Source of the DNA: Archangium violaceum
Lineage (GTDB): Bacteria; Myxococcota; Myxococcia; Myxococcales; Myxococcaceae
Assembly: GCF_016859125.1 (NCBI RefSeq)
Contig: NZ_CP069338.1
Span: 558,001-622,000 of the forward strand
Length of the DNA: 64,000 bases
Direction of reading: 5' to 3'
The stretch's first letter is position 1. Each line of letters opens with the position of its first letter. A program made the position numbers and the translations under genes. The notes beneath the pieces are model-generated. The model worked only from the letters and a program-made list of their open reading frames with translations, did no database searches and was not told the DNA's origin. Of the stretch, positions 1 to 64,000 are shown piece after piece.

Positions 1-1871
1 TGGAGCGCGAGCGGACGGCCCTCGAGCGCCGGAACCATCAGGGGCGCCACGTCCCGGAAGTAGGCGAACACGTCCGCCTTGGTGAAGCCCGGCTCGGGGA
101 AGAGCACCCGGTCGCCGTGGGTGAGCACCACGGGCGCCGCGCTGGGCGCAGCCGGGGTCTTCATCCGGGCCACGGCGGTCCGGCCCACGGCCCGCGTGCT
201 CTTGCGAGCCTTGGTCCCCGTCCGCCGGTGGGGGCCTCGCGTGGCACGCACGGGCGTACTGCGCGGCTGTTCCCGTACGCACTCCTCGGGACGCTTGTCG
301 GTGCGCAGCCCCTGGAAGGACGGGTGGCGCAGGCGGCCGTCCTCGGTCCACTCGGTGAAGGCCACCTGGGCCACGTAGCGGGGCTTCACCCAGAACGCCT
401 CCTCGTTGTGCAGGGCGTCCCGCACGAGGGGGGCACCCTCCACCGGCGGCCTCTTCACCACGTCGCGCGACAGGAGCGTGCGCAGCTCGCGCCGCACCTT
501 CGTGGAATAGCCCGTGCCCACCTTGCCCGCGTAGTGCCAGCTGTCGCCCTCACGCACCGCCACCAGCAGCGAGCCAAGCTCCGGCCGCTCGTTGGCCATG
601 GGCGTGAAGCCCACGATGGCCACCTCCTGGTTGGCCTGCACCTTGAGCTTGAGCCAGTCGGCGCCGCGACCCGGGGTGTAGGGGCTGTCCACGCGCTTGG
701 CCATGACCCCTTCCAGCCCGCGCCGCCTCGCCGCCGCCAGGGCCTTCTTCGCGCTGCCCTCCACCCGCTCGGCGAGCTCCAGCGGAGGCCTCCCGCGCGC
801 GAGGAGCCGCTCGAGCCGCTCCCGGCGCTCATCCAACGGAAGGGAGCGCACGTCCTCCCCATCGAGCCACAGCACGTCGAAGATGACGAAGCGCTCCTCG
901 GCCCCTTTTCCGAGCAACTGGAAGCGCGAGCGTCCCTGGGCATCCAGGGCGACGATCTCCCCATCCACCACCACCTCGTGCCCGCTCAGCGCCTCGAGCG
1001 CCCGGGCGATGGCCGGGAAGCGCGCGGACAGATCCTTCCCGCCCCGCGACTGGAGGGCGCTCCGCTCACCCTGAACGGCCGCGAGCGCGCGGAAGCCGTC
1101 GTACTTCACCTCGAAGCGCCAGTCGTTCCCCTCGGTGGCATCCACCTGGGCCAGCGTGGCCAGCATGGGTGCCCAGACCTTCTCGAGGAGCGCCTCGGGC
1201 GTACGGGCCCGCGCCTTGCGACGCGCGGGACGTTTGGCTCGCGTGGGCGGGGCGGCGGTACGACGGGTACGGCGGGGCCCCTGGGTGACGCGCTGGCCGG
1301 ACTTCACGGACTCGGGGCGCTCCTCCGTGACGTCGTAGCCGGGCCGCTCGGTGCCATCCTTGGCCTTGAAGCACAGCCACTGCGCCTTCTTCCCCACCGG
1401 GCGCGTGCGGATGAGGTGCCACCCACCCTTCAGCTTCTCTCCGTTCAGCGCCACGTGGAGACGTCCCCGCGCGAGCTGCTCGGAGGCCTGGCCCGGCGGC
1501 ACCGTGTCGAAGGTGCCCGACTCCCACAGGAGCGAATCCCCCGCCCCATAGGCGCCCTCGGGGATGTGGCCCTCGAAGGAGGCATAGGCCAGGGGGTGGT
1601 CCTCGGTCTGGACCGCGAGCCGCTTGTCGGCCGGGTCGTAGCTGGGGCCCTTGGGGATGGCCCAGCTCACGAGCACGCCGTCGATCTCCAGCCGCAGGTC
1701 ATAGTGCAGCCGGGTGGCATCGTGCTTGTGCACCACGAAGATCGGGCTGGAGCCATGACGTGAAGCCGTGGCCTCCGGCGCGGGCTCCGAAGTCAGGGAG
1801 AAGTCACGCCTGGCGCGGTACGTCCCCAAGCGCTCACGAGCGGAAGTCCTGGATCGTCTCGAGGTCGCCAT
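1..1871 (-). CDS. ligD: ATP-dependent DNA ligase LigD, 3' end cut by the window edge
   Basis: Multifunctional end-processing ligase that works with Ku in bacterial non-homologous end joining. About 623 residues are visible. The N-terminal 3'-phosphoesterase domain carries the conserved HKHDATRLHYDLRLE segment (residues 49-63). The nucleotidyltransferase domain has the adenylation motif VKYDG near residue 255 and SPYTPGRGADWLKLK later on. The sequence leaves the window just after the polymerase domain begins (VLFPEPGFTKADV), so the primase-like polymerase is not seen. The domain order PE-ligase-polymerase is one of the known LigD arrangements. The ATG was chosen because it opens directly on the basic lead-in to the PE domain. 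No ku gene lies in the window. The family assignment is firm; only the C terminus is unknown. Confidence 0.95.
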   Translation of the reverse strand, partial: MATSRRSRTSARERLGTYRARRDFSLTSEPAPEATASRHGSSPIFVVHKHDATRLHYDLRLEIDGVLVSWAIPKGPSYDPADKRLAVQTEDHPLAYASFEGHIPEGAYGAGDSLLWESGTFDTVPPGQASEQLARGRLHVALNGEKLKGGWHLIRTRPVGKKAQWLCFKAKDGTERPGYDVTEERPESVKSGQRVTQGPRRTRRTAAPPTRAKRPARRKARARTPEALLEKVWAPMLATLAQVDATEGNDWRFEVKYDGFRALAAVQGERSALQSRGGKDLSARFPAIARALEALSGHEVVVDGEIVALDAQGRSRFQLLGKGAEERFVIFDVLWLDGEDVRSLPLDERRERLERLLARGRPPLELAERVEGSAKKALAAARRRGLEGVMAKRVDSPYTPGRGADWLKLKVQANQEVAIVGFTPMANERPELGSLLVAVREGDSWHYAGKVGTGYSTKVRRELRTLLSRDVVKRPPVEGAPLVRDALHNEEAFWVKPRYVAQVAFTEWTEDGRLRHPSFQGLRTDKRPEECVREQPRSTPVRATRGPHRRTGTKARKSTRAVGRTAVARMKTPAAPSAAPVVLTHGDRVLFPEPGFTKADVFAYFRDVAPLMVPALEGRPLAL

Positions 1872-1960
1872 CCCCTCAAGGGTCAGCACGCTCGGCCCGC
1901 CCGGCAAAAGCCTGACCGGGGGTCCTCCGCCGCCCGCTTCCTCTACCTCGATCGTCAAGC

Positions 1961-1991
1961 CGAGTGGAAGACCCATCAGGTCTTCCGCTCG
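1961..1991 (-). terminator. Hairpin downstream of acs
   Basis: A 13-bp stem (CGAGTGGAAGACC with GGTCTTCCGCTCG, one G-T wobble) closes a 5-base loop about 40 bases past the acs stop codon and before ligD. No clear U-run follows on the minus strand, so it may be a weak or factor-assisted terminator. Confidence 0.5.
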
Positions 1992-2029
1992 CTTCCTACC
2001 CTACTCTGGGTACTGTCTCGCGGGACGGC

Positions 2030-3976
2030 TCAGCGCGACTTGGAGGACTCCTTCTGCTCGAGCTGGAGGATCTCATCCACCACCTGAGGCTCGGCCAGCG
2101 TGGTGGTGTCACCCAGGCTGTCCGTCTGGCCCTCGGCGACCTTGCGGAGGATGCGGCGCATGATCTTCCCCGAGCGCGTCTTCGGCAGACCACTCACCAC
2201 GCGGATGCGATCCGGCGTGGCCAGCGGGCCGATGATGCGGCGCACCTGCTCCTTGAGGGCGCCCACCAGCTGCTCCGAGTTCAGGTCCTGCCCGCTCTTC
2301 ACCGTCACGTACGCGCAGATACCCGTGCCCTTGATGTCGTGCGGGAAACCCACCACGGCGGCCTCGGCCACCACGTCGTGCGCCACCAGCGCGCTCTCGA
2401 TCTCCGCCGTGCCCAACCGGTGGCCGGACACGTTGAGCACGTCGTCCACGCGGCCGGTGATCCAGTAGTAGCCGTCCTCGTCGCGGCGGCAGCCGTCACC
2501 CGTGAAGTACATGCCCGGGTACGTGGAGAAGTACGTCTCGCGGAAGCGCCGGTGGTCGCCCCAGATGGTGCGGGCCTGACCGGGCCAGGGGCGCTTGAGG
2601 CACAGGTTGCCGGAGACGCCATTGCCCTCGATGACGTTGCCCTTCTCGTCCACCAGCACCGGCTCGATGCCGAAGAACGGGAAGGTGGCGCTGCCGGGCT
2701 TGGTGGGCGTGGCGCCGGGGAGCGGGGTGATCAGGATGCCGCCCGTCTCCGTCTGCCACCAGGTGTCCACCACATCGCAGCGGCCCTCGCCCACCACGTC
2801 GTGGTACCAGCGCCACACCTCGGGGTTGATGGGCTCGCCCACCGTGCCGAGGATGCGCAGGCTCTTGCGCGAGGTCTTCTTCACCCACTCATCGCCCTCG
2901 CGGATGAGCGCGCGCAGGGCCGTGGGAGACGTGTAGAGGATGGTCGCCTTCAGGTCGTCCACCACCTGCCACATGCGGCTCGCGTCCGGGTACATCGGCG
3001 TGGACTCGAAGATGACCGTCGTCACGCCGTTGAGCAGCGGGCCGTAGATGAGATAGCTGTGGCCGGTAATCCAACCCACGTCGGCGCTGCAGAAGTAGAC
3101 GTCGTCCGGGTGGATGTCGAAGACGTACTCGTGCGTCATCGACGCGTAGACGAGATAGCCGGCGGTGGTGTGCATCACGCCCTTGGGCTTCCCGGTGCTG
3201 CCCGAGGTGTAGAGGATGAAGAGCGGATCCTCGCTGGACATCCACTCCACCGGGCAGGTGGAGCGGTGCTTCACCATCTCGTCCTCGAGGAACTTGTCGC
3301 GCCCGGCCTTCATGGCCACGGACGTGTCGGTGCGGCGGCTGACGAGCACCGTCTCCACCTGGGTGAGGCCGTCGAGCGCCTGGTCCACGATGGACTTGAG
3401 GGGCACGGCCTTGGGGCCACGCGGCGCCTCGTTGGCGGTGACGACGATGCGCGCCCCCGAGTCGAGGATGCGGTCGCGCAGGGACTCGGCGGAGAAGCCG
3501 GCGAACACCACCGAGTGCACCGCGCCGATGCGCGCGCACGCCAGCATGGTGTAGGCCACCGCGGGCGTCATGGGCATGTAGATGCAGACGCGGTCACCCT
3601 TCTGCACGCCGTGCGCCTTGAGCACGTTGGCCACGCGCGCCACCTGGTGCTTGAGCTCGCGGTAGGTGATGCGCTCGTACTTCCCGGGCTCGTTGGCGGC
3701 CCAGATGATGGCCACCTTGTCCGGCTGCTTCTGCAGGTGCCGATCCACCGCGTTGTGACAGGCGTTGAGCTTGCCACCGCCGTACCAGGAGAAGTCCACC
3801 TCCTCCATGTCCGCGTCGAACACGTTCTGCGGCGGGTGGAACCAGTCGAGCCGCTTCGCCTGAGCACCCCAGAATCCAACGGGATCCTCGATGCTCTGGC
3901 GATAGAGGCGCTGGTACTCCTCGAGGCTCTTCACGCGAGCGCCCGCGGTAATGGGCTCCTTCGGAGCGAGAAGCAT
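2030..3976 (-). CDS. acs: Acetyl-CoA synthetase (acetate-CoA ligase)
   Basis: Converts acetate, ATP and CoA to acetyl-CoA through acetyl-AMP in the cytoplasm. At 648 residues it is the standard Acs length. The ANL-superfamily core motif [11 protein letters not shown] lies near residue 255. [10 protein letters not shown] follows, then the hinge and C-terminal lid with [17 protein letters not shown] and [11 protein letters not shown] near residue 600; the lysine in that last motif is the catalytic lysine controlled by acetylation in this family. The start is backed by a strong purine-rich site (GGGGGAG) just upstream. It is transcribed alone, divergent from the cyclase operon. Function is near certain from end-to-end motif agreement. 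Confidence 0.97.
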
Positions 3977-4168
3977 GATGGTCTCCCCCTGGGGTAGGGT
4001 TGTGTGAATTCAACGCGCCTGAGGCAAGCACCATGCCCGGCTTGAAATCCACCTTCTTCCAGAGGGTTGCGCTCTGGACGCGGCGCGTCGAGACGTCACG
4101 CGCGGAAACGGGCGTTACCTTCCGTAACATGTCGGGTACATGACGCACCGTCCCAAGCGAGCCCACCC

Positions 4169-6544
4169 GTGAAGCCCTTCCTTCGCGTCCTGATCCTGCG
4201 GCTGCGCAACAGCTGGAAGTTCATGCTCCTGGTGGCCGTGCTCGCCACCGGGGGCGCCGCGCTCTGCCAGAAGTACGACCTGTTGCGGATGAGCGACGCC
4301 GAGCTCGGCGCCTACGACCAGGGCCTCACCTTCTTCACCGGAGGCCATCCGCGCTCGAGGGACGTGGTCATCGTCGGCATCGACGACAAGACGCTGCAGG
4401 GCATCCGCGACAACGAGCAGTACGTGCGCAACTACGGCGTCTATCCCTACTCGCGCAACCTGTGGGCGCGCGTCTTCGAGCACCTCGTGGACCAGGGCGC
4501 CCGCGCCATCGTCTTCGACGGCGTGATGGACGAGCGGGGCACCGATGAGAGCAATGACCTCGCCCTGGCGCAGGTGCTGGAGGAGCGCGGCATTCCCCTC
4601 ACGCTCGGCTTCAGCATCAACGCGGGCCAGCCCTCCCTGCCCCGGGTGGAGCCGGTCAACCGCCTGCCTCGGGTGCCCACACCACGCCCGGCCCCAGCAT
4701 CGGAAGTCAGCCCCGTCAGCGAGGAGGGAGAGGACTTCGTCGAGGCCGTGCCCACGGGCGTCGCCGCCGGGGACGACTTCGTGGAGACGGAGGGCTCTCC
4801 GCCCCTGACGCGGGAAGAAGTGGCGCGGGCGCTCGCCTTTCCCGTGCACCACCCCGGCCTGTCCCTGCCCTCGTTGGAACAGCGCCACCCGGTGCAGCCC
4901 CTGCCCGGCCTGGTACGCACCACACCGGGCTTCGGGCTCGTCGTGCTGGAGGAGGACGGGGACGGGCGCCTGCGCCGCACGCGCTTCGCCTACTCGGACG
5001 GCGCCAACACCTATGCCACGCTGTCACTGGCCGCCGCGGCGGACATCTTCGGCGCCGAGCGCGTCGAGCTGACACCGGGCAGGCTGAAGATCGGCTCCCG
5101 CGAGCTGCCCATCAACCCGGACGGCAGCGCGGAGCTGGACTTCGGCGGCGCGTGGAAGGACCGCTTCGAGGCGCTGAGTGTGTACGCGGTGCTGGAGGAC
5201 TGGGCCCGCCGCGAGGAGCACCGGGCGAAGGGCACGCCCTACGTGCCGGCCATCCCCGAGGGCACGTTCCGCGACAAGGTGGTGCTGGTGGGCGGGCTGT
5301 CGCTGGGCACGAGCGACGTGAAGGCCACGCCCTTCCAGAGCGACTCCCCCGGCCTCGTCAAACACGCGGTGATGCTGGAGGCGCTCCTGTCCGGCGGCTT
5401 CATCACCGAGGCGCCCTTCTGGATGTCGCTCCTGCTCACCTTCGGGGTGGCGCTCTTCTCCGTGACGCTCATCACGCTCGTGCGCGCGCCGGCGCTGGAG
5501 ATCGCCTGGCCGCTGCTGCTCTTCTTCGGCCTCTTCCTCGTCACCGGGCTGTTCCTCGAGCACGGCCGGGTGCACGTGCTGAGCGCCATGCCCATCTACG
5601 CGGGGGAGGTCGCCTCGCTGTCGGCGATCGCCTTCAACCACATGTTCGCCAACCGGGAGCGCGAGCGGCTGCGCCAGGCCTTCAACCGCTTCCTGGACAA
5701 GACGCTGGTGGATCAGCTCGTGGAGCAGCAGAAGCTCCCCTCGCTGGAAGGAGAGACGCGGGAGATCACCGCCTTCTTCTCCGACATCCGCGGCTTCTCC
5801 TCCTTCAGCGAGCGCTTCAAGGACGACCCGAAGGCGCTGGTGGCCCTGCTCAACCGCTACCTCACCCGGGTGAGCTCGGTGCTGATGGCGCACGGGGCCT
5901 GCCTGGACAAGTACATCGGCGACGCGGTGGTGTGCCTCTTCGGCGCACCGCTGGACATGCCGGACCACGCGGTGCGCGCCTGCCACGCCGCGCTCGCCGT
6001 GCGCGCCGAGGTGGATGCCCTCCGCGCCGAGCTCCAGAAGGAGGGCCTGCCGGACGTCTACACCCGCATCGGCCTCAACTCCGCGGAGATGTTCGTGGGG
6101 AACTTCGGCAGCGAGCACCTGCTCGACTACACCGCCATCGGGGATGGGATGAACCTCGCCTCCCGGCTGGAGGGCGCCAACAAGGCCTACGGCTCGGTCA
6201 TCATGATCGGCCCGCGCACCTACGAAATGGCGCGCGAGCACATCGAGGCACGGGAGCTGGACCGGGTGAAGGTGGCGGGCAAGGAGGAGGCGGTGACCGT
6301 GTACGAGCTGCTGGCGCGCGCTGGAGAGCTGCCCGCGGCGAAGCGCACCACCGTGGAGCGCTACCACCGGGCACTCGCGCTCTACCGGGAAGCGCGCTTC
6401 GAGGAGGCGGCCCTCGTGCTGGAGGAGGCGCTCGCGGCGGACGCGGAGGATGGTCCCAGCAGGGCACTCCTTGCGCGGTGCAGGCGTTACGCGTTGAATC
6501 CTCCCGCCCTCCCCTTCGACGGGGTGGCCAGCCTGGAGAAGTGA
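4169..6544 (+). CDS. CHASE2-domain class III adenylate cyclase
   Basis: Predicted membrane receptor cyclase making cAMP in response to a periplasmic signal. From the chosen GTG start, an N-terminal membrane segment is followed by a long extracytoplasmic CHASE2 region (about residues 40-390) containing a low-complexity Pro/Glu insert. Three closely spaced membrane helices come next (about 400-475), then a class III cyclase domain with FFSDIRGFSSF near residue 535, DKYIGDAVVCLFGAP near 582 and DYTAIGDGMNLASRLEG. The Lys of DKYIGD favours ATP over GTP. A short helical tail follows. An ATG 102 bases upstream is in frame but its peptide is basic and promoter-like, so GTG at VKPFLRV is preferred; neither has a strong ribosome site. 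The stop overlaps the next start (GTGA), implying translational coupling. Confidence 0.88.
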   Translation: MKPFLRVLILRLRNSWKFMLLVAVLATGGAALCQKYDLLRMSDAELGAYDQGLTFFTGGHPRSRDVVIVGIDDKTLQGIRDNEQYVRNYGVYPYSRNLWARVFEHLVDQGARAIVFDGVMDERGTDESNDLALAQVLEERGIPLTLGFSINAGQPSLPRVEPVNRLPRVPTPRPAPASEVSPVSEEGEDFVEAVPTGVAAGDDFVETEGSPPLTREEVARALAFPVHHPGLSLPSLEQRHPVQPLPGLVRTTPGFGLVVLEEDGDGRLRRTRFAYSDGANTYATLSLAAAADIFGAERVELTPGRLKIGSRELPINPDGSAELDFGGAWKDRFEALSVYAVLEDWARREEHRAKGTPYVPAIPEGTFRDKVVLVGGLSLGTSDVKATPFQSDSPGLVKHAVMLEALLSGGFITEAPFWMSLLLTFGVALFSVTLITLVRAPALEIAWPLLLFFGLFLVTGLFLEHGRVHVLSAMPIYAGEVASLSAIAFNHMFANRERERLRQAFNRFLDKTLVDQLVEQQKLPSLEGETREITAFFSDIRGFSSFSERFKDDPKALVALLNRYLTRVSSVLMAHGACLDKYIGDAVVCLFGAPLDMPDHAVRACHAALAVRAEVDALRAELQKEGLPDVYTRIGLNSAEMFVGNFGSEHLLDYTAIGDGMNLASRLEGANKAYGSVIMIGPRTYEMAREHIEARELDRVKVAGKEEAVTVYELLARAGELPAAKRTTVERYHRALALYREARFEEAALVLEEALAADAEDGPSRALLARCRRYALNPPALPFDGVASLEK

Positions 6545-7140
6545 CCGTGAAACTCGAGAGACTCCCCACGTTGCTGGCACTGGCGTGCGTGGCCACCAGT
6601 GGCACGGCCCTCGCCGTGCCGCCCGGGGGCACGCTGTACATCAAGGCGAAGAACACCCACCTGAAGGCCTCGAGCAGCCCCACCGCGAACACGCTCGTGG
6701 TGCTGCAACCCGGCAAGCAGGTGACGTACAACGGCCGCGAGGGCAGCACGCCCTGGTGCAAGGTGACGGTGTCGGCGGACAAGAAGGCCCCCGTCCAGGG
6801 ATTCATCTACCAGGCCAACCTCGCGGTCTCGCCGCCCTCGCTGGAGGTCACCAGCAAGAACCCTGGCAAGCCGCTGTCCCCCGAGGCCTTCGCCTCCTCG
6901 GGCGCGGCCGTCAAGGCGCTGGGGCCCGGGGCCATCGAGTACGGCAAGTCGCTGAGCCGGCCCGAGAGCGTCCAGCAGCTCATCGCGCTCGAGTCGCTCG
7001 CCAAATCCATCGACGAGACCCAGGTGGCCGAGTACGCCCGCGCGGGCGGGCTGCCCGAGGTGGTGGGCCGGCCCGAGGTGGCGAGCCGCTCCTCCGCGAA
7101 GCCGGGCAACCGCACGTCGTCGAAGAGGGGGCGCAAGTGA
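6541..7140 (+). CDS. Secreted SH3-like domain protein
   Basis: A 199-residue protein with a Sec signal peptide (VKLERLPTLLALACVATSGTALA) followed by a bacterial-SH3-like segment of about 70 residues (GTLYIKAKNTHLKASSS through PVQGFIYQANL). Such domains usually bind cell-wall peptides or act as protein-protein modules in the periplasm. The C terminus is an uncharacterised helical and basic tail. The GTG overlaps the cyclase stop and the next gene's ATG overlaps this stop (TGATG), so the three genes form one transcription unit. A second GTG two codons downstream is an equally possible start. Function is inferred from fold type only. Confidence 0.75.
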   Translation: MTVKLERLPTLLALACVATSGTALAVPPGGTLYIKAKNTHLKASSSPTANTLVVLQPGKQVTYNGREGSTPWCKVTVSADKKAPVQGFIYQANLAVSPPSLEVTSKNPGKPLSPEAFASSGAAVKALGPGAIEYGKSLSRPESVQQLIALESLAKSIDETQVAEYARAGGLPEVVGRPEVASRSSAKPGNRTSSKRGRK

Positions 7141-8201
7141 TGGACCGGCGTCGGATGAAATTCCTCGTGGCGTGCCTGGTACTCAGTGGCCTTCCGGGCT
7201 GCGCACGGTTCCAGCGATTCGCGAGCAACTCCGGTGGCACGCTCGGGAAGGTCGGGCGGGTCATGGAGGACAACTCGAAGTCCTTCCAACGTGCCGACGA
7301 GATGAAGAAGGACTGCGATGCGTTGAGGGCCCGCACCGTCTCCTTCGAGGAAGAGACCGCCTTCGGTGGCGCGGTGAGCGTCAACTGGGTGAGCCAGGGA
7401 GGAGGGCTCACGAACCGGTCAGATGCCCGTGCGCTGCACGTGCAGCTCAACAAGATTGGAAAGAACCTCGCGGCCCAGTCGAGCCGGCCGAACCTCCCCT
7501 GGACCTTCGGAGTGCTCCAGTCCGAGGGCGTCAACGCGGTGAGCGGACCGGGGGGTTACGTCTTCGTTTCCGAGGGGCTGCTCGCACGGCTGGACAACGA
7601 GGCCCAGCTCGCGGGGGTGCTGGCGCACGAGATCGCCCACATCACCGGCAAGCACGCGATGCACGAGTACCAGAGGTATCTCGTGAAGCAATGCGAGGGC
7701 GCGGTGACGGCCGCGCGGGTGGATGCGGCCGTGAACACGGTGAAGGGAATCGGGAGCGCGATCGCGCCGATACAGCTCCCTCCCGGCGAGCTGCGGAACC
7801 TGTTCCAGGGGCTGGCGGCCAACGTGGATTTCAACGCGTTGGGCAAGAACGCCATCAAGGCCCTCACCGACGGATTCGTCTCGCACCTCCTCGAGAAGGG
7901 CTTCGACACGGACGACGAGTACGCCGCCGACCTCGAGGCCGTGGAGTTGATGGCGGCCGCCGGCTACGCCCCCGAGGAGTACGTGGCCTTCCTGTCGAAG
8001 CTGCCGGACAAGGGGCTCTCCACCGAGCACCCCCGCAAGGAGAAGCGGCAGGAGAGGCTACGCAAGCAACTGGCGAAGTGGAGCGAGCGCGCCCCGGACG
8101 ACGAGTTCACCACGTCCGTGGACCTCTCCCAGACGAAGGTCGTTCCCCTGCGCGACGCGCTCCAGGCGGGCCGCACGGGCACCGCCTCGCGCGGGGATTG
8201 A
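7140..8201 (+). CDS. M48-family zinc metalloprotease lipoprotein
   Basis: Predicted periplasmic membrane-anchored protease of the BepA/YcaL/LoiP type, which handle misassembled outer-membrane proteins. The N terminus has a lipobox ending LPGC about 20 residues in. The zinc motif HEIAH lies near residue 163, and the third ligand glutamate is in DEYAADLEAVELM near residue 260. There is no C-terminal TPR domain as in BepA, so it is closer to the short single-domain forms. It is the last gene of the cyclase-SH3-protease unit. The stop lies 12 bases from the stop of the convergent binding-protein gene. Confidence 0.88.
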   Translation: MDRRRMKFLVACLVLSGLPGCARFQRFASNSGGTLGKVGRVMEDNSKSFQRADEMKKDCDALRARTVSFEEETAFGGAVSVNWVSQGGGLTNRSDARALHVQLNKIGKNLAAQSSRPNLPWTFGVLQSEGVNAVSGPGGYVFVSEGLLARLDNEAQLAGVLAHEIAHITGKHAMHEYQRYLVKQCEGAVTAARVDAAVNTVKGIGSAIAPIQLPPGELRNLFQGLAANVDFNALGKNAIKALTDGFVSHLLEKGFDTDDEYAADLEAVELMAAAGYAPEEYVAFLSKLPDKGLSTEHPRKEKRQERLRKQLAKWSERAPDDEFTTSVDLSQTKVVPLRDALQAGRTGTASRGD

Positions 8202-8213
8202 ACGGGGCGCTGG

Positions 8214-9407
8214 TCAGGGCGCCACGGTGGTGACGAACTCCGTCTTCCCGTCACCGACCTTGAGGATGACGGCGGGCTTCACCGGGTTGCGATTGGCATC
8301 GAGGCTGAGGGTGCCCGTCACACCGGGGAAGTCCTTCGTCGAGGCGATGGCCTCGCGCAGGGCGGCGCCCGAGGTGTCCTGCGCCCGCTTCATCGCCTCC
8401 ACGGCCACGCGGGCCGCGTCATAGCCAAGTGCCGCGATGGCGTCCGGCACGCTGCCGTAGGCGGCCTTGTAGTCGGCGATGAACTTCTGGGTCCGAGCGT
8501 CCGGGTTGTCCGGCGAGTAGTGGTTGGAGAAGTAGCTGCCCTCGACCGCGCTGCCGCCCAGCTCGAAGAGCTTGTCGGAGCCCCAGCCATCACCCCCGAG
8601 CAGGGGCACCGTGACGCCCAGCTCCCGCACCTGGCGGGCGATGATGCCCACGTCGCTGTAGTAGCCGGGAATGTAGATGGCCTGGGGCTTCGCCTTCTTG
8701 ATGGCGGTCAGCTGCGCGCGGAAGTCCGTGTCTCCCTTCGCATAGCTCTCGTCGGCGACGATCTTCCCTCCCAGCTCGGAGAACCTGCCGACGAAGGTGT
8801 CCGCGAGACCGATGGAGTAGGCGCTCTTGTTGTCCCGCAGCACGGCGATCGTGTCGAACTTCAGGTGCTCGCGCGCGAACTTCGCCATCACCGAGCCCTG
8901 GAAGGGATCGATGAAGCAGACGCGGAAGATGGAGTCGCCCTTCTGGGTCACCGCCGGGTTGGTGCCGCTGGGGGTGATCATCGGCACGCCAGCCGCCTGG
9001 GCCTTCTCCGCCACCGCCAGGGACGCGGAGGAGCCCGTGTCCCCCAGGATGAGGGCCACCTTGTCCTGGGTGATGAGTCGCGTGGCCGCCTGCGCCGCCT
9101 CCTCGGGCTTGCCCTGGCTGTCGTAGACGCGCGTCTCCAGCTTCCTGCCCTTCACGCCGCCCGCGGTGTTGGCCTCCTGGATGGCCAGCTCGATGCCATT
9201 GCGCGCGGAGATGCCATAGGTGGCCTCCCCTCCCGTGAGGCTCCCCAGGACGCCCACGACGAGCGCACCTGAAGCAGCTGGAGGTGTGGCCTGAGCACCC
9301 GCCGAGCCACCCGTGACGGGCGTGGCGGGAGCGGGCGGGGATTTCTTCTCGCAGCCCGTCATGACCAGGGCGAGCGAGGTGAGAAGCAGGGAAAGTGAGC
9401 GATGCAT
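8214..9407 (-). CDS. ABC-type branched-chain amino-acid substrate-binding lipoprotein
   Basis: Periplasmic binding protein of the LivJ/LivK type (type I periplasmic fold). The N terminus is a lipoprotein signal ending LVMTGC, then a Pro/Ala-rich linker, then the two-lobe fold with GVLGSLTGGEATYG, GDTGSSASLAVAEKAQAAGVPMI and YSDVGIIARQVRELG. About 397 residues, normal for the family. The ATG at MHRSLSLL was preferred over an in-frame codon 11 residues earlier because it begins the signal peptide directly. No permease or ATPase genes are adjacent, so this is an orphan binding protein whose ligand cannot be told from sequence; amino acids or small organic acids are usual. Confidence 0.9.
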   Translation of the reverse strand: MHRSLSLLLTSLALVMTGCEKKSPPAPATPVTGGSAGAQATPPAASGALVVGVLGSLTGGEATYGISARNGIELAIQEANTAGGVKGRKLETRVYDSQGKPEEAAQAATRLITQDKVALILGDTGSSASLAVAEKAQAAGVPMITPSGTNPAVTQKGDSIFRVCFIDPFQGSVMAKFAREHLKFDTIAVLRDNKSAYSIGLADTFVGRFSELGGKIVADESYAKGDTDFRAQLTAIKKAKPQAIYIPGYYSDVGIIARQVRELGVTVPLLGGDGWGSDKLFELGGSAVEGSYFSNHYSPDNPDARTQKFIADYKAAYGSVPDAIAALGYDAARVAVEAMKRAQDTSGAALREAIASTKDFPGVTGTLSLDANRNPVKPAVILKVGDGKTEFVTTVAP

Positions 9408-9498
9408 GGGCGCTTCTTCACACGGCCATTCCCTTCCCACAACCCCAACGTCCGGCCACCGTTCACATCCGAGGCTTGACGGGAGAGCGGGCCCAGCT

Positions 9499-9517
9499 GA
9501 AAATGCAAATCATTCTC
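9499..9517. promoter_or_regulatory. Fur-box-like operator upstream of the iron operon
   Basis: GAAAATGCAAATCATTCTC matches the classical 19-bp Fur consensus (GATAATGATAATCATTATC) at 15 of 19 positions. It sits about 80 bases before the DUF3325 start and is AT-rich against a GC-rich background. The downstream genes and the nearby siderophore receptor both fit iron control. Confidence 0.7.
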
Positions 9518-9597
9518 ATGTTCTGGCGAACGGCGAACCCAACGCGCGACCCGAAGAGCCGTGATGACGGCGGTGCGCCCTGGCGCGGGGAGCGGCG

Positions 9598-9891
9598 ATG
9601 TTGAGCCTGGCGGCGCTCGCCTTCTCCGTCTCGGCGGTGTCGTTCCTGAGCAATGGGGCGCGGGGCGGCTCGCGGTGGGTGGCGGCGGGTGCGGCGCTCG
9701 CGGCGGCGGCATCCTCCATCGCGGCGTATGGTGCCGTACAGGGACTGCTCGTGACGCTCGTCCTCGCCATGACGGTGGCCTCGGTGCTGGTGCTCGTCCT
9801 GGCGCCCCGGCCCGAGCACGCTCGGACGGTCGCCATCGTGAGTGGGCTGCTCGGGCTCGTGCCCGCGCTCCTCGCGGGAGCCCGCGGGTGA
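9598..9891 (+). CDS. Small membrane protein, DUF3325-like
   Basis: A 97-residue, very hydrophobic protein with about three membrane helices and a short basic segment (LAPRPEHAR) between helices two and three. Size, hydrophobicity and position directly before a DUF3649-like gene and a PepSY protein match the DUF3325 proteins found in iron-regulated operons of other proteobacteria. A GGGGAG ribosome site precedes the ATG. The stop overlaps the next gene by four bases (GTGA). Role is unknown; context suggests a part in siderophore-iron handling at the inner membrane. The family call rests on context more than on motifs. Confidence 0.68.
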   Translation: MLSLAALAFSVSAVSFLSNGARGGSRWVAAGAALAAAASSIAAYGAVQGLLVTLVLAMTVASVLVLVLAPRPEHARTVAIVSGLLGLVPALLAGARG

Positions 9892-10175
9892 CGACGGTGG
9901 CCGAGGACAAGGCCGCGGGACACACCCTCGCGCGGACACTCGCCGCCCTTCTGGGTGCGCCCCTCGCCGCGTTCGCGGTGGGCGCGGGACTGGTGGCCTT
10001 CCTGCCGGTGTCTCCCGAAGTGGCCTATCTGATCGGCTTCCACGTGATGGTGCCGCTCTGGGTGACGCTCGCGTGCGTGCTGCCGCTGCTGAAGAACGGG
10101 CGCGTGGCGTGGGGCGTGTGCCTCGCCTTCGCGGGCCCCGTCGCCGCCGCGCTGGTGCTCCGGAGGCTCGGGTGA
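9888..10175 (+). CDS. Small membrane protein, DUF3649-like iron-uptake protein
   Basis: A 95-residue protein with three predicted membrane helices, starting at a GTG that overlaps the previous stop. The opening LARTLAALLGAPLAAFAVGAGL resembles DUF3649 proteins, which occur beside PepSY proteins and TonB-dependent siderophore receptors. Its own stop overlaps the PepSY start by four bases, so translation of all three genes is probably coupled. No catalytic residues are visible. It may be a subunit or stabiliser of the PepSY membrane protein; that is inference. Confidence 0.68.
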   Translation: MTTVAEDKAAGHTLARTLAALLGAPLAAFAVGAGLVAFLPVSPEVAYLIGFHVMVPLWVTLACVLPLLKNGRVAWGVCLAFAGPVAAALVLRRLG

Positions 10176-11728
10176 AGCTCGCTCCTCGCACCTTCCGCAT
10201 CCAGTGGGACCTGCACGCGTGGGCGGGCGTCACCGCGAGTCTGTTCCTGTTCGTCATCTTCTTCTGTGGTGTCTTCGCGCTGTTCCGCGAGGAGCTCGAG
10301 GTCTGGCAGGAGCCCGCGCTCCACGTCGCCCCCGCGGGAGGCACGGCCCCGTCCTTCGATGCGCTGATGGCCCACCTGACGAAGAAGGGCCCGCTCGCGC
10401 GCGGCGCGCATGTGGGCTTCCTCACGCACGAGGAGACACGCTTCGTCACGGCCTACCTCTTCTCGCCGGGCGAGCCGCGGGAAGTCTGGCTCGATCCCGT
10501 CACCGGCGCGGAACTGGCCCCGCGGAGCCGGCTCTCGAGCGAGCTCTACTGGATGCACTTCTTCTACCGCGTGCCGCGAGGCATGGAGCTCACGGGCCTG
10601 ATCGCCATCGCGTCGCTCGTCGCGCTCGTCAGCGGCTTCTGGATCCACCTCAAGGACCTGCGCCAGCAGTGGTGGCGATTCCGCCCCTCACAGAAGCCGC
10701 GCTTCTCCGCGTCCGATGCGCACAAGGTGCTCGGCGTCTTCGGGCTACCCTTCACCGTGATGCTCGGCTGGACGGGGGCCGTCTTGTGCCTCTCCGCCCT
10801 GGCGGGGCAGGGGCTCACGGCCACGGTGTTCGATGGAAATCCCAGGCGGGTGAGCGAGCTCGCGGGCTACGCACAGCCCGTCCGCGAGGAGGCCCACTCG
10901 GACGCCGTCATGCGCCCCATCGACGAGCTCGTGTCCCGCGCTCGTGCCGCCGTGCCCGGGGCCACGGGCACGCCCCGCTACGTCGAGCTTCAGCTCCACG
11001 GTGACGCGAACGCGTGGGCGGGCATCTTCTTCCAGCTCGAGCCGCTCGGCGCGGACCACTTCGCCTTCCTCGACTCGGTGAGCGGCGCTCCGATCGCGAC
11101 GAGCCGCGAGTACGCGACCCCCTCCTTCTCCTTCGAGCGGGTGCTCTTCGATCTGCACTATGCGCGCTATGGAGGGCTGCTGTTGAAGCTGCTCTACGCA
11201 CTGCTCGCGCTCGCCATGTGCGGGGTCATCCTCACCGGCAACCTCATCTGGCTCGAGCGCCGGGACAGCCGGCGCGAGCACCTGGGCAACCGGCTCCTGG
11301 AGCGGCTGACCGTGGGCGTGTCCGGGGGACTCGCCTTCGCGACCTCGGTCTATTTCGCGGCGAACCGCGCGCTGCCGTGGGAAGCCCCGCGGCGGGCCGA
11401 TTGGGAGTTCGGCCTGTTCCTCGGGGCCTGGGCGCTCGCGGTCGGCTGGACGCTCGTGCCGCGCGCCTCCTCACGACAGGCGGGCGTCGTGCTCTGCATG
11501 GGGGCCGCGACGCTCTTCGGCGGAGTCGTCGTCGCGGACGTGGCCTTCAGGGATGCGAACCTGTTCACGGCGATCTCTCGAGGACTGCCGCCCGTCTTCA
11601 TCTCGGAGCTGCTGCTGTGCTCGCTCGCCCTGGGCTGTGGCGGCCTCGCGAGAGGCCTGGCGCGGGGACGTCCGACGGAGGTCCTTCGGGCCCCCGTCGA
11701 GACGCCCCCACGTGGCTACCAGGTGTAG
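10172..11728 (+). CDS. PepSY-associated membrane protein (putative ferric-siderophore reductase)
   Basis: A 518-residue inner-membrane protein of the PepSY_TM type. The N terminus has the family signature WDLHAWAG and a first membrane helix. A periplasmic PepSY-like domain follows (VWLDPVTGAEL), then further helices with SGFWIHLKDL and DAHKVLGVFGLPFTVMLGWTGAV, a second periplasmic PepSY-like portion and a C-terminal helical bundle. Proteins of this type, such as FoxB and PiuB, are tied to siderophore iron uptake and probably pass electrons to ferric chelates through histidines in the helices. GTG start with a four-base overlap to the previous gene. Its 3' end overlaps the convergent receptor gene by 13 bases. 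Confidence 0.88.
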   Translation: MKLAPRTFRIQWDLHAWAGVTASLFLFVIFFCGVFALFREELEVWQEPALHVAPAGGTAPSFDALMAHLTKKGPLARGAHVGFLTHEETRFVTAYLFSPGEPREVWLDPVTGAELAPRSRLSSELYWMHFFYRVPRGMELTGLIAIASLVALVSGFWIHLKDLRQQWWRFRPSQKPRFSASDAHKVLGVFGLPFTVMLGWTGAVLCLSALAGQGLTATVFDGNPRRVSELAGYAQPVREEAHSDAVMRPIDELVSRARAAVPGATGTPRYVELQLHGDANAWAGIFFQLEPLGADHFAFLDSVSGAPIATSREYATPSFSFERVLFDLHYARYGGLLLKLLYALLALAMCGVILTGNLIWLERRDSRREHLGNRLLERLTVGVSGGLAFATSVYFAANRALPWEAPRRADWEFGLFLGAWALAVGWTLVPRASSRQAGVVLCMGAATLFGGVVVADVAFRDANLFTAISRGLPPVFISELLLCSLALGCGGLARGLARGRPTEVLRAPVETPPRGYQV

Positions 11729-13875
11729 CCGACCTTGAACGTGGCCCGGCGCCGGTCACCGTAGAAGCAGGCCGTCGCGGAGCTGCAGGACGAGACGTAC
11801 GTGTCGTCCAGGAGGTTCGAGGCGTTGACCGCCGCCTGCCAGTGGCCCTTCTCGTAGTGGACGCCGGCGTCCACGAGCGTGAAGCCCGGCACCTCCAACG
11901 CGTTGTCACGGTCGGCGAACGACGCACCCACGTGGCGCGCGCCCGCTCCTACCCCAAGGCCCTCGAGCACCCCGCTCTGGAGGGTGTAGTCCAGCCACAG
12001 GGAGGCGAGGAGCCGAGGCACGCCCACCGGCACCTTGCCCACCTCGAAGTCCGCGCCCTCGGTGATTTCGAGCTGGTAGAGCGAGGCGGAGCCGATGAGG
12101 CTCAGCCCCTGCATCAGGCTCGCGTTCGCCTCCAGCTCGAGACCGCGCGAGCGCACCTCGCCGATCTGCAGCTGGTTGAAGGAGCCATCCGTCGTCAGGA
12201 AGTTCTCCCGCCGCAGCTCGAAGACGGAGAGGTTGAGCGAGGTCTTCACCTCGTCCGGCTGGAACTTGATGCCCGCCTCGAGCTGCTCGCCCCGCTCGGG
12301 CTCGAAGAGCTCTCCCGTCGCGGTGGTTCCGGCGACCGGGTTGAAGGAGCGGGCATAGCTGACGTACGGCGCCAGGCCGCTGTCGAAGGTGTAGATGAGG
12401 CCCGCGCGGCCACTGAAGGCCTGCTCGCTACCGTCGTAGCTCGAGGTCGGAAAGAGCTCGTTGTCGAGCCGCATGCCCACCCAGTCCTGGCGTCCGCTGA
12501 GCACCAGGTTCAACCGATCGGCGATCCGGAGCTGGTCCTGGAGGTAGACACCGAGCTGGTTCTGGCGGACCGCGTTGAGCGTGTAGCGCGAGGAGGTGGG
12601 CGTGGCGGGAACGTAGACGGGCTCGAGAAGGTCGAGCGAGGCCCCGGCCTCGTATCCCTGCTCGTCATCGAGTGCGTAGTGCTTGTAGTCGAGTCCGAAC
12701 AGCACGGTGTGGTGGAGCGGACCGGTGTCGAAACGCACCTGGGCCTGATTGTCGACCGTGAACAGCTCCGCGAGGGGCGTCGTCACGAAGTTGCCGCGGG
12801 CGAGCCGCGCATCCGCCGGAGAGCCCTCGTACCCGACGCCGTACAGGTTCTGGAAATCGATGGAGAGGTGGCCGTAGCGCAGGTTCTGGCGCACCGTCCA
12901 GGTGCCGTTGAAGCGATGCTCGAACTCGTAGCCGATCAGCGCCTGGTCACGCTTGAAGCGGTCCAGGTCCGGATCGCTCGTGAAGAGGTCCGTGGGGATG
13001 CGCCCATAGGGTGCGTCCACGACGGTGCCCACGTAGGGCAGGAAGTTCTGGCCGCGCGTGCGATCCACCAGGTAGCTGGCGTGGAGGGTCAGGCTCGTAC
13101 CGGCGGACGGCTTCCAGGTCACGCTCGGAGCGACGAAGAGGCGGTTGTTGTCGATGTACTGGACCTGGGTGTTCCCACCCCGGGCCAATCCCGTCACGCG
13201 GTAGAACCACTGCCCGCCCTGGCCGATGGGACCACCGAGGTCGATCGCGCCGTAGCCATTGAGGTACTCGTTGATGCCGGCTTCCACATGGAGGAGCCGA
13301 TCGGAGGGAGGCCGCTTGCTGACGAGGTTGAGCAGGCCGCCTGGATTGGTGCCGCCGTAGAGCACCGACGAGGGGCCTCGCACCGCCTCGATCCGCTCCA
13401 ACCCGAAAGGCTCGAGCCTCCAGGTGGAGAAGGAGCTGGAGAGGAGCTGCAACCCGTCGAGGTAGTAGCCCGCCTCCTGCGAGGGGAAGCCCCTCATCAG
13501 GAACCAGTCGTTGCGCGAGTCGGCGCCGAACGACTCGGAACGGACTCCGGGCGTGTAGCGCGTGGCCTCGACGATGGTCTGCGCCTGCTGGGCTTCCATC
13601 TGCTCACGGCCCACGACGGAGACCGACTGCGGCGTCTCGAGGAGCGACGTGTCCGTCTTGGTGCCGCTCGCGCTCTGCCGGGCGACATAGCCGCCGACAG
13701 GGCCCGTGGCGCTCTCCCGCTCGCTCTCGACATGAACGGTGTCCAGGGTGAGCGGCGTCCCCTGCTCCTGCTCCTGCGCGACCGCCGTCGTCGCGAGCAC
13801 GAGGAGTGAGACGCCCGCGAGAGTGCCCTGCATGGTGAAGCGCCGCACACGCCTATCTGGAATGGGAGGAGACAT
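11716..13875 (-). CDS. TonB-dependent ferric-siderophore receptor
   Basis: Outer-membrane gated barrel of the FhuE/FpvA/FoxA type (719 residues). A signal peptide covers about residues 15-35, then a TonB-box-like LDTVHVES. The plug domain carries LLETPQSVSVVGREQM, DWFLMRGF and IEAVRGPSSVLYGGTNPGGLLNLVSKRP. A long barrel ends in the aromatic residue W, as expected for outer-membrane insertion. The plug phrases are diagnostic of siderophore rather than vitamin receptors; the actual siderophore cannot be read from sequence. A Fur-box-like palindrome lies 15 bases before the start. An alternative ATG (MQGTL) 14 codons in gives a shorter signal peptide. Confidence 0.93.
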   Translation of the reverse strand: MSPPIPDRRVRRFTMQGTLAGVSLLVLATTAVAQEQEQGTPLTLDTVHVESERESATGPVGGYVARQSASGTKTDTSLLETPQSVSVVGREQMEAQQAQTIVEATRYTPGVRSESFGADSRNDWFLMRGFPSQEAGYYLDGLQLLSSSFSTWRLEPFGLERIEAVRGPSSVLYGGTNPGGLLNLVSKRPPSDRLLHVEAGINEYLNGYGAIDLGGPIGQGGQWFYRVTGLARGGNTQVQYIDNNRLFVAPSVTWKPSAGTSLTLHASYLVDRTRGQNFLPYVGTVVDAPYGRIPTDLFTSDPDLDRFKRDQALIGYEFEHRFNGTWTVRQNLRYGHLSIDFQNLYGVGYEGSPADARLARGNFVTTPLAELFTVDNQAQVRFDTGPLHHTVLFGLDYKHYALDDEQGYEAGASLDLLEPVYVPATPTSSRYTLNAVRQNQLGVYLQDQLRIADRLNLVLSGRQDWVGMRLDNELFPTSSYDGSEQAFSGRAGLIYTFDSGLAPYVSYARSFNPVAGTTATGELFEPERGEQLEAGIKFQPDEVKTSLNLSVFELRRENFLTTDGSFNQLQIGEVRSRGLELEANASLMQGLSLIGSASLYQLEITEGADFEVGKVPVGVPRLLASLWLDYTLQSGVLEGLGVGAGARHVGASFADRDNALEVPGFTLVDAGVHYEKGHWQAAVNASNLLDDTYVSSCSSATACFYGDRRRATFKVGYTW

Positions 13876-13889
13876 TTCGTGGCTTTTTG

Positions 13890-13900
13890 AGAATGATTCT
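13890..13900. promoter_or_regulatory. Fur-box-like palindrome before the siderophore receptor
   Basis: AGAATGATTCT is a perfect 11-bp palindrome inside an AT-rich patch (TTTTTGAGAATGATTCTAAG) immediately upstream of the receptor start. AGAATnATTCT-type cores are typical Fur/Fur-like operator cores. The close spacing would let a bound repressor block transcription or initiation. Confidence 0.6.
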
Positions 13901-13975
13901 AAGTTGCAGATTCAGAGACTGAACGTGCTGCGGCCTAGCATGGGCGTATGAGGCAGGCAAGCCGGGAACGTACTC

Positions 13976-14378
13976 CTAGCGAAGGCCCGTGGCGCTGGCG
14001 CGACGGCAACGTGCCCGGCCCAGCCACAGCGGCAGCAAGAGCGCGGGGAGCGTCAGGAGATCGGCCACGTCCGCGGTATGAGCCACCGGAGCCACGCGGG
14101 GAACGTGGGTGCCGCGCCAGAGCGCGCCGAGCGCGCGCACCGGCGGATTTCGCACACGTCCCCCGTTCCGCAGACCACGGTCACGTACTCCTCCACCCGG
14201 AGCGGCACCGGTGCGTCCGCGGTATCGAGCACGACTGCCGCACTCGTGGGCTCGGTCGCCCCATTCGCTGCTCGTGACCCGAGCCGCCACCCAGGGCCTG
14301 CCGGGCTCGGAAGGAGCCGCCGGCCCAAACCGCGACGTCAATGTCACGGTGAGCCAGGGCAATGCTGTCAGGGGGCAC
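13976..14378 (-). pseudogene. Frame-broken remnant of a small membrane protein gene
   Basis: No single frame covers this stretch, but two adjacent minus-strand frames each show strong G/C-ending codons over part of it. The upstream frame reads VEEYVTVVCGTGDVCEIRRCA. Below about position 14110 the bias moves to another frame reading ADVADLLTLPALLLPLWLG and ending in a TAG at the 13976 end. The latter resembles the C-terminal TDLLALPxLxxxWW stretch of small hypothetical membrane proteins I recall from myxobacteria. The simplest reading is one gene broken by a frameshift. A sequencing indel, or two unrelated short ORFs, cannot be excluded. Confidence 0.4.
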
Positions 14379-14421
14379 CTCTTCGGAAGAGAAGCGCCTC
14401 TCCTGGAAGCCCGCCCGTGCC

Positions 14422-14450
14422 CCACGCGGTGGAGGGGGTCCACCGCGTGG
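14422..14450 (-). terminator. Perfect 12-bp hairpin after infC
   Basis: CCACGCGGTGGA and TCCACCGCGTGG flank a GGGGG loop 14 bases past the infC stop. The stem is perfect and very stable. No U-run follows on the minus strand, so it may act with Rho or protect the 3' end of the mRNA. Confidence 0.55.
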
Positions 14451-14463
14451 CGGGCGTCCTCAC

Positions 14464-15138
<675 letters not shown>

Positions 15139-15167
15139 GTTGACTCTCCTTCGAAATGGGTTCTGGA

Positions 15168-15192
15168 CCTGTCCCCCCGAAAGTGGGACAGG
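15168..15192 (-). promoter_or_regulatory. Hairpin in the infC leader
   Basis: CCTGTCCC pairs with GGGACAGG around a 9-base loop, ending 16 bases before the infC Shine-Dalgarno. It could modulate ribosome access or mark an attenuation or processing site. The regulatory role is inference. Confidence 0.4.
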
Positions 15193-15438
15193 CCGCTTCG
15201 GTATGACAGGGTGCCCGACACGGACGTAAGGCCGCCCCCCTTCCTCACGTCCCGTGCGTGACACTGTGGCCTCCCGATGTAGGAGTGCCTCCAGGTGCCC
15301 GCTCGCCTGATAGGAGGGAGAGCTTACGACGAACTCTCCCCGACCGAGGACGGTAATACCAGAGATAACGCCGGGTCCGTGATCCCGCCGTGGAACCGAT
15401 GGTCCGAAACCCGGCGGCCGGCCGATGCGAGCCCTCCC

Positions 15439-15455
15439 CCTCCTCGGAGAGGAGG
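15439..15455 (-). terminator. Short hairpin after the phospholipase D gene
   Basis: A 7-bp stem (CCTCCTC/GAGGAGG) with a 3-base loop lies 14 bases past the stop codon. It has no U-run; weak evidence for termination between this gene and infC. Confidence 0.3.
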
Positions 15456-15469
15456 AGCCCTGGGCCCGC

Positions 15470-16732
15470 TCAGAGCACCTTGCGGAAGGCGTACAGCACA
15501 CGCTCGAGCAGCTTCTGCCACAGCGGACGGCGGCGGAACTCCGCCAGGTCCACCTCCCGGCAGCTCTGGCAGTCCCCGCGGAAGGACTCCTCCAGCACGC
15601 GCCCCAGCCGCGGGTCCGCGAAGACGGCGTTCACTTCATGGTTGAAGAGGAGCGACAGCCGCTCGAGGTTGAACGAGCCGATGGTGCCCCACGCCCCATC
15701 CACCACCGCCGTCTTCGCGTGCAGCACGCAGCGCTCCCACTCGAAGATGCGGACGCCCGCGGTGAGCAGCTTCTCGTAGAAGGCGCGCGTGGCGTGCACC
15801 AGCCAGGGGTGGTCCCCCTTCGAGTTGAGCAGCAGGCTCACCTCCACCCCGCGCTGGGCGGCCTCGCGCAAGGCGGCCACCAGCTTCCGGTCCGGGATGA
15901 AGTACGCGGCCGCCACCAGCACGCTGCGCTTCGCGCGGGAGATGGCATGCAGGTAGGCGCGGTGGATGCTCCGACGGCTGGAGAGCACCGCCAGGCTCAC
16001 CTCCCCCCGCCTGCGCAGCGCGGCCTGGCGCTTCCGGTGGCGCGAGTCCCGCCAGGAGCGGAAGCGATCCTGGAACGCCATGCGCCAGGTGGCCACGAAG
16101 CGGCGCTCCAGCTCGTACACCGCCGGCCCTTCCACCCTCAGCACGTCGTCGCGCCAGGCACCGCCCTGTCCCTCGGGGGCCCAGTGGGCGGAGATGTTCA
16201 CCCCGCCGATGAAGGCCACCTCACCGTCCACCGCCAATATCTTCCGGTGGTCACGCCGCAGCAGGTAGCGCAGGCCCCGGCCCAGGCGGGTGAAGGGCTT
16301 GAAGGGACGGATGTCCACCCCGCGCGCGCGCAGTCCCTCGAAGAAATCGCGCCGGCTCGTCCAGGAGCCCAGCGCGTCGTAGAGCACCTTCACGTGCACG
16401 CCGCGCTCGGCCGCCTCCGCCAGCGCCTCTCCGAACAGCTCCCCCACCGCGTCGGAGATGAACATGTACGTTTCGAGGTGGATGTAGCGGCGGGCGCCCC
16501 GGATGGCCGCCAACATGGCCGGGTAGGCCTCCACCCCATCGCGCAGCAACTGGCACGCATTGCCCCGCAGGACGGAGTGCGAGCGCGGCAGGTAGTAGCG
16601 GGCGAGCAGCGAGGGAGAGACCTGGGGGCTCCACACCGGCGTTGGAGCAGGCAGGCAGCCAACCTCCTGCTCTCGTGTCTCCCCGGTCCGCTCCCTGGCC
16701 TCCGCGCCGATCCCCACCTCCAGCTCACGCAT
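15470..16732 (-). CDS. Phospholipase D-family cardiolipin synthase (ClsB-like)
   Basis: A 420-residue protein with two HKD active-site motifs: RRDHRKILAVDGEVAFIGGVNI near residue 160 and LHAKTAVVDGAWGTIGSFNL near residue 337. This arrangement joins two phospholipid head groups through a phosphatidyl-histidine intermediate to make cardiolipin. There are no N-terminal membrane helices, so it resembles ClsB rather than ClsA. It could also be a general PLD-type transphosphatidylase. No clear ribosome site precedes the ATG, and the first 35 residues are poorly conserved in character, so the true start may be further in. It lies downstream of the FHA gene on the same strand, 77 bases away. Confidence 0.9.
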   Translation of the reverse strand: MRELEVGIGAEARERTGETREQEVGCLPAPTPVWSPQVSPSLLARYYLPRSHSVLRGNACQLLRDGVEAYPAMLAAIRGARRYIHLETYMFISDAVGELFGEALAEAAERGVHVKVLYDALGSWTSRRDFFEGLRARGVDIRPFKPFTRLGRGLRYLLRRDHRKILAVDGEVAFIGGVNISAHWAPEGQGGAWRDDVLRVEGPAVYELERRFVATWRMAFQDRFRSWRDSRHRKRQAALRRRGEVSLAVLSSRRSIHRAYLHAISRAKRSVLVAAAYFIPDRKLVAALREAAQRGVEVSLLLNSKGDHPWLVHATRAFYEKLLTAGVRIFEWERCVLHAKTAVVDGAWGTIGSFNLERLSLLFNHEVNAVFADPRLGRVLEESFRGDCQSCREVDLAEFRRRPLWQKLLERVLYAFRKVL

Positions 16733-16809
16733 GGTGAGACAAGGGTGGGAATGATCGGACGATCCGGCAACCGCTCAGCTCCGCGCCGGCGTCAACCCCG
16801 ACACAACGA

Positions 16810-18420
16810 CTACAGGCCCAGGTTGGCGCGCTTCACCTCCGCCATGCGGGCGCAGGGCTGGTCGTAGTCGTCCGGGAAGTACTCGCGCGTATGATCCAAC
16901 GTGGCCGAGGCCGCCTGCCAGTTGTTCTGGTTCGCGTAGCCCTCCACCTCCAGCATCAGCTTGGAGCACACGCGGTCCAACTCCTTCTGCGCGTCCTTCA
17001 CGCGCTCGCGCGCCTCGAAGTAGAGGTCCGGCCTGGGCTCGGGGTGGGCCTCCAGCAGCAGCCACGCCTCGCGGAAGGACTTCCACGCCTCGTAGCGGTT
17101 GCGCGCGCCCACCGTCGCGTTCTCCATGTTCTTGCGGCCACGCACGTACGACTTGCGCGCCTCCTCGAGCAGCTGCTCGGGTGGAATCTCCGGCAGCAGC
17201 ACCTTCTCCAGCCAGATGTTCCAGATGCGCCACGAGTCCTCACCCGGAGGATTCTTCGTGTTGTCGAAGGTGATGCGGTTGACCTCGCCCTTCTTGAGCA
17301 TCTCCGAGGGGATCATCAGCTCGAGGACGCGATCCTGGCTGGCCATCGTGTCCGGGGGCACCTTGCCCAGGTCCACGCCGTTGACGGTGATCACCACCTC
17401 GCCCTCGGAAATCCCCTGCGCCTGGTAGTGCAGCAGGCCCAGGGCGCGTGTGGCGGCGGTGTACTCCCACTCGAACACCTTCTGATCCGAGCGCTCCCAC
17501 ATCACGCCCTCGCCCAGGCCGAAGGAATCATCGATGGGCCTGGCGCTGAGGGTGGTGGGCTCGGGGCCCCGCGCCACCTTCTGCTCGCCGCCGAGCACCA
17601 CCCAGTACAGCAGGCCCATGAGGCCCAGCGCCACCACCACGCCCGCGCCGATGATGCCCCGGCGCACGTTCTGGCTCGCATCGAGCCAGAAGAGCTTGAT
17701 GTTGGCCACCAGACCGGGAGACTCGCGCCGGATGCGGGCGCGCTCCGCGGCGGACAACCCTCCACCGCCCTGAGCCGCCGGAGAACCCCGCGCCACCGCG
17801 TTGGCGGTGGGACGGCGGGGCGGAGCCGCGGGCGCGGAGTCCGGAGCACGCGCCAGGGCGGCGGGTTGGGAACCGGCGCGGGTGGATGTGCGAGCGGGAG
17901 CCGTCGCGGGCAGGGCGGGCTGCGTTCCCGCGCGGGTGGGCGTGCGAAGGGCCTGGATGGGGCGGGTGGTGTTGAGCCGGGCCTCCTCGAGCTCCTCCGC
18001 GTTCGCGCCCTCGGGAGCCAGGGCCTCGCCGCGGGTACGGCTGCGCGGACGCGCCACCTGCTCCACGGACACGATACGCGTGCTGTTGTCGTCCTGCTGG
18101 ACCGGTGCCTCCGCCGTGACCGGGTCCTCCGCGGGCTTGAAGACGAACACCACCGGACCGAGCGACAACTGATCGCCCTCCGCCAGCGCCTGCTTCCCCG
18201 CAACCAGAGTGCCATTGACCCGGGTGCCATTGGAGCTGCCGAGGTCCTCGACGAAGTACCCACCCTTCTCGGAGAAGATGCGGCAGTGGCGGCGGGAGAT
18301 GCCCGCGTCGTACAGGACGACGTCACACTCGGCGACACGGCCGATGAGGACGGAGTCCTGCTCGAAGACGAACTCCTTCCCGGCCTCCTTGCCCTCGGCG
18401 ATCGTCAGCTGGAAGCTCAT
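16810..18420 (-). CDS. FHA-domain membrane protein with C-terminal helical repeats
   Basis: A 536-residue protein. The N-terminal FHA domain (about residues 20-95: SVLIGRVAECDVVLYDAGISRRHCRIF, DLGSSNGTRVNG) binds phosphothreonine peptides. A Pro/Ala/Arg-rich linker follows to about residue 235, then one membrane helix (IIGAGVVVALGLMGLLYWVV, about 252-275). The C-terminal 250 residues include a beta-rich part and TPR-like helices. Topology puts the FHA domain in the cytoplasm and the helical part outside. It probably senses Ser/Thr-kinase signalling. It starts 9 bases after the WYL regulator, with a GAGGG ribosome site, so the three genes are probably one operon. The exact role is unknown. Confidence 0.85.
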   Translation of the reverse strand: MSFQLTIAEGKEAGKEFVFEQDSVLIGRVAECDVVLYDAGISRRHCRIFSEKGGYFVEDLGSSNGTRVNGTLVAGKQALAEGDQLSLGPVVFVFKPAEDPVTAEAPVQQDDNSTRIVSVEQVARPRSRTRGEALAPEGANAEELEEARLNTTRPIQALRTPTRAGTQPALPATAPARTSTRAGSQPAALARAPDSAPAAPPRRPTANAVARGSPAAQGGGGLSAAERARIRRESPGLVANIKLFWLDASQNVRRGIIGAGVVVALGLMGLLYWVVLGGEQKVARGPEPTTLSARPIDDSFGLGEGVMWERSDQKVFEWEYTAATRALGLLHYQAQGISEGEVVITVNGVDLGKVPPDTMASQDRVLELMIPSEMLKKGEVNRITFDNTKNPPGEDSWRIWNIWLEKVLLPEIPPEQLLEEARKSYVRGRKNMENATVGARNRYEAWKSFREAWLLLEAHPEPRPDLYFEARERVKDAQKELDRVCSKLMLEVEGYANQNNWQAASATLDHTREYFPDDYDQPCARMAEVKRANLGL

Positions 18421-18429
18421 GGAAAACCC

Positions 18430-19353
18430 TCAGACTCCTAGAGCGGCCTTCGCCGCACGGGCCACGGCCGCACGGGCCGAGGCAGGCTCGAGCACCTCGG
18501 CCTCTCCGCCGAACGATAGCACCCACTGCGTCAACCAGCGCTCGTTGTCTCCCGCGACCCGCACCTCGACGCCCCCATCCGCGAGCAGGCGGGCGTCCTC
18601 GCCGAAGCGCTCCCGGACGTAGGGCGCCACGAGCCGGGAGAAGCGCACCCGGACGGCGGCATTGGTCCGGGCGGGGTTGGGCACCTCGGCGCGAGCGTCC
18701 TCCCGGGGCTGGAAGGTGGCGTCGGTGAGGGCCAGGGTCTGCATCCGGTCCACCCGGAAGAGCCGATCGTCCTGGCGGTTGAGGCACCACGCCTGGAGGT
18801 ACCACTGGCCCCGGTGGCTGAGCAGCTCGTGCGGCCGGACCCGGCGCGACTCGGGGGCGCCCCGGCCGGGGGTGGCATAGTCGAACGTCACCTCACGCCG
18901 CTCGTGGATGGCGCGGGTGAGCGGTCCCAGGGCCTGCGGGGCATCCACCGCGGCGTCGATCTTCCGGTACATCTCGCGGAAGCGCTCGCCCGCGCCCGGA
19001 GGCAGCACGCGCTCCAGCTTCTCCACCGCGCTGCGCAGCGCATCACCCGCCGCAGGACGCAGCAGCTCCGCCGAGGCGGCCAGGGCCGAGGCCTCGCCCA
19101 CCGTCAGCCGGGGCGGCGCGGACAGGCGCTGGTCGAGATCGACGTAGACGCGCTCGTTCTCGACGTAGATGTCGATGTAGTCGTCCGGGTTGAAGGGAGG
19201 CCGGCCCACGCAGGCGAGCAGATCCAGATCCTCCAGCAGGTGCTCCCGGCTGACGTTGAGGGCGCTCGCCAGCTCCTGCACGGAGATACCAGGGCGCGAG
19301 GAGACGAAGGGGACGAGGAACAGCAGGCGGCGCAAACGCTCGTGGACACTCAT
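18430..19353 (-). CDS. WYL-domain transcriptional regulator (PafC-like)
   Basis: A 307-residue regulator with an N-terminal winged helix (PGISVQELASALNVSREHLLEDLDLLACVG) and a WYL domain (IHERREVTFDYATPGRGAPESRRVRPHELLSHRGQWYLQAWCLNRQDDRLFRVDRM) with a C-terminal extension. WYL domains bind nucleic acid or nucleotides and often control DNA-damage or defence genes. The paired, overlapping organisation with a second WYL gene (ATGA overlap) mirrors PafB-PafC, the heterodimeric DNA-damage regulator of actinobacteria; myxobacterial roles are not established. The following FHA gene is probably cotranscribed. Confidence 0.85.
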   Translation of the reverse strand: MSVHERLRRLLFLVPFVSSRPGISVQELASALNVSREHLLEDLDLLACVGRPPFNPDDYIDIYVENERVYVDLDQRLSAPPRLTVGEASALAASAELLRPAAGDALRSAVEKLERVLPPGAGERFREMYRKIDAAVDAPQALGPLTRAIHERREVTFDYATPGRGAPESRRVRPHELLSHRGQWYLQAWCLNRQDDRLFRVDRMQTLALTDATFQPREDARAEVPNPARTNAAVRVRFSRLVAPYVRERFGEDARLLADGGVEVRVAGDNERWLTQWVLSFGGEAEVLEPASARAAVARAAKAALGV

Positions 19354-20369
19354 GCCGCCACCTCCCCATGCGCCGCGTGCTTCTCGAGGATGCGCGCGGC
19401 CATGGCCTTCACCCGCTCACGGGCGTCCTCGGGGGATTCCACGCGGCAGTCCGGCCCGAGCTGCATGCAGAAGCGCAACAGGCCATCCAGGAACGTCACC
19501 GGCAGTTCCACGAGGACACCCGCCTCGTCCGCGGCCGGAGCCACGCTCGCGCCCGGGAAGAGCGAGGCCGCGCGACCCATCAGTTCCCCGGTGAGGCGCA
19601 GGCGCACGTCCATGCGTGCGTGGAAGCGGTGCTGCCAGGGATAGGTGGCGACGTAGTCGTCGAAGGAGAAGCCCTCGGGGACCTCGAAGTCCGGAGAGCG
19701 CGGCCGGGCCGTGTTCGCCTTGAGCGAGCGGATGCGGTGCACGTGGAAGGTGCGAACCCCCTGGCGCAGGTGGCAGTAGCCCACCAACGTCCAGATGCCC
19801 CTGCGCAGCGCGAGCCCGTACGGGTCCACCTTACGCTCGGTGAGATCCGCGCGCTTGGGCGAGGCATAGGACATCTGTACCCACTTGTGGGAGGCGCACG
19901 CCTCCCAGAGCTGCTCCAGGTGCGCGGCGAGCTGCGGGCTCCCCTGCTCGGTGCCCAGCTCCATGCGCACACGCGGGGTGGGCAGCGCGTTGCCGGCGAA
20001 GAAGCCGATCTTCCGCAGGGCGTGTGACAGGTCGTCCCGGCCGGGGAAGGCCCCGGAGGTCAGCGCGGCGCTGCCCGCGGCGTAGAGGACGGCCAGCTCC
20101 TCCTTGGTGAGGTCCACCTCGGGCAGGTAGTAGGCGTCGCGGTCGACGACGTAGCCGTCCCGCCGTTCGTCATCGCCCTGGATGTAGGTGAGGGGGAAAC
20201 CCAGCTCCAGCAGTTCCGCCTTGTCCCGCTCGAACTTGCGTTCGGCGGCGTCGTCGGAAATGCCCATGTAGTCGTGGGGGAAGTGCTCGCGCAGTTCCGC
20301 CCAGGAGATGGGTTCCCGAGCGTCCAGGAACAGAGCCACGAGGTCGAGGAGGCGTTCGGTCCGGTCCAT
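19350..20369 (-). CDS. WYL-domain transcriptional regulator (PafB-like)
   Basis: A 339-residue partner of the next WYL gene. The N terminus has a winged helix (RTERLLDLVALFLDAREPISWAELREHFP) and a DDAAERKFERDKAELLELGFPL segment typical of PafB-like proteins. The WYL core is KWVQMSYASPKRADLTERKVDPYGLALRRGIWTLVGYCHLRQGVRTFHVHRIRSLK, then a C-terminal WCX-type extension. The ATG at MDRTERLL was chosen over a TTG 24 bases upstream because the family begins there. Its stop overlaps the next start by four bases. Upstream lies a paired GTTCAG-type repeat that could be an operator. Confidence 0.85.
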   Translation of the reverse strand: MDRTERLLDLVALFLDAREPISWAELREHFPHDYMGISDDAAERKFERDKAELLELGFPLTYIQGDDERRDGYVVDRDAYYLPEVDLTKEELAVLYAAGSAALTSGAFPGRDDLSHALRKIGFFAGNALPTPRVRMELGTEQGSPQLAAHLEQLWEACASHKWVQMSYASPKRADLTERKVDPYGLALRRGIWTLVGYCHLRQGVRTFHVHRIRSLKANTARPRSPDFEVPEGFSFDDYVATYPWQHRFHARMDVRLRLTGELMGRAASLFPGASVAPAADEAGVLVELPVTFLDGLLRFCMQLGPDCRVESPEDARERVKAMAARILEKHAAHGEVAA

Positions 20370-20487
20370 CTGAAGGTCTTCGACAATGCGCAAAAGCGTC
20401 AGGTCGGGTCAAGGCAACGGACCATGACAACAGGCGGATGCCCGCTCTCGGTCCGTGCCATCGTGGATCTACCCGGCGGACAGGCAC

Positions 20488-20508
20488 CTGAACAGCTTTT
20501 TGCTGAAC
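20488..20508 (-). promoter_or_regulatory. Tandem CTGAAC (GTTCAG) repeats upstream of the WYL pair
   Basis: CTGAAC occurs twice, 15 bases apart, in the divergent promoter region. On the minus strand the first-read copy extends to CTGCTCGGCCGTTCAGC, close to the GTTCAG-containing LexA-type motif I recall for myxobacteria (two mismatches by my alignment). This would fit a damage-linked regulator pair, but it is only a candidate. Confidence 0.3.
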
Positions 20509-20678
20509 GGCCGAGCAGGTGTGTTCGTGGATGAGTGAAACCGACCTCCGGATGGCGAGCGAGCGTTCGCCGTAACCGGGCTCGCGAACGGGGCTCAACT
20601 GGGATATTCCTATGAATCTGCGACGTGCGCGCCTGGCCGGGGCGGGCTCGTCTGGCGGTATGCCCTGCGAGGACCCAC

Positions 20679-21149
20679 ATGACGCGCTCCACCCTCATCA
20701 AGAAGGCATGGCTCGGGCTCGCGCTGGTGGGACTGGCCTGCGTGGCGTCGCTGCCCAAGGAGGCCCAGGCCGAGCCGCTGTACTTCGCGCTGGAGGTACG
20801 GCGCGAGGGGCGGCTGGTGGCCCAGCCCAAGCTGCTGGGAGAGACGGGCCGCACGGTACGCGCCGAGCGTCGCAAGCCCGGCGCCCGTGAGCCCGACTAC
20901 CGGCTGGTGCTCACCCCCACGGCCGAGGGCGAGACGTTCCGCCTGGAGCTGGACCTGATGCTGCCGGAGATCAAGGGACACTCGGAGCTGGCGCTGCTGC
21001 ATGGCCAGGAGGGCAAGGTCCAGCTCGGCCGCTGGCCGGGTGAGCTGGAGGTCTCGCTCCTGCTGATGAAGGTGGACTCGCCCGAGTTCAGGGCGCTGAT
21101 GGATCTGACGGAAGATCCCGCGGTGGGCGGCTCCGGCCGTCCCATCTGA
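20679..21149 (+). CDS. Hypothetical secreted protein
   Basis: A 156-residue protein with a clear Sec signal peptide (KKAWLGLALVGLACVASLPKEAQA) and a GAGG ribosome site before the ATG. The mature part is about 130 residues, predicted mostly beta (LYFALEVRREGRLVAQPKLLG, PDYRLVLTPTAEGETFRLELDLML). I do not recognise the family. Transcribed alone, divergent from the WYL regulators, and ending 3 bases before the convergent proB stop. Confidence 0.7.
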   Translation: MTRSTLIKKAWLGLALVGLACVASLPKEAQAEPLYFALEVRREGRLVAQPKLLGETGRTVRAERRKPGAREPDYRLVLTPTAEGETFRLELDLMLPEIKGHSELALLHGQEGKVQLGRWPGELEVSLLLMKVDSPEFRALMDLTEDPAVGGSGRPI

Positions 21150-21152
21150 GCA

Positions 21153-22280
21153 TCACAACACCGCCAGATCATCGCGGTGCACGGCCTCGTCGAGGTACCG
21201 GTACCCGAGCACGGACTCGATATCGGCGCTCTTGAGGCCGGCGATGCGCCGCAGCTCCCCATCCTCATAGGCGCTCAACCCGCGGGCGAACACCTGCCCC
21301 TGCGCGTCCACGAGGTCCACCGGGTCACCCCGTCCGAAGTCCCCCTCCACGGCGCGGATGCCCGAGGGCAGCAGGCTGCGCTTGCCGACGACGACGGCCT
21401 CGCGCGCGCCCCCATCCACGATGAGGCGCCCCTTGGGCTTGAGGGCATGGGCGATCCACGCCATGCGCGCGCTGCGCCGGGTGCCGGAGGTCTCGAAGAG
21501 GCTCCCCACGGGCTCGCCCGACAGCACGGAACGGAGACGGCCGGGCACGGCGCCGGAGGTGATGACGCAGCGGATGCCGAGCTCGGTGACGCGGGCGGCG
21601 GCGCGAATCTTGGTGGACATGCCCCCCGTGCCCACCTGGGAGCCGGAGCCACCGGCCAGGGCGAGCAGCTCCGGGGTGACGGCGTCCACCTGGGAGAGCA
21701 GCCGGGCGTTCGGATCCTTCCGGGGATCCGCGGTGAAGAGGCCCTCCACGTCGGAGAGGACGATGAGCGCGTCGGCCTCCACCACACCGGCGACCAGGGC
21801 GGCCAGGGTGTCATTGTCACCGAACTTGAGCTCGTCCACGGAGACGGTGTCGTTCTCGTTGATGACGGGCACCACGTTCGACTCGATGAGGCGCTCCAGC
21901 GCGTGCTTCACGTTCAGGTAGCGACGGCGATCCTGCACGTCGCCATGGGTGAGGAGCACCTGGGCCACCCGCCGGTCCGCCTTGCCGAAGGCCTCCTCGT
22001 ACGCCTGCATGAGGCGGCTCTGGCCCACCGCGGCGCATGCCTGCTTGCCAGGGATGTCCTTGGGACGCGCGGGCAACCCCAGCCGCTCGACTCCCAGGGC
22101 GATGGCGCCGCTGGACACCACCACCAGCTCCCGGCCCTGGGCCGCCCACAGCAGATCCTCGCCCAGCGCCTCGAAGTGGGCCCGGTTGAAGCGCCCCGTG
22201 GCGTTCGTGAGGGCGTTGGTCCCGATCTTCACCACCACGCGCCGAGCGGCGCGCACCGCGTCTCGTCCAGAAAGATTCAC
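21153..22280 (-). CDS. proB: Glutamate 5-kinase
   Basis: Catalyses the first step of proline synthesis, ATP-dependent phosphorylation of glutamate. At 375 residues it is the full length with a PUA domain. The amino-acid-kinase core shows RRVVVKIGTNALTN, VVSSGAIALGVERLG, VVPVINENDTVSVDELKFGDNDTLAALVAG and GTGGMSTKIRAAARV. The C-terminal PUA domain begins near residue 280 (GRLIVDGGAREAVVVGKRSLLPSGI). Start codon is GTG. proA is not adjacent here. Confidence 0.97.
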   Translation of the reverse strand: MNLSGRDAVRAARRVVVKIGTNALTNATGRFNRAHFEALGEDLLWAAQGRELVVVSSGAIALGVERLGLPARPKDIPGKQACAAVGQSRLMQAYEEAFGKADRRVAQVLLTHGDVQDRRRYLNVKHALERLIESNVVPVINENDTVSVDELKFGDNDTLAALVAGVVEADALIVLSDVEGLFTADPRKDPNARLLSQVDAVTPELLALAGGSGSQVGTGGMSTKIRAAARVTELGIRCVITSGAVPGRLRSVLSGEPVGSLFETSGTRRSARMAWIAHALKPKGRLIVDGGAREAVVVGKRSLLPSGIRAVEGDFGRGDPVDLVDAQGQVFARGLSAYEDGELRRIAGLKSADIESVLGYRYLDEAVHRDDLAVL

Positions 22281-22450
22281 GCGCTGTCAGTATGCCGGAA
22301 GTCCGCGCGTCGGGCTCGTGTTGTACGAGGTCGGCCATTCGGCGAACCCGGAGATGAATCCGGACCGGAAGGACCCTATCCTCCTGATGAAGAAGGACAG
22401 GATGACGGCGTGGCGCGGGCGCCCTCCCTCCGCGCGGGAGAAGGACACTT

Positions 22451-24181
22451 TTGAAGGAAATCTACGGAAACACCCTCGGACTCAAGGCAAGCGAGCAGAG
22501 CCGGCTGCGCAACACCTACCGTCGCCGCGTCTCGCCTCATGAGATCGTCTCCCCCGAGCTCGCCCGTCACCTCACGGAGCTGTCGAGGGAGACCAACCGG
22601 CAGGTGGGCGTCCTCCTCAACCGCAAGGGCGAAATCGAGTACGTGGTGGTGGGCAACGCCCACAAGCTGGAGCTGCCGGACATCGGCCGCGCCCGCGCCG
22701 GTCAGGTGCGTCTGCGTGGTCTGCGCCTGGTGCACACCCACCTCAAGAGCGAACCCCTCACCAAGGACGACCTGACGGACCTCGCGCTGCTGCGCCTGGA
22801 CATGGTCGCCGCGGTGGGCGTGGGCCACACGGGTCTGCCCGGCGTGCTCCACTACGCGCACCTCGTGCCCGAGAACGGCACCGGCCACTTCTGGAATGTC
22901 ACCACGCTTCCCGACGTCCACGACGGACAGCCGGACGTGCTCGACACACTCGAGGCACTGGAGGAGGAGCTCAACCGCAAGGCCGCCGCGCGCACCGTCT
23001 CCGGTCGCGACAAGGCCATCCTCGTGGCCGTGTGCCTGGACGGAAACCGCGCCCACGCCGAGGCCAGCCTCGCCGAGCTCAAGGAGCTGGCGCGGACCGC
23101 CGGCGTCGAGGTCATCGACAGCGTGCTGCAGATGCGTCGCGAGGCCGACCCTCGCTACCTCATCGGCCGCGGCAAGCTGGAGGACCTCAACCTGCGCTCC
23201 ATGCAGGCCATGGCGGACGTCCTCATCTTCGACAAGGACCTCACCCCCTCGCAGGGCCGCCACATCAGTGAGGCCACGAGCCTCAAGGTCATCGACCGCA
23301 GCCAGCTCATCCTCGACATCTTCGCCCAGCGGGCGCAGAGCGCCGAGGGCAAGCTCCAGGTCGAGCTGGCCCAGCTCAAGTACCGCCTGCCACGGCTCGT
23401 CCAGAGCGACACCTCGCTCAGCCGTCTGGCCGGTGGCATCGGCGGGCGCGGCCCTGGTGAGACGAAGCTCGAGATCGACCGCCGCCGCGCGCGCGATCGC
23501 ATCAACCACCTGGAGAAGCGCATCGACTCGCTCTCCCGTGAGCGCGAGGTCCGCCGGGCGCAGCGCAACCGCCGCGACCTGCCCGTCATCTCCATCGTGG
23601 GCTACACCAACGCGGGCAAGTCCACGCTCCTCAACGCCATCACCGGCTCCGAGGTGCTCGCGGAGAACAAGCTGTTCGCCACGTTGGACCCCACCAGCCG
23701 CCGGCTGCGCTTCCCCCAGGAGCGCGAGGTCATCATCACCGACACGGTGGGTTTCATCCGGGACCTGCCCAAGGACCTGGTGGCCGCCTTCCGCGCCACG
23801 CTGGAGGAGCTGTACGACGCGGACCTGCTCCTGCACGTGGTGGACGCGAGCGACCCCTCGCGCGACGAGCAGGTGGAGGCGGTGGAGAGCATCCTCGACT
23901 CGCTGGACCTGATGCAGAAGCCGCGCCTCATGGTGTGGAACAAGGCGGACCTGCTCACCCAGGAGGAGGTGGAGTCGCTGCTGCGCACCCGCGGCGGCGT
24001 CGCCATCAGCGCCGCGAGCCGCGAGGGCCTGTCCGCCCTGCTGGCCAAGGCGGACACCACCCTCTTCGCCGAGGGTGCCTCGCGGGAGCTCGGGCTGGTC
24101 TCCGAGGAGCCCTCGCCGGACCTCGGGCTGGTCTCCGAGGAGCTCGACGAGGAGCCCGCGCAGAACCTCGGGGCGGCGTAG
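22451..24181 (+). CDS. hflX: Ribosome-associated GTPase HflX, TTG start
   Basis: GTPase that splits stalled or heat-damaged ribosomes. The 576-residue protein has the N-terminal HflX ATP-binding region, the linker signature [27 protein letters not shown], and G motifs GYTNAGKST (near residue 385), [10 protein letters not shown] and NKAD. The N-terminal 170 residues extend beyond the E. coli protein but match long HflX forms. TTG is the start: GGAGAAGGA lies five bases upstream and no ATG fits. The C terminus is acidic and carries an 11-residue repeat. Divergent from proB over about 170 bases. Confidence 0.95.
24089..24143 (+). repeat. Tandem 33-bp-period repeat in the 3' end of hflX
   Basis: A 22-bp identical unit (CTCGGGCTGGTCTCCGAGGA plus GC) occurs twice with a 33-base period, encoding two LGLVSEE units in the disordered acidic tail. 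In-frame slippage could change the copy number without breaking the protein. Confidence 0.85.
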
Positions 24182-24241
24182 CCCCGGGGCGGAGGGTTGC
24201 GGGCGGGCACCGGGGCACTCTACAGTCCCGGTGCCGTGCTC

Positions 24242-24676
24242 ATGCCGCTCGCCCTCCCATTCCTGCCCCCACTGCTCGCGCAGCTCCCCATCCCCGGCCT
24301 CCGACGGGAGCTGGAGAAGCCCGCCTCGTCGGTGGATCCGAACTACTTCGAGCTGCTCGAGCGCAACAGCCACATCGTCTACCCCGTCCTCGGGTTGATG
24401 GTGCTCGCGCTGGTGACGGTCGCCATCCTCCAGGCCACCAAGGCCCAGGACATGGATGGCGCCGTGAAGGCCGAGTTCAAGAAGCTCATCGTCGACGAGC
24501 TGCGGCGCTACCCCGCGGGCCTGGAGACCCCGGACCTGGCGGCGGCGACGGGACTGGACCGCAGCAAGCTGGTGCGGCTGTTGGATCAGATGCAGCAGGA
24601 TGGCGTGCTCGTCTCGCACACCACCACGCAGCGCCAGACCGTGTGGCGGGTGAAGGGCATCGGCGGCCGGTACTGA
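24242..24676 (+). CDS. Membrane-anchored winged-helix protein, unknown function
   Basis: A 144-residue protein. The N-terminal hydrophobic stretch (PLALPFLPPLLAQLPI) may be a signal or re-entrant segment. One membrane helix follows (IVYPVLGLMVLALVTVAILQ, about residues 45-64). The C-terminal 75 residues look like a winged helix (LIVDELRRYPAGLETPDLAAATGLDRSKLVRLLDQMQQDGVLVSHTTTQRQTVWRV). A membrane-tethered DNA-binding or protein-binding wHTH is likely. No good ribosome site marks the start; GTG two codons earlier is also possible. It follows hflX by 60 bases on the same strand. Confidence 0.65.
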   Translation: MPLALPFLPPLLAQLPIPGLRRELEKPASSVDPNYFELLERNSHIVYPVLGLMVLALVTVAILQATKAQDMDGAVKAEFKKLIVDELRRYPAGLETPDLAAATGLDRSKLVRLLDQMQQDGVLVSHTTTQRQTVWRVKGIGGRY

Positions 24677-24698
24677 GCGCCACCGTCCCGGCCCGCCC

Positions 24699-25700
24699 TC
24701 ACACCAGCTCGGACTTGGGCTGGCGGGTCATCAGCTCCACCACCGCGGCGCGGGCGCTCTTGCCCTCGTAGGCGATGGCGTACACCTGGTCGCAAATGGG
24801 CAGCTCCACCCCCAACCTGCGGGACAGATCGCGCGCGCTCCTCGCCGTCTTCACGCCCTCGGCCACCTGCTTCATGTCACCGAGGACCTCCTTCAGCGAG
24901 CGGCCCCGGCCCAGCTCCATCCCCACGTGCCGGTTGCGGCTGAGCTCGCCGGTGCAGGTGAGCACCAGGTCCCCCATGCCGGACAGGCCCGAGAGGGTGA
25001 GCGGGTTGCCGCCCTTGCGCACCGCCAGGCGGGTGATCTCCGCCAGGCCCCGGGTGATGATGGCCGCGCGGGCGTTGTGGCCCATGCCCAGCCCGTCGGC
25101 GATGCCCGCGGCGATGGCGATGACGTTCTTCAGCGCGCCGCCCAACTGCACCCCCACCACGTCATTGGACGTATAGGAGCGGAACGTCTCCGTCTGCAGC
25201 GCCTTCTGGCAGCGCACCGCCACCTTCTCCCAGTGCGAGGCGATGGTGACGACGGTGGGCATGCGCTGGGCCAGCTCCTTGGCGAAGCTGGGGCCGGAGA
25301 GCACGGCGATGTAGGGGTGGCACTCCTCCGGCAGGCAGTCCTCGAGCAGCTCCGTCATGGTGAAGAGCGTCTCGTTCTCGATGCCCTTGGCCACGGTGAT
25401 GAGGGGCACGTGCCGGGGCAGGTACGGCAGCGCGTGGGACACCACCTCGCGCGTGGCGTGGCTGGGCGTGGCCAGCACCACCATCTCCGAGCCCTCCAAC
25501 GTCTCCCGCAGGCTCGTCGTGGCCCGCACGCGCGGGGAGATGGGGATGCCGGGAAGGTAGGACGCGTTCTCGTGGCGGGCGTTGATGGCCTCGGCGAGCG
25601 CCGCATCCCGCCCCCACAGGCCCACCTGCTCGCAGTTCACCGCGAGCACGTTGGCGAGGGCGGTACCGAAGGAGCCGGAGCCGATGACACTGGCGCGCAT
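24699..25700 (-). CDS. gpsA: NAD(P)-dependent glycerol-3-phosphate dehydrogenase
   Basis: Makes sn-glycerol 3-phosphate from dihydroxyacetone phosphate for phospholipid synthesis. 333 residues, standard length. The Rossmann motif GSGSFGTALA is at residues 7-16, with LSGPSFAKELA, GALKNVIAIAAGIADGLGMGHNARAAIITRGLAEI and LSGMGDLVLTCTGELSRNRHVG following; these cover the substrate-binding lysines and the family signature. GGGAG precedes the ATG. Monocistronic here. Confidence 0.97.
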   Translation of the reverse strand: MRASVIGSGSFGTALANVLAVNCEQVGLWGRDAALAEAINARHENASYLPGIPISPRVRATTSLRETLEGSEMVVLATPSHATREVVSHALPYLPRHVPLITVAKGIENETLFTMTELLEDCLPEECHPYIAVLSGPSFAKELAQRMPTVVTIASHWEKVAVRCQKALQTETFRSYTSNDVVGVQLGGALKNVIAIAAGIADGLGMGHNARAAIITRGLAEITRLAVRKGGNPLTLSGLSGMGDLVLTCTGELSRNRHVGMELGRGRSLKEVLGDMKQVAEGVKTARSARDLSRRLGVELPICDQVYAIAYEGKSARAAVVELMTRQPKSELV

Positions 25701-25894
25701 GGTGCGAATCTCCCAGGAACGAGGGGGATGCGCAGCTTAGACCACCCCCCCCTCCCCGGAACGAGGTTTCCCAGCGGGCGGGCGACGCAACGTCGGACAG
25801 CAGGCAAGCCGCACTTCCTCATGGCCATCCGGGGGCCGGGTCGGTCTACCATCCGCCGCCTCACGGGTGTGCGCACTGGAGGAGGAAGTCCGGG

Positions 25895-26512
25895 ATGAGG
25901 GCAGGCAGGGGCGCGGGAGTGGTGCTGGCACTGGTGCTCGGCGCGTGCCGCTCACGCAACGCGGGGACGAATGACGCGGGCGTGTTGCCTCCACCGAGCG
26001 CTCTCACCTGCGAGGGACTCGTCCCCCTCGAGGTGCGCGAGTCCCTGCCCGGCTTCACCCTGAAGGAAGAGCGGCCCTGCCCCAGCTGCGGACCGCTCTG
26101 CACCTTCCAGTCCGCCGAGCAGAAGGACGTCACCCTCTCCATCGCCTACGACTGCCGCAAGCACTTCGAGGGAGAGGACGTGCGGGCGCTGCTCGAGCCC
26201 ACCCTGCGCGCGGGTGGCGTGGAGGTGCCCGCCATGGGTAGGGCCGCCGCCCGCCGCGAGCCCGCCCCCGGCATGCTCCAGGTCGCCGCCTGGGACGACG
26301 ACACGCCCTGCGGCATCGTCGTCACGTGGCTGGGCAAGGACAAGGAGCGCGCGCTCGACATCGCCCGCATGACGCTCTTCGCCACCACCAACGAGCGCCT
26401 CCTGCGGGCCGGCACGCCCCTGCCCCGCCGCCCCCGAGCATCCCCCCCGTGGACGCCCCTCCTCCCGACGCCGGATGGCCCTGAGGCCACCACGGCCTCG
26501 TCACCCGCGTAG
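25895..26512 (+). CDS. Hypothetical lipoprotein
   Basis: A 205-residue protein with a lipobox (LALVLGAC, Cys about residue 18) and GGAGGAAG before the ATG. The mature part contains paired cysteines (PCPSCGPLCTF, YDCRKHF, DTPCG) likely to form disulfides. It ends in a Pro/Arg-rich tail. No family is recognised. Its 3' end overlaps the convergent transporter gene by 12 bases. Confidence 0.65.
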   Translation: MRAGRGAGVVLALVLGACRSRNAGTNDAGVLPPPSALTCEGLVPLEVRESLPGFTLKEERPCPSCGPLCTFQSAEQKDVTLSIAYDCRKHFEGEDVRALLEPTLRAGGVEVPAMGRAAARREPAPGMLQVAAWDDDTPCGIVVTWLGKDKERALDIARMTLFATTNERLLRAGTPLPRRPRASPPWTPLLPTPDGPEATTASSPA

Positions 26513-27715
26513 CGCGTCCACCTCGAGCTCCGCCTCCTCCTGACTCGAGGCGCCCACCCAACCCGCGGTGGCCACGACGATGGACAGGAAGGCCACGAGC
26601 ATTCCGAGCGCGAGGGGCAGGCCCACCACGTCCGCCACGAAGCCGACGAGCGGCGGGCCGGCCAGGAAGCCGCCATAGCCAGCCGTGGACATGGAGGCGA
26701 TGGCCATTCCCGAGGGGACTCCCGGTGTGCGGCCAGCGGCGCTGAACATCAAGGGGATGATGTTGGCCAGGCCCAGCCCCATGCAGCCAAACCCGACCAC
26801 CGCGGCGAGGGGATGGTGGAGCAGCAGGGCCGCCCCCAACCCCCCGGCGGCCAGCAGCCCCCCGGCACGCAACAGCGTCACACGACTGAAGGCCGCGGCC
26901 AGGCGATCTCCCAACAACCGCCCCGTGGTCATGGTCAGCGAGAACACGGCATAGCCCGCTCCCGCCAGGTACGGGTCGGCACTGAGCGCGTTGCGCAGGT
27001 AGACGGCGCTCCAGTCCGCCACCGCCCCCTCGGTGAGCAGGACGAGGAAGGCCAGGAGCCCCAACAACAACAGTGGCCCGCGAGGCAGCACGAAGAAGGG
27101 CGAGGAGCCAGCGATACCGGCCGAGCCCGGACCCAGGAAACGCGCGGCGGCGCCAACGAGCAGCAGCCCTCCTCCCGCCGCCCCCACCATGTGCGCGGCC
27201 GGCGAGAGGCCCGACTTGAGCACCAACATGGAGCACCCGGCTCCCACCAGCCCCCCGAGACTGAACAGGGCATGCAGCGAGGAGAGGATGGGCCGGCCCA
27301 TCCACCGCTCGATGGCCACCCCGTGAGCGTTCATCGCCACGTCCATGGCGCCGTTGGCCGCGCCAAAGGCAAACAACGACAGCAAGAACAGGAACAGCTC
27401 GGACGCGCGCACCGGCAGGGCCACCAGCACGCAGAAGAGCAGGGAGCTGACGAGCGTCACCCGGCCACTGCCCCACCGCGCGAGGAGCCCCCCCGTGAGC
27501 GGCATGGACACCAGGGCCCCGCCCGCGACGGCGAGCAGCGCCAGACCGAGCTCCGCGGTGCTCAGACCCAACCGGGCCTGGACGGCGGGGATGTGCGGGA
27601 CCCAGCTCGCGAAGCCGACGCCGTTGACGAAGAAGATGGTGGCGATGGCCACGCGCCTCACCCACGCCAACCGTGCATCCACGGGAAGCTTCATCGTGTT
27701 CATGTTCGTGTTCAT
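26501..27715 (-). CDS. Major facilitator superfamily transporter (YbjJ-like)
   Basis: A 404-residue, 12-helix permease. The opening segment RRVAIATIFFVNGVGFASWVPHIPAVQARLGLS and the later TEGAVADWSAVYLRN are typical of the YbjJ group of MFS proteins, whose substrate is uncertain. The ATG at MNTNMNTMKLP overlaps the stop of the DeoR regulator gene by four bases (ATGA), so regulator and transporter are cotranscribed. By analogy with other DeoR-linked permeases the substrate may be a sugar or sugar derivative; that is inference. Confidence 0.85.
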   Translation of the reverse strand: MNTNMNTMKLPVDARLAWVRRVAIATIFFVNGVGFASWVPHIPAVQARLGLSTAELGLALLAVAGGALVSMPLTGGLLARWGSGRVTLVSSLLFCVLVALPVRASELFLFLLSLFAFGAANGAMDVAMNAHGVAIERWMGRPILSSLHALFSLGGLVGAGCSMLVLKSGLSPAAHMVGAAGGGLLLVGAAARFLGPGSAGIAGSSPFFVLPRGPLLLLGLLAFLVLLTEGAVADWSAVYLRNALSADPYLAGAGYAVFSLTMTTGRLLGDRLAAAFSRVTLLRAGGLLAAGGLGAALLLHHPLAAVVGFGCMGLGLANIIPLMFSAAGRTPGVPSGMAIASMSTAGYGGFLAGPPLVGFVADVVGLPLALGMLVAFLSIVVATAGWVGASSQEEAELEVDALRG

Positions 27716-28506
27716 GCGCTCAGGAGCCGGAGTGGGAGCTTGTGGAAGGGCGCGAGCTGCGCCTCGGTACCGCTGGCCTCCGTCACCAGGGTGGTCAACC
27801 GGCTGACGGGGGCCACCACGAAGGGCGATACGGTCCCGAGCTTGTCCGCGGTGAGCACGGCGACGGTCTCCGCCGCGCTCTCGAGCATGGCGCGCTTGGT
27901 CGTCGCCTCCTCGGCGTACGCGGTGGAGATGCCCACCTCGGCGTGCAGGCTGCACACGCCCAGCAGGCAGAGATCCGCCCTCACCCGCCGCAGCGCCTCC
28001 ACCGTCTCCGCCCCCACCACCGTCAGGGAGCCAGGGTGCAGGCGTCCCCCCACCAGATGGACCTCGAGCCCCCCGTAGTCGGCCAGGGCCACCGCCACCG
28101 CCGGGCTGGGAGTGATGATCGTGGCGCGCAGGTCCGCGGGCAGGCTCCGCGTCACCTCCAGCAGGGTGGTGCCTCCATCGAGGAACACCACCTGGCCGGG
28201 ACGGATCAGCCCGGCCGCGATGCGGGCGATGGCCTGCTTCCCCGCCTGGGGGACACCAAAGGCACGGCCCACGGACCCCTGGGTGAGCGGCAGCGCTCCC
28301 CCATGCACCCTCTTGAGCAGGCCCGCCTCGTCGAGGTCCCGCAGATCCCTTCGGATGGTGTCCTCCGAAACCTGCAACATCCGGCACAAATCCGTGGCCA
28401 ACACCCGGCCCCGGAGGCCGAGCTGTTCGAGAATGACGCGCCGCCGCTCCTCGGGGAGCAGGACCGGCGCTGGCGCTTCTGGGGGAGCGGGAGGTTGCGT
28501 GCTCAT
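27712..28506 (-). CDS. DeoR-family transcriptional regulator
   Basis: A 264-residue repressor type. The N-terminal helix-turn-helix is RRRVILEQLGLRGRVLATDLCRMLQVSEDTIRRDLRDLDEAGLLKRVHGGAL. The C-terminal sugar-isomerase-like sensor domain shows GQVVFLDGGTTLLEVTRSLP and SAAETVAVLTADKLGTVS, which bind phosphorylated sugars in this family. It precedes and overlaps the MFS gene. An AT-rich upstream region with repeated GTTTTCA/TGAAAAC words is a likely autoregulatory operator. Confidence 0.92.
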   Translation of the reverse strand: MSTQPPAPPEAPAPVLLPEERRRVILEQLGLRGRVLATDLCRMLQVSEDTIRRDLRDLDEAGLLKRVHGGALPLTQGSVGRAFGVPQAGKQAIARIAAGLIRPGQVVFLDGGTTLLEVTRSLPADLRATIITPSPAVAVALADYGGLEVHLVGGRLHPGSLTVVGAETVEALRRVRADLCLLGVCSLHAEVGISTAYAEEATTKRAMLESAAETVAVLTADKLGTVSPFVVAPVSRLTTLVTEASGTEAQLAPFHKLPLRLLSA

Positions 28507-28531
28507 GCGTTCATCTTCCTTCCGAATGCAT

Positions 28532-28631
28532 GTTTATGCCTGTTTTCACCCGGATTCAATGGGTTTCCGCGGGAATCTCGTCGTTTTCAGGCCGTTTCAT
28601 GCAGGTTTCCAGCAACCTCCGGCATGAAAAC
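28532..28631. promoter_or_regulatory. Candidate DeoR operator cluster in a divergent promoter region
   Basis: In about 100 bases between the DeoR and sensor-kinase genes, GTTTTCA occurs at 28542 and 28583, GTTTCATG at 28594, and the inverted form CATGAAAAC at 28623. The stretch is clearly more AT-rich than its surroundings. Multiple direct and inverted copies fit a DeoR-type operator; binding is inferred. Confidence 0.45.
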
Positions 28632-28713
28632 GCGCGCCTCCACGCATCCGTCGGAGCCTCCGCGAGAACGAAGTCGAGCACCCGTCCCACCATGGGGGTA
28701 AAGGAGGGAGGCC

Positions 28714-30237
28714 GTGTCGAACCCACAGCCCTCCGTCATCCTCAGCTTCCGGCGCACCTTCGCGCTGCTCATCGTCCTGATCGTGCTGCCGTCGGCCGGG
28801 CTCTCGGGCTTCGGAGTGGTGGCCATCATCAACGAGCGCGCCGCGGTGGAGAAACGGCTGGAGGCCGTCTGGCAGGGCACGCTGGAGTCGCTCGCGGAGG
28901 AGCTGCCCGTGCTCCTGCGCTCCGCGCGCTTCGAGCTCGTGGACGGCGAGCCCCGGCTGGAGGCCCCCGGCGGGCGGCTGCTGTCCACCCCGTCCGCCTT
29001 CCGCGTCGAGGGCCAGCAGGTGACCACCAACGACACGGAGCTCGCCGCGGCCCTGGAGGCGGTGAAGTTCTCCGCCTCGGACTTCCCGCCCGGCAGCTCG
29101 CGCTTCTCCCTCATGGTGGGCGGGCGCGCCACGCTCATCGCCGCCGAGCGCCAGGGTGACGTGGTGCACGGCGTCCGCCTGGACCAGGATGCCGTGGAGG
29201 CCCTGCTCGACGAGCGGGCCGAGCGCTGGGTATCCACCACCGAGCCGGTCCGCTTCGTCCTCGTCGCCCGCCATGAGTCCACCGGCGAGGGCCTCATGGG
29301 CAAGCTGGTGTCGGAGGTGGCGCAGGCACGGGCCAACGCGCTCGGATCCGCCGTGCTCGCCGAGCTGCTGCTGCCCCCACCCCTGCAGGACTTCCGCCTG
29401 GGCGTGGTGCCCACGGGCGAGGATCCCGTGGCCCGCGCCTCCTACCGCAACCGCTTGCTGTACGTGGTGCTGCTCGGCCTCTTCTACGTCACCCTCACCT
29501 TCGGCGTCGTCTACACCGGCCGCGTGCTGTACCGCGAGGCACGGCTTTCACGCATGAAGACGGACTTCGTCTCCCTGGTGAGCCACGAGCTGCGCACCCC
29601 CGTCACCTCCATCCGCATGTTCATCGAGACGCTCGCCCTGGGCCGCGTGAAGGACCCCGCGCAGACGCAGGAGGTGCTGAAGATGCTCACCCAGGAGACG
29701 GAGCGGTTGAGCACGCTCGTCGAACGGGTGCTGGACTGGTCCCGCATCGAGAGCGGCCGCAAGGAGTACCACCGGGAAACGCTGCCCGTGCCGGTGGTGG
29801 TGGAAACCGCCGTGTCCGCCTTCCGGGCCCAGCGCCTGGAGGGCGACATGCAGCTCACCGTCGACGTGCCCGAGGACCTGCCCCCGGTCCAGGTGGACCG
29901 CGTCGCCATCGCCGGCGCCCTGCTCAACCTGCTGCAGAATGCCTACAAGTACAGCCGGGAGGACAAGCGCATCGCACTGTCCGTCCGGTCGGCCCGCCGC
30001 TGGGTGTGCCTCACGGTGGAGGACCACGGGATGGGCATCGCACGGCGTGACAGAAAACGCATCTTCGAGCGCTTCTACCGGGTGGACAACCTGCTCACGC
30101 GAAAGACGGAAGGCAGCGGACTGGGACTGGCCATCGCCAAGCGCATCGTGGAGGCTCACGGCGGACGCATCACCCTGAAGAGCGAGCTGGGAAAGGGCAG
30201 CCGCTTCACCATCCAGCTTCCGGTGCACAAGGTATGA
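28714..30237 (+). CDS. Membrane sensor histidine kinase
   Basis: A 507-residue HPK1-type kinase. Two membrane helices (about residues 12-35 and 248-270) bracket a periplasmic sensor domain of unknown ligand. The H box is [22 protein letters not shown] with the phosphorylated His near residue 291. N box [13 protein letters not shown]1 [23 protein letters not shown] and G2 [18 protein letters not shown] follow. The GTG start has a strong AAGGAGGG six bases upstream. It overlaps the response regulator start by four bases (ATGA). Confidence 0.95.
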
Positions 30238-30926
30238 GCGACAAGCCAACACGCATCCTGGTGGTGGAGGACGACTTGGCCATCCTCACCGGGCTCTCCA
30301 TGAACCTGAAGTTCGAGGGCTACGAGGTCCTCCAGGCCCAGGACGGCCGGCAGGGTCTGGCTCGCGCGCTCGACGAGACGCCGGACCTGCTGGTGTTGGA
30401 CCTGATGCTGCCCGAGCTCAACGGCTTCGAGGTGCTCAAGGAGCTGCGCCAGCGCGGCCGGGACACCCCCGTCGTCGTGCTCAGCGCCAAGGGAGCGGAG
30501 CCGGACAAGATCCTCGGCCTCAACCTGGGCGCGGACGACTACGTGGTGAAGCCCTTCGGACTGCAGGAGCTGCTGGCGCGCATCAAGGCGGTGCTGCGCC
30601 GGCGCTACCCGGCCTCGGGGCCGCCGCCACCGGTGGGCTTCGGCGACGTGCAGGTGGACCTGAACGCCAAGACGGTGTCGCGCGGTGACAAGCCCGTGGA
30701 GCTGACGGCGCAGGAGTTCAAGCTGCTGGCCCACTTCCTCGCGCACCCGGGGCGCACCTTCAGCCGCGAGGAGCTGCTGAGCGCCGCCTGGGGCTACGAC
30801 TACGACGGCAGCGCCCGCACGGTGGACAACTTCATGCGCCAGCTCCGGCTCAAGCTGGAGAAGGACCCCGAGCAACCCCGGCACTTCCTCACCGTGCGGG
30901 GGCTCGGCTACCGCTTCGACCGCTGA
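30234..30926 (+). CDS. OmpR/PhoB-family response regulator
   Basis: A 230-residue regulator cognate to the preceding kinase. The receiver domain carries VVEDD (acidic pocket), the phosphoacceptor Asp56 in LVLDLMLPE, the switch LSAKGAE and [12 protein letters not shown]. The C-terminal winged helix ([55 protein letters not shown]) binds tandem DNA repeats. Translationally coupled to the kinase. Its regulon is unknown; a short palindrome after the gene may be a site for another regulator. Confidence 0.95.
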
Positions 30927-30950
30927 GCGGCCCCCCGGGCGGCCACGTCC

Positions 30951-30963
30951 ACTGTCGGACAGT
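30951..30963. promoter_or_regulatory. 13-bp palindrome between genes
   Basis: ACTGTC-G-GACAGT is a perfect inverted repeat between the response regulator and the next gene. It could be an operator for the downstream gene or part of a small hairpin. Confidence 0.3.
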
Positions 30964-31008
30964 CCCGGCATTTCACCAGGTGGCTCCCGCCCGAAGGATC
31001 CTTATGGG

Positions 31009-32895
31009 TTGCGGGTGGGTTCAGCACCTTCGAGAACATGGCCCGTCATCCTGGCCACGTGGGCCGCCGTGACCGTGACGGGCGCGGCCCACGCGACGGA
31101 GACGGATCAGTACTTCGCGATCGACAAGCCGCCGAGGGACTCCCTCGAGATCCTCAACCAGAAGGTCAACCGCGACATCCTCGGGGCCCTGGCGCTCGTG
31201 AACCGGACAGAGGACTGGAAGAGCGTCTCCTGCGAGGACGTCGCCCATCGCATCTACCAGCACTTCCGCATCATCGGGCTCCATAAAATCGAGCTCTGGG
31301 CGGAGAACACCCCCCGCATCGACCGGACGCCCCTCAAAGCGGAGTACGACGCGTTCCAGGAGAACGCGTCCATCTACCGCAACGCGCGCCTCTGGGACTG
31401 GGGCCTCTTCTTCGGGGTCAAGGCCACGTTCAACGTCGCCGGTGTCCACATGGGCGCCGACAAGCTCTCCCACTTCTTCCAGACGGGGTGGAAGTACAAC
31501 AAGCGCCACCAGGCCTACCGCAGGGCGGGAGTCCCCGAACGCGAGGCGCTCGAGAGGATCATCCGCTACGGGGTGGGCACGGAGAAAGGCTCCCTCGGCC
31601 TGACGACCACGGGGGTCTTCTCGTTCGCCGATCTCGAGGCCAACTACCAGGGGTTCCTCTTCTATCGGAGCCTGTGCGAGGACGAGAACCCACGGCTCGT
31701 GAAGACCCCCGAGGGATGGCGGCTGCGGCGCCCGTTCGACTGGCGCGAGTACGTCTCCCCCCGGCTCGACGAGAGCATCAACAACTCCGCCTTCACGGCG
31801 AAACGCTGGAGCGAGGTCCGCGCCAACCTGCGGCGGGATTACTGCCCACGGCTCGACAGTGACGTGTTCCTGGAGCACTACCGGCGCAACGCGCGTTACC
31901 CGCGAACACCGGATGACTTCAACGTCCGCTACGTCCGGGAGTTGAGCGCCCGGGGTGAGGTTCCTCGTCAGGAGGACTACTCGCTCTGGGCCGCCTGCGG
32001 CCTGAGCCGGCCAGACTTCGCTACCGCCGCGGGGAACGCTCCGGACGACGCGTTGGTGGCGAATGCCAGTCCGGCGCCACGGTACGAGGCCCCGCGTTTC
32101 GACGAGCCGATCCTCCAGCCCCGGTTCGAGGTCGGCGTGGGAGGGATCCGTTTCTCCGGCTCCGATTGGAGCGCCCTGCTCCGCACGCGGTTCGTGCTCC
32201 GGGAAGTCGTGGTGCCGGAAGACACGTGGGATGCCGTGCGGCTCCCGGAGTACCAGCTCTGGGCCTCGCTCGACGGGAGGCTCGCGGTGGGTCCCGGCCC
32301 ACGGGGAGACCCGCTCCCCCATGCCGACCTCCGCTTCACGCCAGTGGAACGGCGCGTCGAGATGAACAACGCGGACACGGGCGACACGCTGTCCGCCGGG
32401 GTGGCGTGGACTCCGATGCGGCTCACCCGGTTCACCATGATGGACCGGAGCTGGGGCCTCGAGCTCTCCGTCGCCGGGGCCCGCGCGAGCATGGGGACGA
32501 GCCTCGGCGAACGGCAGCGGCTCCGGGTGTTCGCGTCCGTGGCACTGGACGCGGTCGGCTACAAGGGGGCCCTCCACCGCTCCGACCTGAGCGCGTTCCA
32601 TGGCGTGCACGTCGCCACCCTGGCGGCGGAAACCGGCGCGGAGTGGCTTCCCGCCCGGCAGCTCCGGCTCGGACTCGTCCTGGGCGGCAACGCGGGCATC
32701 AGCCTGGGGTGGAGCCGCGGGGGCGGTGGATTCTCGGCCCCCTCGGACCTCGGGGCCTACGCCGAGGGCCAGGTGGACGTGACGGAGACCTTGCGCCTGT
32801 TCGCCCGCGGCCAGCTCGACGCCCTCCGCGAGCCCGCGCACCAGCGGACGCTCTCCACGCCGGCCTTCCTCCTCGGCGCCGCGGTCCGGTTCTGA
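31009..32895 (+). CDS. Large exported protein with a C-terminal barrel-like region, unknown function
   Basis: A 628-residue protein starting at TTG with AAGGA about 11 bases upstream. A Sec signal ends near ATGAAHA. The N-terminal 300 residues are alpha-rich and contain a distinctive GVHMGADKLSHFFQTGWKYNKRHQAYRRAG segment and a second conserved-looking VGTEKGSLGLTTTGVFSFADLEANYQGFLFY stretch. The C-terminal 270 residues alternate hydrophobic and polar residues and end in VRF, consistent with an outer-membrane beta-barrel. I do not recognise the family. It may be a lone gene; the stop lies 7 bases from a convergent methyltransferase gene. Confidence 0.7.
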   Translation: MRVGSAPSRTWPVILATWAAVTVTGAAHATETDQYFAIDKPPRDSLEILNQKVNRDILGALALVNRTEDWKSVSCEDVAHRIYQHFRIIGLHKIELWAENTPRIDRTPLKAEYDAFQENASIYRNARLWDWGLFFGVKATFNVAGVHMGADKLSHFFQTGWKYNKRHQAYRRAGVPEREALERIIRYGVGTEKGSLGLTTTGVFSFADLEANYQGFLFYRSLCEDENPRLVKTPEGWRLRRPFDWREYVSPRLDESINNSAFTAKRWSEVRANLRRDYCPRLDSDVFLEHYRRNARYPRTPDDFNVRYVRELSARGEVPRQEDYSLWAACGLSRPDFATAAGNAPDDALVANASPAPRYEAPRFDEPILQPRFEVGVGGIRFSGSDWSALLRTRFVLREVVVPEDTWDAVRLPEYQLWASLDGRLAVGPGPRGDPLPHADLRFTPVERRVEMNNADTGDTLSAGVAWTPMRLTRFTMMDRSWGLELSVAGARASMGTSLGERQRLRVFASVALDAVGYKGALHRSDLSAFHGVHVATLAAETGAEWLPARQLRLGLVLGGNAGISLGWSRGGGGFSAPSDLGAYAEGQVDVTETLRLFARGQLDALREPAHQRTLSTPAFLLGAAVRF

Positions 32896-32902
32896 GCGGC
32901 CC

Positions 32903-33607
32903 CTACCCGTCCACCACGCCGATGTGCCGCGAGTCCTCGGGCTCGAACGGCTTGCCGTCGAACCGCCCGTACCGCTCGCGAGGCGTCAGCCCACAGGCCT
33001 TCATCGCCCCGTCCAGCTCCTCCACGGAGAAGGGCTTCAGCTTGAGGCGGCGGATGCCCAGCGGCATCCCGGGCTGCCGGCGCTCGCGCAGGTGGAAGGC
33101 GAATACCGGCCGGCGCGGCTCGAGCGCGGCACCGGGCTCGTCCTCGTCCTCGTCTCGCGAGGACGTGGGCTCGGCCGGTGGGTTGAGCACGTCGTAGGCG
33201 AAGATGCCCGCGGGCTCCAGGTGGTGGCGCACCGTGGCCAGGAAGGCCTCGAGGTCCTCGTGCGAGCCCATCAGCCCCAGGGCGTGCTGGGGAGCGAGCA
33301 CCACGGAGAAACGCTCGGACAGGCGCAGCGAGCGCGGATCGGCGTGCAGGAAGCGCATGCGGCCGGACACCTCGGGCGTCTCGGAGGCCCGGAGCTCCTC
33401 GGCGGCCCGCACCATCCGCTCGGACGGGTCCACGCCGAGCACGGACAGGCCGGCCTCGGCCAGCGCCCAGGCCACGCGTCCGTTGGCCGAGCCCAGCACC
33501 AACACGGCCCCGCCCTGCCCGGTGGCCTGGCGGGTATAGAAGAGGATGTCGGGCTCGTGCCCGACGAGAGAGAGCGGCGTGCGACCACGCGTGTCGTTTC
33601 CGGCCAT
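32903..33607 (-). CDS. SAM-dependent methyltransferase (class I)
   Basis: A 234-residue Rossmann-fold methyltransferase. The SAM motif I is GGAVLVLGSANGRVAWALAEAGLSVLGVDPSERMVRAAEE, followed by FSVVLAPQHALGLMGSHEDLEAFLATVRHHLEPAGIFAYDVLNPP. A charged, disordered insert (SSRDEDEDEPG) precedes the C-terminal part. The ATG at MAGNDTRG has a GGA just upstream; the longer open frame upstream is not coding in character. The substrate is unknown. Confidence 0.85.
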   Translation of the reverse strand: MAGNDTRGRTPLSLVGHEPDILFYTRQATGQGGAVLVLGSANGRVAWALAEAGLSVLGVDPSERMVRAAEELRASETPEVSGRMRFLHADPRSLRLSERFSVVLAPQHALGLMGSHEDLEAFLATVRHHLEPAGIFAYDVLNPPAEPTSSRDEDEDEPGAALEPRRPVFAFHLRERRQPGMPLGIRRLKLKPFSVEELDGAMKACGLTPRERYGRFDGKPFEPEDSRHIGVVDG

Positions 33608-33810
33608 TGCTTTTCCGCAGTAACACGGTTGGAGGCACAACGGGGCCAGGACCCTGCCGCCCCTGGGCACAGGTCTACCCAAACGCTGTCCGGGAACCGA
33701 CGCATGGGCCCTTCCACGAGACGGGTCCGGCTGGCCCACGGCTTGCGATGCAAGGGCTCGAGGGTGCCCGGTGGGCACCTGGACTCCACAGAGAACGGGT
33801 GGGCAGGAAC

Positions 33811-35403
33811 ATGAAGGGTGGATGGCGGTGGGCGGCGGCGCTCGTCGTGACGGGCGCGGTGTGGGCGGGCTGCACGCAGACGGAGAAGCATCATGATGAG
33901 TCCGAGCAGGGCAACCCCGGACTGGACACGCCCCGGCAGGATGGGGACGGCACGATCAGGCCGCCTCCCGACGCGGGGACGGGGACGGGAACGGGGACGG
34001 ATGGAGGCGTGAGCCCCGACGCGGGCACCCAGACGCCTGATTCGGGCACGCCCGACCCGGGCACGCCCGACCCGGGCACTCCCGACCCGGGCACTCCGAC
34101 GCCTCCCACCGAGGCGCAAATCGATTTCCCCCAGACCTCGGGCTGGCAGTTCTTCGGCACCCAGCACGGTGGGCCCCAGCGCGTCTACGGCGTGACGGCG
34201 GACGAGGGCGGCAACGTCTGGGTTGCTGGCGGCGAGGAGGGCCTCTTCCTGCTCCGTCCGGGCGCCACCACGTTCCAGCGCTTCACGATGGCGGACGGCC
34301 TGCGGCCCTACGGCTTCATGGCCGACGGCAGCGAGCCTCCGGGTGAGAAGTACCTGAAGGTCATCTCCGTGGCGGGCGGCCCCGCCGGCACCGTCTTCGT
34401 GGGCTACGAGGGCAGGCCCGGCAAGAACGGGGATCACTGCGAGAACAACTGGGACCGCACGGACGGCATCGCTCCGGACCCGTCCCGCTACAAGAGCGGC
34501 GACGCGGACAAGGTGACGCTGCGCCCGGATGGCACCCTCGAGGTCGTCCACTACGACATCTTCTCGGGCCCCAATGTGGTGCGTGACGAGCAGCGCGGCC
34601 GCGAGAAGCTCTGCAACATCCTGCGCATCGCCTACGACAAGAACACCCAGAGCGTCTGGTTCGGCGGCAACCACGGCTTCGCCCGGGGCGATGCCCGCTT
34701 CACCGGTAACAACACCTGCAACGGGCAGCTCTCCTGCGCCGGCGTGTACGAGCACGTGCACCCGGCCATCAACGCCATCGGTGACACGGGCAATGGCGTC
34801 CTCCTCACCGACGCCTACTACGGCGTGGCGGTGCACCCGAGCGGCGATGCCTTCTTCGGCGGCGCCAACCGCTCGACGCGCTTCCGCTACGGCACCAATG
34901 GCTTCAGCTACTGGACGGCGCAGTCGATGACGGAGGATGCGCCCTACGCCTGGAACCGCTTCGACATCTGGCCCGACAAGGTGGGCGAGCCGAACATGTC
35001 CCGGCCCGAGGACCGCATCGACGACAACGTCTCCGGCATGGCCGTGGCGGGTGATGACACCGTCTGGGTGAGTTCCTTCACCCGCGGGCTCGCGCGCATG
35101 AACGCGGAAGGCGGCGACCTCCAATACGTCAAACTCCCTGTGTCCGAGCTCTCCTCGGTAGCGGTGGACCCGCTGGATGGCAGCGTGTGGACCGGCACCC
35201 GCTGGCTCGGCATCATCTACCGGGTGAAGAACGACAGCGTGCAGACCTACGGCTGCGCCCAGTTCGACAACCGGCTCTGCAACAGCCGCATCTCCGACAT
35301 CCAGGTGGACCGCTCCAACGGCAGACGTCGCATCCTCGTGGGCTTCATGGGCTACGACGTCACCCACGTGCCCGGCGCCATCGGCATCTACACCGGGAAT
35401 TGA
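33811..35403 (+). CDS. Propeller-type lipoprotein with GTPDP linker repeats
   Basis: A 530-residue lipoprotein (lipobox AVWAGC, AGGA ribosome site). A 75-residue low-complexity linker follows with short GT and GTPDP-type repeats, a spacer typical of myxobacterial surface proteins. The rest resembles a two-component-regulator-type beta-propeller: repeated strand units such as VYGVTADEGGNVWVAGGEEGLFL, AYDKNTQSVWFGGNHGF and GMAVAGDDTVWVSSFTRGLARM. Cysteines are paired. It is likely displayed at the outer membrane; ligand unknown. Divergent from the methyltransferase over about 200 bases. Confidence 0.8.
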   Translation: MKGGWRWAAALVVTGAVWAGCTQTEKHHDESEQGNPGLDTPRQDGDGTIRPPPDAGTGTGTGTDGGVSPDAGTQTPDSGTPDPGTPDPGTPDPGTPTPPTEAQIDFPQTSGWQFFGTQHGGPQRVYGVTADEGGNVWVAGGEEGLFLLRPGATTFQRFTMADGLRPYGFMADGSEPPGEKYLKVISVAGGPAGTVFVGYEGRPGKNGDHCENNWDRTDGIAPDPSRYKSGDADKVTLRPDGTLEVVHYDIFSGPNVVRDEQRGREKLCNILRIAYDKNTQSVWFGGNHGFARGDARFTGNNTCNGQLSCAGVYEHVHPAINAIGDTGNGVLLTDAYYGVAVHPSGDAFFGGANRSTRFRYGTNGFSYWTAQSMTEDAPYAWNRFDIWPDKVGEPNMSRPEDRIDDNVSGMAVAGDDTVWVSSFTRGLARMNAEGGDLQYVKLPVSELSSVAVDPLDGSVWTGTRWLGIIYRVKNDSVQTYGCAQFDNRLCNSRISDIQVDRSNGRRRILVGFMGYDVTHVPGAIGIYTGN

Positions 35404-35430
35404 GACGCGGGGGTGAAGTGTGAAGCACGG

Positions 35431-35456
35431 TTCCCCTCCGTGGGCACGGAGGGGAA
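35431..35456. terminator. Bidirectional hairpin between convergent genes
   Basis: TTCCCCTCCGTG and CACGGAGGGGAA form a perfect stem (12 bp with a 2-base loop, or 10 bp with a 6-base loop) just after the propeller-lipoprotein stop and before the convergent dipeptidase stop. A likely shared terminator. Confidence 0.55.
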
Positions 35457-35470
35457 TCCGGGGTCCTCGA

Positions 35471-35506
35471 TACCCTCACCCCGTCCCTCTCCCGGGGGGA
35501 GAGGGG
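35471..35506 (+). repeat. Dispersed 36-bp palindromic repeat, copy 1
   Basis: Begins TACCCTCACCCCGTCCCTCT and contains the inverted repeat CCCTCTCCC/GGGAGAGGG. A second copy at 62212-62247 on the opposite strand matches at 32 of 36 positions. Similar CCCTCACCCxxxCCCTCTCCC intergenic repeats occur widely in proteobacteria as REP-like elements. Located between convergent genes, where it may also act as a terminator. Confidence 0.75.
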
Positions 35507-35518
35507 TGGGGGCTCAGC

Positions 35519-37822
35519 TCAGGCGCAGGTGAACGACCAGCGGCAGTTGTTGGAGAGGCACTCGCGGTCGTTCGCGCACGCCGCTCCCCTCGACTTCTTG
35601 TTCTGGCACTTGCCCGAGTTCGTACCCCATCCGCAGTACTGGTTGCTCGCGCAGTGTGAATCGCTGTCGCACAGGCACGTGCCCGTGGGGTTCACGTAGC
35701 AGTCCGCGCCGCACCGCCCCGTCGTGCACTCGTTATCCGACTTGCAGCTCTGCCCGTACGTCTTCGAGTTCGGCGTGTAGCACCAGCCCACCGTGTCCGC
35801 GCAGCCGCCGCACTCCCCCGACAGGCACTGCCCATCCCGGCTGCACGAGGCCCAGTCCGCCTTCTTCGGCACGCAGTCGTTGTCTCCCGGGTTGGCCGGA
35901 ATCTCGTCCTGGCAGTAGGCCGAGCCCCCGCAGTCCCCGTCGTCGTTGCACACGCAGCGTCCATCGAAGGTGGAGCACAGCACCGAGGTGCACTGGTCGC
36001 TGATGCACTCCGCGTCGAAGCGGCAGCCCTCGTTCAGCGCCTTCGTGTCCGGCGCATAGGCCATGCCGCACATCGTGGGGTAGCGCGCCTCGCGCACGGA
36101 CTTGTCCTCGTACGGGGCCACCCCGCTCGTGTCGATGTCCGAGGCCGCATCCGCCATCCCCGTGCGCGGACCGTTCGCCCGCTCCCACATGCGGATGTAC
36201 AGCTCCGCCGAGTTGGCGAGCCCCGCCGTGTTCGCTCCCACCCGCCCCAGGTCCTTCAACAGGTCCGGCAGCAGGCCCACGTGCGCCAGGCCGTACTCGT
36301 CGAAGTCCGTGCCCAACCGCCCCGGCCCGGACAGCACCTGCTGGCGCGCCTGCTCATCCGCCTCCGCCTGGAAGGAGGCCGAGCACGCGCCGTGCGGCCC
36401 GAAGCGCGGCCGCGTCTGCTGGATGAAGCCGTTGAGGTCCGCGCCGAAGGCCATGGGCACCTTCAGCCCCTGGCGGCCGAACTCGTACGCCTGCGCCAGC
36501 GAGCGGGTGGAACCGTGGCAGTTGTTGGCCACGCCGGACTTCGTGTACGTGCGCGTCTCGTCGTGCGCCGTGCGCAGGCCGAAGATGCCGCCCGTCTGCC
36601 GCAGGGCGCGCACCACCCACGCCGGCGTCGTCTTCTCGTCGTCCGCCAGCTTCGGGTTCATCACCTCGCGGAAGTGGCCGTGCGACACATAGAGCGGGTA
36701 GTAGGTGTTGGCCTGCGCGAGCGCGATGGAGTCCCGCACGCCCTTCTCCCCCATGTGCGCCAGGTCGATGAGCATCCCCTTGGCCATCATCGCCTGCACC
36801 AGCGCCTTGCCGTCCGCGGTGAGCCCCTTGGTGTTGCGGCAGTTGCCCGCCGCATCCCGGGCCACGTCGAAGCCGAGCGTGAAGTCCTTCGTCGTCGTGC
36901 CGCAGTCGAAGTCGATGTGGCAGTTCTCGAGGAACTGGGCCGCGTGGAAGAGGGGGTTGTGCAGCGCCGCGCCGCCGAAGCGGTTGTCCACCTGGTGCAC
37001 CGGCTGGATGGAGCGCACGCCCAGCCCATAGAAGCGGTCCAGCTCGCCGCGCCAGTCCTTGTTGCCGAAGAGGTTGCTCGTCTCGATGGAGAGCACCATC
37101 GCCAGCTTCCCCGAGGAGATGATGCTGCGCGCGTGCGCGGGCGACAGGGCGATCTCCGCCCAGTCCGTGCGCGCATCGAAATCACGCGCCATCTGGAGCT
37201 GAATCTCGACGTCCGCCATCTCGTCGCACGGACGCTTGATGTTCTGGTACGGCAACACCTTGCACAGGAACTGGTTGCTCACCAGCGACACCACCACCAG
37301 CGACATGCCTCCCTGGTGCGCCTGCTTCAGCCAGCCGTCCCAGGACTGCTGGTGCGCGAGGGTGTCCCAACGGGGCCACTCGGTGCGCACCTCGCGCCGG
37401 CCCAGGTGCAGGCCCGTGTCCCCCTCCGTGCCTTCGATCTTGCCGATGAACTCCGAGCCCACCGCGCCGCCGATGCCGAAGAGCCCGGCGAGCACGGGGA
37501 CGCCGCGCAGATCCACACTGCCCGAGTTGGGGCACAGCTTCAGCAGCTCGCTCACGTCCATGCGGATGCGGGCATGGTCACTCTCCGGCGCACCACCGTC
37601 ACAGCGCGCCAGCGCGCCGGTGTGGCTGCCGTGGAACCAGCCGCCGCCGAAGGCCTCCTCGGCGAACATGTGGTGGTGCAGCTCCGCGAAGCCGCTCACC
37701 GCGAGCCCCCGCGCGGCCGAAGCCACCGGAGCGGGTTCGGGCTCCTGCGCCACGGGACCACAGCCCTGCGCCATCATGAGTGCCAGCGCCAGCACGGCTC
37801 TGGGCTGAATGTTGAATTCCAT
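35519..37822 (-). CDS. M19-like dipeptidase lipoprotein with cysteine-rich C-terminal repeats
   Basis: A 767-residue protein. The N terminus is a lipoprotein-type signal (ALALMMAQGC). The amidohydrolase-fold region resembles membrane dipeptidases (family M19): AELHHHMFAEEAFGGGW supplies the first metal histidines, then LAMVLSIETSNLF, GMLIDLAHMGEKGVRDSIALA and YPLYVSHGHFREVMN. The C-terminal 170 residues form a cysteine-rich region of repeated Cys-rich units (CSRDGQCLSGECGGC, CKSDNECTTGRCG, CANDRECLSNNC), typical of myxobacterial surface proteins. It is much longer than plain M19 enzymes (about 330-400). AAGGAG sits 8 bases before the start, in an AT-rich promoter patch with TATAAATAT. The substrate is unknown. 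Confidence 0.8.
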   Translation of the reverse strand: MEFNIQPRAVLALALMMAQGCGPVAQEPEPAPVASAARGLAVSGFAELHHHMFAEEAFGGGWFHGSHTGALARCDGGAPESDHARIRMDVSELLKLCPNSGSVDLRGVPVLAGLFGIGGAVGSEFIGKIEGTEGDTGLHLGRREVRTEWPRWDTLAHQQSWDGWLKQAHQGGMSLVVVSLVSNQFLCKVLPYQNIKRPCDEMADVEIQLQMARDFDARTDWAEIALSPAHARSIISSGKLAMVLSIETSNLFGNKDWRGELDRFYGLGVRSIQPVHQVDNRFGGAALHNPLFHAAQFLENCHIDFDCGTTTKDFTLGFDVARDAAGNCRNTKGLTADGKALVQAMMAKGMLIDLAHMGEKGVRDSIALAQANTYYPLYVSHGHFREVMNPKLADDEKTTPAWVVRALRQTGGIFGLRTAHDETRTYTKSGVANNCHGSTRSLAQAYEFGRQGLKVPMAFGADLNGFIQQTRPRFGPHGACSASFQAEADEQARQQVLSGPGRLGTDFDEYGLAHVGLLPDLLKDLGRVGANTAGLANSAELYIRMWERANGPRTGMADAASDIDTSGVAPYEDKSVREARYPTMCGMAYAPDTKALNEGCRFDAECISDQCTSVLCSTFDGRCVCNDDGDCGGSAYCQDEIPANPGDNDCVPKKADWASCSRDGQCLSGECGGCADTVGWCYTPNSKTYGQSCKSDNECTTGRCGADCYVNPTGTCLCDSDSHCASNQYCGWGTNSGKCQNKKSRGAACANDRECLSNNCRWSFTCA

Positions 37823-37971
37823 GAAAATACTCCTTTACTTGGAATTCATATTTATACCCCCAGTGAACCCTGAATTGAAGAGGGAGGCCCGGAAATAGCG
37901 AGCCGCCAGCTCGCGGCGCGTCGCCATTCGAGGCCCAGGCTAAAAGGAGACCCCTCCGGGTCGACGGGAAC

Positions 37972-38346
37972 ATGCAACAGCAACTCGGGGAGCTCCGAAG
38001 ACTTCTGTTGCAGCTGGGAGCTGCGTACCTCATCGCGGGTGGCTGCTCGGATGATGGCTTCACGGATTTCCGAAGCTGGTTGATCTCGATGGGGCGCCGT
38101 GTTTTCGAGAACGCACTGTCGAACGCGGAATCGCTCATCGAAGTAGTCGATGCGCCCGGGCTCGAAGACATCTTCTTCGAAGAATTTCGATATGTGCCGG
38201 AGCAGGCCTATGAGGAACTGACAGGGCACGAGATTCCCACGTACGAAGAGCCCACCCCTGTCGACCCTGTCGGTGAGAAATGGAGCGAAGAGGAGGGAAA
38301 TCTCGCGAGAAGATTCCCCAAGCTCTGGGCAAGATACCACCCGTGA
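37972..38346 (+). CDS. DUF4240-like protein, N-terminally shortened
   Basis: A 124-residue protein whose middle, LGAAYLIAGGCSDDGFTDFRSWLISMGRRVFENALSNAESL, matches the core of DUF4240 proteins, followed by the family's acidic linker and AYEELTGHE. Typical members have about 60 more N-terminal residues; here the frame runs upstream only about 30 codons to a stop, with no matching sequence. AAGGAG lies over 20 bases before the ATG, too far for a normal start. So this is either a short variant or a 5'-deleted gene. Codon use is less GC-biased than its neighbours, suggesting decay or transfer. Confidence 0.6.
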   Translation: MQQQLGELRRLLLQLGAAYLIAGGCSDDGFTDFRSWLISMGRRVFENALSNAESLIEVVDAPGLEDIFFEEFRYVPEQAYEELTGHEIPTYEEPTPVDPVGEKWSEEEGNLARRFPKLWARYHP

Positions 38347-38386
38347 CGAAATTCGCGGGGGCTCCCTCACGACTCCACACCGCCCG

Positions 38387-41098
38387 CTACTTCGACAGCG
38401 TGCGGTATTTCTCGAACAGGGCCTGCTGGCGGCTGGTGAGCGGCACCTGCCGGCCTCCCAGCCACATGCCCAGGGGGCGGCTGCTCAACTCCAATGGATC
38501 TCCGTTCCACAGCACCAGGTCCGCGACCTGCCCCGCCGCCACCTGTCCGCCCTCCGTGCCGAACGCCTCCGTCACGTTGGACGTGATGGCGCGCAGTGCG
38601 TCCGCGTAGGGCAGCCCCCACGCCACCGCGTTGCCCGCCTCCTGCGCCAGCGTGCGCACCATGTGCGGCTCCCCCATCGTGGAGATGAGTACCTTCACCC
38701 CCGCCTCGTTCAGCAGCGCCGCCGCGTCCAGCCGGCTGTTCAGCCCATCGAAGTTCGAGGGCAGGTTCTGCGTGGGCTGCACGATGACCGGCACCTTCGC
38801 CGCCGCCAGCTCCGGCGCCACCATCCACGCCTCGCGCCCTCCGGCGATCAGCACCTTCAGCCCGAACTCGCGCCCGAGCGCCAGCGCCGCCCGGATGTCC
38901 GACACCCGGTTCGCCGTCACCACCACCGGCATCGTCCCCGCCAACGCCGGCTGCAGCGACTCCAGATCCAACCGGCTCGCCGACAGCGTGCGCATGCGGT
39001 TCTGCTCGAAGTCCCCCCGGCGCTTGTTGTACTCGCGCGCGTCGAACAGCAACTCACGCAGCCGCTCGAGCACCAGCGAGCGGGGACCCGACACCGCGTC
39101 CCGGCCACTCACGCCCAGGTGGATGTGCAGGGCCAGCGGCGCACGGCGCACCGTGCCGTCCGTGCTCACCCACGCGCTCTGCCCGGACACCAGCCCGCCC
39201 ATCGGCACCACGCCCGCCGTGGTGACTCCGCCCAGCCGCGCCACCGGGAACGTCTCCGCCGCCGGGTTGAGGCTGTCCACGGCCCGCAGCGCCGCGCGGA
39301 TCGGATTCTTCACCGCCTCGCCCCGCAGGGAGTCGTCCACCGTGGACTCCTCCGCTCCAATCTCCACCACTCCCAGGCTGGTGAGAGGATCCACGAAGCC
39401 CGGCGCCAGCACCCTCCCCTCGCCGTCCACCGTGCGGCACCCCGAGGGCACCGCGCCGGCCGCCCCCCTCGTCCCCACCCGCGTCACCTTCCCGTTCTCC
39501 ACCAGCACCGAGGCATGCGCCATCCACGTGCCGTTGGAGAGCACGGCCACGTCCTGGAACGAGGTGCACGAGGCCTCGGCCTTCAGCTCGAGCGGCCGGG
39601 CGCACCGCGCGTCCTTCGTGGGCTCGCAGCGCACGTCGAGCCCCGCGTCCTTCAGGGCCGGCAACGCAGAGGGCCGCGCCACCAGCTTCGCCGCGGCCTC
39701 CACGCGCTCGCCCAGCTCGAAGTCACTCGCATCCACGACGCCCCGGTCCGCGTCATAGGTGACGACCCCATCCGCCCAGACGCGCTGCGCGCGGGCGTAG
39801 ACGGACAGCGGGTGGTTCTTCCACAGCACCACGTCCGCCATCTTCCCCGGCTCCAGCGAGCCCGTCCTGTCCTCCACCCCCATCACCCACGCGGGGTTGA
39901 GCGTCACCCAGCGCAGCGCCTCCTCCTCGGAGATGGGGACACCGGACTCGCGCGCCCGCCACAGCGCCTTGCCCGCCTCCTGGTTGAGCCGCTGGATGCC
40001 CAGCGCCGAGTCCGAGTGGATGACGGCGCGTCCGCCCGCCTGCGACACCAGCGCCGCGTTCTCGGGAATCCCGTCCCAGGCCTCCATCTTGAAGCCCCAC
40101 CAGTCCGCCCACGTGGCCACCGCCACCTGCTTCGCCGCCAGCTGATCTCTCAGCTTGTAGGCCTCCAGCGAGTGGTGGAAGGCTCGGATGGAGTAGCCGA
40201 ACTCGTCGGCCACCTGGAGCATCACCGCCATCTCGTCCGCCCGGTAGCAGTGGTTCTGCACGAGGATGTTGCCGCGCATCACCTCCACCAGCGTCTCCAG
40301 CTGCAAATCGCGCAGCGGCGCGGGTCCGGCCTCCTCGGGCTTCTTGTCGTGCTTCTTCTTCCAGTCCTCCTGGCGCTCCATGTACTCGCGCGCCCTGGCG
40401 AAGGCCTGGCGATAGCCGGCCACGTTGCCCATGCGCGTGGAGGGCGCGCGGTGCTGGCCCATTCCATAGACGCGGCGCGGGTTCTCGCCGCACGCCATCT
40501 TCAGGCCGTCCTTCGCGCCGGGAAAGCGCATCTCCGCCGCCGAGCGTCCGAAGTGCAGCTTCACCGGGAAGCCGCGTCCGCCAATGAGGTTGGCGCTGCC
40601 GGGCAGCACCAGCATGGACGTGATGCCGCCCGCCGCCGCCCGGCGCAGCCCCGGATCCTGCGGCCAGAAGGAGTGCTCGGCGGAGACCTCGGCCGTCACC
40701 GGAGCCGTGGCCTCGTTGCCGTCACTGGTGGAGCTGGTTTCCGGCGAGGCGTACACGCCCAGGTGGCTGTGGGCGTCGATGATGCCCGGCGTCACGTACA
40801 GGCCCGTGCCATCCACCTCCTCGGCTCCGGGCGGGGTGGCCACGTCCGCATTCCGGCCCACGGCGAGAATCTTCCCGTCCGCGAAGGCGATGGCACCGTC
40901 CTCGATGGCCGGCCCCGTGGCGGGCATCACCGTGGCGTGCCGCACCACCACCGGGCGCTCCTGGCGGAAGGTGGCCGCGGGGGTGGAGGCGCTCGCGGTG
41001 TTGGACCCGGCGGAGACGGGCCCGGCCGAAGTATTGGAGGCAGACGGAACGGTCGCGCAGGAGGTCAACAGCAACAGGGAGAGGTGGCGATAGCGCAT
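38387..41098 (-). CDS. Tandem amidohydrolase lipoprotein
   Basis: A 903-residue lipoprotein (lipobox LLLTSC) with two amidohydrolase modules in one chain. The first has [19 protein letters not shown], later [13 protein letters not shown] and [19 protein letters not shown]. The second begins near residue 560 with [23 protein letters not shown], in which the HxH metal ligands are replaced. It ends with [34 protein letters not shown]. Imidazolonepropionase-like periplasmic amidohydrolases with this layout occur in several phyla; the substrate is unknown. It is divergent from the sigma-54 activator with only 36 bases between starts, so the promoters must overlap. Confidence 0.85.
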
Positions 41099-41134
41099 GG
41101 CCGCCCTCGTATCACGATAGAATCTGGGGCGCCC

Positions 41135-42436
41135 ATGACCTCCGCTCCCCCAGTCCCCAGCCCCACGCACACGGTCCTCGGCGAGAGGGCTCGAGGAGAA
41201 AGGCTCGCGGCACAGCGGTTCCACCTGGTGTTGCTGGACACCGAGCACGCCGGCACCGTCTTCCCGATCGGCGGCGAGCTTCTGCGCATCGGCAAGGCGC
41301 CGGACAACGACGTCGTGCTCGACCACCCCAGCGTCAGCCGCAGCCACCTGCTGGTGCGCCGTCAGGGGGACCGGTTCCTGGTGCAGGACCTCGGCTCCAC
41401 CCGAGGCACGCTCCTCGATGGCGCCCAGGTGCGCGAGGCCTGGCTGCGGCCCGGTGCCCTCATCGCGGTGGGCGACGTGCGGCTGCGCTTCAGTCCCCAG
41501 GTGGCCCCGGTGGAGATCGCTCCCTCCGCCGAGGACACGCTGGGCGAGCTGGTGGGCCGCGGCGTGCCGATGCGGCAGATCTTCGCGCTCCTCCAACGCA
41601 TCGCCCCCACGGACTCCTCGGTGCTGCTGGTGGGCGAGACGGGCACGGGCAAGGGCGCCGCGGCCAGGGCGCTGCACAAGCGCTCCCCGCGCGCGTCGGG
41701 GCCGCTCGTGGTGTTCGACTGCGCCTCGGTGTCGGACTCGCTCATCGAGAGCGAGCTGTTCGGCCACGAGAAGGGCGCCCTCACCGGCGCGGTGGGCCAG
41801 CGCACCGGCTGCCTGGAGCGCGCGCACGGAGGCACCCTCTTCTTGAATGAGATCGACGCGCTCGCCCTGGAGCCGCAGCTCAGGTTGCTGCGCGCCATCG
41901 AGGACCGGGAGCTCCACCGGCTCGGCGCGCCGGAGCCCGTGCCCTTCGACGCGCGCATCATCGTGGCGAGCAGGAAGGACCTGTGGGCGCAGACGCAGGC
42001 GGGCCGCTTCCGCGAGGACCTGTACTTCCGGCTGTCCGTCTTCACGGTGACGCTGCCGCCGCTGCGCGACCGCAAGGAGGACATCGCCGTGCTGGTGGAT
42101 GCCTTCGGAGGCGAGGGGTCGTGGGCGCGGCTGCCGGAGAAGGTGCGCGAGCAGTTCCTCGGGCACACGTGGCCGGGCAACGTGCGCGAGCTGCGCGACG
42201 CCATCGAACGCGCCCGGCCCCCCTCCACGGGCGAGCTGCTCCCGGTGGCGTACTCGGGCCCCTTCAAAGCGTGCAAGGACGAGCTGGTGCGCGCCTTCGA
42301 GCGCGAGTACCTCACCCGGCTGCTCAGTCACACCAAGGGCAACATCGCCCGCGCCGCGCGCGAGGCCGGGTTGGATCGCAAGTACCTCTACTCGCTGCTG
42401 CACAAGTACGGACTGGTGCAGAGCGAGGGGGACTGA
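41135..42436 (+). CDS. FHA-domain sigma-54-dependent transcriptional activator
   Basis: A 433-residue enhancer-binding protein. The N-terminal FHA domain (about residues 45-115: [40 protein letters not shown]) replaces the usual receiver and links activity to Ser/Thr phosphorylation, a layout known as common in myxobacteria. The AAA+ domain has Walker A GETGTGKG near residue 167 and Walker B LFLNEIDA. The sigma-54 contact loop reads GALTGA instead of GAFTGA, a Phe-to-Leu change. The C-terminal Fis-type helix-turn-helix is [26 protein letters not shown]. Its stop is one base from the convergent EAD1-trypsin stop. Confidence 0.93.
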
Positions 42437-42437
42437 C

Positions 42438-43487
42438 TCAATCCCAGCCGAGCTGTGCGCGCACCGCGTCCGGCAGGTGGGCGCGGAGGGTGGACAGGGG
42501 AATGCCCTCGTTGAACCGCGCCTGGAACGCGGGCTCTCCGCCGTGGTGGAGCGCCACCAGCGTCCAGTCCTGGTTGAAGCAGGGAGAGCCGGAGGAGCCT
42601 CCCAGGGTATTGGTCCGATACGTCACCCGGGTCCGGGCCGCGTTCACCGCGATGACGCCGTGGGTCTCGATGGCCAGCCGCGACCGCGCCCCCTGAGGAG
42701 GCTGGACGATGATGACCGGCGAGCCGGGCGCGAAGTCGTATGCGTCCGCGGGAACCTCGAGCCAGCCGCGGATCCTCCTCCCATCGATGAGCTCCCGCCC
42801 TGGCTCGTCCCTCACCCGCAGCAAGGCGTAGTCCAGCTCCTCCACCGTCGCCTCCCGGAGCTTGGGGTTCATCAAGTCGACCGGGCTATGGGGGCTGGAA
42901 TCGAGCAGCCAATCCCGCGCCAGCCCATGGCGCCTGCCCTCCGGCGCGGAGCCCGCCTCCGAGCGCTGGTAGTCGAAGCGCAACCCCACGAGCTCCGGGG
43001 ACACCGTCCCCCTGAGCACCTCGTGCACCACATGGTGATTGGTGAGCACCAGGTCGGGAGCGACCAGGAAGCCCGTCCCCACCGCCCTGCCCGCGAGCTC
43101 CACCCGGCAGACCTGCCGTTCGATGGCCTCGAGCCTCTCACGCCAGCGCATGGGGTCCAGACGGGAGCGGGTGTCGACGAGCAGCTTCTCGAGCGTGGGG
43201 CCAGGAGCCTCGCGCTGGATGGAGGCCGAGTACTCCTGGACGAAGGCCTCGAGCCGTGGATTGCCGGGAGAGTCCCGCACGGCGCCCTGGATGAGCTCGT
43301 GGGTCCACCCCTCCCGCTCGGCCTCCTGGATGAGTTGGAACACGCGCTCGCGCGGCGGCCCGTCGGTGAAGTCGTCCAGGTCCCGGTTCAGCGTGGACCG
43401 GACCAGGTGTTGGAGGAGCCGCAATCGGGGAAAAGCGCTGAGCAGCGCTTCGGACAACCTCGCCCGCTGGGCTCCCGTCAGTTCCAT
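42438..43487 (-). CDS. EAD1-trypsin: effector-associated domain fused to a serine protease
   Basis: A 349-residue protein. Residues 1-90 resemble effector-associated domain 1 ([55 protein letters not shown]), a death-like adaptor described in multi-component bacterial conflict systems. Residues 115-340 form a trypsin-like protease with a full triad: His in LTNHHVVH near 152, Asp in LDYALLRV near 218 and Ser in GGSSGSPCF near 295. There is no signal peptide, so it should act in the cytoplasm. In such systems EAD1 pairs with the same domain on an NTPase or sensor encoded elsewhere. It starts 25 bases after the MYXO-CTERM gene on the same strand. Confidence 0.85.
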
Positions 43488-43512
43488 GCATGGGCTCCGC
43501 GTCGCATGGCTG

Positions 43513-45504
43513 TCAGGAGGAACGACGGCGGCGCGCCATCAGCGGAGCGAGTGCGCCCAGCAGCAGCCAGGGCGCGTCCGCCGCGAGGCCCGAGGTGCAG
43601 CCACACCCGGACTCCGTCGTACTCGGGGCGGCCCCCACCTTCACGGAGAAGGAGCAGGTCGCCGCGTTGCCCGAGGCGTCGGTCGCCGTGACCTGCACCC
43701 GGGTATCGCCCGGAGGGAAGGTGGCACCGGGCGGCGTGGAGTAGTCGAGGATGACGTCCGAGGCGGTATCCATCGCCTGCGCTGGCGAGTAGTTGATCAC
43801 CGCGCCCTCCCGGCTGGTGGCGGAGGCCTCCACGTCCGCCGGGCAGGTGAGGAGGGGTGCCCGGGTGTCCTTCACCGCCACCGTGAAGGTACAGGTATTG
43901 GTGTTGCCCGCGGCGTCGGTGGCCGTGACGGTCACCACGTTGTCCTTCACGGGGAAGGCCGTCCCGGACTCCTGGCTGTAGCTCACCGTGGGCGCCACCG
44001 CGCCGTCATCGGAAGCCCGCGCGGGGCCGTAGCCCACCAGGGCGCCAGAGCGGCCCGTGGCCTCCACCGTCACGCTCTCCGGGCAGGTGAGGCTCGGCGG
44101 AGTGCAGTCGCCGAAGAAGGCCGGGGAGACCGAGTACGGCTCCCGTCCCCGGAGCCCATCATCGGCGGAGAAGTAGAGGGCGTCGCCCGTGAACGTCAGC
44201 TGCTGTGGATCCCGGATGGCCAGCTCGGGCGCCGCCAGCCGGGTTCCCTCCTCCGTCCCATCACTCATCCACAGATTGAAGCCGTTGCCATCGTCCGCCG
44301 AGAAGAAGAGCATCGAGCCCCCCGCCGTCAGCGACTGCGGCGACGAGCCCAGGCTCCCGGCGCGGAGCTCCTTGACGAGCACCGTGCCCTCCTCCGTCCC
44401 ATCGCTCTTCCATAGCTCGACACCGCTGACGCCATCATTCGCGGTGAAGTAGAGCGTTCCGTTCAGGTCGGTGAAGGCGTTCGGGGTCGAGCCCGTGCTC
44501 CCTTCGAAGATGTCCGCGAGGAGCCTCGTGCCCTGCTCCGTCCCGTCACTCACCCACGGCTCGGAGCCGTACTCGGCGTCCTTCAAGCGGAAGAAGAGCT
44601 TGTCCCCCGCGGCCTTCAAGCTCTCGGGCGAGGTGATCGTCCTGCCCGCGCTGTCCTTGACGCGCACCGTGCCCGCTTCCGTCCCATCGCTCTTCCACAG
44701 CTCGCTGGCGGCGGTGCCGTCGGTGGCCGTGAAGTAGAGCGTGCCGCCCACCACCGTCAGTTGCCCCGGGTTGGCGTTGGTGGCTCCCGGCGCGATGTCC
44801 TTGACGAGCCTCGTGCCCGCTCGAGTCCCGTCGCTCGTCCACAACTCGAAGCCGTGGATGCCATCATCCGCGGCGAAGAAGAGGGTGTCGTTGCCCAGGA
44901 GCCTCATCGACCTGGCGGTGATGGAGCTGCGATCGCCGGGCAGGATGTCCGCGACGAGCTTCGTGCCATGGAACGTCCCATCGGTCTCCCACAACTCCCG
45001 GCCCGCCACATGGTCCGCGGCGGCGAGGAAGATCTTCCCGTTCATCACGAGCATGTCGGTGATGCCGCTGGCTTCCAGCCCCTCGCCAATCTCCCGCACC
45101 ATCACCGTGCCGGCTTCCGTCCCATCGCTCCTGAAGAGCTCGGATCCGTGCACACCGTCATTCGCGGAGAAGAGGAGCACCCCGTCCAGCGCGGTCATCA
45201 GGCTCGGCCGCGAACCCGCCGCCCCGGGGTTGATGTCCTTGACGCGCACCGTGCCGTCTTCCGTCCCGTCGCTCTTCCACAGCTCGGCCCCGGACTCTCC
45301 GTCGCTCGCGACGAAGTAGAGCGTCCCGCCCATGCGCAGGAAGGAGGAGGGCGACGAGCTGTCCGACCCCCTGGCCACGTCCTTCATCGCCGCGGGAGGA
45401 CGGCACCCGGGGAGCGGAGTGGCCTCCGCATGAGCCAACGGGGCGCTCCCCCCCGTCAGCACGAGCGCCAGGGGACACAGCCACTCCAGGGTCCGACGAG
45501 ACAT
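43513..45504 (-). CDS. Surface propeller protein with ELWxSDGT repeats, HYR domains and MYXO-CTERM tail
   Basis: A 663-residue exported protein with a signal peptide ending near APLAHA and GGAGGGAG before the ATG. About eight units of 45-50 residues each carry DG-x-ELWKSDGT-x-GT and probably form a beta-propeller. Two HYR (Ig-like) domains follow (PPSLTCPESVTVEATGRSG, APLLTCPADVEASATS). The C terminus has a Cys-containing lead-in (SGCGCTSG), a hydrophobic helix and RRRRSS, the MYXO-CTERM sorting signal for cell-surface attachment in myxobacteria. Probably an adhesion or matrix protein; the ligand is unknown. Confidence 0.88.
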   Translation of the reverse strand: MSRRTLEWLCPLALVLTGGSAPLAHAEATPLPGCRPPAAMKDVARGSDSSSPSSFLRMGGTLYFVASDGESGAELWKSDGTEDGTVRVKDINPGAAGSRPSLMTALDGVLLFSANDGVHGSELFRSDGTEAGTVMVREIGEGLEASGITDMLVMNGKIFLAAADHVAGRELWETDGTFHGTKLVADILPGDRSSITARSMRLLGNDTLFFAADDGIHGFELWTSDGTRAGTRLVKDIAPGATNANPGQLTVVGGTLYFTATDGTAASELWKSDGTEAGTVRVKDSAGRTITSPESLKAAGDKLFFRLKDAEYGSEPWVSDGTEQGTRLLADIFEGSTGSTPNAFTDLNGTLYFTANDGVSGVELWKSDGTEEGTVLVKELRAGSLGSSPQSLTAGGSMLFFSADDGNGFNLWMSDGTEEGTRLAAPELAIRDPQQLTFTGDALYFSADDGLRGREPYSVSPAFFGDCTPPSLTCPESVTVEATGRSGALVGYGPARASDDGAVAPTVSYSQESGTAFPVKDNVVTVTATDAAGNTNTCTFTVAVKDTRAPLLTCPADVEASATSREGAVINYSPAQAMDTASDVILDYSTPPGATFPPGDTRVQVTATDASGNAATCSFSVKVGAAPSTTESGCGCTSGLAADAPWLLLGALAPLMARRRRSS

Positions 45505-45550
45505 CCACTCCCTCCTTCTCCAGACGGAGTGCGCCCCACGCGGGCGCACG

Positions 45551-45604
45551 AAAAAACACAGGGGGCGCGGGGCCCGGGGAGTGTCCCGGGAGCCTCGCGC
45601 CCCC
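45551..45604 (-). terminator. Strong intrinsic terminator after the Kelch lipoprotein
   Basis: A stem of about 18 bp (GGGGGCGCGGGG with CCTCGCGCCCCC, continuing CCCGGG/CCCGGG) with one 2-base bulge and a 6-base loop is followed on the minus strand by TGTGTTTTTT. This is a textbook Rho-independent terminator, placed about 70 bases past the Kelch gene stop. Confidence 0.85.
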
Positions 45605-45676
45605 TGCATGAAAGCCTGCTACGCCTTGGTTTGCATCACCGGGAGGGCGACGGACGCCCCCCCGGTCCCCGAGCGA

Positions 45677-48523
45677 TTACAGCTCGTTCAGGTCGTAGTA
45701 CTCGGCCGACGCGTTGTCGTGGTTGCTGACGCCGCCCACCGCGAGCACCGTGCCGTTGTTGAGCAGGGTCGCCGTGTGACGGTAGCGGTCCACGTTCATG
45801 AACGCCGTGACGCTCCACTTGCCCGTCGCCGGGTCATACAGCTCGGAGGCGGTCATGATGCCCGTGAGCTGGTGGTAGCCACCAGCCACCAGCACACGGC
45901 CGTCCGGCAGCAGGTTGGCGGTGTGCCACTTGCGCGGCTCCTTCATGCTGCCCGTGGCCGTCCAGGTGTTGGCCGCCGGGTCATACAGCTCCGCCGAGGA
46001 GCTCAGCGCCACGTCGATGCCCGCACCGCCCGCCACCAGCACCTTGCCGTTGGGCAGCAGGGTGGCCGTGTGAGAGGAGCGGCCAGCGCCCATGCTCGCC
46101 ACGCTCGTCCACGTCCCGGAGGCCGGGTCGTAGATTTCCGCGGAGTTGATGAGGGCGTCGGAGGCATCGCTGCCGCCCGTCACCAGCACCTTGCCGCCAG
46201 GCAGCAGGGTCATGGTGTGGTAGGCGCGCGCCGTCTGCATGCTGCCGGTGTACGTCCAGGAGCCCGTGGCCGGATCATACAGCTCGGCCGAGGCGAAGAC
46301 GTTGCCGTCGTACTCGGTGACGCGACCACCGGCCACCAGCACCTTGCCGTTGGGCAGCAGCACCGCCGAGTGGTGGAAGCGCTGCTGGTTGAGCTGACCC
46401 GCCGGCTTCCACTTGCCGATCGCGGGGACATACAGCTCCGCGGTGGCGTCGGTGATGGGGCACGAGCCGCCGCCCGTGATGAGCACGCGGCCATCCTGCA
46501 GCTTGGTGGCCGTGTGACCGCGGTGCGCGCCCAGGGTGTTGCCCGTAGCGGACCAGGTCTTGGTCTCCGGGTTGTACAGCTCCGAGGTGGTGTTGAAACC
46601 ACCGGCCACCAGCACCCGGCCGTCGTCCAGCAGGGTGGCGGTGTGCAGCATGCGCGGCAGGGCCATGCTGCCCGTCAGAATCCAGCCGCCGTGCCGGTCC
46701 TCGCACTCGCCGGAGGGGCCCGGAATCACGGTGACGGTACGGGTGGCGGTGCCCACGTGGCCCGCCGCGTCCTTCACCGTGTAGGTGAGGGTGTAGGTGC
46801 CCGCGACCTTGGTGTTGACGGAGCCGGAGACGGTCACCGCGGAGCTCAGGTCACCCTGGCAGGCGTCATTGGCCCTGGCGCCGGCCTCGACGTACGCGTT
46901 GCCGCACGTCATGGTGATGGAGGGGTAGCCGGACACCGTCACGACCGGAGCCTGGGTATCGCTCACCGTCACCGTGCTGGTGCAGGTGGCGGTGTTGCCA
47001 GCGGAATCCCTGCCGGTGTGCGTGACGGGGGTGCTGCCCACCGGGAAGCGGCCGGCGCCGGGGCTGCTGGAGTACGTCGCGTCGCTGCAGTTGTCATCGC
47101 CGTACGCCTGGCCCGGGTCCACGTTCGCACCGCCCGAGACGCACTCGGCCGACACGTTGGCCGGGCAGGTGATGGACGGAGCCGTGGTGTCGACGACGGT
47201 CACCGTCGCCGTGCAGGAGGACCGCTGGCCCGCCGAGTCGACGCAGGTGAGCGTCGCCGGGGTGGAGCCCAGAGCGAAGTTGCTCGGAGACTGGGTGCAG
47301 CCCGTCAGGTCACCGTCCGGGTCATACGAGCCGTTGTCGATGTTGATGAGGCTGCCGGAGACGGAGCAGACGAGGCTGTCGGCCGACACGGTGACATCCT
47401 TGCAGAGCGCCACCGGAGGACGGGGAACGGCGACCAGCCGGCAGGAAGCGCTGCAGGAGCCGGAGCCGTTGGAGGCACCGGTGTCGCACTCCTCACCGGG
47501 GTCCAGCGTGCCGTCACCGCACCAGTGCAGACGGCACACGGACGAGCAGGCCGTGCCGGGCACGCCGTTGCTGGCGCCCGTGTCGCACTCCTCGGGGTAC
47601 TGCATCACGCCGTCGCCGCAACGCACGGGGATGGCACCGCGCGCCAGGACGTAGGGCACGCCGTGCGAGCCGTCCGCGAAGTCCATGGAGCCCGGCAGGC
47701 GCGCGCCGTAGGTCGGGTCACGCGCGATGACGAGCGGGGTGAAGTTGGCGGCCGGGAAGGAGTCGAAGGCCTCGTGAACGGAGCAGCTCCAGTTGGAGAG
47801 TTGCGCGTCCGTCACGCCATCGAGGGCCGCGTGGGTGGCCACGATGTGGGCGTTGTCGTAGCAGCCCACGCCCGTCACGGTGAAGGTGCCGAACGGCTCG
47901 AGCACCGGCACCACCGTGTTGGCCGCGGTCCCGTGGTAGTAGCAGCTCAGGTTGATATAGGCACCCGTCTTGCCCTCCTGAGCGGCGGCGAACTTGACGG
48001 AGTTCTGGGAGAACAGATCCGCCGCGTGGTACACGGGGTCGGTTCCCACGACGATGACGTTACCGTCGACCACCGGGCCCCAGATCTCGCGGGTCTCCTC
48101 GACCACGGAGATCAGGCTCGGGCTGGTGCTGCACGTGGGGTCCCCCAGGATGATGGCGCGATAGGTGGCGAAGTCCGCCGAGGTCTTCGCGGCCCACTCC
48201 GCGTCGGAGACGACCTCCACCGCGTAGCCCAGGCTCAAGGCGGCCTGCGCCTCGACACTGTATTCACCATCGGTGACCGTACCGGCCAGGACGAGGACCT
48301 TGTTGCTGCTGCCAAGGCCCTGCGGGCGCGTGCTCACGGCCGAGGGCGGCACCGCCGACCTCGACTCCTGGCTCGCACCCTCCGAACTCGATGGCGCTCC
48401 GCCGCCGCAGGCCGCGAGCAACAGCACGCTCAGGGCCATCAACGTCCGGCTGCGGAAACCACTCCAACTCTTCTCGTGGGTATCAGACGGCATCCGTACC
48501 CCCTCCCCTATGTTCAGACGCAT
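45677..48523 (-). CDS. Kelch-repeat surface lipoprotein with Ig-like and cysteine-rich repeats
   Basis: A 948-residue lipoprotein (lipobox VLLLAAC near residue 38). After a globular N-terminal domain come two Myxococcus-type cysteine-rich repeats ([38 protein letters not shown]), then HYR/Ig-like domains ([33 protein letters not shown]). About six to seven Kelch units follow ([48 protein letters not shown]), forming a propeller. Two starts are possible: this ATG with GAAGGAGAG, or MPSDTHEK ten codons in with GGGGAGGGGG. The latter gives a more normal signal peptide. Probably a surface or matrix protein. Confidence 0.87.
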
Positions 48524-48862
48524 CGCTCTCTCCTTCGAGACGCTTTGCGACGATGGCAGTGAGGTCTGACCTCACCGCGCGTTCTCGGCACTCCCGCTCC
48601 TGGCCGTAATACGTCCGGTACAAGACGGGCGGATGTATTTTTACACCGGGAGCACTCGAAAAATAAAATCAATCTTTCAAGACTGCTATCTATGCAATGT
48701 CGGAATATCGCCTTGGCGACGCAACCCCGCCTCCCAGCGTGGACTGCCGTTCAACGCCGGGCATGTGGACCTTGCGAAAAGGCGCCTGATGTGCGCCCAC
48801 GTGTGGCGGCCACATTCATGCGATGAGCGGGGGCCGTGTCATGTCTGGCCTTACACCCCCCT
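48524..48862. other. Intergenic region upstream of the Kelch gene
   Basis: No gene is supported. Positions about 48630-48710 are much more AT-rich than the surroundings (for example TGTATTTTTACACC and AAAAATAAAATC) and probably hold the Kelch-gene promoter. TGTATTTTTACA contains an imperfect inverted repeat (TGTA/TACA). Beyond the AT-rich patch nothing distinctive is seen. Confidence 0.5.
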
Positions 48863-49480
48863 TCACTCCCAGGTAATCACATACTCGTTTTCGGTGGGAC
48901 CCAGGGGCCGGGAGACCACCTTGGCCCCCTTCACGTTGGCGGTGTGGAACAGGGACAGGAAGCCCGCTTCGATCCACTGCCGGGGCATGAGGTCATGCTT
49001 GATGATGACGCCGCTCCTGGGGCCCGTCAGCGTCGCCTTGCACTCCGAGTTCCGCGACGCCGCCTCCATGGCCGCCGGCACGTTGCTGATGAGCCGCCGG
49101 GGGTCGCCCTGCGCCATCAACAACAGGACCCGCCCCGCAGCGGACGCATAGAAGGTCCGGCACGCGGCGTAGCCCAGCTCCCACACGGCCTTCTCGAAGT
49201 TGCCGTATTTCTCGCTCAGCAGCCGCGCCGCCATGTAGAGCAGCCGCATGTACGTGTGATGGGGGTAGTTGAAGAAGTCGAGGATCCGCTCCTCGCCGAT
49301 CTCCGTCAGGCAGCGCCGCACGGCATCCTCGCCCAGGTGCTGCCGGACCTCATCCACCACGCTGTTGAGGAACAGCCCGCGCATGAGATCCGTGGGCGCG
49401 AGAAGAGAGAGCCGCCACCGCAACTCCTCCTCCGTACCAAGCTCGAGCTGTGACGGGTCCGCAGTGGCCGGTTTTTCCAT
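48863..49480 (-). CDS. DUF2378 (TIGR02265) myxobacterial paralogous-family protein
   Basis: A 205-residue cytoplasmic protein of the family expanded in Myxococcus. Features include TDLMRGLFLNSVVDEVRQHLG, FFNYPHHTYMRLLYMAARLLSEKYG, AVWELGYAACRTFYASAAGRVLL and SGVIIKHDLMPRQWIEAGFL. The family has a heme-NO-binding-like helical fold by general resemblance, but no function is established. The start was set at MEKPATADP because GAGGG is 6 bases upstream; an ATG two codons earlier is also possible. Confidence 0.88.
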   Translation of the reverse strand: MEKPATADPSQLELGTEEELRWRLSLLAPTDLMRGLFLNSVVDEVRQHLGEDAVRRCLTEIGEERILDFFNYPHHTYMRLLYMAARLLSEKYGNFEKAVWELGYAACRTFYASAAGRVLLLMAQGDPRRLISNVPAAMEAASRNSECKATLTGPRSGVIIKHDLMPRQWIEAGFLSLFHTANVKGAKVVSRPLGPTENEYVITWE

Positions 49481-49801
49481 GTACATCCCTCTTACGACGA
49501 TAGCTCCCGGTACAAGGCTACCCGGTGCCGCGAACTCTGGTAAGGGGCGGCACGTAGCCGGAGCGGCATTGGTCGAGCCGCGACCACTCGGGGAGAAGGC
49601 TCCCGTACTGGGGGAGCGCGAGAATGCGCCCATGCGAGCGAGGGAGGGAGCGCTCTGGATGGAGTCCCTGGGCCGCGGGTGGGAGGGGGATGTGGGGCAC
49701 GGCCCAGGGCGAGCCACTGATCACCGGTATCAAGGTGTTCCTGGTGCTCCTGTGCGCCCGCCCCACCGCCCTCTTCCTGGCGCTCTTCCGCTCGAGCCCC
49801 C
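49481..49801. other. Intergenic region between the kinase and DUF2378 genes
   Basis: About 320 bases with no supported gene. It must contain the DUF2378 promoter and the end of the kinase transcript. I see no strong hairpin, operator or coding pattern; open frames here have poor codon bias. Confidence 0.5.
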
Positions 49802-52222
49802 TCACACGCTCCAGAGGGCCTCGACGCGGGCGCGCACCTTGCGCCGCCCCTCCGCGAAGCCCGGCAGCACACGCAGCGGCTGGAGCGCCGGGCAGTGGTC
49901 GATCCACTCCAGGTCGATGAGCGCCGTGTCCGCGGCCCGGCGGAAGTAGCCCAGCGCCTGCTCCGCATGGCCGCAGAGACCGAGGACCTCCGTGGAGATC
50001 TGGCACATCAACGAGGCGAAACGCGGGCTGTTCGCCTGGGAGATCGACTCGTCGAACATGGGAACGAAATCGAGTGCCCGCACCTCGCCGAGCACCGCGG
50101 AGACATAGAGGCCCGTGATGCGGGAGACGAAGTCCGACTCTTCCGCCACCGCGGCCCCGCACCGTCGCAGCGTCTCCTCATCCCGGGTCCACCCGGCGAC
50201 GCGGGCCCGCAGCGACTCCGCCGCCGTCCGGTGCGCTGGCGACGCGGCCAGCCGCTCCAGCGCCCACCGGTAGTCCTCCATCTTCCCGCGCAGGGCACTG
50301 CAACGGGCGAGCTCGAACAGCGCCGTCACCAGCGAGGGAGACAGATCATAGGCCAGCCGCAGCCGCACGAGCCCCTCGTCCGCGCGGCCCGCCTCGCACT
50401 GCATGTTGCCCAGGTACTCGAGCGTCGGCGCATGCCAGGGCGCGATGTCCAGGCCCGTGCGAAGCGCCGTCACCGCCGAGTGCCAGTCATCCTGCTGGGC
50501 GGCGAGCATCGCCCGCGCCAGGTGTGTCTCGGCCATCGCCGGCGCCAGACGCAGGGCCCGCTCGACACTGGCGCGCGCGGTCGCGGCATCGTCTCGCGAG
50601 GAGTCCTTCATGCTCATGAACCACGTACGCAGGCTCGCGATGGCATGGAGCGCGATGGCGGGCGAGAAGTCCGGCACCAGCTCCAGACACGTGTCGAGCA
50701 GCGCCAGCGGCTCCCTGTCGTGGTGCCCCCGGAAGGCCCCATGGATCAGGGTGTTCGCCTGCCGGTAGAGCGCCAGCGCCTCGGGCGGGGTGCTCGCGCG
50801 CCAACCCGCGAGCACCACCTCACCGCGCAGCTCCTCGGCGATGCGCGGCACCAGCCGATCCTGCAGCTCGAAGGCATCGTTGGAGGCGTGCTCGAACCGG
50901 CCGCTCCACAGCTGGGTGCCGGACTGGGCCTCGAGCAACCGGATGGAGACGCGCACCGCCGGGCCCGCGCTCTGCACCGTCCCGTCCACCACCAATTCCA
51001 CTCCGAGCTCGCGCCCCACGGCCCGTGGGTCTCGTGCCTCACGGAAGCGCGCCGTCACCCCACTGCCGGGCACGCGCAGCCCGCGGGCACGGGAGAGCTG
51101 GTCGATGAGCGCCTCCGTCAACGAGTCCCCCAGGAACTCGGAATCGCGCGGGCCCTGGAAGCGCAGGGGCAGGAGCGCCACCCCCTGCTTCACCGTCGGC
51201 GTGGTGCTGCGGGGCGAGGTGCGCGTCGTGGAGGCGTGGGAGACGGACGCGGGGGCATGAGCTCCCGTCACGGGTGCCGGGATGGGCGGACCCGACAAGG
51301 TGGGCTCCCCCACGCTGACGAGCCAGTCGCGCAGCACCCCGGCCACCTCGAGCGCGCTCGCGGGCCGCTCATCCGGAGCGCGCCCCAGACAGCGGTGCAC
51401 CAGCTCGGCGAGGGGCGGAGGGACGTTGGCGCGCTGCCGCAGGTCCGGCGGAGACTGGCGCAGGCGGGCCATGGCGGCGGCCCACGGCGTCTCACCGGTG
51501 AAGGGCACCTCGCCCGTGAGCATCTCGAACAGCAACAGCCCCACCGCGTAGACATCCGCGCGGGCGTCCACCGGCTCTCCCGACACCTGCTCCGGCGCCA
51601 TGTACATGGGCGTGCCAACGGCCCCCATGGTGCGCGAGGCGAGCTCCCCCGCCAGCGCGCGGGCGATGCCGAAGTCGGTGAGCACGACGCGCCCGCCGGA
51701 CTCGACGAGGATGTTGGCCGGCTTGAGATCCCTGTGCACCACCCCGGCGGCATGGGCCGCGGCCAGCCCCTCGCAGACGGCCAGGGCGAGGCGGGCGGCG
51801 CGAGGCGCGGTCAACGGGCGCTCGCGGGCGAGCAGCGTGCGGAGATCCTCCCCCTCCACGAACTCCATGGTGAGGAAGGTCTGGCCCTCGTGGGTGCCCA
51901 GGTCATGCATCCGCGCCACGTGGGGGTGGGTGATGCGACGCGCCAGGCGGACCTCGCGGCTGAAGCGCTCGATCGCGTCCGGGCCGGCGTCCTCGCCGAG
52001 CTCCAGCCTCTTGAGTGCCACCACGTCGCCCACGAGACTGTCGCGTGCCTGATAGACCGTCCCCATGCCACCGCGGCCGAGCATGCGCAGCAGGGCATAC
52101 CGCCCGGCGAACAGAGGCCCGGACGGGGACTCCCTGGGTGGAGTCGAATCCGTGGTGGCGCGAATGACGGTGCGGTCGCCCTCATCGGGGGCGGAATCGG
52201 ACAGTGGACGATTGTCGGGCAC
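49802..52222 (-). CDS. Eukaryote-like Ser/Thr protein kinase with TPR-like C terminus
   Basis: An 806-residue cytoplasmic kinase starting at GTG. The kinase domain (about residues 40-300) shows the Gly loop LGRGGMGTVYQAR, VALKRLELGE, HRDLKPANILVE near residue 158, TDFGIARAL and GTPMYMAPEQVSGEPVDARADVYAVG. A Pro/Ser/Thr linker leads to a TolB-like domain (VALLPLRFQGPRDSEFLGDSLTEALIDQLSRARGLRV, VDGTVQSAGPAVRVSIRLLEAQSGTQLWSGRFE). TPR-like helical repeats follow to the end. This kinase-TolB-TPR layout is common in myxobacteria. No membrane helix is seen. The nearby FHA proteins are possible readers of its output. It is divergent from the deaminase gene. Confidence 0.93.
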   Translation of the reverse strand: MPDNRPLSDSAPDEGDRTVIRATTDSTPPRESPSGPLFAGRYALLRMLGRGGMGTVYQARDSLVGDVVALKRLELGEDAGPDAIERFSREVRLARRITHPHVARMHDLGTHEGQTFLTMEFVEGEDLRTLLARERPLTAPRAARLALAVCEGLAAAHAAGVVHRDLKPANILVESGGRVVLTDFGIARALAGELASRTMGAVGTPMYMAPEQVSGEPVDARADVYAVGLLLFEMLTGEVPFTGETPWAAAMARLRQSPPDLRQRANVPPPLAELVHRCLGRAPDERPASALEVAGVLRDWLVSVGEPTLSGPPIPAPVTGAHAPASVSHASTTRTSPRSTTPTVKQGVALLPLRFQGPRDSEFLGDSLTEALIDQLSRARGLRVPGSGVTARFREARDPRAVGRELGVELVVDGTVQSAGPAVRVSIRLLEAQSGTQLWSGRFEHASNDAFELQDRLVPRIAEELRGEVVLAGWRASTPPEALALYRQANTLIHGAFRGHHDREPLALLDTCLELVPDFSPAIALHAIASLRTWFMSMKDSSRDDAATARASVERALRLAPAMAETHLARAMLAAQQDDWHSAVTALRTGLDIAPWHAPTLEYLGNMQCEAGRADEGLVRLRLAYDLSPSLVTALFELARCSALRGKMEDYRWALERLAASPAHRTAAESLRARVAGWTRDEETLRRCGAAVAEESDFVSRITGLYVSAVLGEVRALDFVPMFDESISQANSPRFASLMCQISTEVLGLCGHAEQALGYFRRAADTALIDLEWIDHCPALQPLRVLPGFAEGRRKVRARVEALWSV

Positions 52223-52310
52223 GGCGCCTGCAATGTAACCCGCCCCCCCCCTGCCCCGCCATTCACCCGGGTACGATACTCTCGGGCGTTCGACGAAAGA
52301 GAGACCCTCG

Positions 52311-53645
52311 ATGACGGATACCTGCATCCGCGACTGTCACGCGCTCGTACCGGACCCGAGCGGTTCGCTCACCCTCGCCCGCCACCAGGACATCCTGGTC
52401 CGCGGCAACCGCATCGCGGAGCTCCGCCCCACCGGGAGCCCCATCGAGCCCGGCGTCACCGTGCTCGAGGCGAACCGGATGCTCGCCATGCCCGGGCTCA
52501 TCAACACGCACGCCCACGTCCCCATGGTGCTCTTCCGGGGACTGGCCGAGGACGTGCCCATCGCTCGCTGGTTCAACGAATTCATCTGGCCGCTGGAGAG
52601 CAACCTCACCGAGGAGGATGTCTACTGGGGCGCGCAGCTGGGCCTCATCGAGATGATCGAAGGGGGCGTCACCACGGTGGCCGACCACTACTTCTTCATG
52701 GACCGGGTCGCCCAGGCCGTCGAGGAGGCCGGCACCCGGGCACATCTCGGGTGGGCCGTGTTCTCCAGCCGCGGCCACGAGGTTCTCGCCGAGACCGCCG
52801 CCTTCGCCGAGCGCTGGAAGGGGGGGGCTGGTGGCCGCATCACCACCTGCATGGCGCCACACGCGCCCTACACCTGCGATGACGGCTTCCTGCGCGCCTC
52901 GGCCGAACACGCCGCGCGGCTGGGGATCGGCATCCACATCCACGCCGCCGAGGAGATGAACCAGACGCTCGCCAGCGTGCAGAAGCGGGGACTGACGCCC
53001 ATCCAGGTGCTCCAGGACACCGGCATCCTCGACGTGCCCACCCTCATCGCCCATGGCTGCGGCCTGCTGCCCCAGGATCTCGAGTTGCTCGCCCGCCATC
53101 GCGAGAACGTGAGCATCGCCCACGCGCCCAAGACCTATCTCAAGCTGGTCATGGGCATCGCCCCCATCCGCGCCCTGCGCAAGGCCGGTATCCCGGTGGG
53201 ACTGGCCACCGACGGCGCCGTCAGCAACAACACCCTCGATATCCTCGAGAGCCTGCGCCTCATGGCCCTGCTGCAGAAGCACGAGGCGCTCGACCCCGAG
53301 GTGATGCCCCTCCATGAGGCGCTCGACATCGCCACGCGGGGCAGCGCCGCCGCGCTGGGCATGGGCGACCGGCTGGGAGTGCTCGCGCCCGGCTACCAGG
53401 CGGACATCCTCCTCGTGGACACCCGGGGGACCCACTGGCAGCCCCCCCACAACCTCATGGCCGGGCTGGTGTACAGCGCTCGCGCCAGCGACGTGCACAC
53501 CGTCATGGTCGATGGCCGCGTCATCATGCGCGAGCGCCGCCTGCTCACGATCGACAAGGAGCGCGTCCTCACCGAAGTGGCGAAGACCATGGAGCGCCTG
53601 GCCCAGCGCGTGCCCGAGTCCCGCATTCAGAGCTACCGGCCATGA
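52311..53645 (+). CDS. Amidohydrolase, MtaD/SsnA-type deaminase
   Basis: A 444-residue metal-dependent hydrolase of the ATZ/TRZ group, which includes 5-methylthioadenosine/S-adenosylhomocysteine deaminase. Metal ligands are visible: HAH in LINTHAHVPM near residue 67, His in IHIHAAEEMNQT, HAPKTYLKL, and Asp in ATDGAVSNNTLDILE. Substrate specificity among MTA, SAH, guanine or chlorinated pyrimidines cannot be read directly, though MtaD is the commonest match for this motif set. Monocistronic, convergent with the cytochrome-like lipoprotein gene. Confidence 0.9.
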   Translation: MTDTCIRDCHALVPDPSGSLTLARHQDILVRGNRIAELRPTGSPIEPGVTVLEANRMLAMPGLINTHAHVPMVLFRGLAEDVPIARWFNEFIWPLESNLTEEDVYWGAQLGLIEMIEGGVTTVADHYFFMDRVAQAVEEAGTRAHLGWAVFSSRGHEVLAETAAFAERWKGGAGGRITTCMAPHAPYTCDDGFLRASAEHAARLGIGIHIHAAEEMNQTLASVQKRGLTPIQVLQDTGILDVPTLIAHGCGLLPQDLELLARHRENVSIAHAPKTYLKLVMGIAPIRALRKAGIPVGLATDGAVSNNTLDILESLRLMALLQKHEALDPEVMPLHEALDIATRGSAAALGMGDRLGVLAPGYQADILLVDTRGTHWQPPHNLMAGLVYSARASDVHTVMVDGRVIMRERRLLTIDKERVLTEVAKTMERLAQRVPESRIQSYRP

Positions 53646-53658
53646 ACCTCCATCCCAT

Positions 53659-53684
53659 CGCGGGCGTCGCCTGGTACGCCCGCG
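53659..53684. terminator. Bidirectional terminator hairpin
   Basis: CGCGGGCGT and ACGCCCGCG form a perfect 9-bp stem with an 8-base loop in the 54-base gap between two convergent stops. No U-run. Confidence 0.5.
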
Positions 53685-53699
53685 GACGGCCTCGGGTCC

Positions 53700-55073
53700 T
53701 CAGTTCTCCGCGGCTCCGGCCAGGAGGATCCAGTTCTCGATGGACTGGCGATCGGCGTCGGGCAGCGGAGAGTTCCCGTTGAGCGGGTTGATGGGCATGC
53801 GGCTGCCGGTGATGCTGCCGTCGCCGGTGAGCTTGAGGTACAGGTAGCTCTTCTCCAGGCTGCCGCGCTCGATGAGGTTGAGCGAGGGCTTCTGGCTCGA
53901 GGGCTTCATCACCAGGCGCTCGTAGACCTCATGGGAGGTGCCGAGCAGGTTCAGCCCGCCCTGCGGGTTGTCACCCCCGTGGCAGCCGCCGCAGTTCGAC
54001 TGGAGGATGGGCAGCACGCGCCCGCTCCACGTGTCACCGGAGCCCGCGAGGCTGAGGGCCGACGGGTTCGCCGAGTACGTGCACTTGTTGTAGTCGATGG
54101 ACGAGGACAGGCTCCACTGCGTGGCGTTCGAGTCGAGCCCCTCGATGAAGCACATCAGCGCCAGCATGTCCGGCACGTTCGGCGGCTGGTTGGCCAGCGG
54201 CATGCGCGTCCCGGGGACCGTCTGGTCGGCCATGTACCCACGCAGGCGCGCCACCAGGTAGCTTTCCTCGGGCTTGCCCGGCTTGATGAGCGGCACGGTG
54301 TTGCCGGGGACGCGCGCACCAAAGGTGCCGTTGCGGTTCTGGTCGCCCTGCACGATGCCGCTGGCCACCAGGCCCTCCACGGTGTCGCGCTGGTTCTCGC
54401 TCACCTGGGCGAACAGGTGCTTCCGATCATCGCCGAGCACCCACCAGGTCGTCTTGTAACTGGCGAAGGCCAGTTCCTGCACGTTGCCCTGGCCGTTGAC
54501 GAAGGTGCGGATGAAGGTACCCGTGGCGTTGAGGCGCTCCTCCTTCACGGGCACGGGATCGTGCAGGTACAGGTGCAGGCCCACGGTGCTGGCGTCCGGC
54601 CGCGCCCCGTTGTCGAACTGCGGCGTCTCGCCGGGGACGAGCTCGAACCAGCCGATTTCGATCTCCTTGAAGGTCTGCTCTGCGAAGCGGAAGCGGTCGC
54701 CCAGGCGCTCGCACCGGTCGAACACGCCCGTCGGGTTTCCGGACTGCACGTTGCACGGGGCGTTGATGGAGGCCACGAAGGTGCCCGGCGTGTGCAGGTC
54801 CGGGTACTCCTTCTGGTTATGGCACACGCCATTGCTGCCGCTGCACGTGCGCATCACCAGCTTGCGGTGCAGGTCGATCCCCGTGGGGTACGTCAGCTGC
54901 GCCGCCAGCACGTCCACGTCCGAGCCCGTGTACGGCACCACGTCCGTGGACGTGCCCGGCGTGGGGCGATTCGGCTCGAAGGGGATGGAGCCCGGGTCCT
55001 GCGTGTTGGGACCGGAGGAGCCACAGGCCAGCGTCAGGGCACCGAGGGAGGCAACGAGAAGGGAGCGCTTCAT
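53700..55073 (-). CDS. Cytochrome-c-like lipoprotein of the DUF1501 operon
   Basis: A 457-residue lipoprotein (lipobox LTLAC). It has a CxxCH heme motif in LQSNCGGCHGGDNPQGGLNLL near residue 365 and a further Cys/His cluster, RTCSGSNGVCHNQ, near residue 80 that is not a standard heme motif. SYLYLKLTGDGSITGSRMPIN and a repeat-like SYLVARLRGYMADQTVPGTRMPL are typical of planctomycete-type cytochrome c domains. Its ATG overlaps the stop of the DUF1501 gene (ATGA), so it is translated from the same mRNA. Possible redox partner or structural protein; function unknown. Confidence 0.82.
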   Translation of the reverse strand: MKRSLLVASLGALTLACGSSGPNTQDPGSIPFEPNRPTPGTSTDVVPYTGSDVDVLAAQLTYPTGIDLHRKLVMRTCSGSNGVCHNQKEYPDLHTPGTFVASINAPCNVQSGNPTGVFDRCERLGDRFRFAEQTFKEIEIGWFELVPGETPQFDNGARPDASTVGLHLYLHDPVPVKEERLNATGTFIRTFVNGQGNVQELAFASYKTTWWVLGDDRKHLFAQVSENQRDTVEGLVASGIVQGDQNRNGTFGARVPGNTVPLIKPGKPEESYLVARLRGYMADQTVPGTRMPLANQPPNVPDMLALMCFIEGLDSNATQWSLSSSIDYNKCTYSANPSALSLAGSGDTWSGRVLPILQSNCGGCHGGDNPQGGLNLLGTSHEVYERLVMKPSSQKPSLNLIERGSLEKSYLYLKLTGDGSITGSRMPINPLNGNSPLPDADRQSIENWILLAGAAEN

Positions 55074-56479
55074 GCGAAGAAGTCCTGGATGGGAGCGTCC
55101 GCGGGGAAGATGCCCTGGTGGTCGGCACCGAGCAGGTCCAACATCGTCTTGAGCACCGAGCGGTAGGAGTACACCTGACCGGTGGCCTTGAGGTTCGAGC
55201 GGTTCACCGAGCCCAGGCTCTTGCCGCCCTTGCCAGCGGCGGAGATGACGCCGCCCATGAAGGGCATGGACATCCACCGGGTGGCCAGGTCGGGGCCGTG
55301 GTCGCTACCGTTGGCGGAGTTGAAGCGGCTGCCACCCGTGGTGCGGCCGAACTCGCTGCCGAGCACCACCAGCGTCTTGTCCCAGTACGAGCCGCCCTCG
55401 GGGTGCTGCATCCGCTGGAGGGCCGTGCGCAGGCCACTCACCAGCCGGTTGGCGGCCTCCATCTCGCCCGGGAGCTCGGCGTCCTCGCGCGAGTGGAAGT
55501 CGTAGCCCCCCTGGTTGAGGAACACCGCCGGGCAGCCGAAATGGAAGAGGCGCAGCGCGAGCGCCGCCCGCTGGCCCGTGGTGTCCGTGCCCAGCAGCGT
55601 CCGCAGCTCCTTGTTGGAGATGCCGTCCACCACGTCATTGCTATCGGTGCTCACCCGGAGCATCGGGTCGCGGAAGATCTTCCCGTAGTCGCTCGTGGCC
55701 TTGCGCGTCTGCTGGTACGTCTCCACACTCCCTTGCAGCGCCGTGTGGAGCCTGTCCCGGAAGCGGGCGTCCATCTTCGTGGCGATGGTGCGAGCCCACT
55801 CCGGCAGGCTCGAGTCCGGGTCCACGCTGAAGCCCTGGAAGTTGCTGCCCTCCAGCACCGGCGGCCGGTAGGTGGCGTATTCGGGCGAGCCCGTGGCCAT
55901 GCCCGCCTCGCCCAGGCTGAAGGCCGGCAGCAGGGTGACGCCCCGCGAGGCCGCCTCCTTCACACGCTCGCGCACCCCGTAGTTGACGTACGTCAGGAAG
56001 CCGGTGGCCCCGCCCACGTAGCCCGTGAGGAAGCGCTCCAGGCCCGTGCCGTGGCCACCATCCGCGCGCGCCGAGAAGGGCTCGTGGTCCACGCACGGCA
56101 GCACGCAGATTTCATTGGTGAAGTCCGTCACCGGCTTCATGCCCAGGTCGCGGCGCGGCTTGCCTTCCTCCCCGTCCAGCCACCCCGCGCGCTCCAGCAG
56201 CTTGCCCACACCCCACTCGGTGCCGGACGCGGGGTTCGCCTTGCCAAAGGGGTTGAACTCGTCGGCCACGTCGCCGTTGAAGGCGGTGGTGAAGCGGAAG
56301 CCGCCGGACAGGCGGATGTAGATGAGGTGGCGCACGGTGCCGTGCCCGGCCGTCTGGGCACGGGCCTCACGCGGCAGCCACAGGTGGGGAAAGGCCAGCG
56401 CGGCGGTACCAGCGCCCAGCCCCTGCAGCAGCCGGCGGCGGCCGAAGGTGACGGACTTCGTGTCATCGGAGTCGGACAT
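55070..56479 (-). CDS. Tat-exported DUF1501 protein
   Basis: A 469-residue protein with a twin-arginine signal (GRRRLLQGLGAGTAALAFP). The DUF1501 core, a sulfatase/alkaline-phosphatase-like fold, shows VRHLIYIRLSGGFRFTTAFNGD, LRLFHFGCPAVFLNQGGYDFHSREDAEL and LVVLGSEFGRTTGGSRFNSANGSDHGP. The Tat signal implies folding in the cytoplasm, often with a cofactor or metal. DUF1501 proteins are abundant beside DUF1549/DUF1800 genes in planctomycetes, where the role is not known. Middle gene of the operon, with a 4-base overlap to the next. Confidence 0.9.
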   Translation of the reverse strand: MSDSDDTKSVTFGRRRLLQGLGAGTAALAFPHLWLPREARAQTAGHGTVRHLIYIRLSGGFRFTTAFNGDVADEFNPFGKANPASGTEWGVGKLLERAGWLDGEEGKPRRDLGMKPVTDFTNEICVLPCVDHEPFSARADGGHGTGLERFLTGYVGGATGFLTYVNYGVRERVKEAASRGVTLLPAFSLGEAGMATGSPEYATYRPPVLEGSNFQGFSVDPDSSLPEWARTIATKMDARFRDRLHTALQGSVETYQQTRKATSDYGKIFRDPMLRVSTDSNDVVDGISNKELRTLLGTDTTGQRAALALRLFHFGCPAVFLNQGGYDFHSREDAELPGEMEAANRLVSGLRTALQRMQHPEGGSYWDKTLVVLGSEFGRTTGGSRFNSANGSDHGPDLATRWMSMPFMGGVISAAGKGGKSLGSVNRSNLKATGQVYSYRSVLKTMLDLLGADHQGIFPADAPIQDFFA

Positions 56480-56497
56480 GGGAGAGGGCTCCGTGGG

Positions 56498-58297
56498 CTA
56501 GTAGAAGACGCGCTCCGCGCTCGACAGCAGCGCGAAGCAGAAGGGCCGGGCGAAATCCTCCGCCGAGCACAGGGTGAGGGCACACGCCGTACCGGCCTCG
56601 CGGGCCTCGGCCCGCTCCGTGTCATCCGGCGAACGGCCGAGCAACAGCCGGTACTGGTGGGTGGCGATCTCCTCGGCCACGTCCGCGTTCACCGCGCGGC
56701 TCGGGCCCACGCTCGCGGGAAGCAGCTTCTCCACCGCCGCCGCGCCCTTCACCGCCGGGTCCAGCGTGGGGTTGCACAGCGTCTGCACGAAGGAGAGCTG
56801 GGTGGCGGTGGTGAGGATGCTCACCACGCGGAAGCGTCCGCCCACCACGTTCTCCGGGCAGCCTCCCAGGGTGCGAGCCACCTCCGAGTAGCGCTCGTCC
56901 ACCTCGCCCTTCTCGTCCATCTTCCAGCGCGACTCCTGCAGCACCCGGTAGGCGGCGACACTGCCCGAGTTCAGCAGCGCCTCCGGCTGGCTGATGCGGT
57001 GGTCGCACCCGGACAGCTCGAGGCCCGTGTTGCGGGCCATGGAGTCGATCCACACCTCCGCGTCCACCTGCTTGAGCGGGCCGTACGTCCACCGGTAGGC
57101 GTTGGACGAGGCCCCCTCGGCGGACTGGAGGTAGGCCGCGGAGGTGGCCACCGCGTAGTGCACCGAGCGGATGTCCCCGTTGTTCCGCAGCACCCAGCGC
57201 ACCAGTTCCTCGCGCACCTCGGGAACCTTCGCGGACAGCTCATACCCCAGGTACTGCATGAGCACGTCGTCCACCGCGCGCTCCCAGAAGTCCAGCTGGC
57301 CCGCGACGATGCGACCCGGCGTCTGGAGCTGCGCCCACTCCTCACCGGAGAGCAGACCGCTCCACAACGTCAGCTCCCTCAGGTTCGGGTCGCGCGCGGC
57401 GCGCAGGTCCGGCGTGAAGATGACCTCGTTGTAGCCCCACAGCACGCTGGCGCACTCGCCTCGGGACACCTCGTCCACGGCCCCGGTGTCATCCAGGCAG
57501 CGGAAGCGGATGAAGGCGTCCGGCAGGCGCATCCCCAGCTGCGGATGGTCGTAGTAGCCCGAGTGCCACAGCTTGTAGAGGCGCGCCATGTCCGCGCGCT
57601 CATGCTCGAAGGGCGGGCGGCCCAGGAACTGGGTGAAGAGCGCCTCGGCCTTGTCGCCCGGATCCGCGTAGCGGCGGGTGAACACCGGATGGGCGCTCAC
57701 CACCGCCGCGAACAGGTCATACGGCACCAGCCCGCGGTACAGCTTCGCCACCAGCCGATCCATGTCGTAGATGGCCTGGAGGCTCGTCACCTCGTTGCTG
57801 TAGAGGAAGCGGTCCGCGGCGCGGCGCTGCTGGACGAGGATGAACTCGTCGCTGTCCATCAGCCGCTTCACCGTGGCGCCCCACCCGCCCGAGCACGTGG
57901 ACTCGGCCTCGTCGGCCGTGGGCACGCGCCCGAGCATGTCCACGAAGAGCCGGCGGCAGGCCTCGGCCTGGACGATGGGACGGCTGGACAGCCCCACGCC
58001 CCACAGGCTGCGGCACAGCCCGCGGTTGACGGGGTTCTGCAGACCTGCCTCGTTGCAGTACTTCACGCAGTCCGCGTCACAGTCCGGCGGGCGCGTGTCG
58101 TTGGGCAGCGTCGAGACCGGGCGCGCCGCGGGCAGCACGTCATCCCCGCCCGAGAAGTTGCCCGACGTGATGGGATCCCCATTGCCCACCATGCCCCCGG
58201 GACCGGCGGCCACCTGCTCCGGCTCGAAGGTGTACGTGGGCTGGCACGCGGCCAACACCGCGAGCACGGGGAGGAAGAGCGTCCGAGACACGGCCAT
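56498..58297 (-). CDS. DUF1549/DUF1800-like lipoprotein
   Basis: A 599-residue lipoprotein (lipobox VLAAC) with GGGAG before the ATG. It is mostly alpha-helical, with CRRLFVDMLGRVPTADEAES, the second FTQFLGRPPFEHERADMARLYKLW and a third YRLLLGRSPDDTERAEA: three copies of the LGRxP-type segment seen in DUF1549/DUF1800 proteins. It lies 18 bases before the DUF1501 gene. Pairing of such a protein with DUF1501 is the standard arrangement for this family. Activity unknown. Confidence 0.78.
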   Translation of the reverse strand: MAVSRTLFLPVLAVLAACQPTYTFEPEQVAAGPGGMVGNGDPITSGNFSGGDDVLPAARPVSTLPNDTRPPDCDADCVKYCNEAGLQNPVNRGLCRSLWGVGLSSRPIVQAEACRRLFVDMLGRVPTADEAESTCSGGWGATVKRLMDSDEFILVQQRRAADRFLYSNEVTSLQAIYDMDRLVAKLYRGLVPYDLFAAVVSAHPVFTRRYADPGDKAEALFTQFLGRPPFEHERADMARLYKLWHSGYYDHPQLGMRLPDAFIRFRCLDDTGAVDEVSRGECASVLWGYNEVIFTPDLRAARDPNLRELTLWSGLLSGEEWAQLQTPGRIVAGQLDFWERAVDDVLMQYLGYELSAKVPEVREELVRWVLRNNGDIRSVHYAVATSAAYLQSAEGASSNAYRWTYGPLKQVDAEVWIDSMARNTGLELSGCDHRISQPEALLNSGSVAAYRVLQESRWKMDEKGEVDERYSEVARTLGGCPENVVGGRFRVVSILTTATQLSFVQTLCNPTLDPAVKGAAAVEKLLPASVGPSRAVNADVAEEIATHQYRLLLGRSPDDTERAEAREAGTACALTLCSAEDFARPFCFALLSSAERVFY

Positions 58298-58326
58298 GCG
58301 CGACTCCCTGCGGAAGGTGGAGGGAC

Positions 58327-59325
58327 TCAGAGCGAGAACTCGGCCCCGAGGGAGAGACCCAGGCGGAGGGCCATGGTGCTCCAGTTCTTGTTGAAATCGA
58401 GCCCGGAGATCTCCTGGCTCGTGGCGAAGAGGTACTGCTGCTCCACCTGCGCGAGCACGTCCGCGCGCAGCCAGATGCGCTCGGACATCCGCCGCCGCCC
58501 TCCCACGGAGGGACCCAGCAGCCAGCCCACGCGCGGCACGCTCCACACGCTCACGCCCTGCTCCTGGAGCCGGTGGATCTCCGCCGAGAACTCACGGCCG
58601 GGCACCAGGAAGGACAGCCCCGCGCGCCCCCCGAAGACGACCTCCGTCTTGTCGGCCACCGGCAGGCCGTACTCCCCGGAGGCGAATACCTCGTTCAGAA
58701 TGCCGAAGCCGAACTGCCGTCCTCCGCCCGCGGCGTAGTTGCCGAAGATGCGCAGGCCACCGCCCACCCGCAGCCGCTCGCTCACCGAGGGCACCGGCGT
58801 GGTCAGCCAGGCCGTGGCCGACAGGAAGCCCGCGCTCGAGTATTCGAAGGACTCGTCCCGGAGCGAGGTGTTGATGCCCTGCGAGCCATTCATCCGCGCG
58901 CTCTCCAGGAAGAGGTCCGGCCCCACGCCGATGCGCATCGGGCCGGAAGCGGCCGAGGCCGCTGGCGAGGAAGCACGTGCCGCGGAAGTGGAACGAGGCG
59001 CCGGAGCGGGCCGGAGCGCCGGGGCGGCCTTCGCCTCCAGGGCCGGCTTGGACGCCACGATGGGAGCGGGCTCCTCGGCGGCCTTCGCCTCCGTGGCGGG
59101 CCCGGGCAAGGGCGCGAGAGGAGATTCCTCCGGCTGCGCGGCCGAGGACTTCTTGGACGCGCTCGTCTTCGCCTTGGACGACCTCGATGCCTTCGATGTC
59201 TTGGATGACCTGGACGGAGCGGCCTGGCTCACCGGAGCGGCGAACACCAGCAGCGCGGAGAGGATGCCGCAGCAGACTCGAGGGAACGACTGGAACAGGT
59301 GGCGCGAGCGGAGGGGAAGCGGCAC
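58327..59325 (-). CDS. Outer-membrane beta-barrel-like protein with Ala/Lys/Ser-rich linker
   Basis: A 332-residue exported protein. A signal peptide ends near SQAAP. About 90 residues of Ser/Lys/Ala/Pro-rich low-complexity sequence follow, able to cross peptidoglycan. The C-terminal 200 residues alternate polar and hydrophobic residues and end in LSLGAEFSL, consistent with a small outer-membrane barrel. First gene of the four-gene operon and 29 bases before the next. It may be the outer-membrane component of this group. Confidence 0.75.
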   Translation of the reverse strand: MPLPLRSRHLFQSFPRVCCGILSALLVFAAPVSQAAPSRSSKTSKASRSSKAKTSASKKSSAAQPEESPLAPLPGPATEAKAAEEPAPIVASKPALEAKAAPALRPAPAPRSTSAARASSPAASAASGPMRIGVGPDLFLESARMNGSQGINTSLRDESFEYSSAGFLSATAWLTTPVPSVSERLRVGGGLRIFGNYAAGGGRQFGFGILNEVFASGEYGLPVADKTEVVFGGRAGLSFLVPGREFSAEIHRLQEQGVSVWSVPRVGWLLGPSVGGRRRMSERIWLRADVLAQVEQQYLFATSQEISGLDFNKNWSTMALRLGLSLGAEFSL

Positions 59326-59370
59326 GGGAGACTCGGGTGCAGGGGAGACAGACCGCTTGATTCTACTTCA

Positions 59371-59410
59371 AAATGACCCTCCTTCCGGTCTCGCGGACAC
59401 GGAAGGAGGG
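59371..59410 (-). terminator. Intrinsic terminator after the MXAN_6652-family gene
   Basis: CCCTCCTTCCG and CGGAAGGAGGG form a perfect 11-bp stem (extended by GTC/GAC inside) 16 bases past the stop. TCATTTT follows on the minus strand. It separates this gene from the four-gene operon downstream. Confidence 0.75.
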
Positions 59411-59426
59411 AAGAACCACGCAAGAC

Positions 59427-60074
59427 TCAGTCGCGACGACGGCGGAGCAGCGTCATGCCACCGGCGATCAGGGAGAGCAGCATCACCGGCGAACCCCCGG
59501 TGGTGGAGCAACCACCGTTGTCATCGTCACCACCACCGTCACCACCACCACCATTGCCATCGCCATCGCCCGAGGAGCCACCCGTGATGTTCACGGTCAG
59601 CGACGTGGTCGCGGCCCCGTCCAGGGTGGAGTTGCCGTCACCGTTGACCGAGTTGCCAGCGCCGAAGATCGTGACCTTGCCCCCGGTCTGGGGCGCCACC
59701 AGCAGGAAGTCGAAGATGATCTCTCCGCTGGTAGGGGACCGCGGCGCGGAGTGGGTGAGCTCGTCCCCCACCTTTTTCGTGCCCGTGCTTTCCCGCAGCG
59801 ACGCCGCCGCGTTGTCGACGGCCACGTTGAACCCACCCTTCTGCCCGGGACCACCACGGATGATGAGCTTGTACACCTGCGTCGCACCCGCTGCGATCGA
59901 CGTGGGACCCTCGATCTCCACCGTGGGCGCGGAACCACCCGTGTGGCAGAAGGAGCAGGTCTGCGTTGAGGTCTTGCCCGAGTAGCCGGTCATGCCGGTG
60001 GAATTGGCAAGGGCCGGGGAGGACAGCAGGCACAGCGAGAGCACTCCAGCAGCACCGTACGACGAGAACTTCAT
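59427..60074 (-). CDS. MXAN_6652-family surface-anchored protein
   Basis: A 215-residue exported protein with a signal peptide (SLCLLSSPALA) and a near-perfect ribosome site (GGAGGT). A CSFCHTGG motif lies just after the signal, followed by a beta-rich choice-of-anchor-V-type domain (VEIEGPTSIAAGATQVYKLIIRGG), a Gly/Asp linker and a C-terminal CSTTGGSPVMLLSLIAGGMTLLRRRRD. That tail is a MYXO-CTERM-like anchor. The CxxCH could bind heme, but one copy in a small beta protein may instead be structural. Confidence 0.88.
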   Translation of the reverse strand: MKFSSYGAAGVLSLCLLSSPALANSTGMTGYSGKTSTQTCSFCHTGGSAPTVEIEGPTSIAAGATQVYKLIIRGGPGQKGGFNVAVDNAAASLRESTGTKKVGDELTHSAPRSPTSGEIIFDFLLVAPQTGGKVTIFGAGNSVNGDGNSTLDGAATTSLTVNITGGSSGDGDGNGGGGDGGGDDDNGGCSTTGGSPVMLLSLIAGGMTLLRRRRD

Positions 60075-60214
60075 ACGACCTCCATGAGTGAAGGTTCTCT
60101 TTTTAACTCGCTTTTCCCCGTCCTCCCATGACCCCCTGACACACCGCGTAGGACACAACTCCGTGACGCCAACCGTGGGAGCGAAGAAGATCGCTGTGGC
60201 CGTAACTCTCCGTC

Positions 60215-60927
60215 TCACGGCTGCCGGGTGAAGTCGCAGACCGCCACCGTTCCGCCATCCTCGGTCATGCCCCCCTCCGGACAGGAGGCGGTGCCCCCGT
60301 CGGGCCTGGAGTACGTCTTCGGATAGCGGGTGTGCGCGGTGCGCAGCGTGTACCCGGCCGCGCCGTAATCCGTGCGCTCCACGCCGCTCACGGCCACCTC
60401 GAGGATGCCGCCTTTGAGGAAGCGCGGCTCCAGACAGGCGCAGGCATAGGGCTGAACCGTCACCTTGGTTCCACCGTCTCGGACGAGGGAAGAAGAAGGT
60501 GAAGGTGTCCACGTCGGTGGGCACGGCGTCGTAGTCCGCGGGGCCACGCACGCCCTGCCCCTTCGTCGGATCATTTCCGACGAGCCGGCCCAGGCCATGG
60601 GAGATGGAGCCCTTCACCTCGTAGGCATCTCCCGTGGGTGGCGCGGGGAAGGTCAGGGCTTCATCTCCACCTCCAGGCGGTAGTCCTTGTCGTCCGCCCA
60701 GCGCGTGCCCTCGTCCTGGACGAGGAAGTAGTAGCGAACGGAGGAGCCGTGCGGGGGCACCGGCAACATGCCCTCGAAGTTGCGCAAGGACCGGGGTCGC
60801 GGGGATTGTAGAACCCAGCCCACGCGGCGAGTGAAGAGCCCGCGGTCCACACCCGGACGTTCCAGATTCTCTGGGATGCCCACAAGTCGGTCGGGTGAGG
60901 GTATGGTGGTTGCCGGACCCCGTTCAC
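60215..60927 (-). pseudogene. Frameshifted gene for an unknown exported-type protein
   Basis: Coherent protein-like sequence continues across three minus-strand frames. From the 5' side: WNVRVWTAGSSLAAWAGFYN or the overlapping frame through LRNFEGMLPVPPHGSSVRYY, then DDKDYRLEVEMK. After a stop the next frame reads ALTFPAPPTGDAYEVKGSIS and ADYDAVPTDVDTFTFFFPR. The last reads DGGTKVTVQPYACACLEPRF and ends VAVCDFTRQP. At least two indels, near 60655 and 60490, and possibly a third near 60790, are needed. Each lies at a short homopolymer or triplet run. The parent family is not recognised. Confidence 0.7.
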
Positions 60928-60944
60928 ACCCGCCGGCCCTCCGC

Positions 60945-62192
60945 ATGTACCTGCGCAGCCTCACGCTCCAGAACCTCAAGCTCCTGAGGGATGTCGCCAT
61001 CTCCTTCACCCGCGCGGATGGGGAGATCCGGCCATGGACCGTCTTCGTCGGGGAGAACGGGCTGGGAAAGACAGCCATCCTCCAGGCCATCGCGCTCGCC
61101 GCGAGCGGCTCCTCACTGGGCAGCGAGCTCGCGGACGTCACCGCCCTGCCGGACCGGCGCCAGCCCTCCACCGAGCTGATGCTGATCGGCGCCGAGTTCA
61201 CCTTCGGACAGGAAGGCCACAGGGCCCGGAGCTACCCGGGCCTGGAGCACAAGCACTCGCTCCCGCCCTACGTGCGCAGCTCGATCGCGGCCAAGAACAC
61301 CTGGCGCGAGCTCGTCGGCAGCTCCCGCTACGTGGGCGTCGAGCACACGCAGGTCTTCGACCCCATCCGTGAGGCGCGCCGGACGCAGCTGCCGGGGTGG
61401 TTCGTCGCGGGCTACGGCACGGCGAGGGCCCTGCCCCGCCCCAATGCCATCCAGGGCGAGGGCCTCACGGATCCCATCAAGCAGCGCCTGGTGAACCTCT
61501 TCGATCAGGGCCGTCCGGTCGCCACGGGTTTCGCCGACTTCTTCGAGCCGGCCCAGGCGAAGGCCTACACCCGGGTGCTCAAGCAGGTGCTCCTGCAGGG
61601 CAACCTCCTGCCGGGCGTCGTGGACCTGGAGCTCCAGAGCCATGGCGTCGTGCGGACCCGGCAGGATCTGCTGGAAGCCCACCGCTTCGAGCTCGATCAG
61701 GGCGGCAAGCGCATCCAGATTCCGGCCACGTGGCTGTCCCACGGGTACCAGGGAGCGATCGCCTGGCTCGCGGACCTCATCGGCCACATCCTGCTTGAGG
61801 CGGGCAAGCCGGTGCCACCCGAGAAGATGGAGGGGCTCGTGCTCGTGGACGAGCTCGACCTGCACCTGCACCCGCGTTGGCAGGCCGCGCTCGTGCCCGC
61901 GCTGAAGGCGGTCTTCCCCCGGCTCCAGTTCGTCGCCACGACCCACTCCGCGATGCTGTTGCCGGGGCTGGAGCAGGACGAGGTGCTCGTGCTCCGTCTG
62001 GACGAGGAGGGCAACGTCTACGTCGCCCAGGCACCCGCCTCCCCCTCCTGGCTGACGGGCAGTGAGATCTTCGACGCGTTCTTCGACAGGAAGGGCAAGC
62101 CCACCAGGGGCCCCGCGCCGCGCCAGAAGCCGCCCGCGCCGGAGAAGAAGCAGCGCGCCACCAAGGCCGCGAGCCGCACGAAGCGCAAGTGA
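60945..62192 (+). CDS. Solitary AAA/ABC-type ATPase (RecF/OLD-like head)
   Basis: A 415-residue ATPase of the AAA_21/SMC-like class. Walker A is GENGLGKTAIL near residue 42. An ABC-signature-like WLSHGYQGAIAWLADLIGHIL lies near residue 265, and Walker B with D-loop is VLVDELDLHLHPRWQAALVPALK near 302. The H-switch is FVATTHSAMLLPG. The insert region lacks a long coiled coil and no nuclease (TOPRIM) domain follows. The Lys-rich tail is disordered. Such ATPases often work with a nuclease in defence systems, but here neighbours are a pseudogene and a convergent STAS-like gene, so no partner is visible. Confidence 0.85.
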   Translation: MYLRSLTLQNLKLLRDVAISFTRADGEIRPWTVFVGENGLGKTAILQAIALAASGSSLGSELADVTALPDRRQPSTELMLIGAEFTFGQEGHRARSYPGLEHKHSLPPYVRSSIAAKNTWRELVGSSRYVGVEHTQVFDPIREARRTQLPGWFVAGYGTARALPRPNAIQGEGLTDPIKQRLVNLFDQGRPVATGFADFFEPAQAKAYTRVLKQVLLQGNLLPGVVDLELQSHGVVRTRQDLLEAHRFELDQGGKRIQIPATWLSHGYQGAIAWLADLIGHILLEAGKPVPPEKMEGLVLVDELDLHLHPRWQAALVPALKAVFPRLQFVATTHSAMLLPGLEQDEVLVLRLDEEGNVYVAQAPASPSWLTGSEIFDAFFDRKGKPTRGPAPRQKPPAPEKKQRATKAASRTKRK

Positions 62193-62211
62193 GGGCTGTC
62201 CGCGGGTGCCC

Positions 62212-62247
62212 TCCCTCGCCCTCCGGGAGAGGGTCGGGGTGAGGGTA
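62212..62247 (-). repeat. Dispersed 36-bp palindromic repeat, copy 2
   Basis: On the minus strand it begins TACCCTCACCCCGACCCTCT and matches copy 1 (35471-35506) at 32 of 36 positions. It again lies between two convergent genes, where its hairpin could end transcription from both sides. Confidence 0.75.
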
Positions 62248-62262
62248 CCCCGCGCCCCGGGT

Positions 62263-62715
62263 TCAATCCGCCTGCGAGAAGTAACGATGGATCTCCTCCT
62301 CGTCGGTCGTCACCAGGCGCTTGATGCCATCGTGCCGGGCGTAGCGCTGGATCTGCATCATTCCGACCGTCGTCTGGACGAGCACGCCCACTTTTCGAAA
62401 GCCTCCGAGCCAGCGCGGGCGCATGCGAAGGATGCCGGCTTCGAACTCGGGATCGTTCCGGCCCGGAGCGGCCCGCATATCGGCGATGATCACATACCGG
62501 GCCCGGTCCAGACGATCCAGGGCCTCGCCGAGCTCCATGAAGACGCGATCGAACTCCGACATCGAGGCGAACGGCTTGTCGCTGCGAACGGTGCGGACGA
62601 GGCGCATCCGCTCATCGACATAGACGGTGAAATGCTCGTTCCGGAAGACCTGATTCGGAACGGCGGGAATCTCTCCGGTCGAACCTGGGCGACGCCACGA
62701 AGAAGACTGGGTCAT
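62263..62715 (-). CDS. STAS-like hypothetical protein
   Basis: A 150-residue cytoplasmic protein. After a short variable N terminus it has an alternating beta/alpha pattern (FTVYVDERMRLVRTVRSDKPF, ARYVIIADMRAAPGRNDPEF, FRKVGVLVQTTVGMMQIQRYARHDG) like SpoIIAA/STAS-type domains used by myxobacteria in regulation. No catalytic residues stand out. Confidence in the fold is moderate; function unknown. Confidence 0.65.
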   Translation of the reverse strand: MTQSSSWRRPGSTGEIPAVPNQVFRNEHFTVYVDERMRLVRTVRSDKPFASMSEFDRVFMELGEALDRLDRARYVIIADMRAAPGRNDPEFEAGILRMRPRWLGGFRKVGVLVQTTVGMMQIQRYARHDGIKRLVTTDEEEIHRYFSQAD

Positions 62716-62787
62716 TGATGAAGGGGCTCTCGCTGTTCCGTTGGAGGAACGCTTGCACGGAGAGGGGGACGGAGGGAAGTCCCGGTT

Positions 62788-63642
62788 TCAAGTCCGTGGC
62801 CCCCCCAACATCACGGCCCCGAGCATCACCAGCCCGGCGCCGACGAGCTGCCGCCGTCCCATCCGCTCTCCCTGGAGCGCACCGAGCCCCAGCGCGAACG
62901 CGATGGACGTATTGCGCAGGGTGAGCACGGCCCCTGTCCCACTGCTCACGAGTGCGATGAGCAGCAACGAGAAGGACAGCGTGCACAGGACGCCGGCGGT
63001 GACGAGCAGCAGGGGCCGGGTCATCACCTTGCGGGCCAGCGCGCCCCAACCCGCCTCTTCCCGGCGGCGCATGAGGACGAGCAGGGGAAGGGCCACGCCG
63101 AGCGACAGGGTGAAGAGGGCCGGAGGCTGCGCGCCCGCGCCGAGGGCCCGCTTGTAGCTGAGGTTGAACCCGGCGATGCACGCGGCACACACGATGGCCC
63201 AGAGCACGCCCTCGCCCACCGCGCCCCGCGGCAGCACGAGGTTCATCCCCGCCATGCCCAGGGCCACGGTGGCCGCGCCAGCCACGGACCAGGGCGTGAG
63301 CTGCTCGCCCAACCACAGCACGGACACGGGCCACACGAGCAGCAGCGCCCCACCGCGAGACACCGTGTACGCGAGCCCCAGCGGAGCCCGGCGCAGCGCC
63401 CGCGTGAGCGTGACCAGGTACCCGCTCTCCAGCACGCCGGCCACGAGCGACCAGAGCAGGGCCCCGGACGTGGGGAACGCCGCGCCCTGAAGGCCGAGCG
63501 CCCACAGCCCTCCGCACACCACGGTGACGGCGATGACGCCCACCACGGCGGACTCGGGGTCCTCGTGACGCTTGAGGAGCGCGTTCCACAGCGCATGGAA
63601 GAACGCGGACGACAGCACCAACACCAGCGCGACAGGGCTCAA
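62788..63642 (-). CDS. EamA/DMT-family transporter
   Basis: A 284-residue inner-membrane protein with about ten helices in two EamA-type halves (SAFFHALWNALLKRHEDPESAV, ALRRAPLGLAYTVSRGGALLLVWPVSVLWLGEQLTPWSVAGAATVALGMAGM; then FNLSYKRALGAGAQP and GTGAVLTLRNTSIAFALGLGALQGERMGRRQLVGAGLVMLGAVMLGG). Drug/metabolite transporters of this type export small metabolites. TTG start: GGAG sits five bases upstream, while the open frame further upstream is not membrane-protein-like. Its promoter region is shared with the divergent nitric oxide reductase gene. Confidence 0.82.
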   Translation of the reverse strand: MSPVALVLVLSSAFFHALWNALLKRHEDPESAVVGVIAVTVVCGGLWALGLQGAAFPTSGALLWSLVAGVLESGYLVTLTRALRRAPLGLAYTVSRGGALLLVWPVSVLWLGEQLTPWSVAGAATVALGMAGMNLVLPRGAVGEGVLWAIVCAACIAGFNLSYKRALGAGAQPPALFTLSLGVALPLLVLMRRREEAGWGALARKVMTRPLLLVTAGVLCTLSFSLLLIALVSSGTGAVLTLRNTSIAFALGLGALQGERMGRRQLVGAGLVMLGAVMLGGPRT

Positions 63643-63724
63643 CGCTTCTCCAGGGAATGAGCGCGGAGCGGGCGCCCACCCCACGCACCCTACCTCCCCG
63701 ACGCCTGCTCGCCCGCCCTCCTTC

Positions 63725-63749
63725 AACCATGCATGCCAGATGCATGGTT
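63725..63749. promoter_or_regulatory. NsrR-like nitric-oxide-responsive operator
   Basis: AACCATGCAT-N5-ATGCATGGTT is a perfect 25-bp palindrome. The core ATGCAT-N5-ATGCAT has the same half-site and spacing as the NsrR consensus (AAGATGCATTT-n-AAATGCATCTT). It lies about 130 bases before the nitric oxide reductase start and about 80 bases from the divergent transporter start. NsrR commonly represses NO-detoxification genes and is released by NO. Confidence 0.75.
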
Positions 63750-63771
63750 TGCGGGGCTTCAACCCCGCGAA
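63748..63771. promoter_or_regulatory. Strong hairpin next to the NsrR-like site
   Basis: TTTGCGGGG and CCCCGCGAA (one wobble pair) close a 6-base loop (CTTCAA), abutting the palindrome. It may be in the 5' leader of the reductase mRNA or part of a compound operator. Confidence 0.45.
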
Positions 63772-63881
63772 CGCACCGCTTGCGCGCACGGAGCGTGAGG
63801 GCTCGGGGGAAGGGGCCTGGAACGGGGCTTGCTCTGGGAGGCCCCAACCCACTGACACCCTCCTTTGAGGAGCCCCCGGTC

Positions 63882-64000
63882 ATGCAACACCGCAAGCTCT
63901 GGCTCGGCCTAGGCCTCGTCGTCCTCCTTTCCTTCCTGGTGCTGGGAGGCCAGGGAGTCCGCATCTCGCGCACGCTGCCACCCATCCCCGAGAAGGTGAT
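63882..64000 (+). CDS. Probable quinol-type nitric oxide reductase, 5' fragment
   Basis: Only the first 39 residues are in the window. They comprise a basic start, one membrane helix (LWLGLGLVVLLSFLVLGGQG) and then VRISRTLPPIPEKV. A first helix leading to a PPIPEKV-type motif is typical of the single-subunit quinol-dependent nitric oxide reductase, which reduces NO to N2O. GAGGAG lies nine bases upstream of the ATG. The NsrR-like palindrome upstream supports the call. The remaining roughly 720 residues are outside the window, so the heme/iron ligands cannot be checked. Confidence 0.65.
   Translation, partial: MQHRKLWLGLGLVVLLSFLVLGGQGVRISRTLPPIPEKV

What the first reader, a model, noticed from the sequence alone, without database searches (positions are those of the whole stretch)
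53700..59325. Four-gene exported operon resembling planctomycete DUF1501 modules
An outer-membrane barrel-like protein, a DUF1549/DUF1800-like lipoprotein, a Tat-exported DUF1501 protein and a cytochrome-c-like lipoprotein are closely packed (29, 18 and -4 base spacing). DUF1501/DUF1549 pairs are best known from planctomycetes and have no assigned function. Adding a barrel and a heme-motif lipoprotein suggests a complete cell-envelope machine.
Basis: partly seen in the sequence, partly recalled or inferred. Interest (0 to 1): 0.6.

Follow-up and report, generated by a model that had tools for sequence, protein, structure and literature searches.

The report
Conserved myxobacterial cell-surface heme module
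Four neighbouring genes for exported proteins in a myxobacterium form one conserved unit, a rearranged version of a widespread but unexplained planctomycete gene module, and their likely parts (a membrane anchor, a scaffold, a phosphatase-like enzyme fold and a two-heme protein) make that module's function testable.

Summary
On the minus strand lie a barrel-type outer-membrane protein (OMP), a lipoprotein (LP2), a probably Tat-exported DUF1501 protein and a second lipoprotein (LP4), spaced 29, 18 and -4 bases. Among 145 genomes of the order, LP2 and the OMP barrel occur in the same 22. Module-type DUF1501 and full-length LP4 occur in 21 of them; the 22nd contig ends inside LP2. All 19 complete relatives fetched keep the gene order, and so do relatives about 50% identical.

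LP2 is a distant, heme-less relative of DUF1549-DUF1553 (PSCyt2-PSD1), without a DUF1800 hit. LP4 has two PSCyt1-like domains, with CX6CH in the first and CXXCH in the second. DUF1501 has an alkaline-phosphatase-superfamily fold in a medium-confidence model; five Asp/His positions are universal, and a His stands where the nucleophile would be.

Best reading: an outer-membrane-anchored, redox-linked alkaline-phosphatase-fold enzyme complex. Anatomy and conservation are shown; substrate, heme and assembly are inferred. It is a new variant of the known, unassigned DUF1501 module.

The parts
58327..59325 (-). OMP: exported protein, A/S/P/K-rich linker, C-terminal barrel-like domain of about 200 aa (332 aa)
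   Evidence: alignment; amphipathic-strand test and linker composition; co-occurrence
58330..58953 (-). barrel-like domain of OMP (residues 125-332)
   Evidence: used alone as query: 22 of 145 genomes, the same set as LP2
56498..58297 (-). LP2: lipoprotein, distant relative of PSCyt2 (DUF1549)-PSD1 (DUF1553) without a heme motif, 14 Cys after the lipobox (599 aa)
   Evidence: confident AlphaFold2 model
55070..56479 (-). DUF1501: twin-arginine N-terminus, alkaline-phosphatase-superfamily fold (469 aa)
56051..56053 (-). His143 of DUF1501, at the place of the superfamily's nucleophile (inferred from motif spacing)
   Evidence: H in 30 of 30 DUF1501 sequences
55493..55501 (-). D327-x-H329 motif of DUF1501, candidate metal ligands
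   Evidence: 30 of 30
55298..55303 (-). D393-H394 motif of DUF1501, candidate metal ligands
   Evidence: 30 of 30
53700..55073 (-). LP4: lipoprotein with two tandem PSCyt1-like cytochrome domains (457 aa)
54819..54845 (-). CX6CH motif of LP4 (C77, C84, H85)
   Evidence: 19 of 19 and 10 of 10 aligned sequences, two overlapping sets; kept in G185/L139
53979..53993 (-). CXXCH motif of LP4 (C361, C364, H365)
   Evidence: 19 of 19 and 9 of 10
59377..59410 (-). strong hairpin upstream of OMP, possible terminator or boundary of the unit
   Evidence: -26.1 kcal/mol, z -4.25, 0 of 200 shuffles as good; no clear T run, and the terminator scan did not list it

Best explanation
The four genes encode an outer-membrane-associated, redox-linked enzyme complex. 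It is a split, barrel-equipped variant of the planctomycete DUF1501/PSCyt/PSD module. SHOWN here: the gene unit, its co-occurrence, the domain make-up, the alkaline-phosphatase-superfamily fold of DUF1501 (from a medium-confidence model) and the two homologous cytochrome-like domains of LP4. INFERRED: DUF1501 folds and takes up metal in the cytoplasm (hence Tat export) and acts on an ester-bearing envelope or extracellular substrate. LP2, a helical cysteine-rich lipoprotein, is the scaffold. LP4 binds two hemes c (CX6CH with Met291, CXXCH with Met426) and passes electrons to or from the reaction. The small barrel anchors the assembly at the outer membrane rather than conducting. The weakest steps are the substrate and the direction of electron flow.
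For: The same 22 of 145 genomes carry LP2 and the OMP barrel. 21 of these carry module-type DUF1501 and full-length LP4 (a search of 195 genomes of the phylum in which no other genome had a full-length match); the 22nd is cut by a contig end. Order kept in 19 of 19 complete loci, with the -4 overlap in 17 of 19. Distance matrices of the four proteins correlate at r 0.93-0.98 over 21-24 loci (expected for any co-inherited genes). Fold of DUF1501: 443 of 929 chains at Z of 8 or more, best Z 16.1 over 236 residues at 3.3 A; the 50 rows listed are enzymes of the alkaline-phosphatase superfamily (superfamily assignment from established knowledge). H143, D327, H329, D393, H394 in 30 of 30 DUF1501 sequences. 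LP4's Met-bearing segments are homologous (E 2.9e-11; 0 of 500 shuffles in each of 10 sequences) and align RMPLAN with RMPINP. LP4's C-terminal domain matches the hydrazine synthase alpha chain in the PDB (E 2.1e-4). PSCyt1 in 10 of 10 relatives. G185 keeps LP2, DUF1501 and an LP4 reduced to the CX6CH domain.
Against: No activity, heme or metal is shown. The DUF1501 model is only medium confidence (mean pLDDT 66.5, pTM 0.72), and the loops holding H143, H329, D393 and H394 (132-144, 328-332, 378-400) are under 50. Foldseek had no hit at E up to 0.001 for it; its best (LtaS) is E 3.4e-3, prob 0.96, TM-score about 0.3 at 10.7 A over the whole length. The usual Ser/Thr/Cys nucleophile is replaced by His in 30 of 30, so ordinary phosphatase or sulfatase chemistry may be lost. 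CX6CH could be a disulfide or another metal site. The adjacent genes scanned give no substrate clue. In three distant loci the barrel-type gene is divergent, and in G185 no OMP was recognised. The strand test also fired on 6 of 19 LP4 controls.
Confidence: 0.4

Rival explanations
1. Envelope decoration or export: DUF1501 is a transferase of the LtaS/EptA type that puts phospho-groups on a glycan or lipid at the cell surface; LP2 and the barrel help deliver the product, and LP4 is a redox or disulfide helper.
For: Foldseek's best hit is a lipoteichoic acid synthase, and phosphoethanolamine transferases are also listed. DUF1501/DUF1800 pairs sit beside bacterial chitin synthases (PMC5122149, passages).
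Against: No glycosyltransferase or polymerase was seen among the adjacent genes inspected (window; six related loci by eye). The superfamily nucleophile is not kept. LP4's heme motifs would be unexplained.
Confidence: 0.2
2. LP4's N-terminal domain binds no heme: CX6CH is a disulfide or metal site, and the module is a structural or metal-handling surface complex.
For: Four further Cys (107, 121, 308, 331) are invariant in 10 of 10. LP2 has 14 Cys after the lipobox, nearly all invariant. No paper in the searched library uses the notation CX6CH.
Against: The N-terminal domain is homologous to the CXXCH domain in its Met-bearing segment, and His85 directly after Cys84 is invariant.
Confidence: 0.15
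3. Electron donor for oxidative attack on polysaccharides, like the cytochrome domain of Cellvibrio Cbp2D that reduces LPMOs.
For: Cbp2D carries a DUF1587 domain and c-type cytochrome domains; its X183 domain activates LPMOs (PMC8981238, section 5 and passages). PSCyt proteins of Verrucomicrobia carry carbohydrate-binding modules (PMC5615132 section 13).
Against: No carbohydrate-binding or LPMO domain is among the Pfam hits of the four proteins. Cbp2D belongs to a related but different branch (DUF1587).
Confidence: 0.12
4. Porin-cytochrome conduit that carries electrons across the outer membrane.
For: A barrel-type gene in one unit with a two-motif heme lipoprotein.
Against: Only two heme-type motifs and a barrel-like domain of about 200 aa, too small by established knowledge of MtrAB-type conduits to hold a cytochrome.
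Confidence: 0.06
5. Chance neighbours without common function.
For: Only the divergent barrel orientation in L059-L061 and the 6.6 kb gap in L063.
Against: Co-occurrence and order kept across genera and at about 50% identity.
Confidence: 0.02

Closest known systems
DUF1501 genomic module of the PVC superphylum (Kamneva et al. 2012; not held; seen only through passages in PMC4452313 and PMC4960237)
   Same: DUF1501 in a conserved cluster of exported proteins; next to PSCyt2/PSD1-type and PSCyt1-type domains (the domain make-up of the planctomycete module is partly recalled)
   Different: PSCyt1 is a separate, tandem two-motif lipoprotein; the PSCyt2-PSD1-type protein lacks a heme motif; a barrel-like protein leads the unit
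DUF1800-DUF1501 pairs (beside bacterial chitin synthases, PMC5122149, passages; also in myxobacteria, L107, L108, L111, L114, L120, L123; the DUF1800 label of these six partners is read from their sequence, no Pfam scan was run on them)
   Same: Tat-type DUF1501 with an exported partner encoded next to it
   Different: partner family differs; those six partners showed no heme motif
Alkaline-phosphatase superfamily (NPPs, sulfatases, LtaS, phosphoethanolamine transferases)
   Same: fold; paired Asp/His motifs
   Different: His in place of the Ser/Thr/Cys nucleophile, and GG at the end of the first strand where the superfamily has Asp (recalled), 30 of 30
Cbp2D of Cellvibrio japonicus (DUF1587, X183 cytochrome domain; PMC8981238)
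   Same: exported protein joining a PSCyt/PSD-type domain of unknown function with c-type cytochrome domains
   Different: different domain branch, with carbohydrate-binding and YceI-like domains, and no DUF1501 partner described in the section and passages read

Membership tests
DUF1501 (PF07394) | score above the curated cut-off | tested here: met
   76.3 bits against 27
PSCyt2 (DUF1549) and PSD1 (DUF1553) | score above the curated cut-off in the window protein | tested here: not met
   16.7 against 29.8 and 20.6 against 28.5; 15 and 14 of 16 relatives match at E up to 0.1, best 5.7e-8 and 4.1e-7; so called a distant relative, not a member
PSCyt2 (DUF1549) | CXXCH, as seen in the two canonical partner proteins L077 and L112 | tested here: not met
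   0 of 16 LP2 relatives; canonical partners carry CAQCH
PSCyt1 (PF07635) | score above the curated cut-off in the window protein | tested here: not met
   19.8 to 20.3 bits against 22 in the window; but 10 of 10 relatives match at E up to 0.1, best E 1.9e-8; so called PSCyt1-like
DUF1800 (PF08811) | profile match of LP2 | tested here: not met
   no match among 16 relatives at E up to 0.1
Planctomycete DUF1501 module | DUF1501 adjacent to a PSCyt2-PSD1-type gene | tested here: met
   window and 19 of 19 complete relatives, with LP2 called PSCyt2-PSD1-type
Planctomycete DUF1501 module | PSCyt1 fused to PSCyt2-PSD1 | tested here: not met
   PSCyt1-like domains lie in separate LP4; the fusion as the usual state is partly recalled, PMC5615132 notes varied combinations
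Alkaline-phosphatase superfamily | fold | tested here: met
   Z up to 16.1, 443 of 929 chains at 8 or more; model confidence medium; Foldseek weaker, best E 3.4e-3
Alkaline-phosphatase superfamily | Ser/Thr/Cys nucleophile nine residues before the T-G of its helix (spacing recalled) | tested here: not met
   His in 30 of 30
Alkaline-phosphatase superfamily | bound metal ions | not testable with these tools
   conserved D327, H329, E/D376, D393, H394 only suggest it
c-type cytochrome | CXXCH plus a Met-containing segment downstream | tested here: met
   CXXCH 19 of 19 and 9 of 10; M426 invariant
c-type cytochrome | covalently bound heme, in particular at CX6CH | not testable with these tools
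   C77, C84, H85 and M291 invariant in 19 of 19 and 10 of 10
Outer-membrane beta-barrel proteins | barrel fold | tested here: inconclusive
   Pfam OMP_b-brl in 1 of 11, E 0.011; amphipathic pattern in 23 of 29 rows, but also in 6 of 19 LP4 controls; no structure predicted
Phycobilisome linker domain | fold, compared with LP2 | tested here: inconclusive
   Z 6.3, 118 residues, 3.4 A; Foldseek E 5.8 and worse

The most novel reading that the evidence does not exclude
The module is an unrecognised kind of redox-coupled enzyme: an alkaline-phosphatase fold rebuilt around an invariant His in place of the nucleophile, served by a cytochrome whose first heme is attached through a new CX6CH motif. The CX6CH domain, the one that survives alone in G185, would be the working electron port. 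If so, the many unassigned DUF1501/PSCyt proteins share one redox chemistry.
Probability: 0.22. Interest if true: 0.8.

Novelty: new variant of a known kind. Interest (0 to 1): 0.5.

Why it matters
DUF1501 and the PSCyt/PSD domains are abundant (41 copies each of DUF1549 and DUF1553 in Rhodopirellula baltica, PMC2754498, passage), yet the passages read here assign DUF1501 no function. The myxobacterial version splits the module into separate proteins, with LP2 and its DUF1501 found once per genome, in bacteria that include cultured strains such as Archangium violaceum Cb vi76, so each part can be purified or deleted on its own. It also offers a specific candidate for a non-standard heme-attachment motif.

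Tried and rejected
DUF1800 kinship of LP2: no Pfam hit; only a 33-column local match to DUF1800-type partners, E 0.004, probability 8%. In the same call LP2 matched the partner proteins of L005 (E 1.2e-4, probability 56%) and L112 (E 1e-3, probability 22%) over its N-terminal part only, and L006's hardly at all. PDB sequence searches with DUF1501, LP2 and OMP profiles gave nothing useful. LP2 fold: no Foldseek hit at E up to 0.001; the phycobilisome-linker resemblance (Z 6.3) is too weak for a helical protein. The MYXO-CTERM gene upstream with CxxCH was considered as a fifth member: it was found in 10 of 20 loci only and is separated by a strong hairpin in the window, so it was left out. The sigma-70 promoter scan found nothing and terminator matches were at chance level (2 found, 2.5 expected). 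Rfam: no match at gathering scores in the window. Chance adjacency and a porin-cytochrome conduit were rated low for the reasons given in the rivals. Rows left out before counts: one search used 16 of the 22 loci plus L077 (L115 and L122 gave no core gene, L113, L119 and L124 a frame that looked wrong, L116 a shortened one). One search used 24 loci that hold LP2, DUF1501 and LP4, without L048-L052 (repeats of genomes already counted), L040 (start site uncertain) and L054 (LP4 cut); the window itself was not among the 24, and OMP distances used 21. Genome searches score a limited number of first-look candidates per genome (e.g. 9), so absence means no close relative found.


Full report
Observation. 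On the minus strand, OMP (59325-58327, GTG, 332 aa), LP2 (58297-56498, 599 aa), DUF1501 (56479-55070, 469 aa) and LP4 (55073-53700, 457 aa) are spaced by 29, 18 and -4 bases. LP2 and LP4 have lipobox cysteines at 18 and 17, invariant in 19 of 19 relatives. DUF1501 starts with a twin-arginine motif, though the Tat profiles match it below their cut-offs. The window lies in a 12.68 Mb single-contig genome. Its genus is probably Archangium: two genomes marked 'same genus' (G046, G044) hold contigs of the same length as the named records of A. violaceum Cb vi76 and A. lansinium.

Conservation. Among 145 genomes of the order, LP2 is found in 22, in 8 of 46 genera. The OMP barrel domain alone is found in the same 22 and was not found in the other 123. 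DUF1501 of this type (E up to 1e-60) is in 21 of 145. Full-length LP4 is in 21 of the 195 genomes of the phylum search; the other 37 genomes with a match show parts, mostly the C-terminal domain. Both sets of 21 lie within the 22; the missing genome (G121) has a contig that ends inside LP2. I fetched wide regions from 20 of the 21 other LP2 genomes: all 19 complete loci keep OMP-LP2-DUF1501-LP4, and the DUF1501/LP4 overlap of four bases is kept in 17 of 19. The 21st, G092, is split over contigs: DUF1501 and LP4 pieces adjoin on one, and on another the OMP lies 6.6 kb from the LP2 fragment (L063). The named-genome scan gave 16 loci, of which L048-L053 and L063 repeat genomes already counted. 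In the nine new ones (L054-L062; 45-54% identity for LP2), DUF1501 and LP4 follow LP2 in the 7 whose contigs reach that far (LP4 of L054 is cut). The OMP precedes on the same strand in 5 of 9. It is divergent in L059 (E 5e-9). In L060 (Enhygromyxa salina) and L061 a divergent protein with signal peptide, linker and barrel-like tail is recognised by architecture only. L062 begins at LP2. The phylum search with LP2 (195 genomes) found one further genome, G157, with a short match (not followed). A more distant three-gene version (LP2, DUF1501, LP4), without a recognised OMP, is in G185.

What the parts are. LP2: PSCyt2 (DUF1549) in 15 of 16 relatives and PSD1 (DUF1553) in 14 of 16 at E up to 0.1, best E 5.7e-8 and 4.1e-7, but below Pfam's cut-offs in the window protein. 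It has no CXXCH in any of 16 relatives and 14 cysteines after the lipobox in the window. Its model is confident (pLDDT 87.5, pTM 0.88) and mostly helical, with no clear known fold. LP4: PSCyt1 in 10 of 10 relatives at E up to 0.1, just below the cut-off in the window. C77-x6-C84-H85, M291, C361-x2-C364-H365 and M426 are kept in 10 of 10 of a diverse set, except that L061 lacks one spacer residue in the second motif. In the closer set of 19 (four sequences or genomes shared with the ten) both motifs are in 19 of 19. The two Met-bearing segments are homologous (E 2.9e-11; 0 of 500 shuffles for each of 10 sequences), so the N-terminal half looks like a cytochrome domain with a long insert. In G185 only this CX6CH domain remains. 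DUF1501: the model is of medium confidence (66.5), Foldseek's best hit is E 3.4e-3, and the structural re-alignment places it in the alkaline-phosphatase superfamily (Z up to 16.1). In 30 DUF1501 sequences (13 of this module, 17 from other loci) H143, D327, H329, D393 and H394 are universal, position 376 is E in 27 and D in 3, and GG stands at the end of the first strand. By the spacing to the T-G of the following helix (sulfatase and NPP motif spacing recalled), H143 sits where the catalytic Ser/Thr/Cys would be. A tree separates the module's DUF1501 from the other copies on a long branch (support 1.000). OMP: an amphipathic pattern supports a small barrel; not proven.

The same theme elsewhere. 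DUF1501 is in 106 of 145 genomes of the order. The window's genome holds three loci: besides the window, L005 (PSCyt2/PSD2/PSD4-type protein, small lipoprotein, DUF1501, CXXCH lipoprotein) and L006 (PSCyt2/PSD2-type protein, CXXCH lipoprotein, DUF1501). Of 22 DUF1501 loci examined, six had a DUF1800-like partner (my reading of the sequences) and four were of the L005 type or parts of it (L005, L117, L118, L126); two gave no core gene and three a frame that looked wrong. Two canonical PSCyt2-type pairs are L077 and L112 (read from sequence). The window's unit is thus one of several subtypes, distinguished by its barrel, heme-less LP2 and two-motif LP4.

Mechanism. Most likely an outer-membrane-associated redox-linked enzyme complex: DUF1501 is the catalytic metalloprotein, LP2 the scaffold, LP4 the electron carrier and the barrel the anchor. 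The fold, domain make-up and co-occurrence are shown; substrate, heme, metal and assembly are inferred. Published leads: PSCyt proteins with carbohydrate-binding modules and near sulfatases (PMC5615132, section 13); a cytochrome domain of a DUF1587 protein that reduces LPMOs (PMC8981238, section 5 and passages); DUF1501/DUF1800 beside chitin synthases (PMC5122149, passages). Full-text searches for DUF1501 (10 papers: passages seen of six, the other four as listing only), DUF1800 (4 papers: passages of two, two as listing) and DUF1549/1553/1552/1588/1592/1587 (5 papers, passages of all) showed me no functional assignment of DUF1501, and no paper uses CX6CH, CX5CH, CX7CH or the spelled-out form. 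The library holds only openly licensed papers. Atypical heme attachment is known from SirA of Shewanella (PMC6976685, listing with start of abstract only).

Verdict. Observation confirmed, interpretation partly supported, new variant of a known but functionally unassigned kind. Interest is moderate: not a new category, but a clean, dissectable version of a long-standing puzzle, with two specific testable oddities (CX6CH, and His at the nucleophile place).

Noticed in passing
window 59427-60074 (-): MYXO-CTERM choice-of-anchor V protein (MXAN_6652 family) with a CxxCH motif, 101 bases upstream of OMP; found in 10 of 20 related loci, CxxCH in 9 of 10.
   Followed up: partly
L005 and L006 (same genome, near 5.354 and 10.016 Mb): Two further DUF1501 modules of different make-up, with heme-motif lipoproteins.
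   Followed up: partly
G043 and the seven genomes of genus g7: A second copy of the OMP barrel lies elsewhere in these 8 of 22 genomes; in g7 the stray copy sits in a long open frame (375-405 aa) while the operon copy's is short (238-266 aa).
   Followed up: no
L139 (G185), 4398-8753: Distant three-gene version whose LP4 lacks the whole CXXCH domain but keeps CX6CH.
   Followed up: partly
L063: OMP and LP2 6.6 kb apart on one contig, with other open frames between.
   Followed up: no
LP4 residues 243-249: Conserved GDQNRNG stretch resembling a calcium-binding loop (resemblance recalled, not tested).
   Followed up: no
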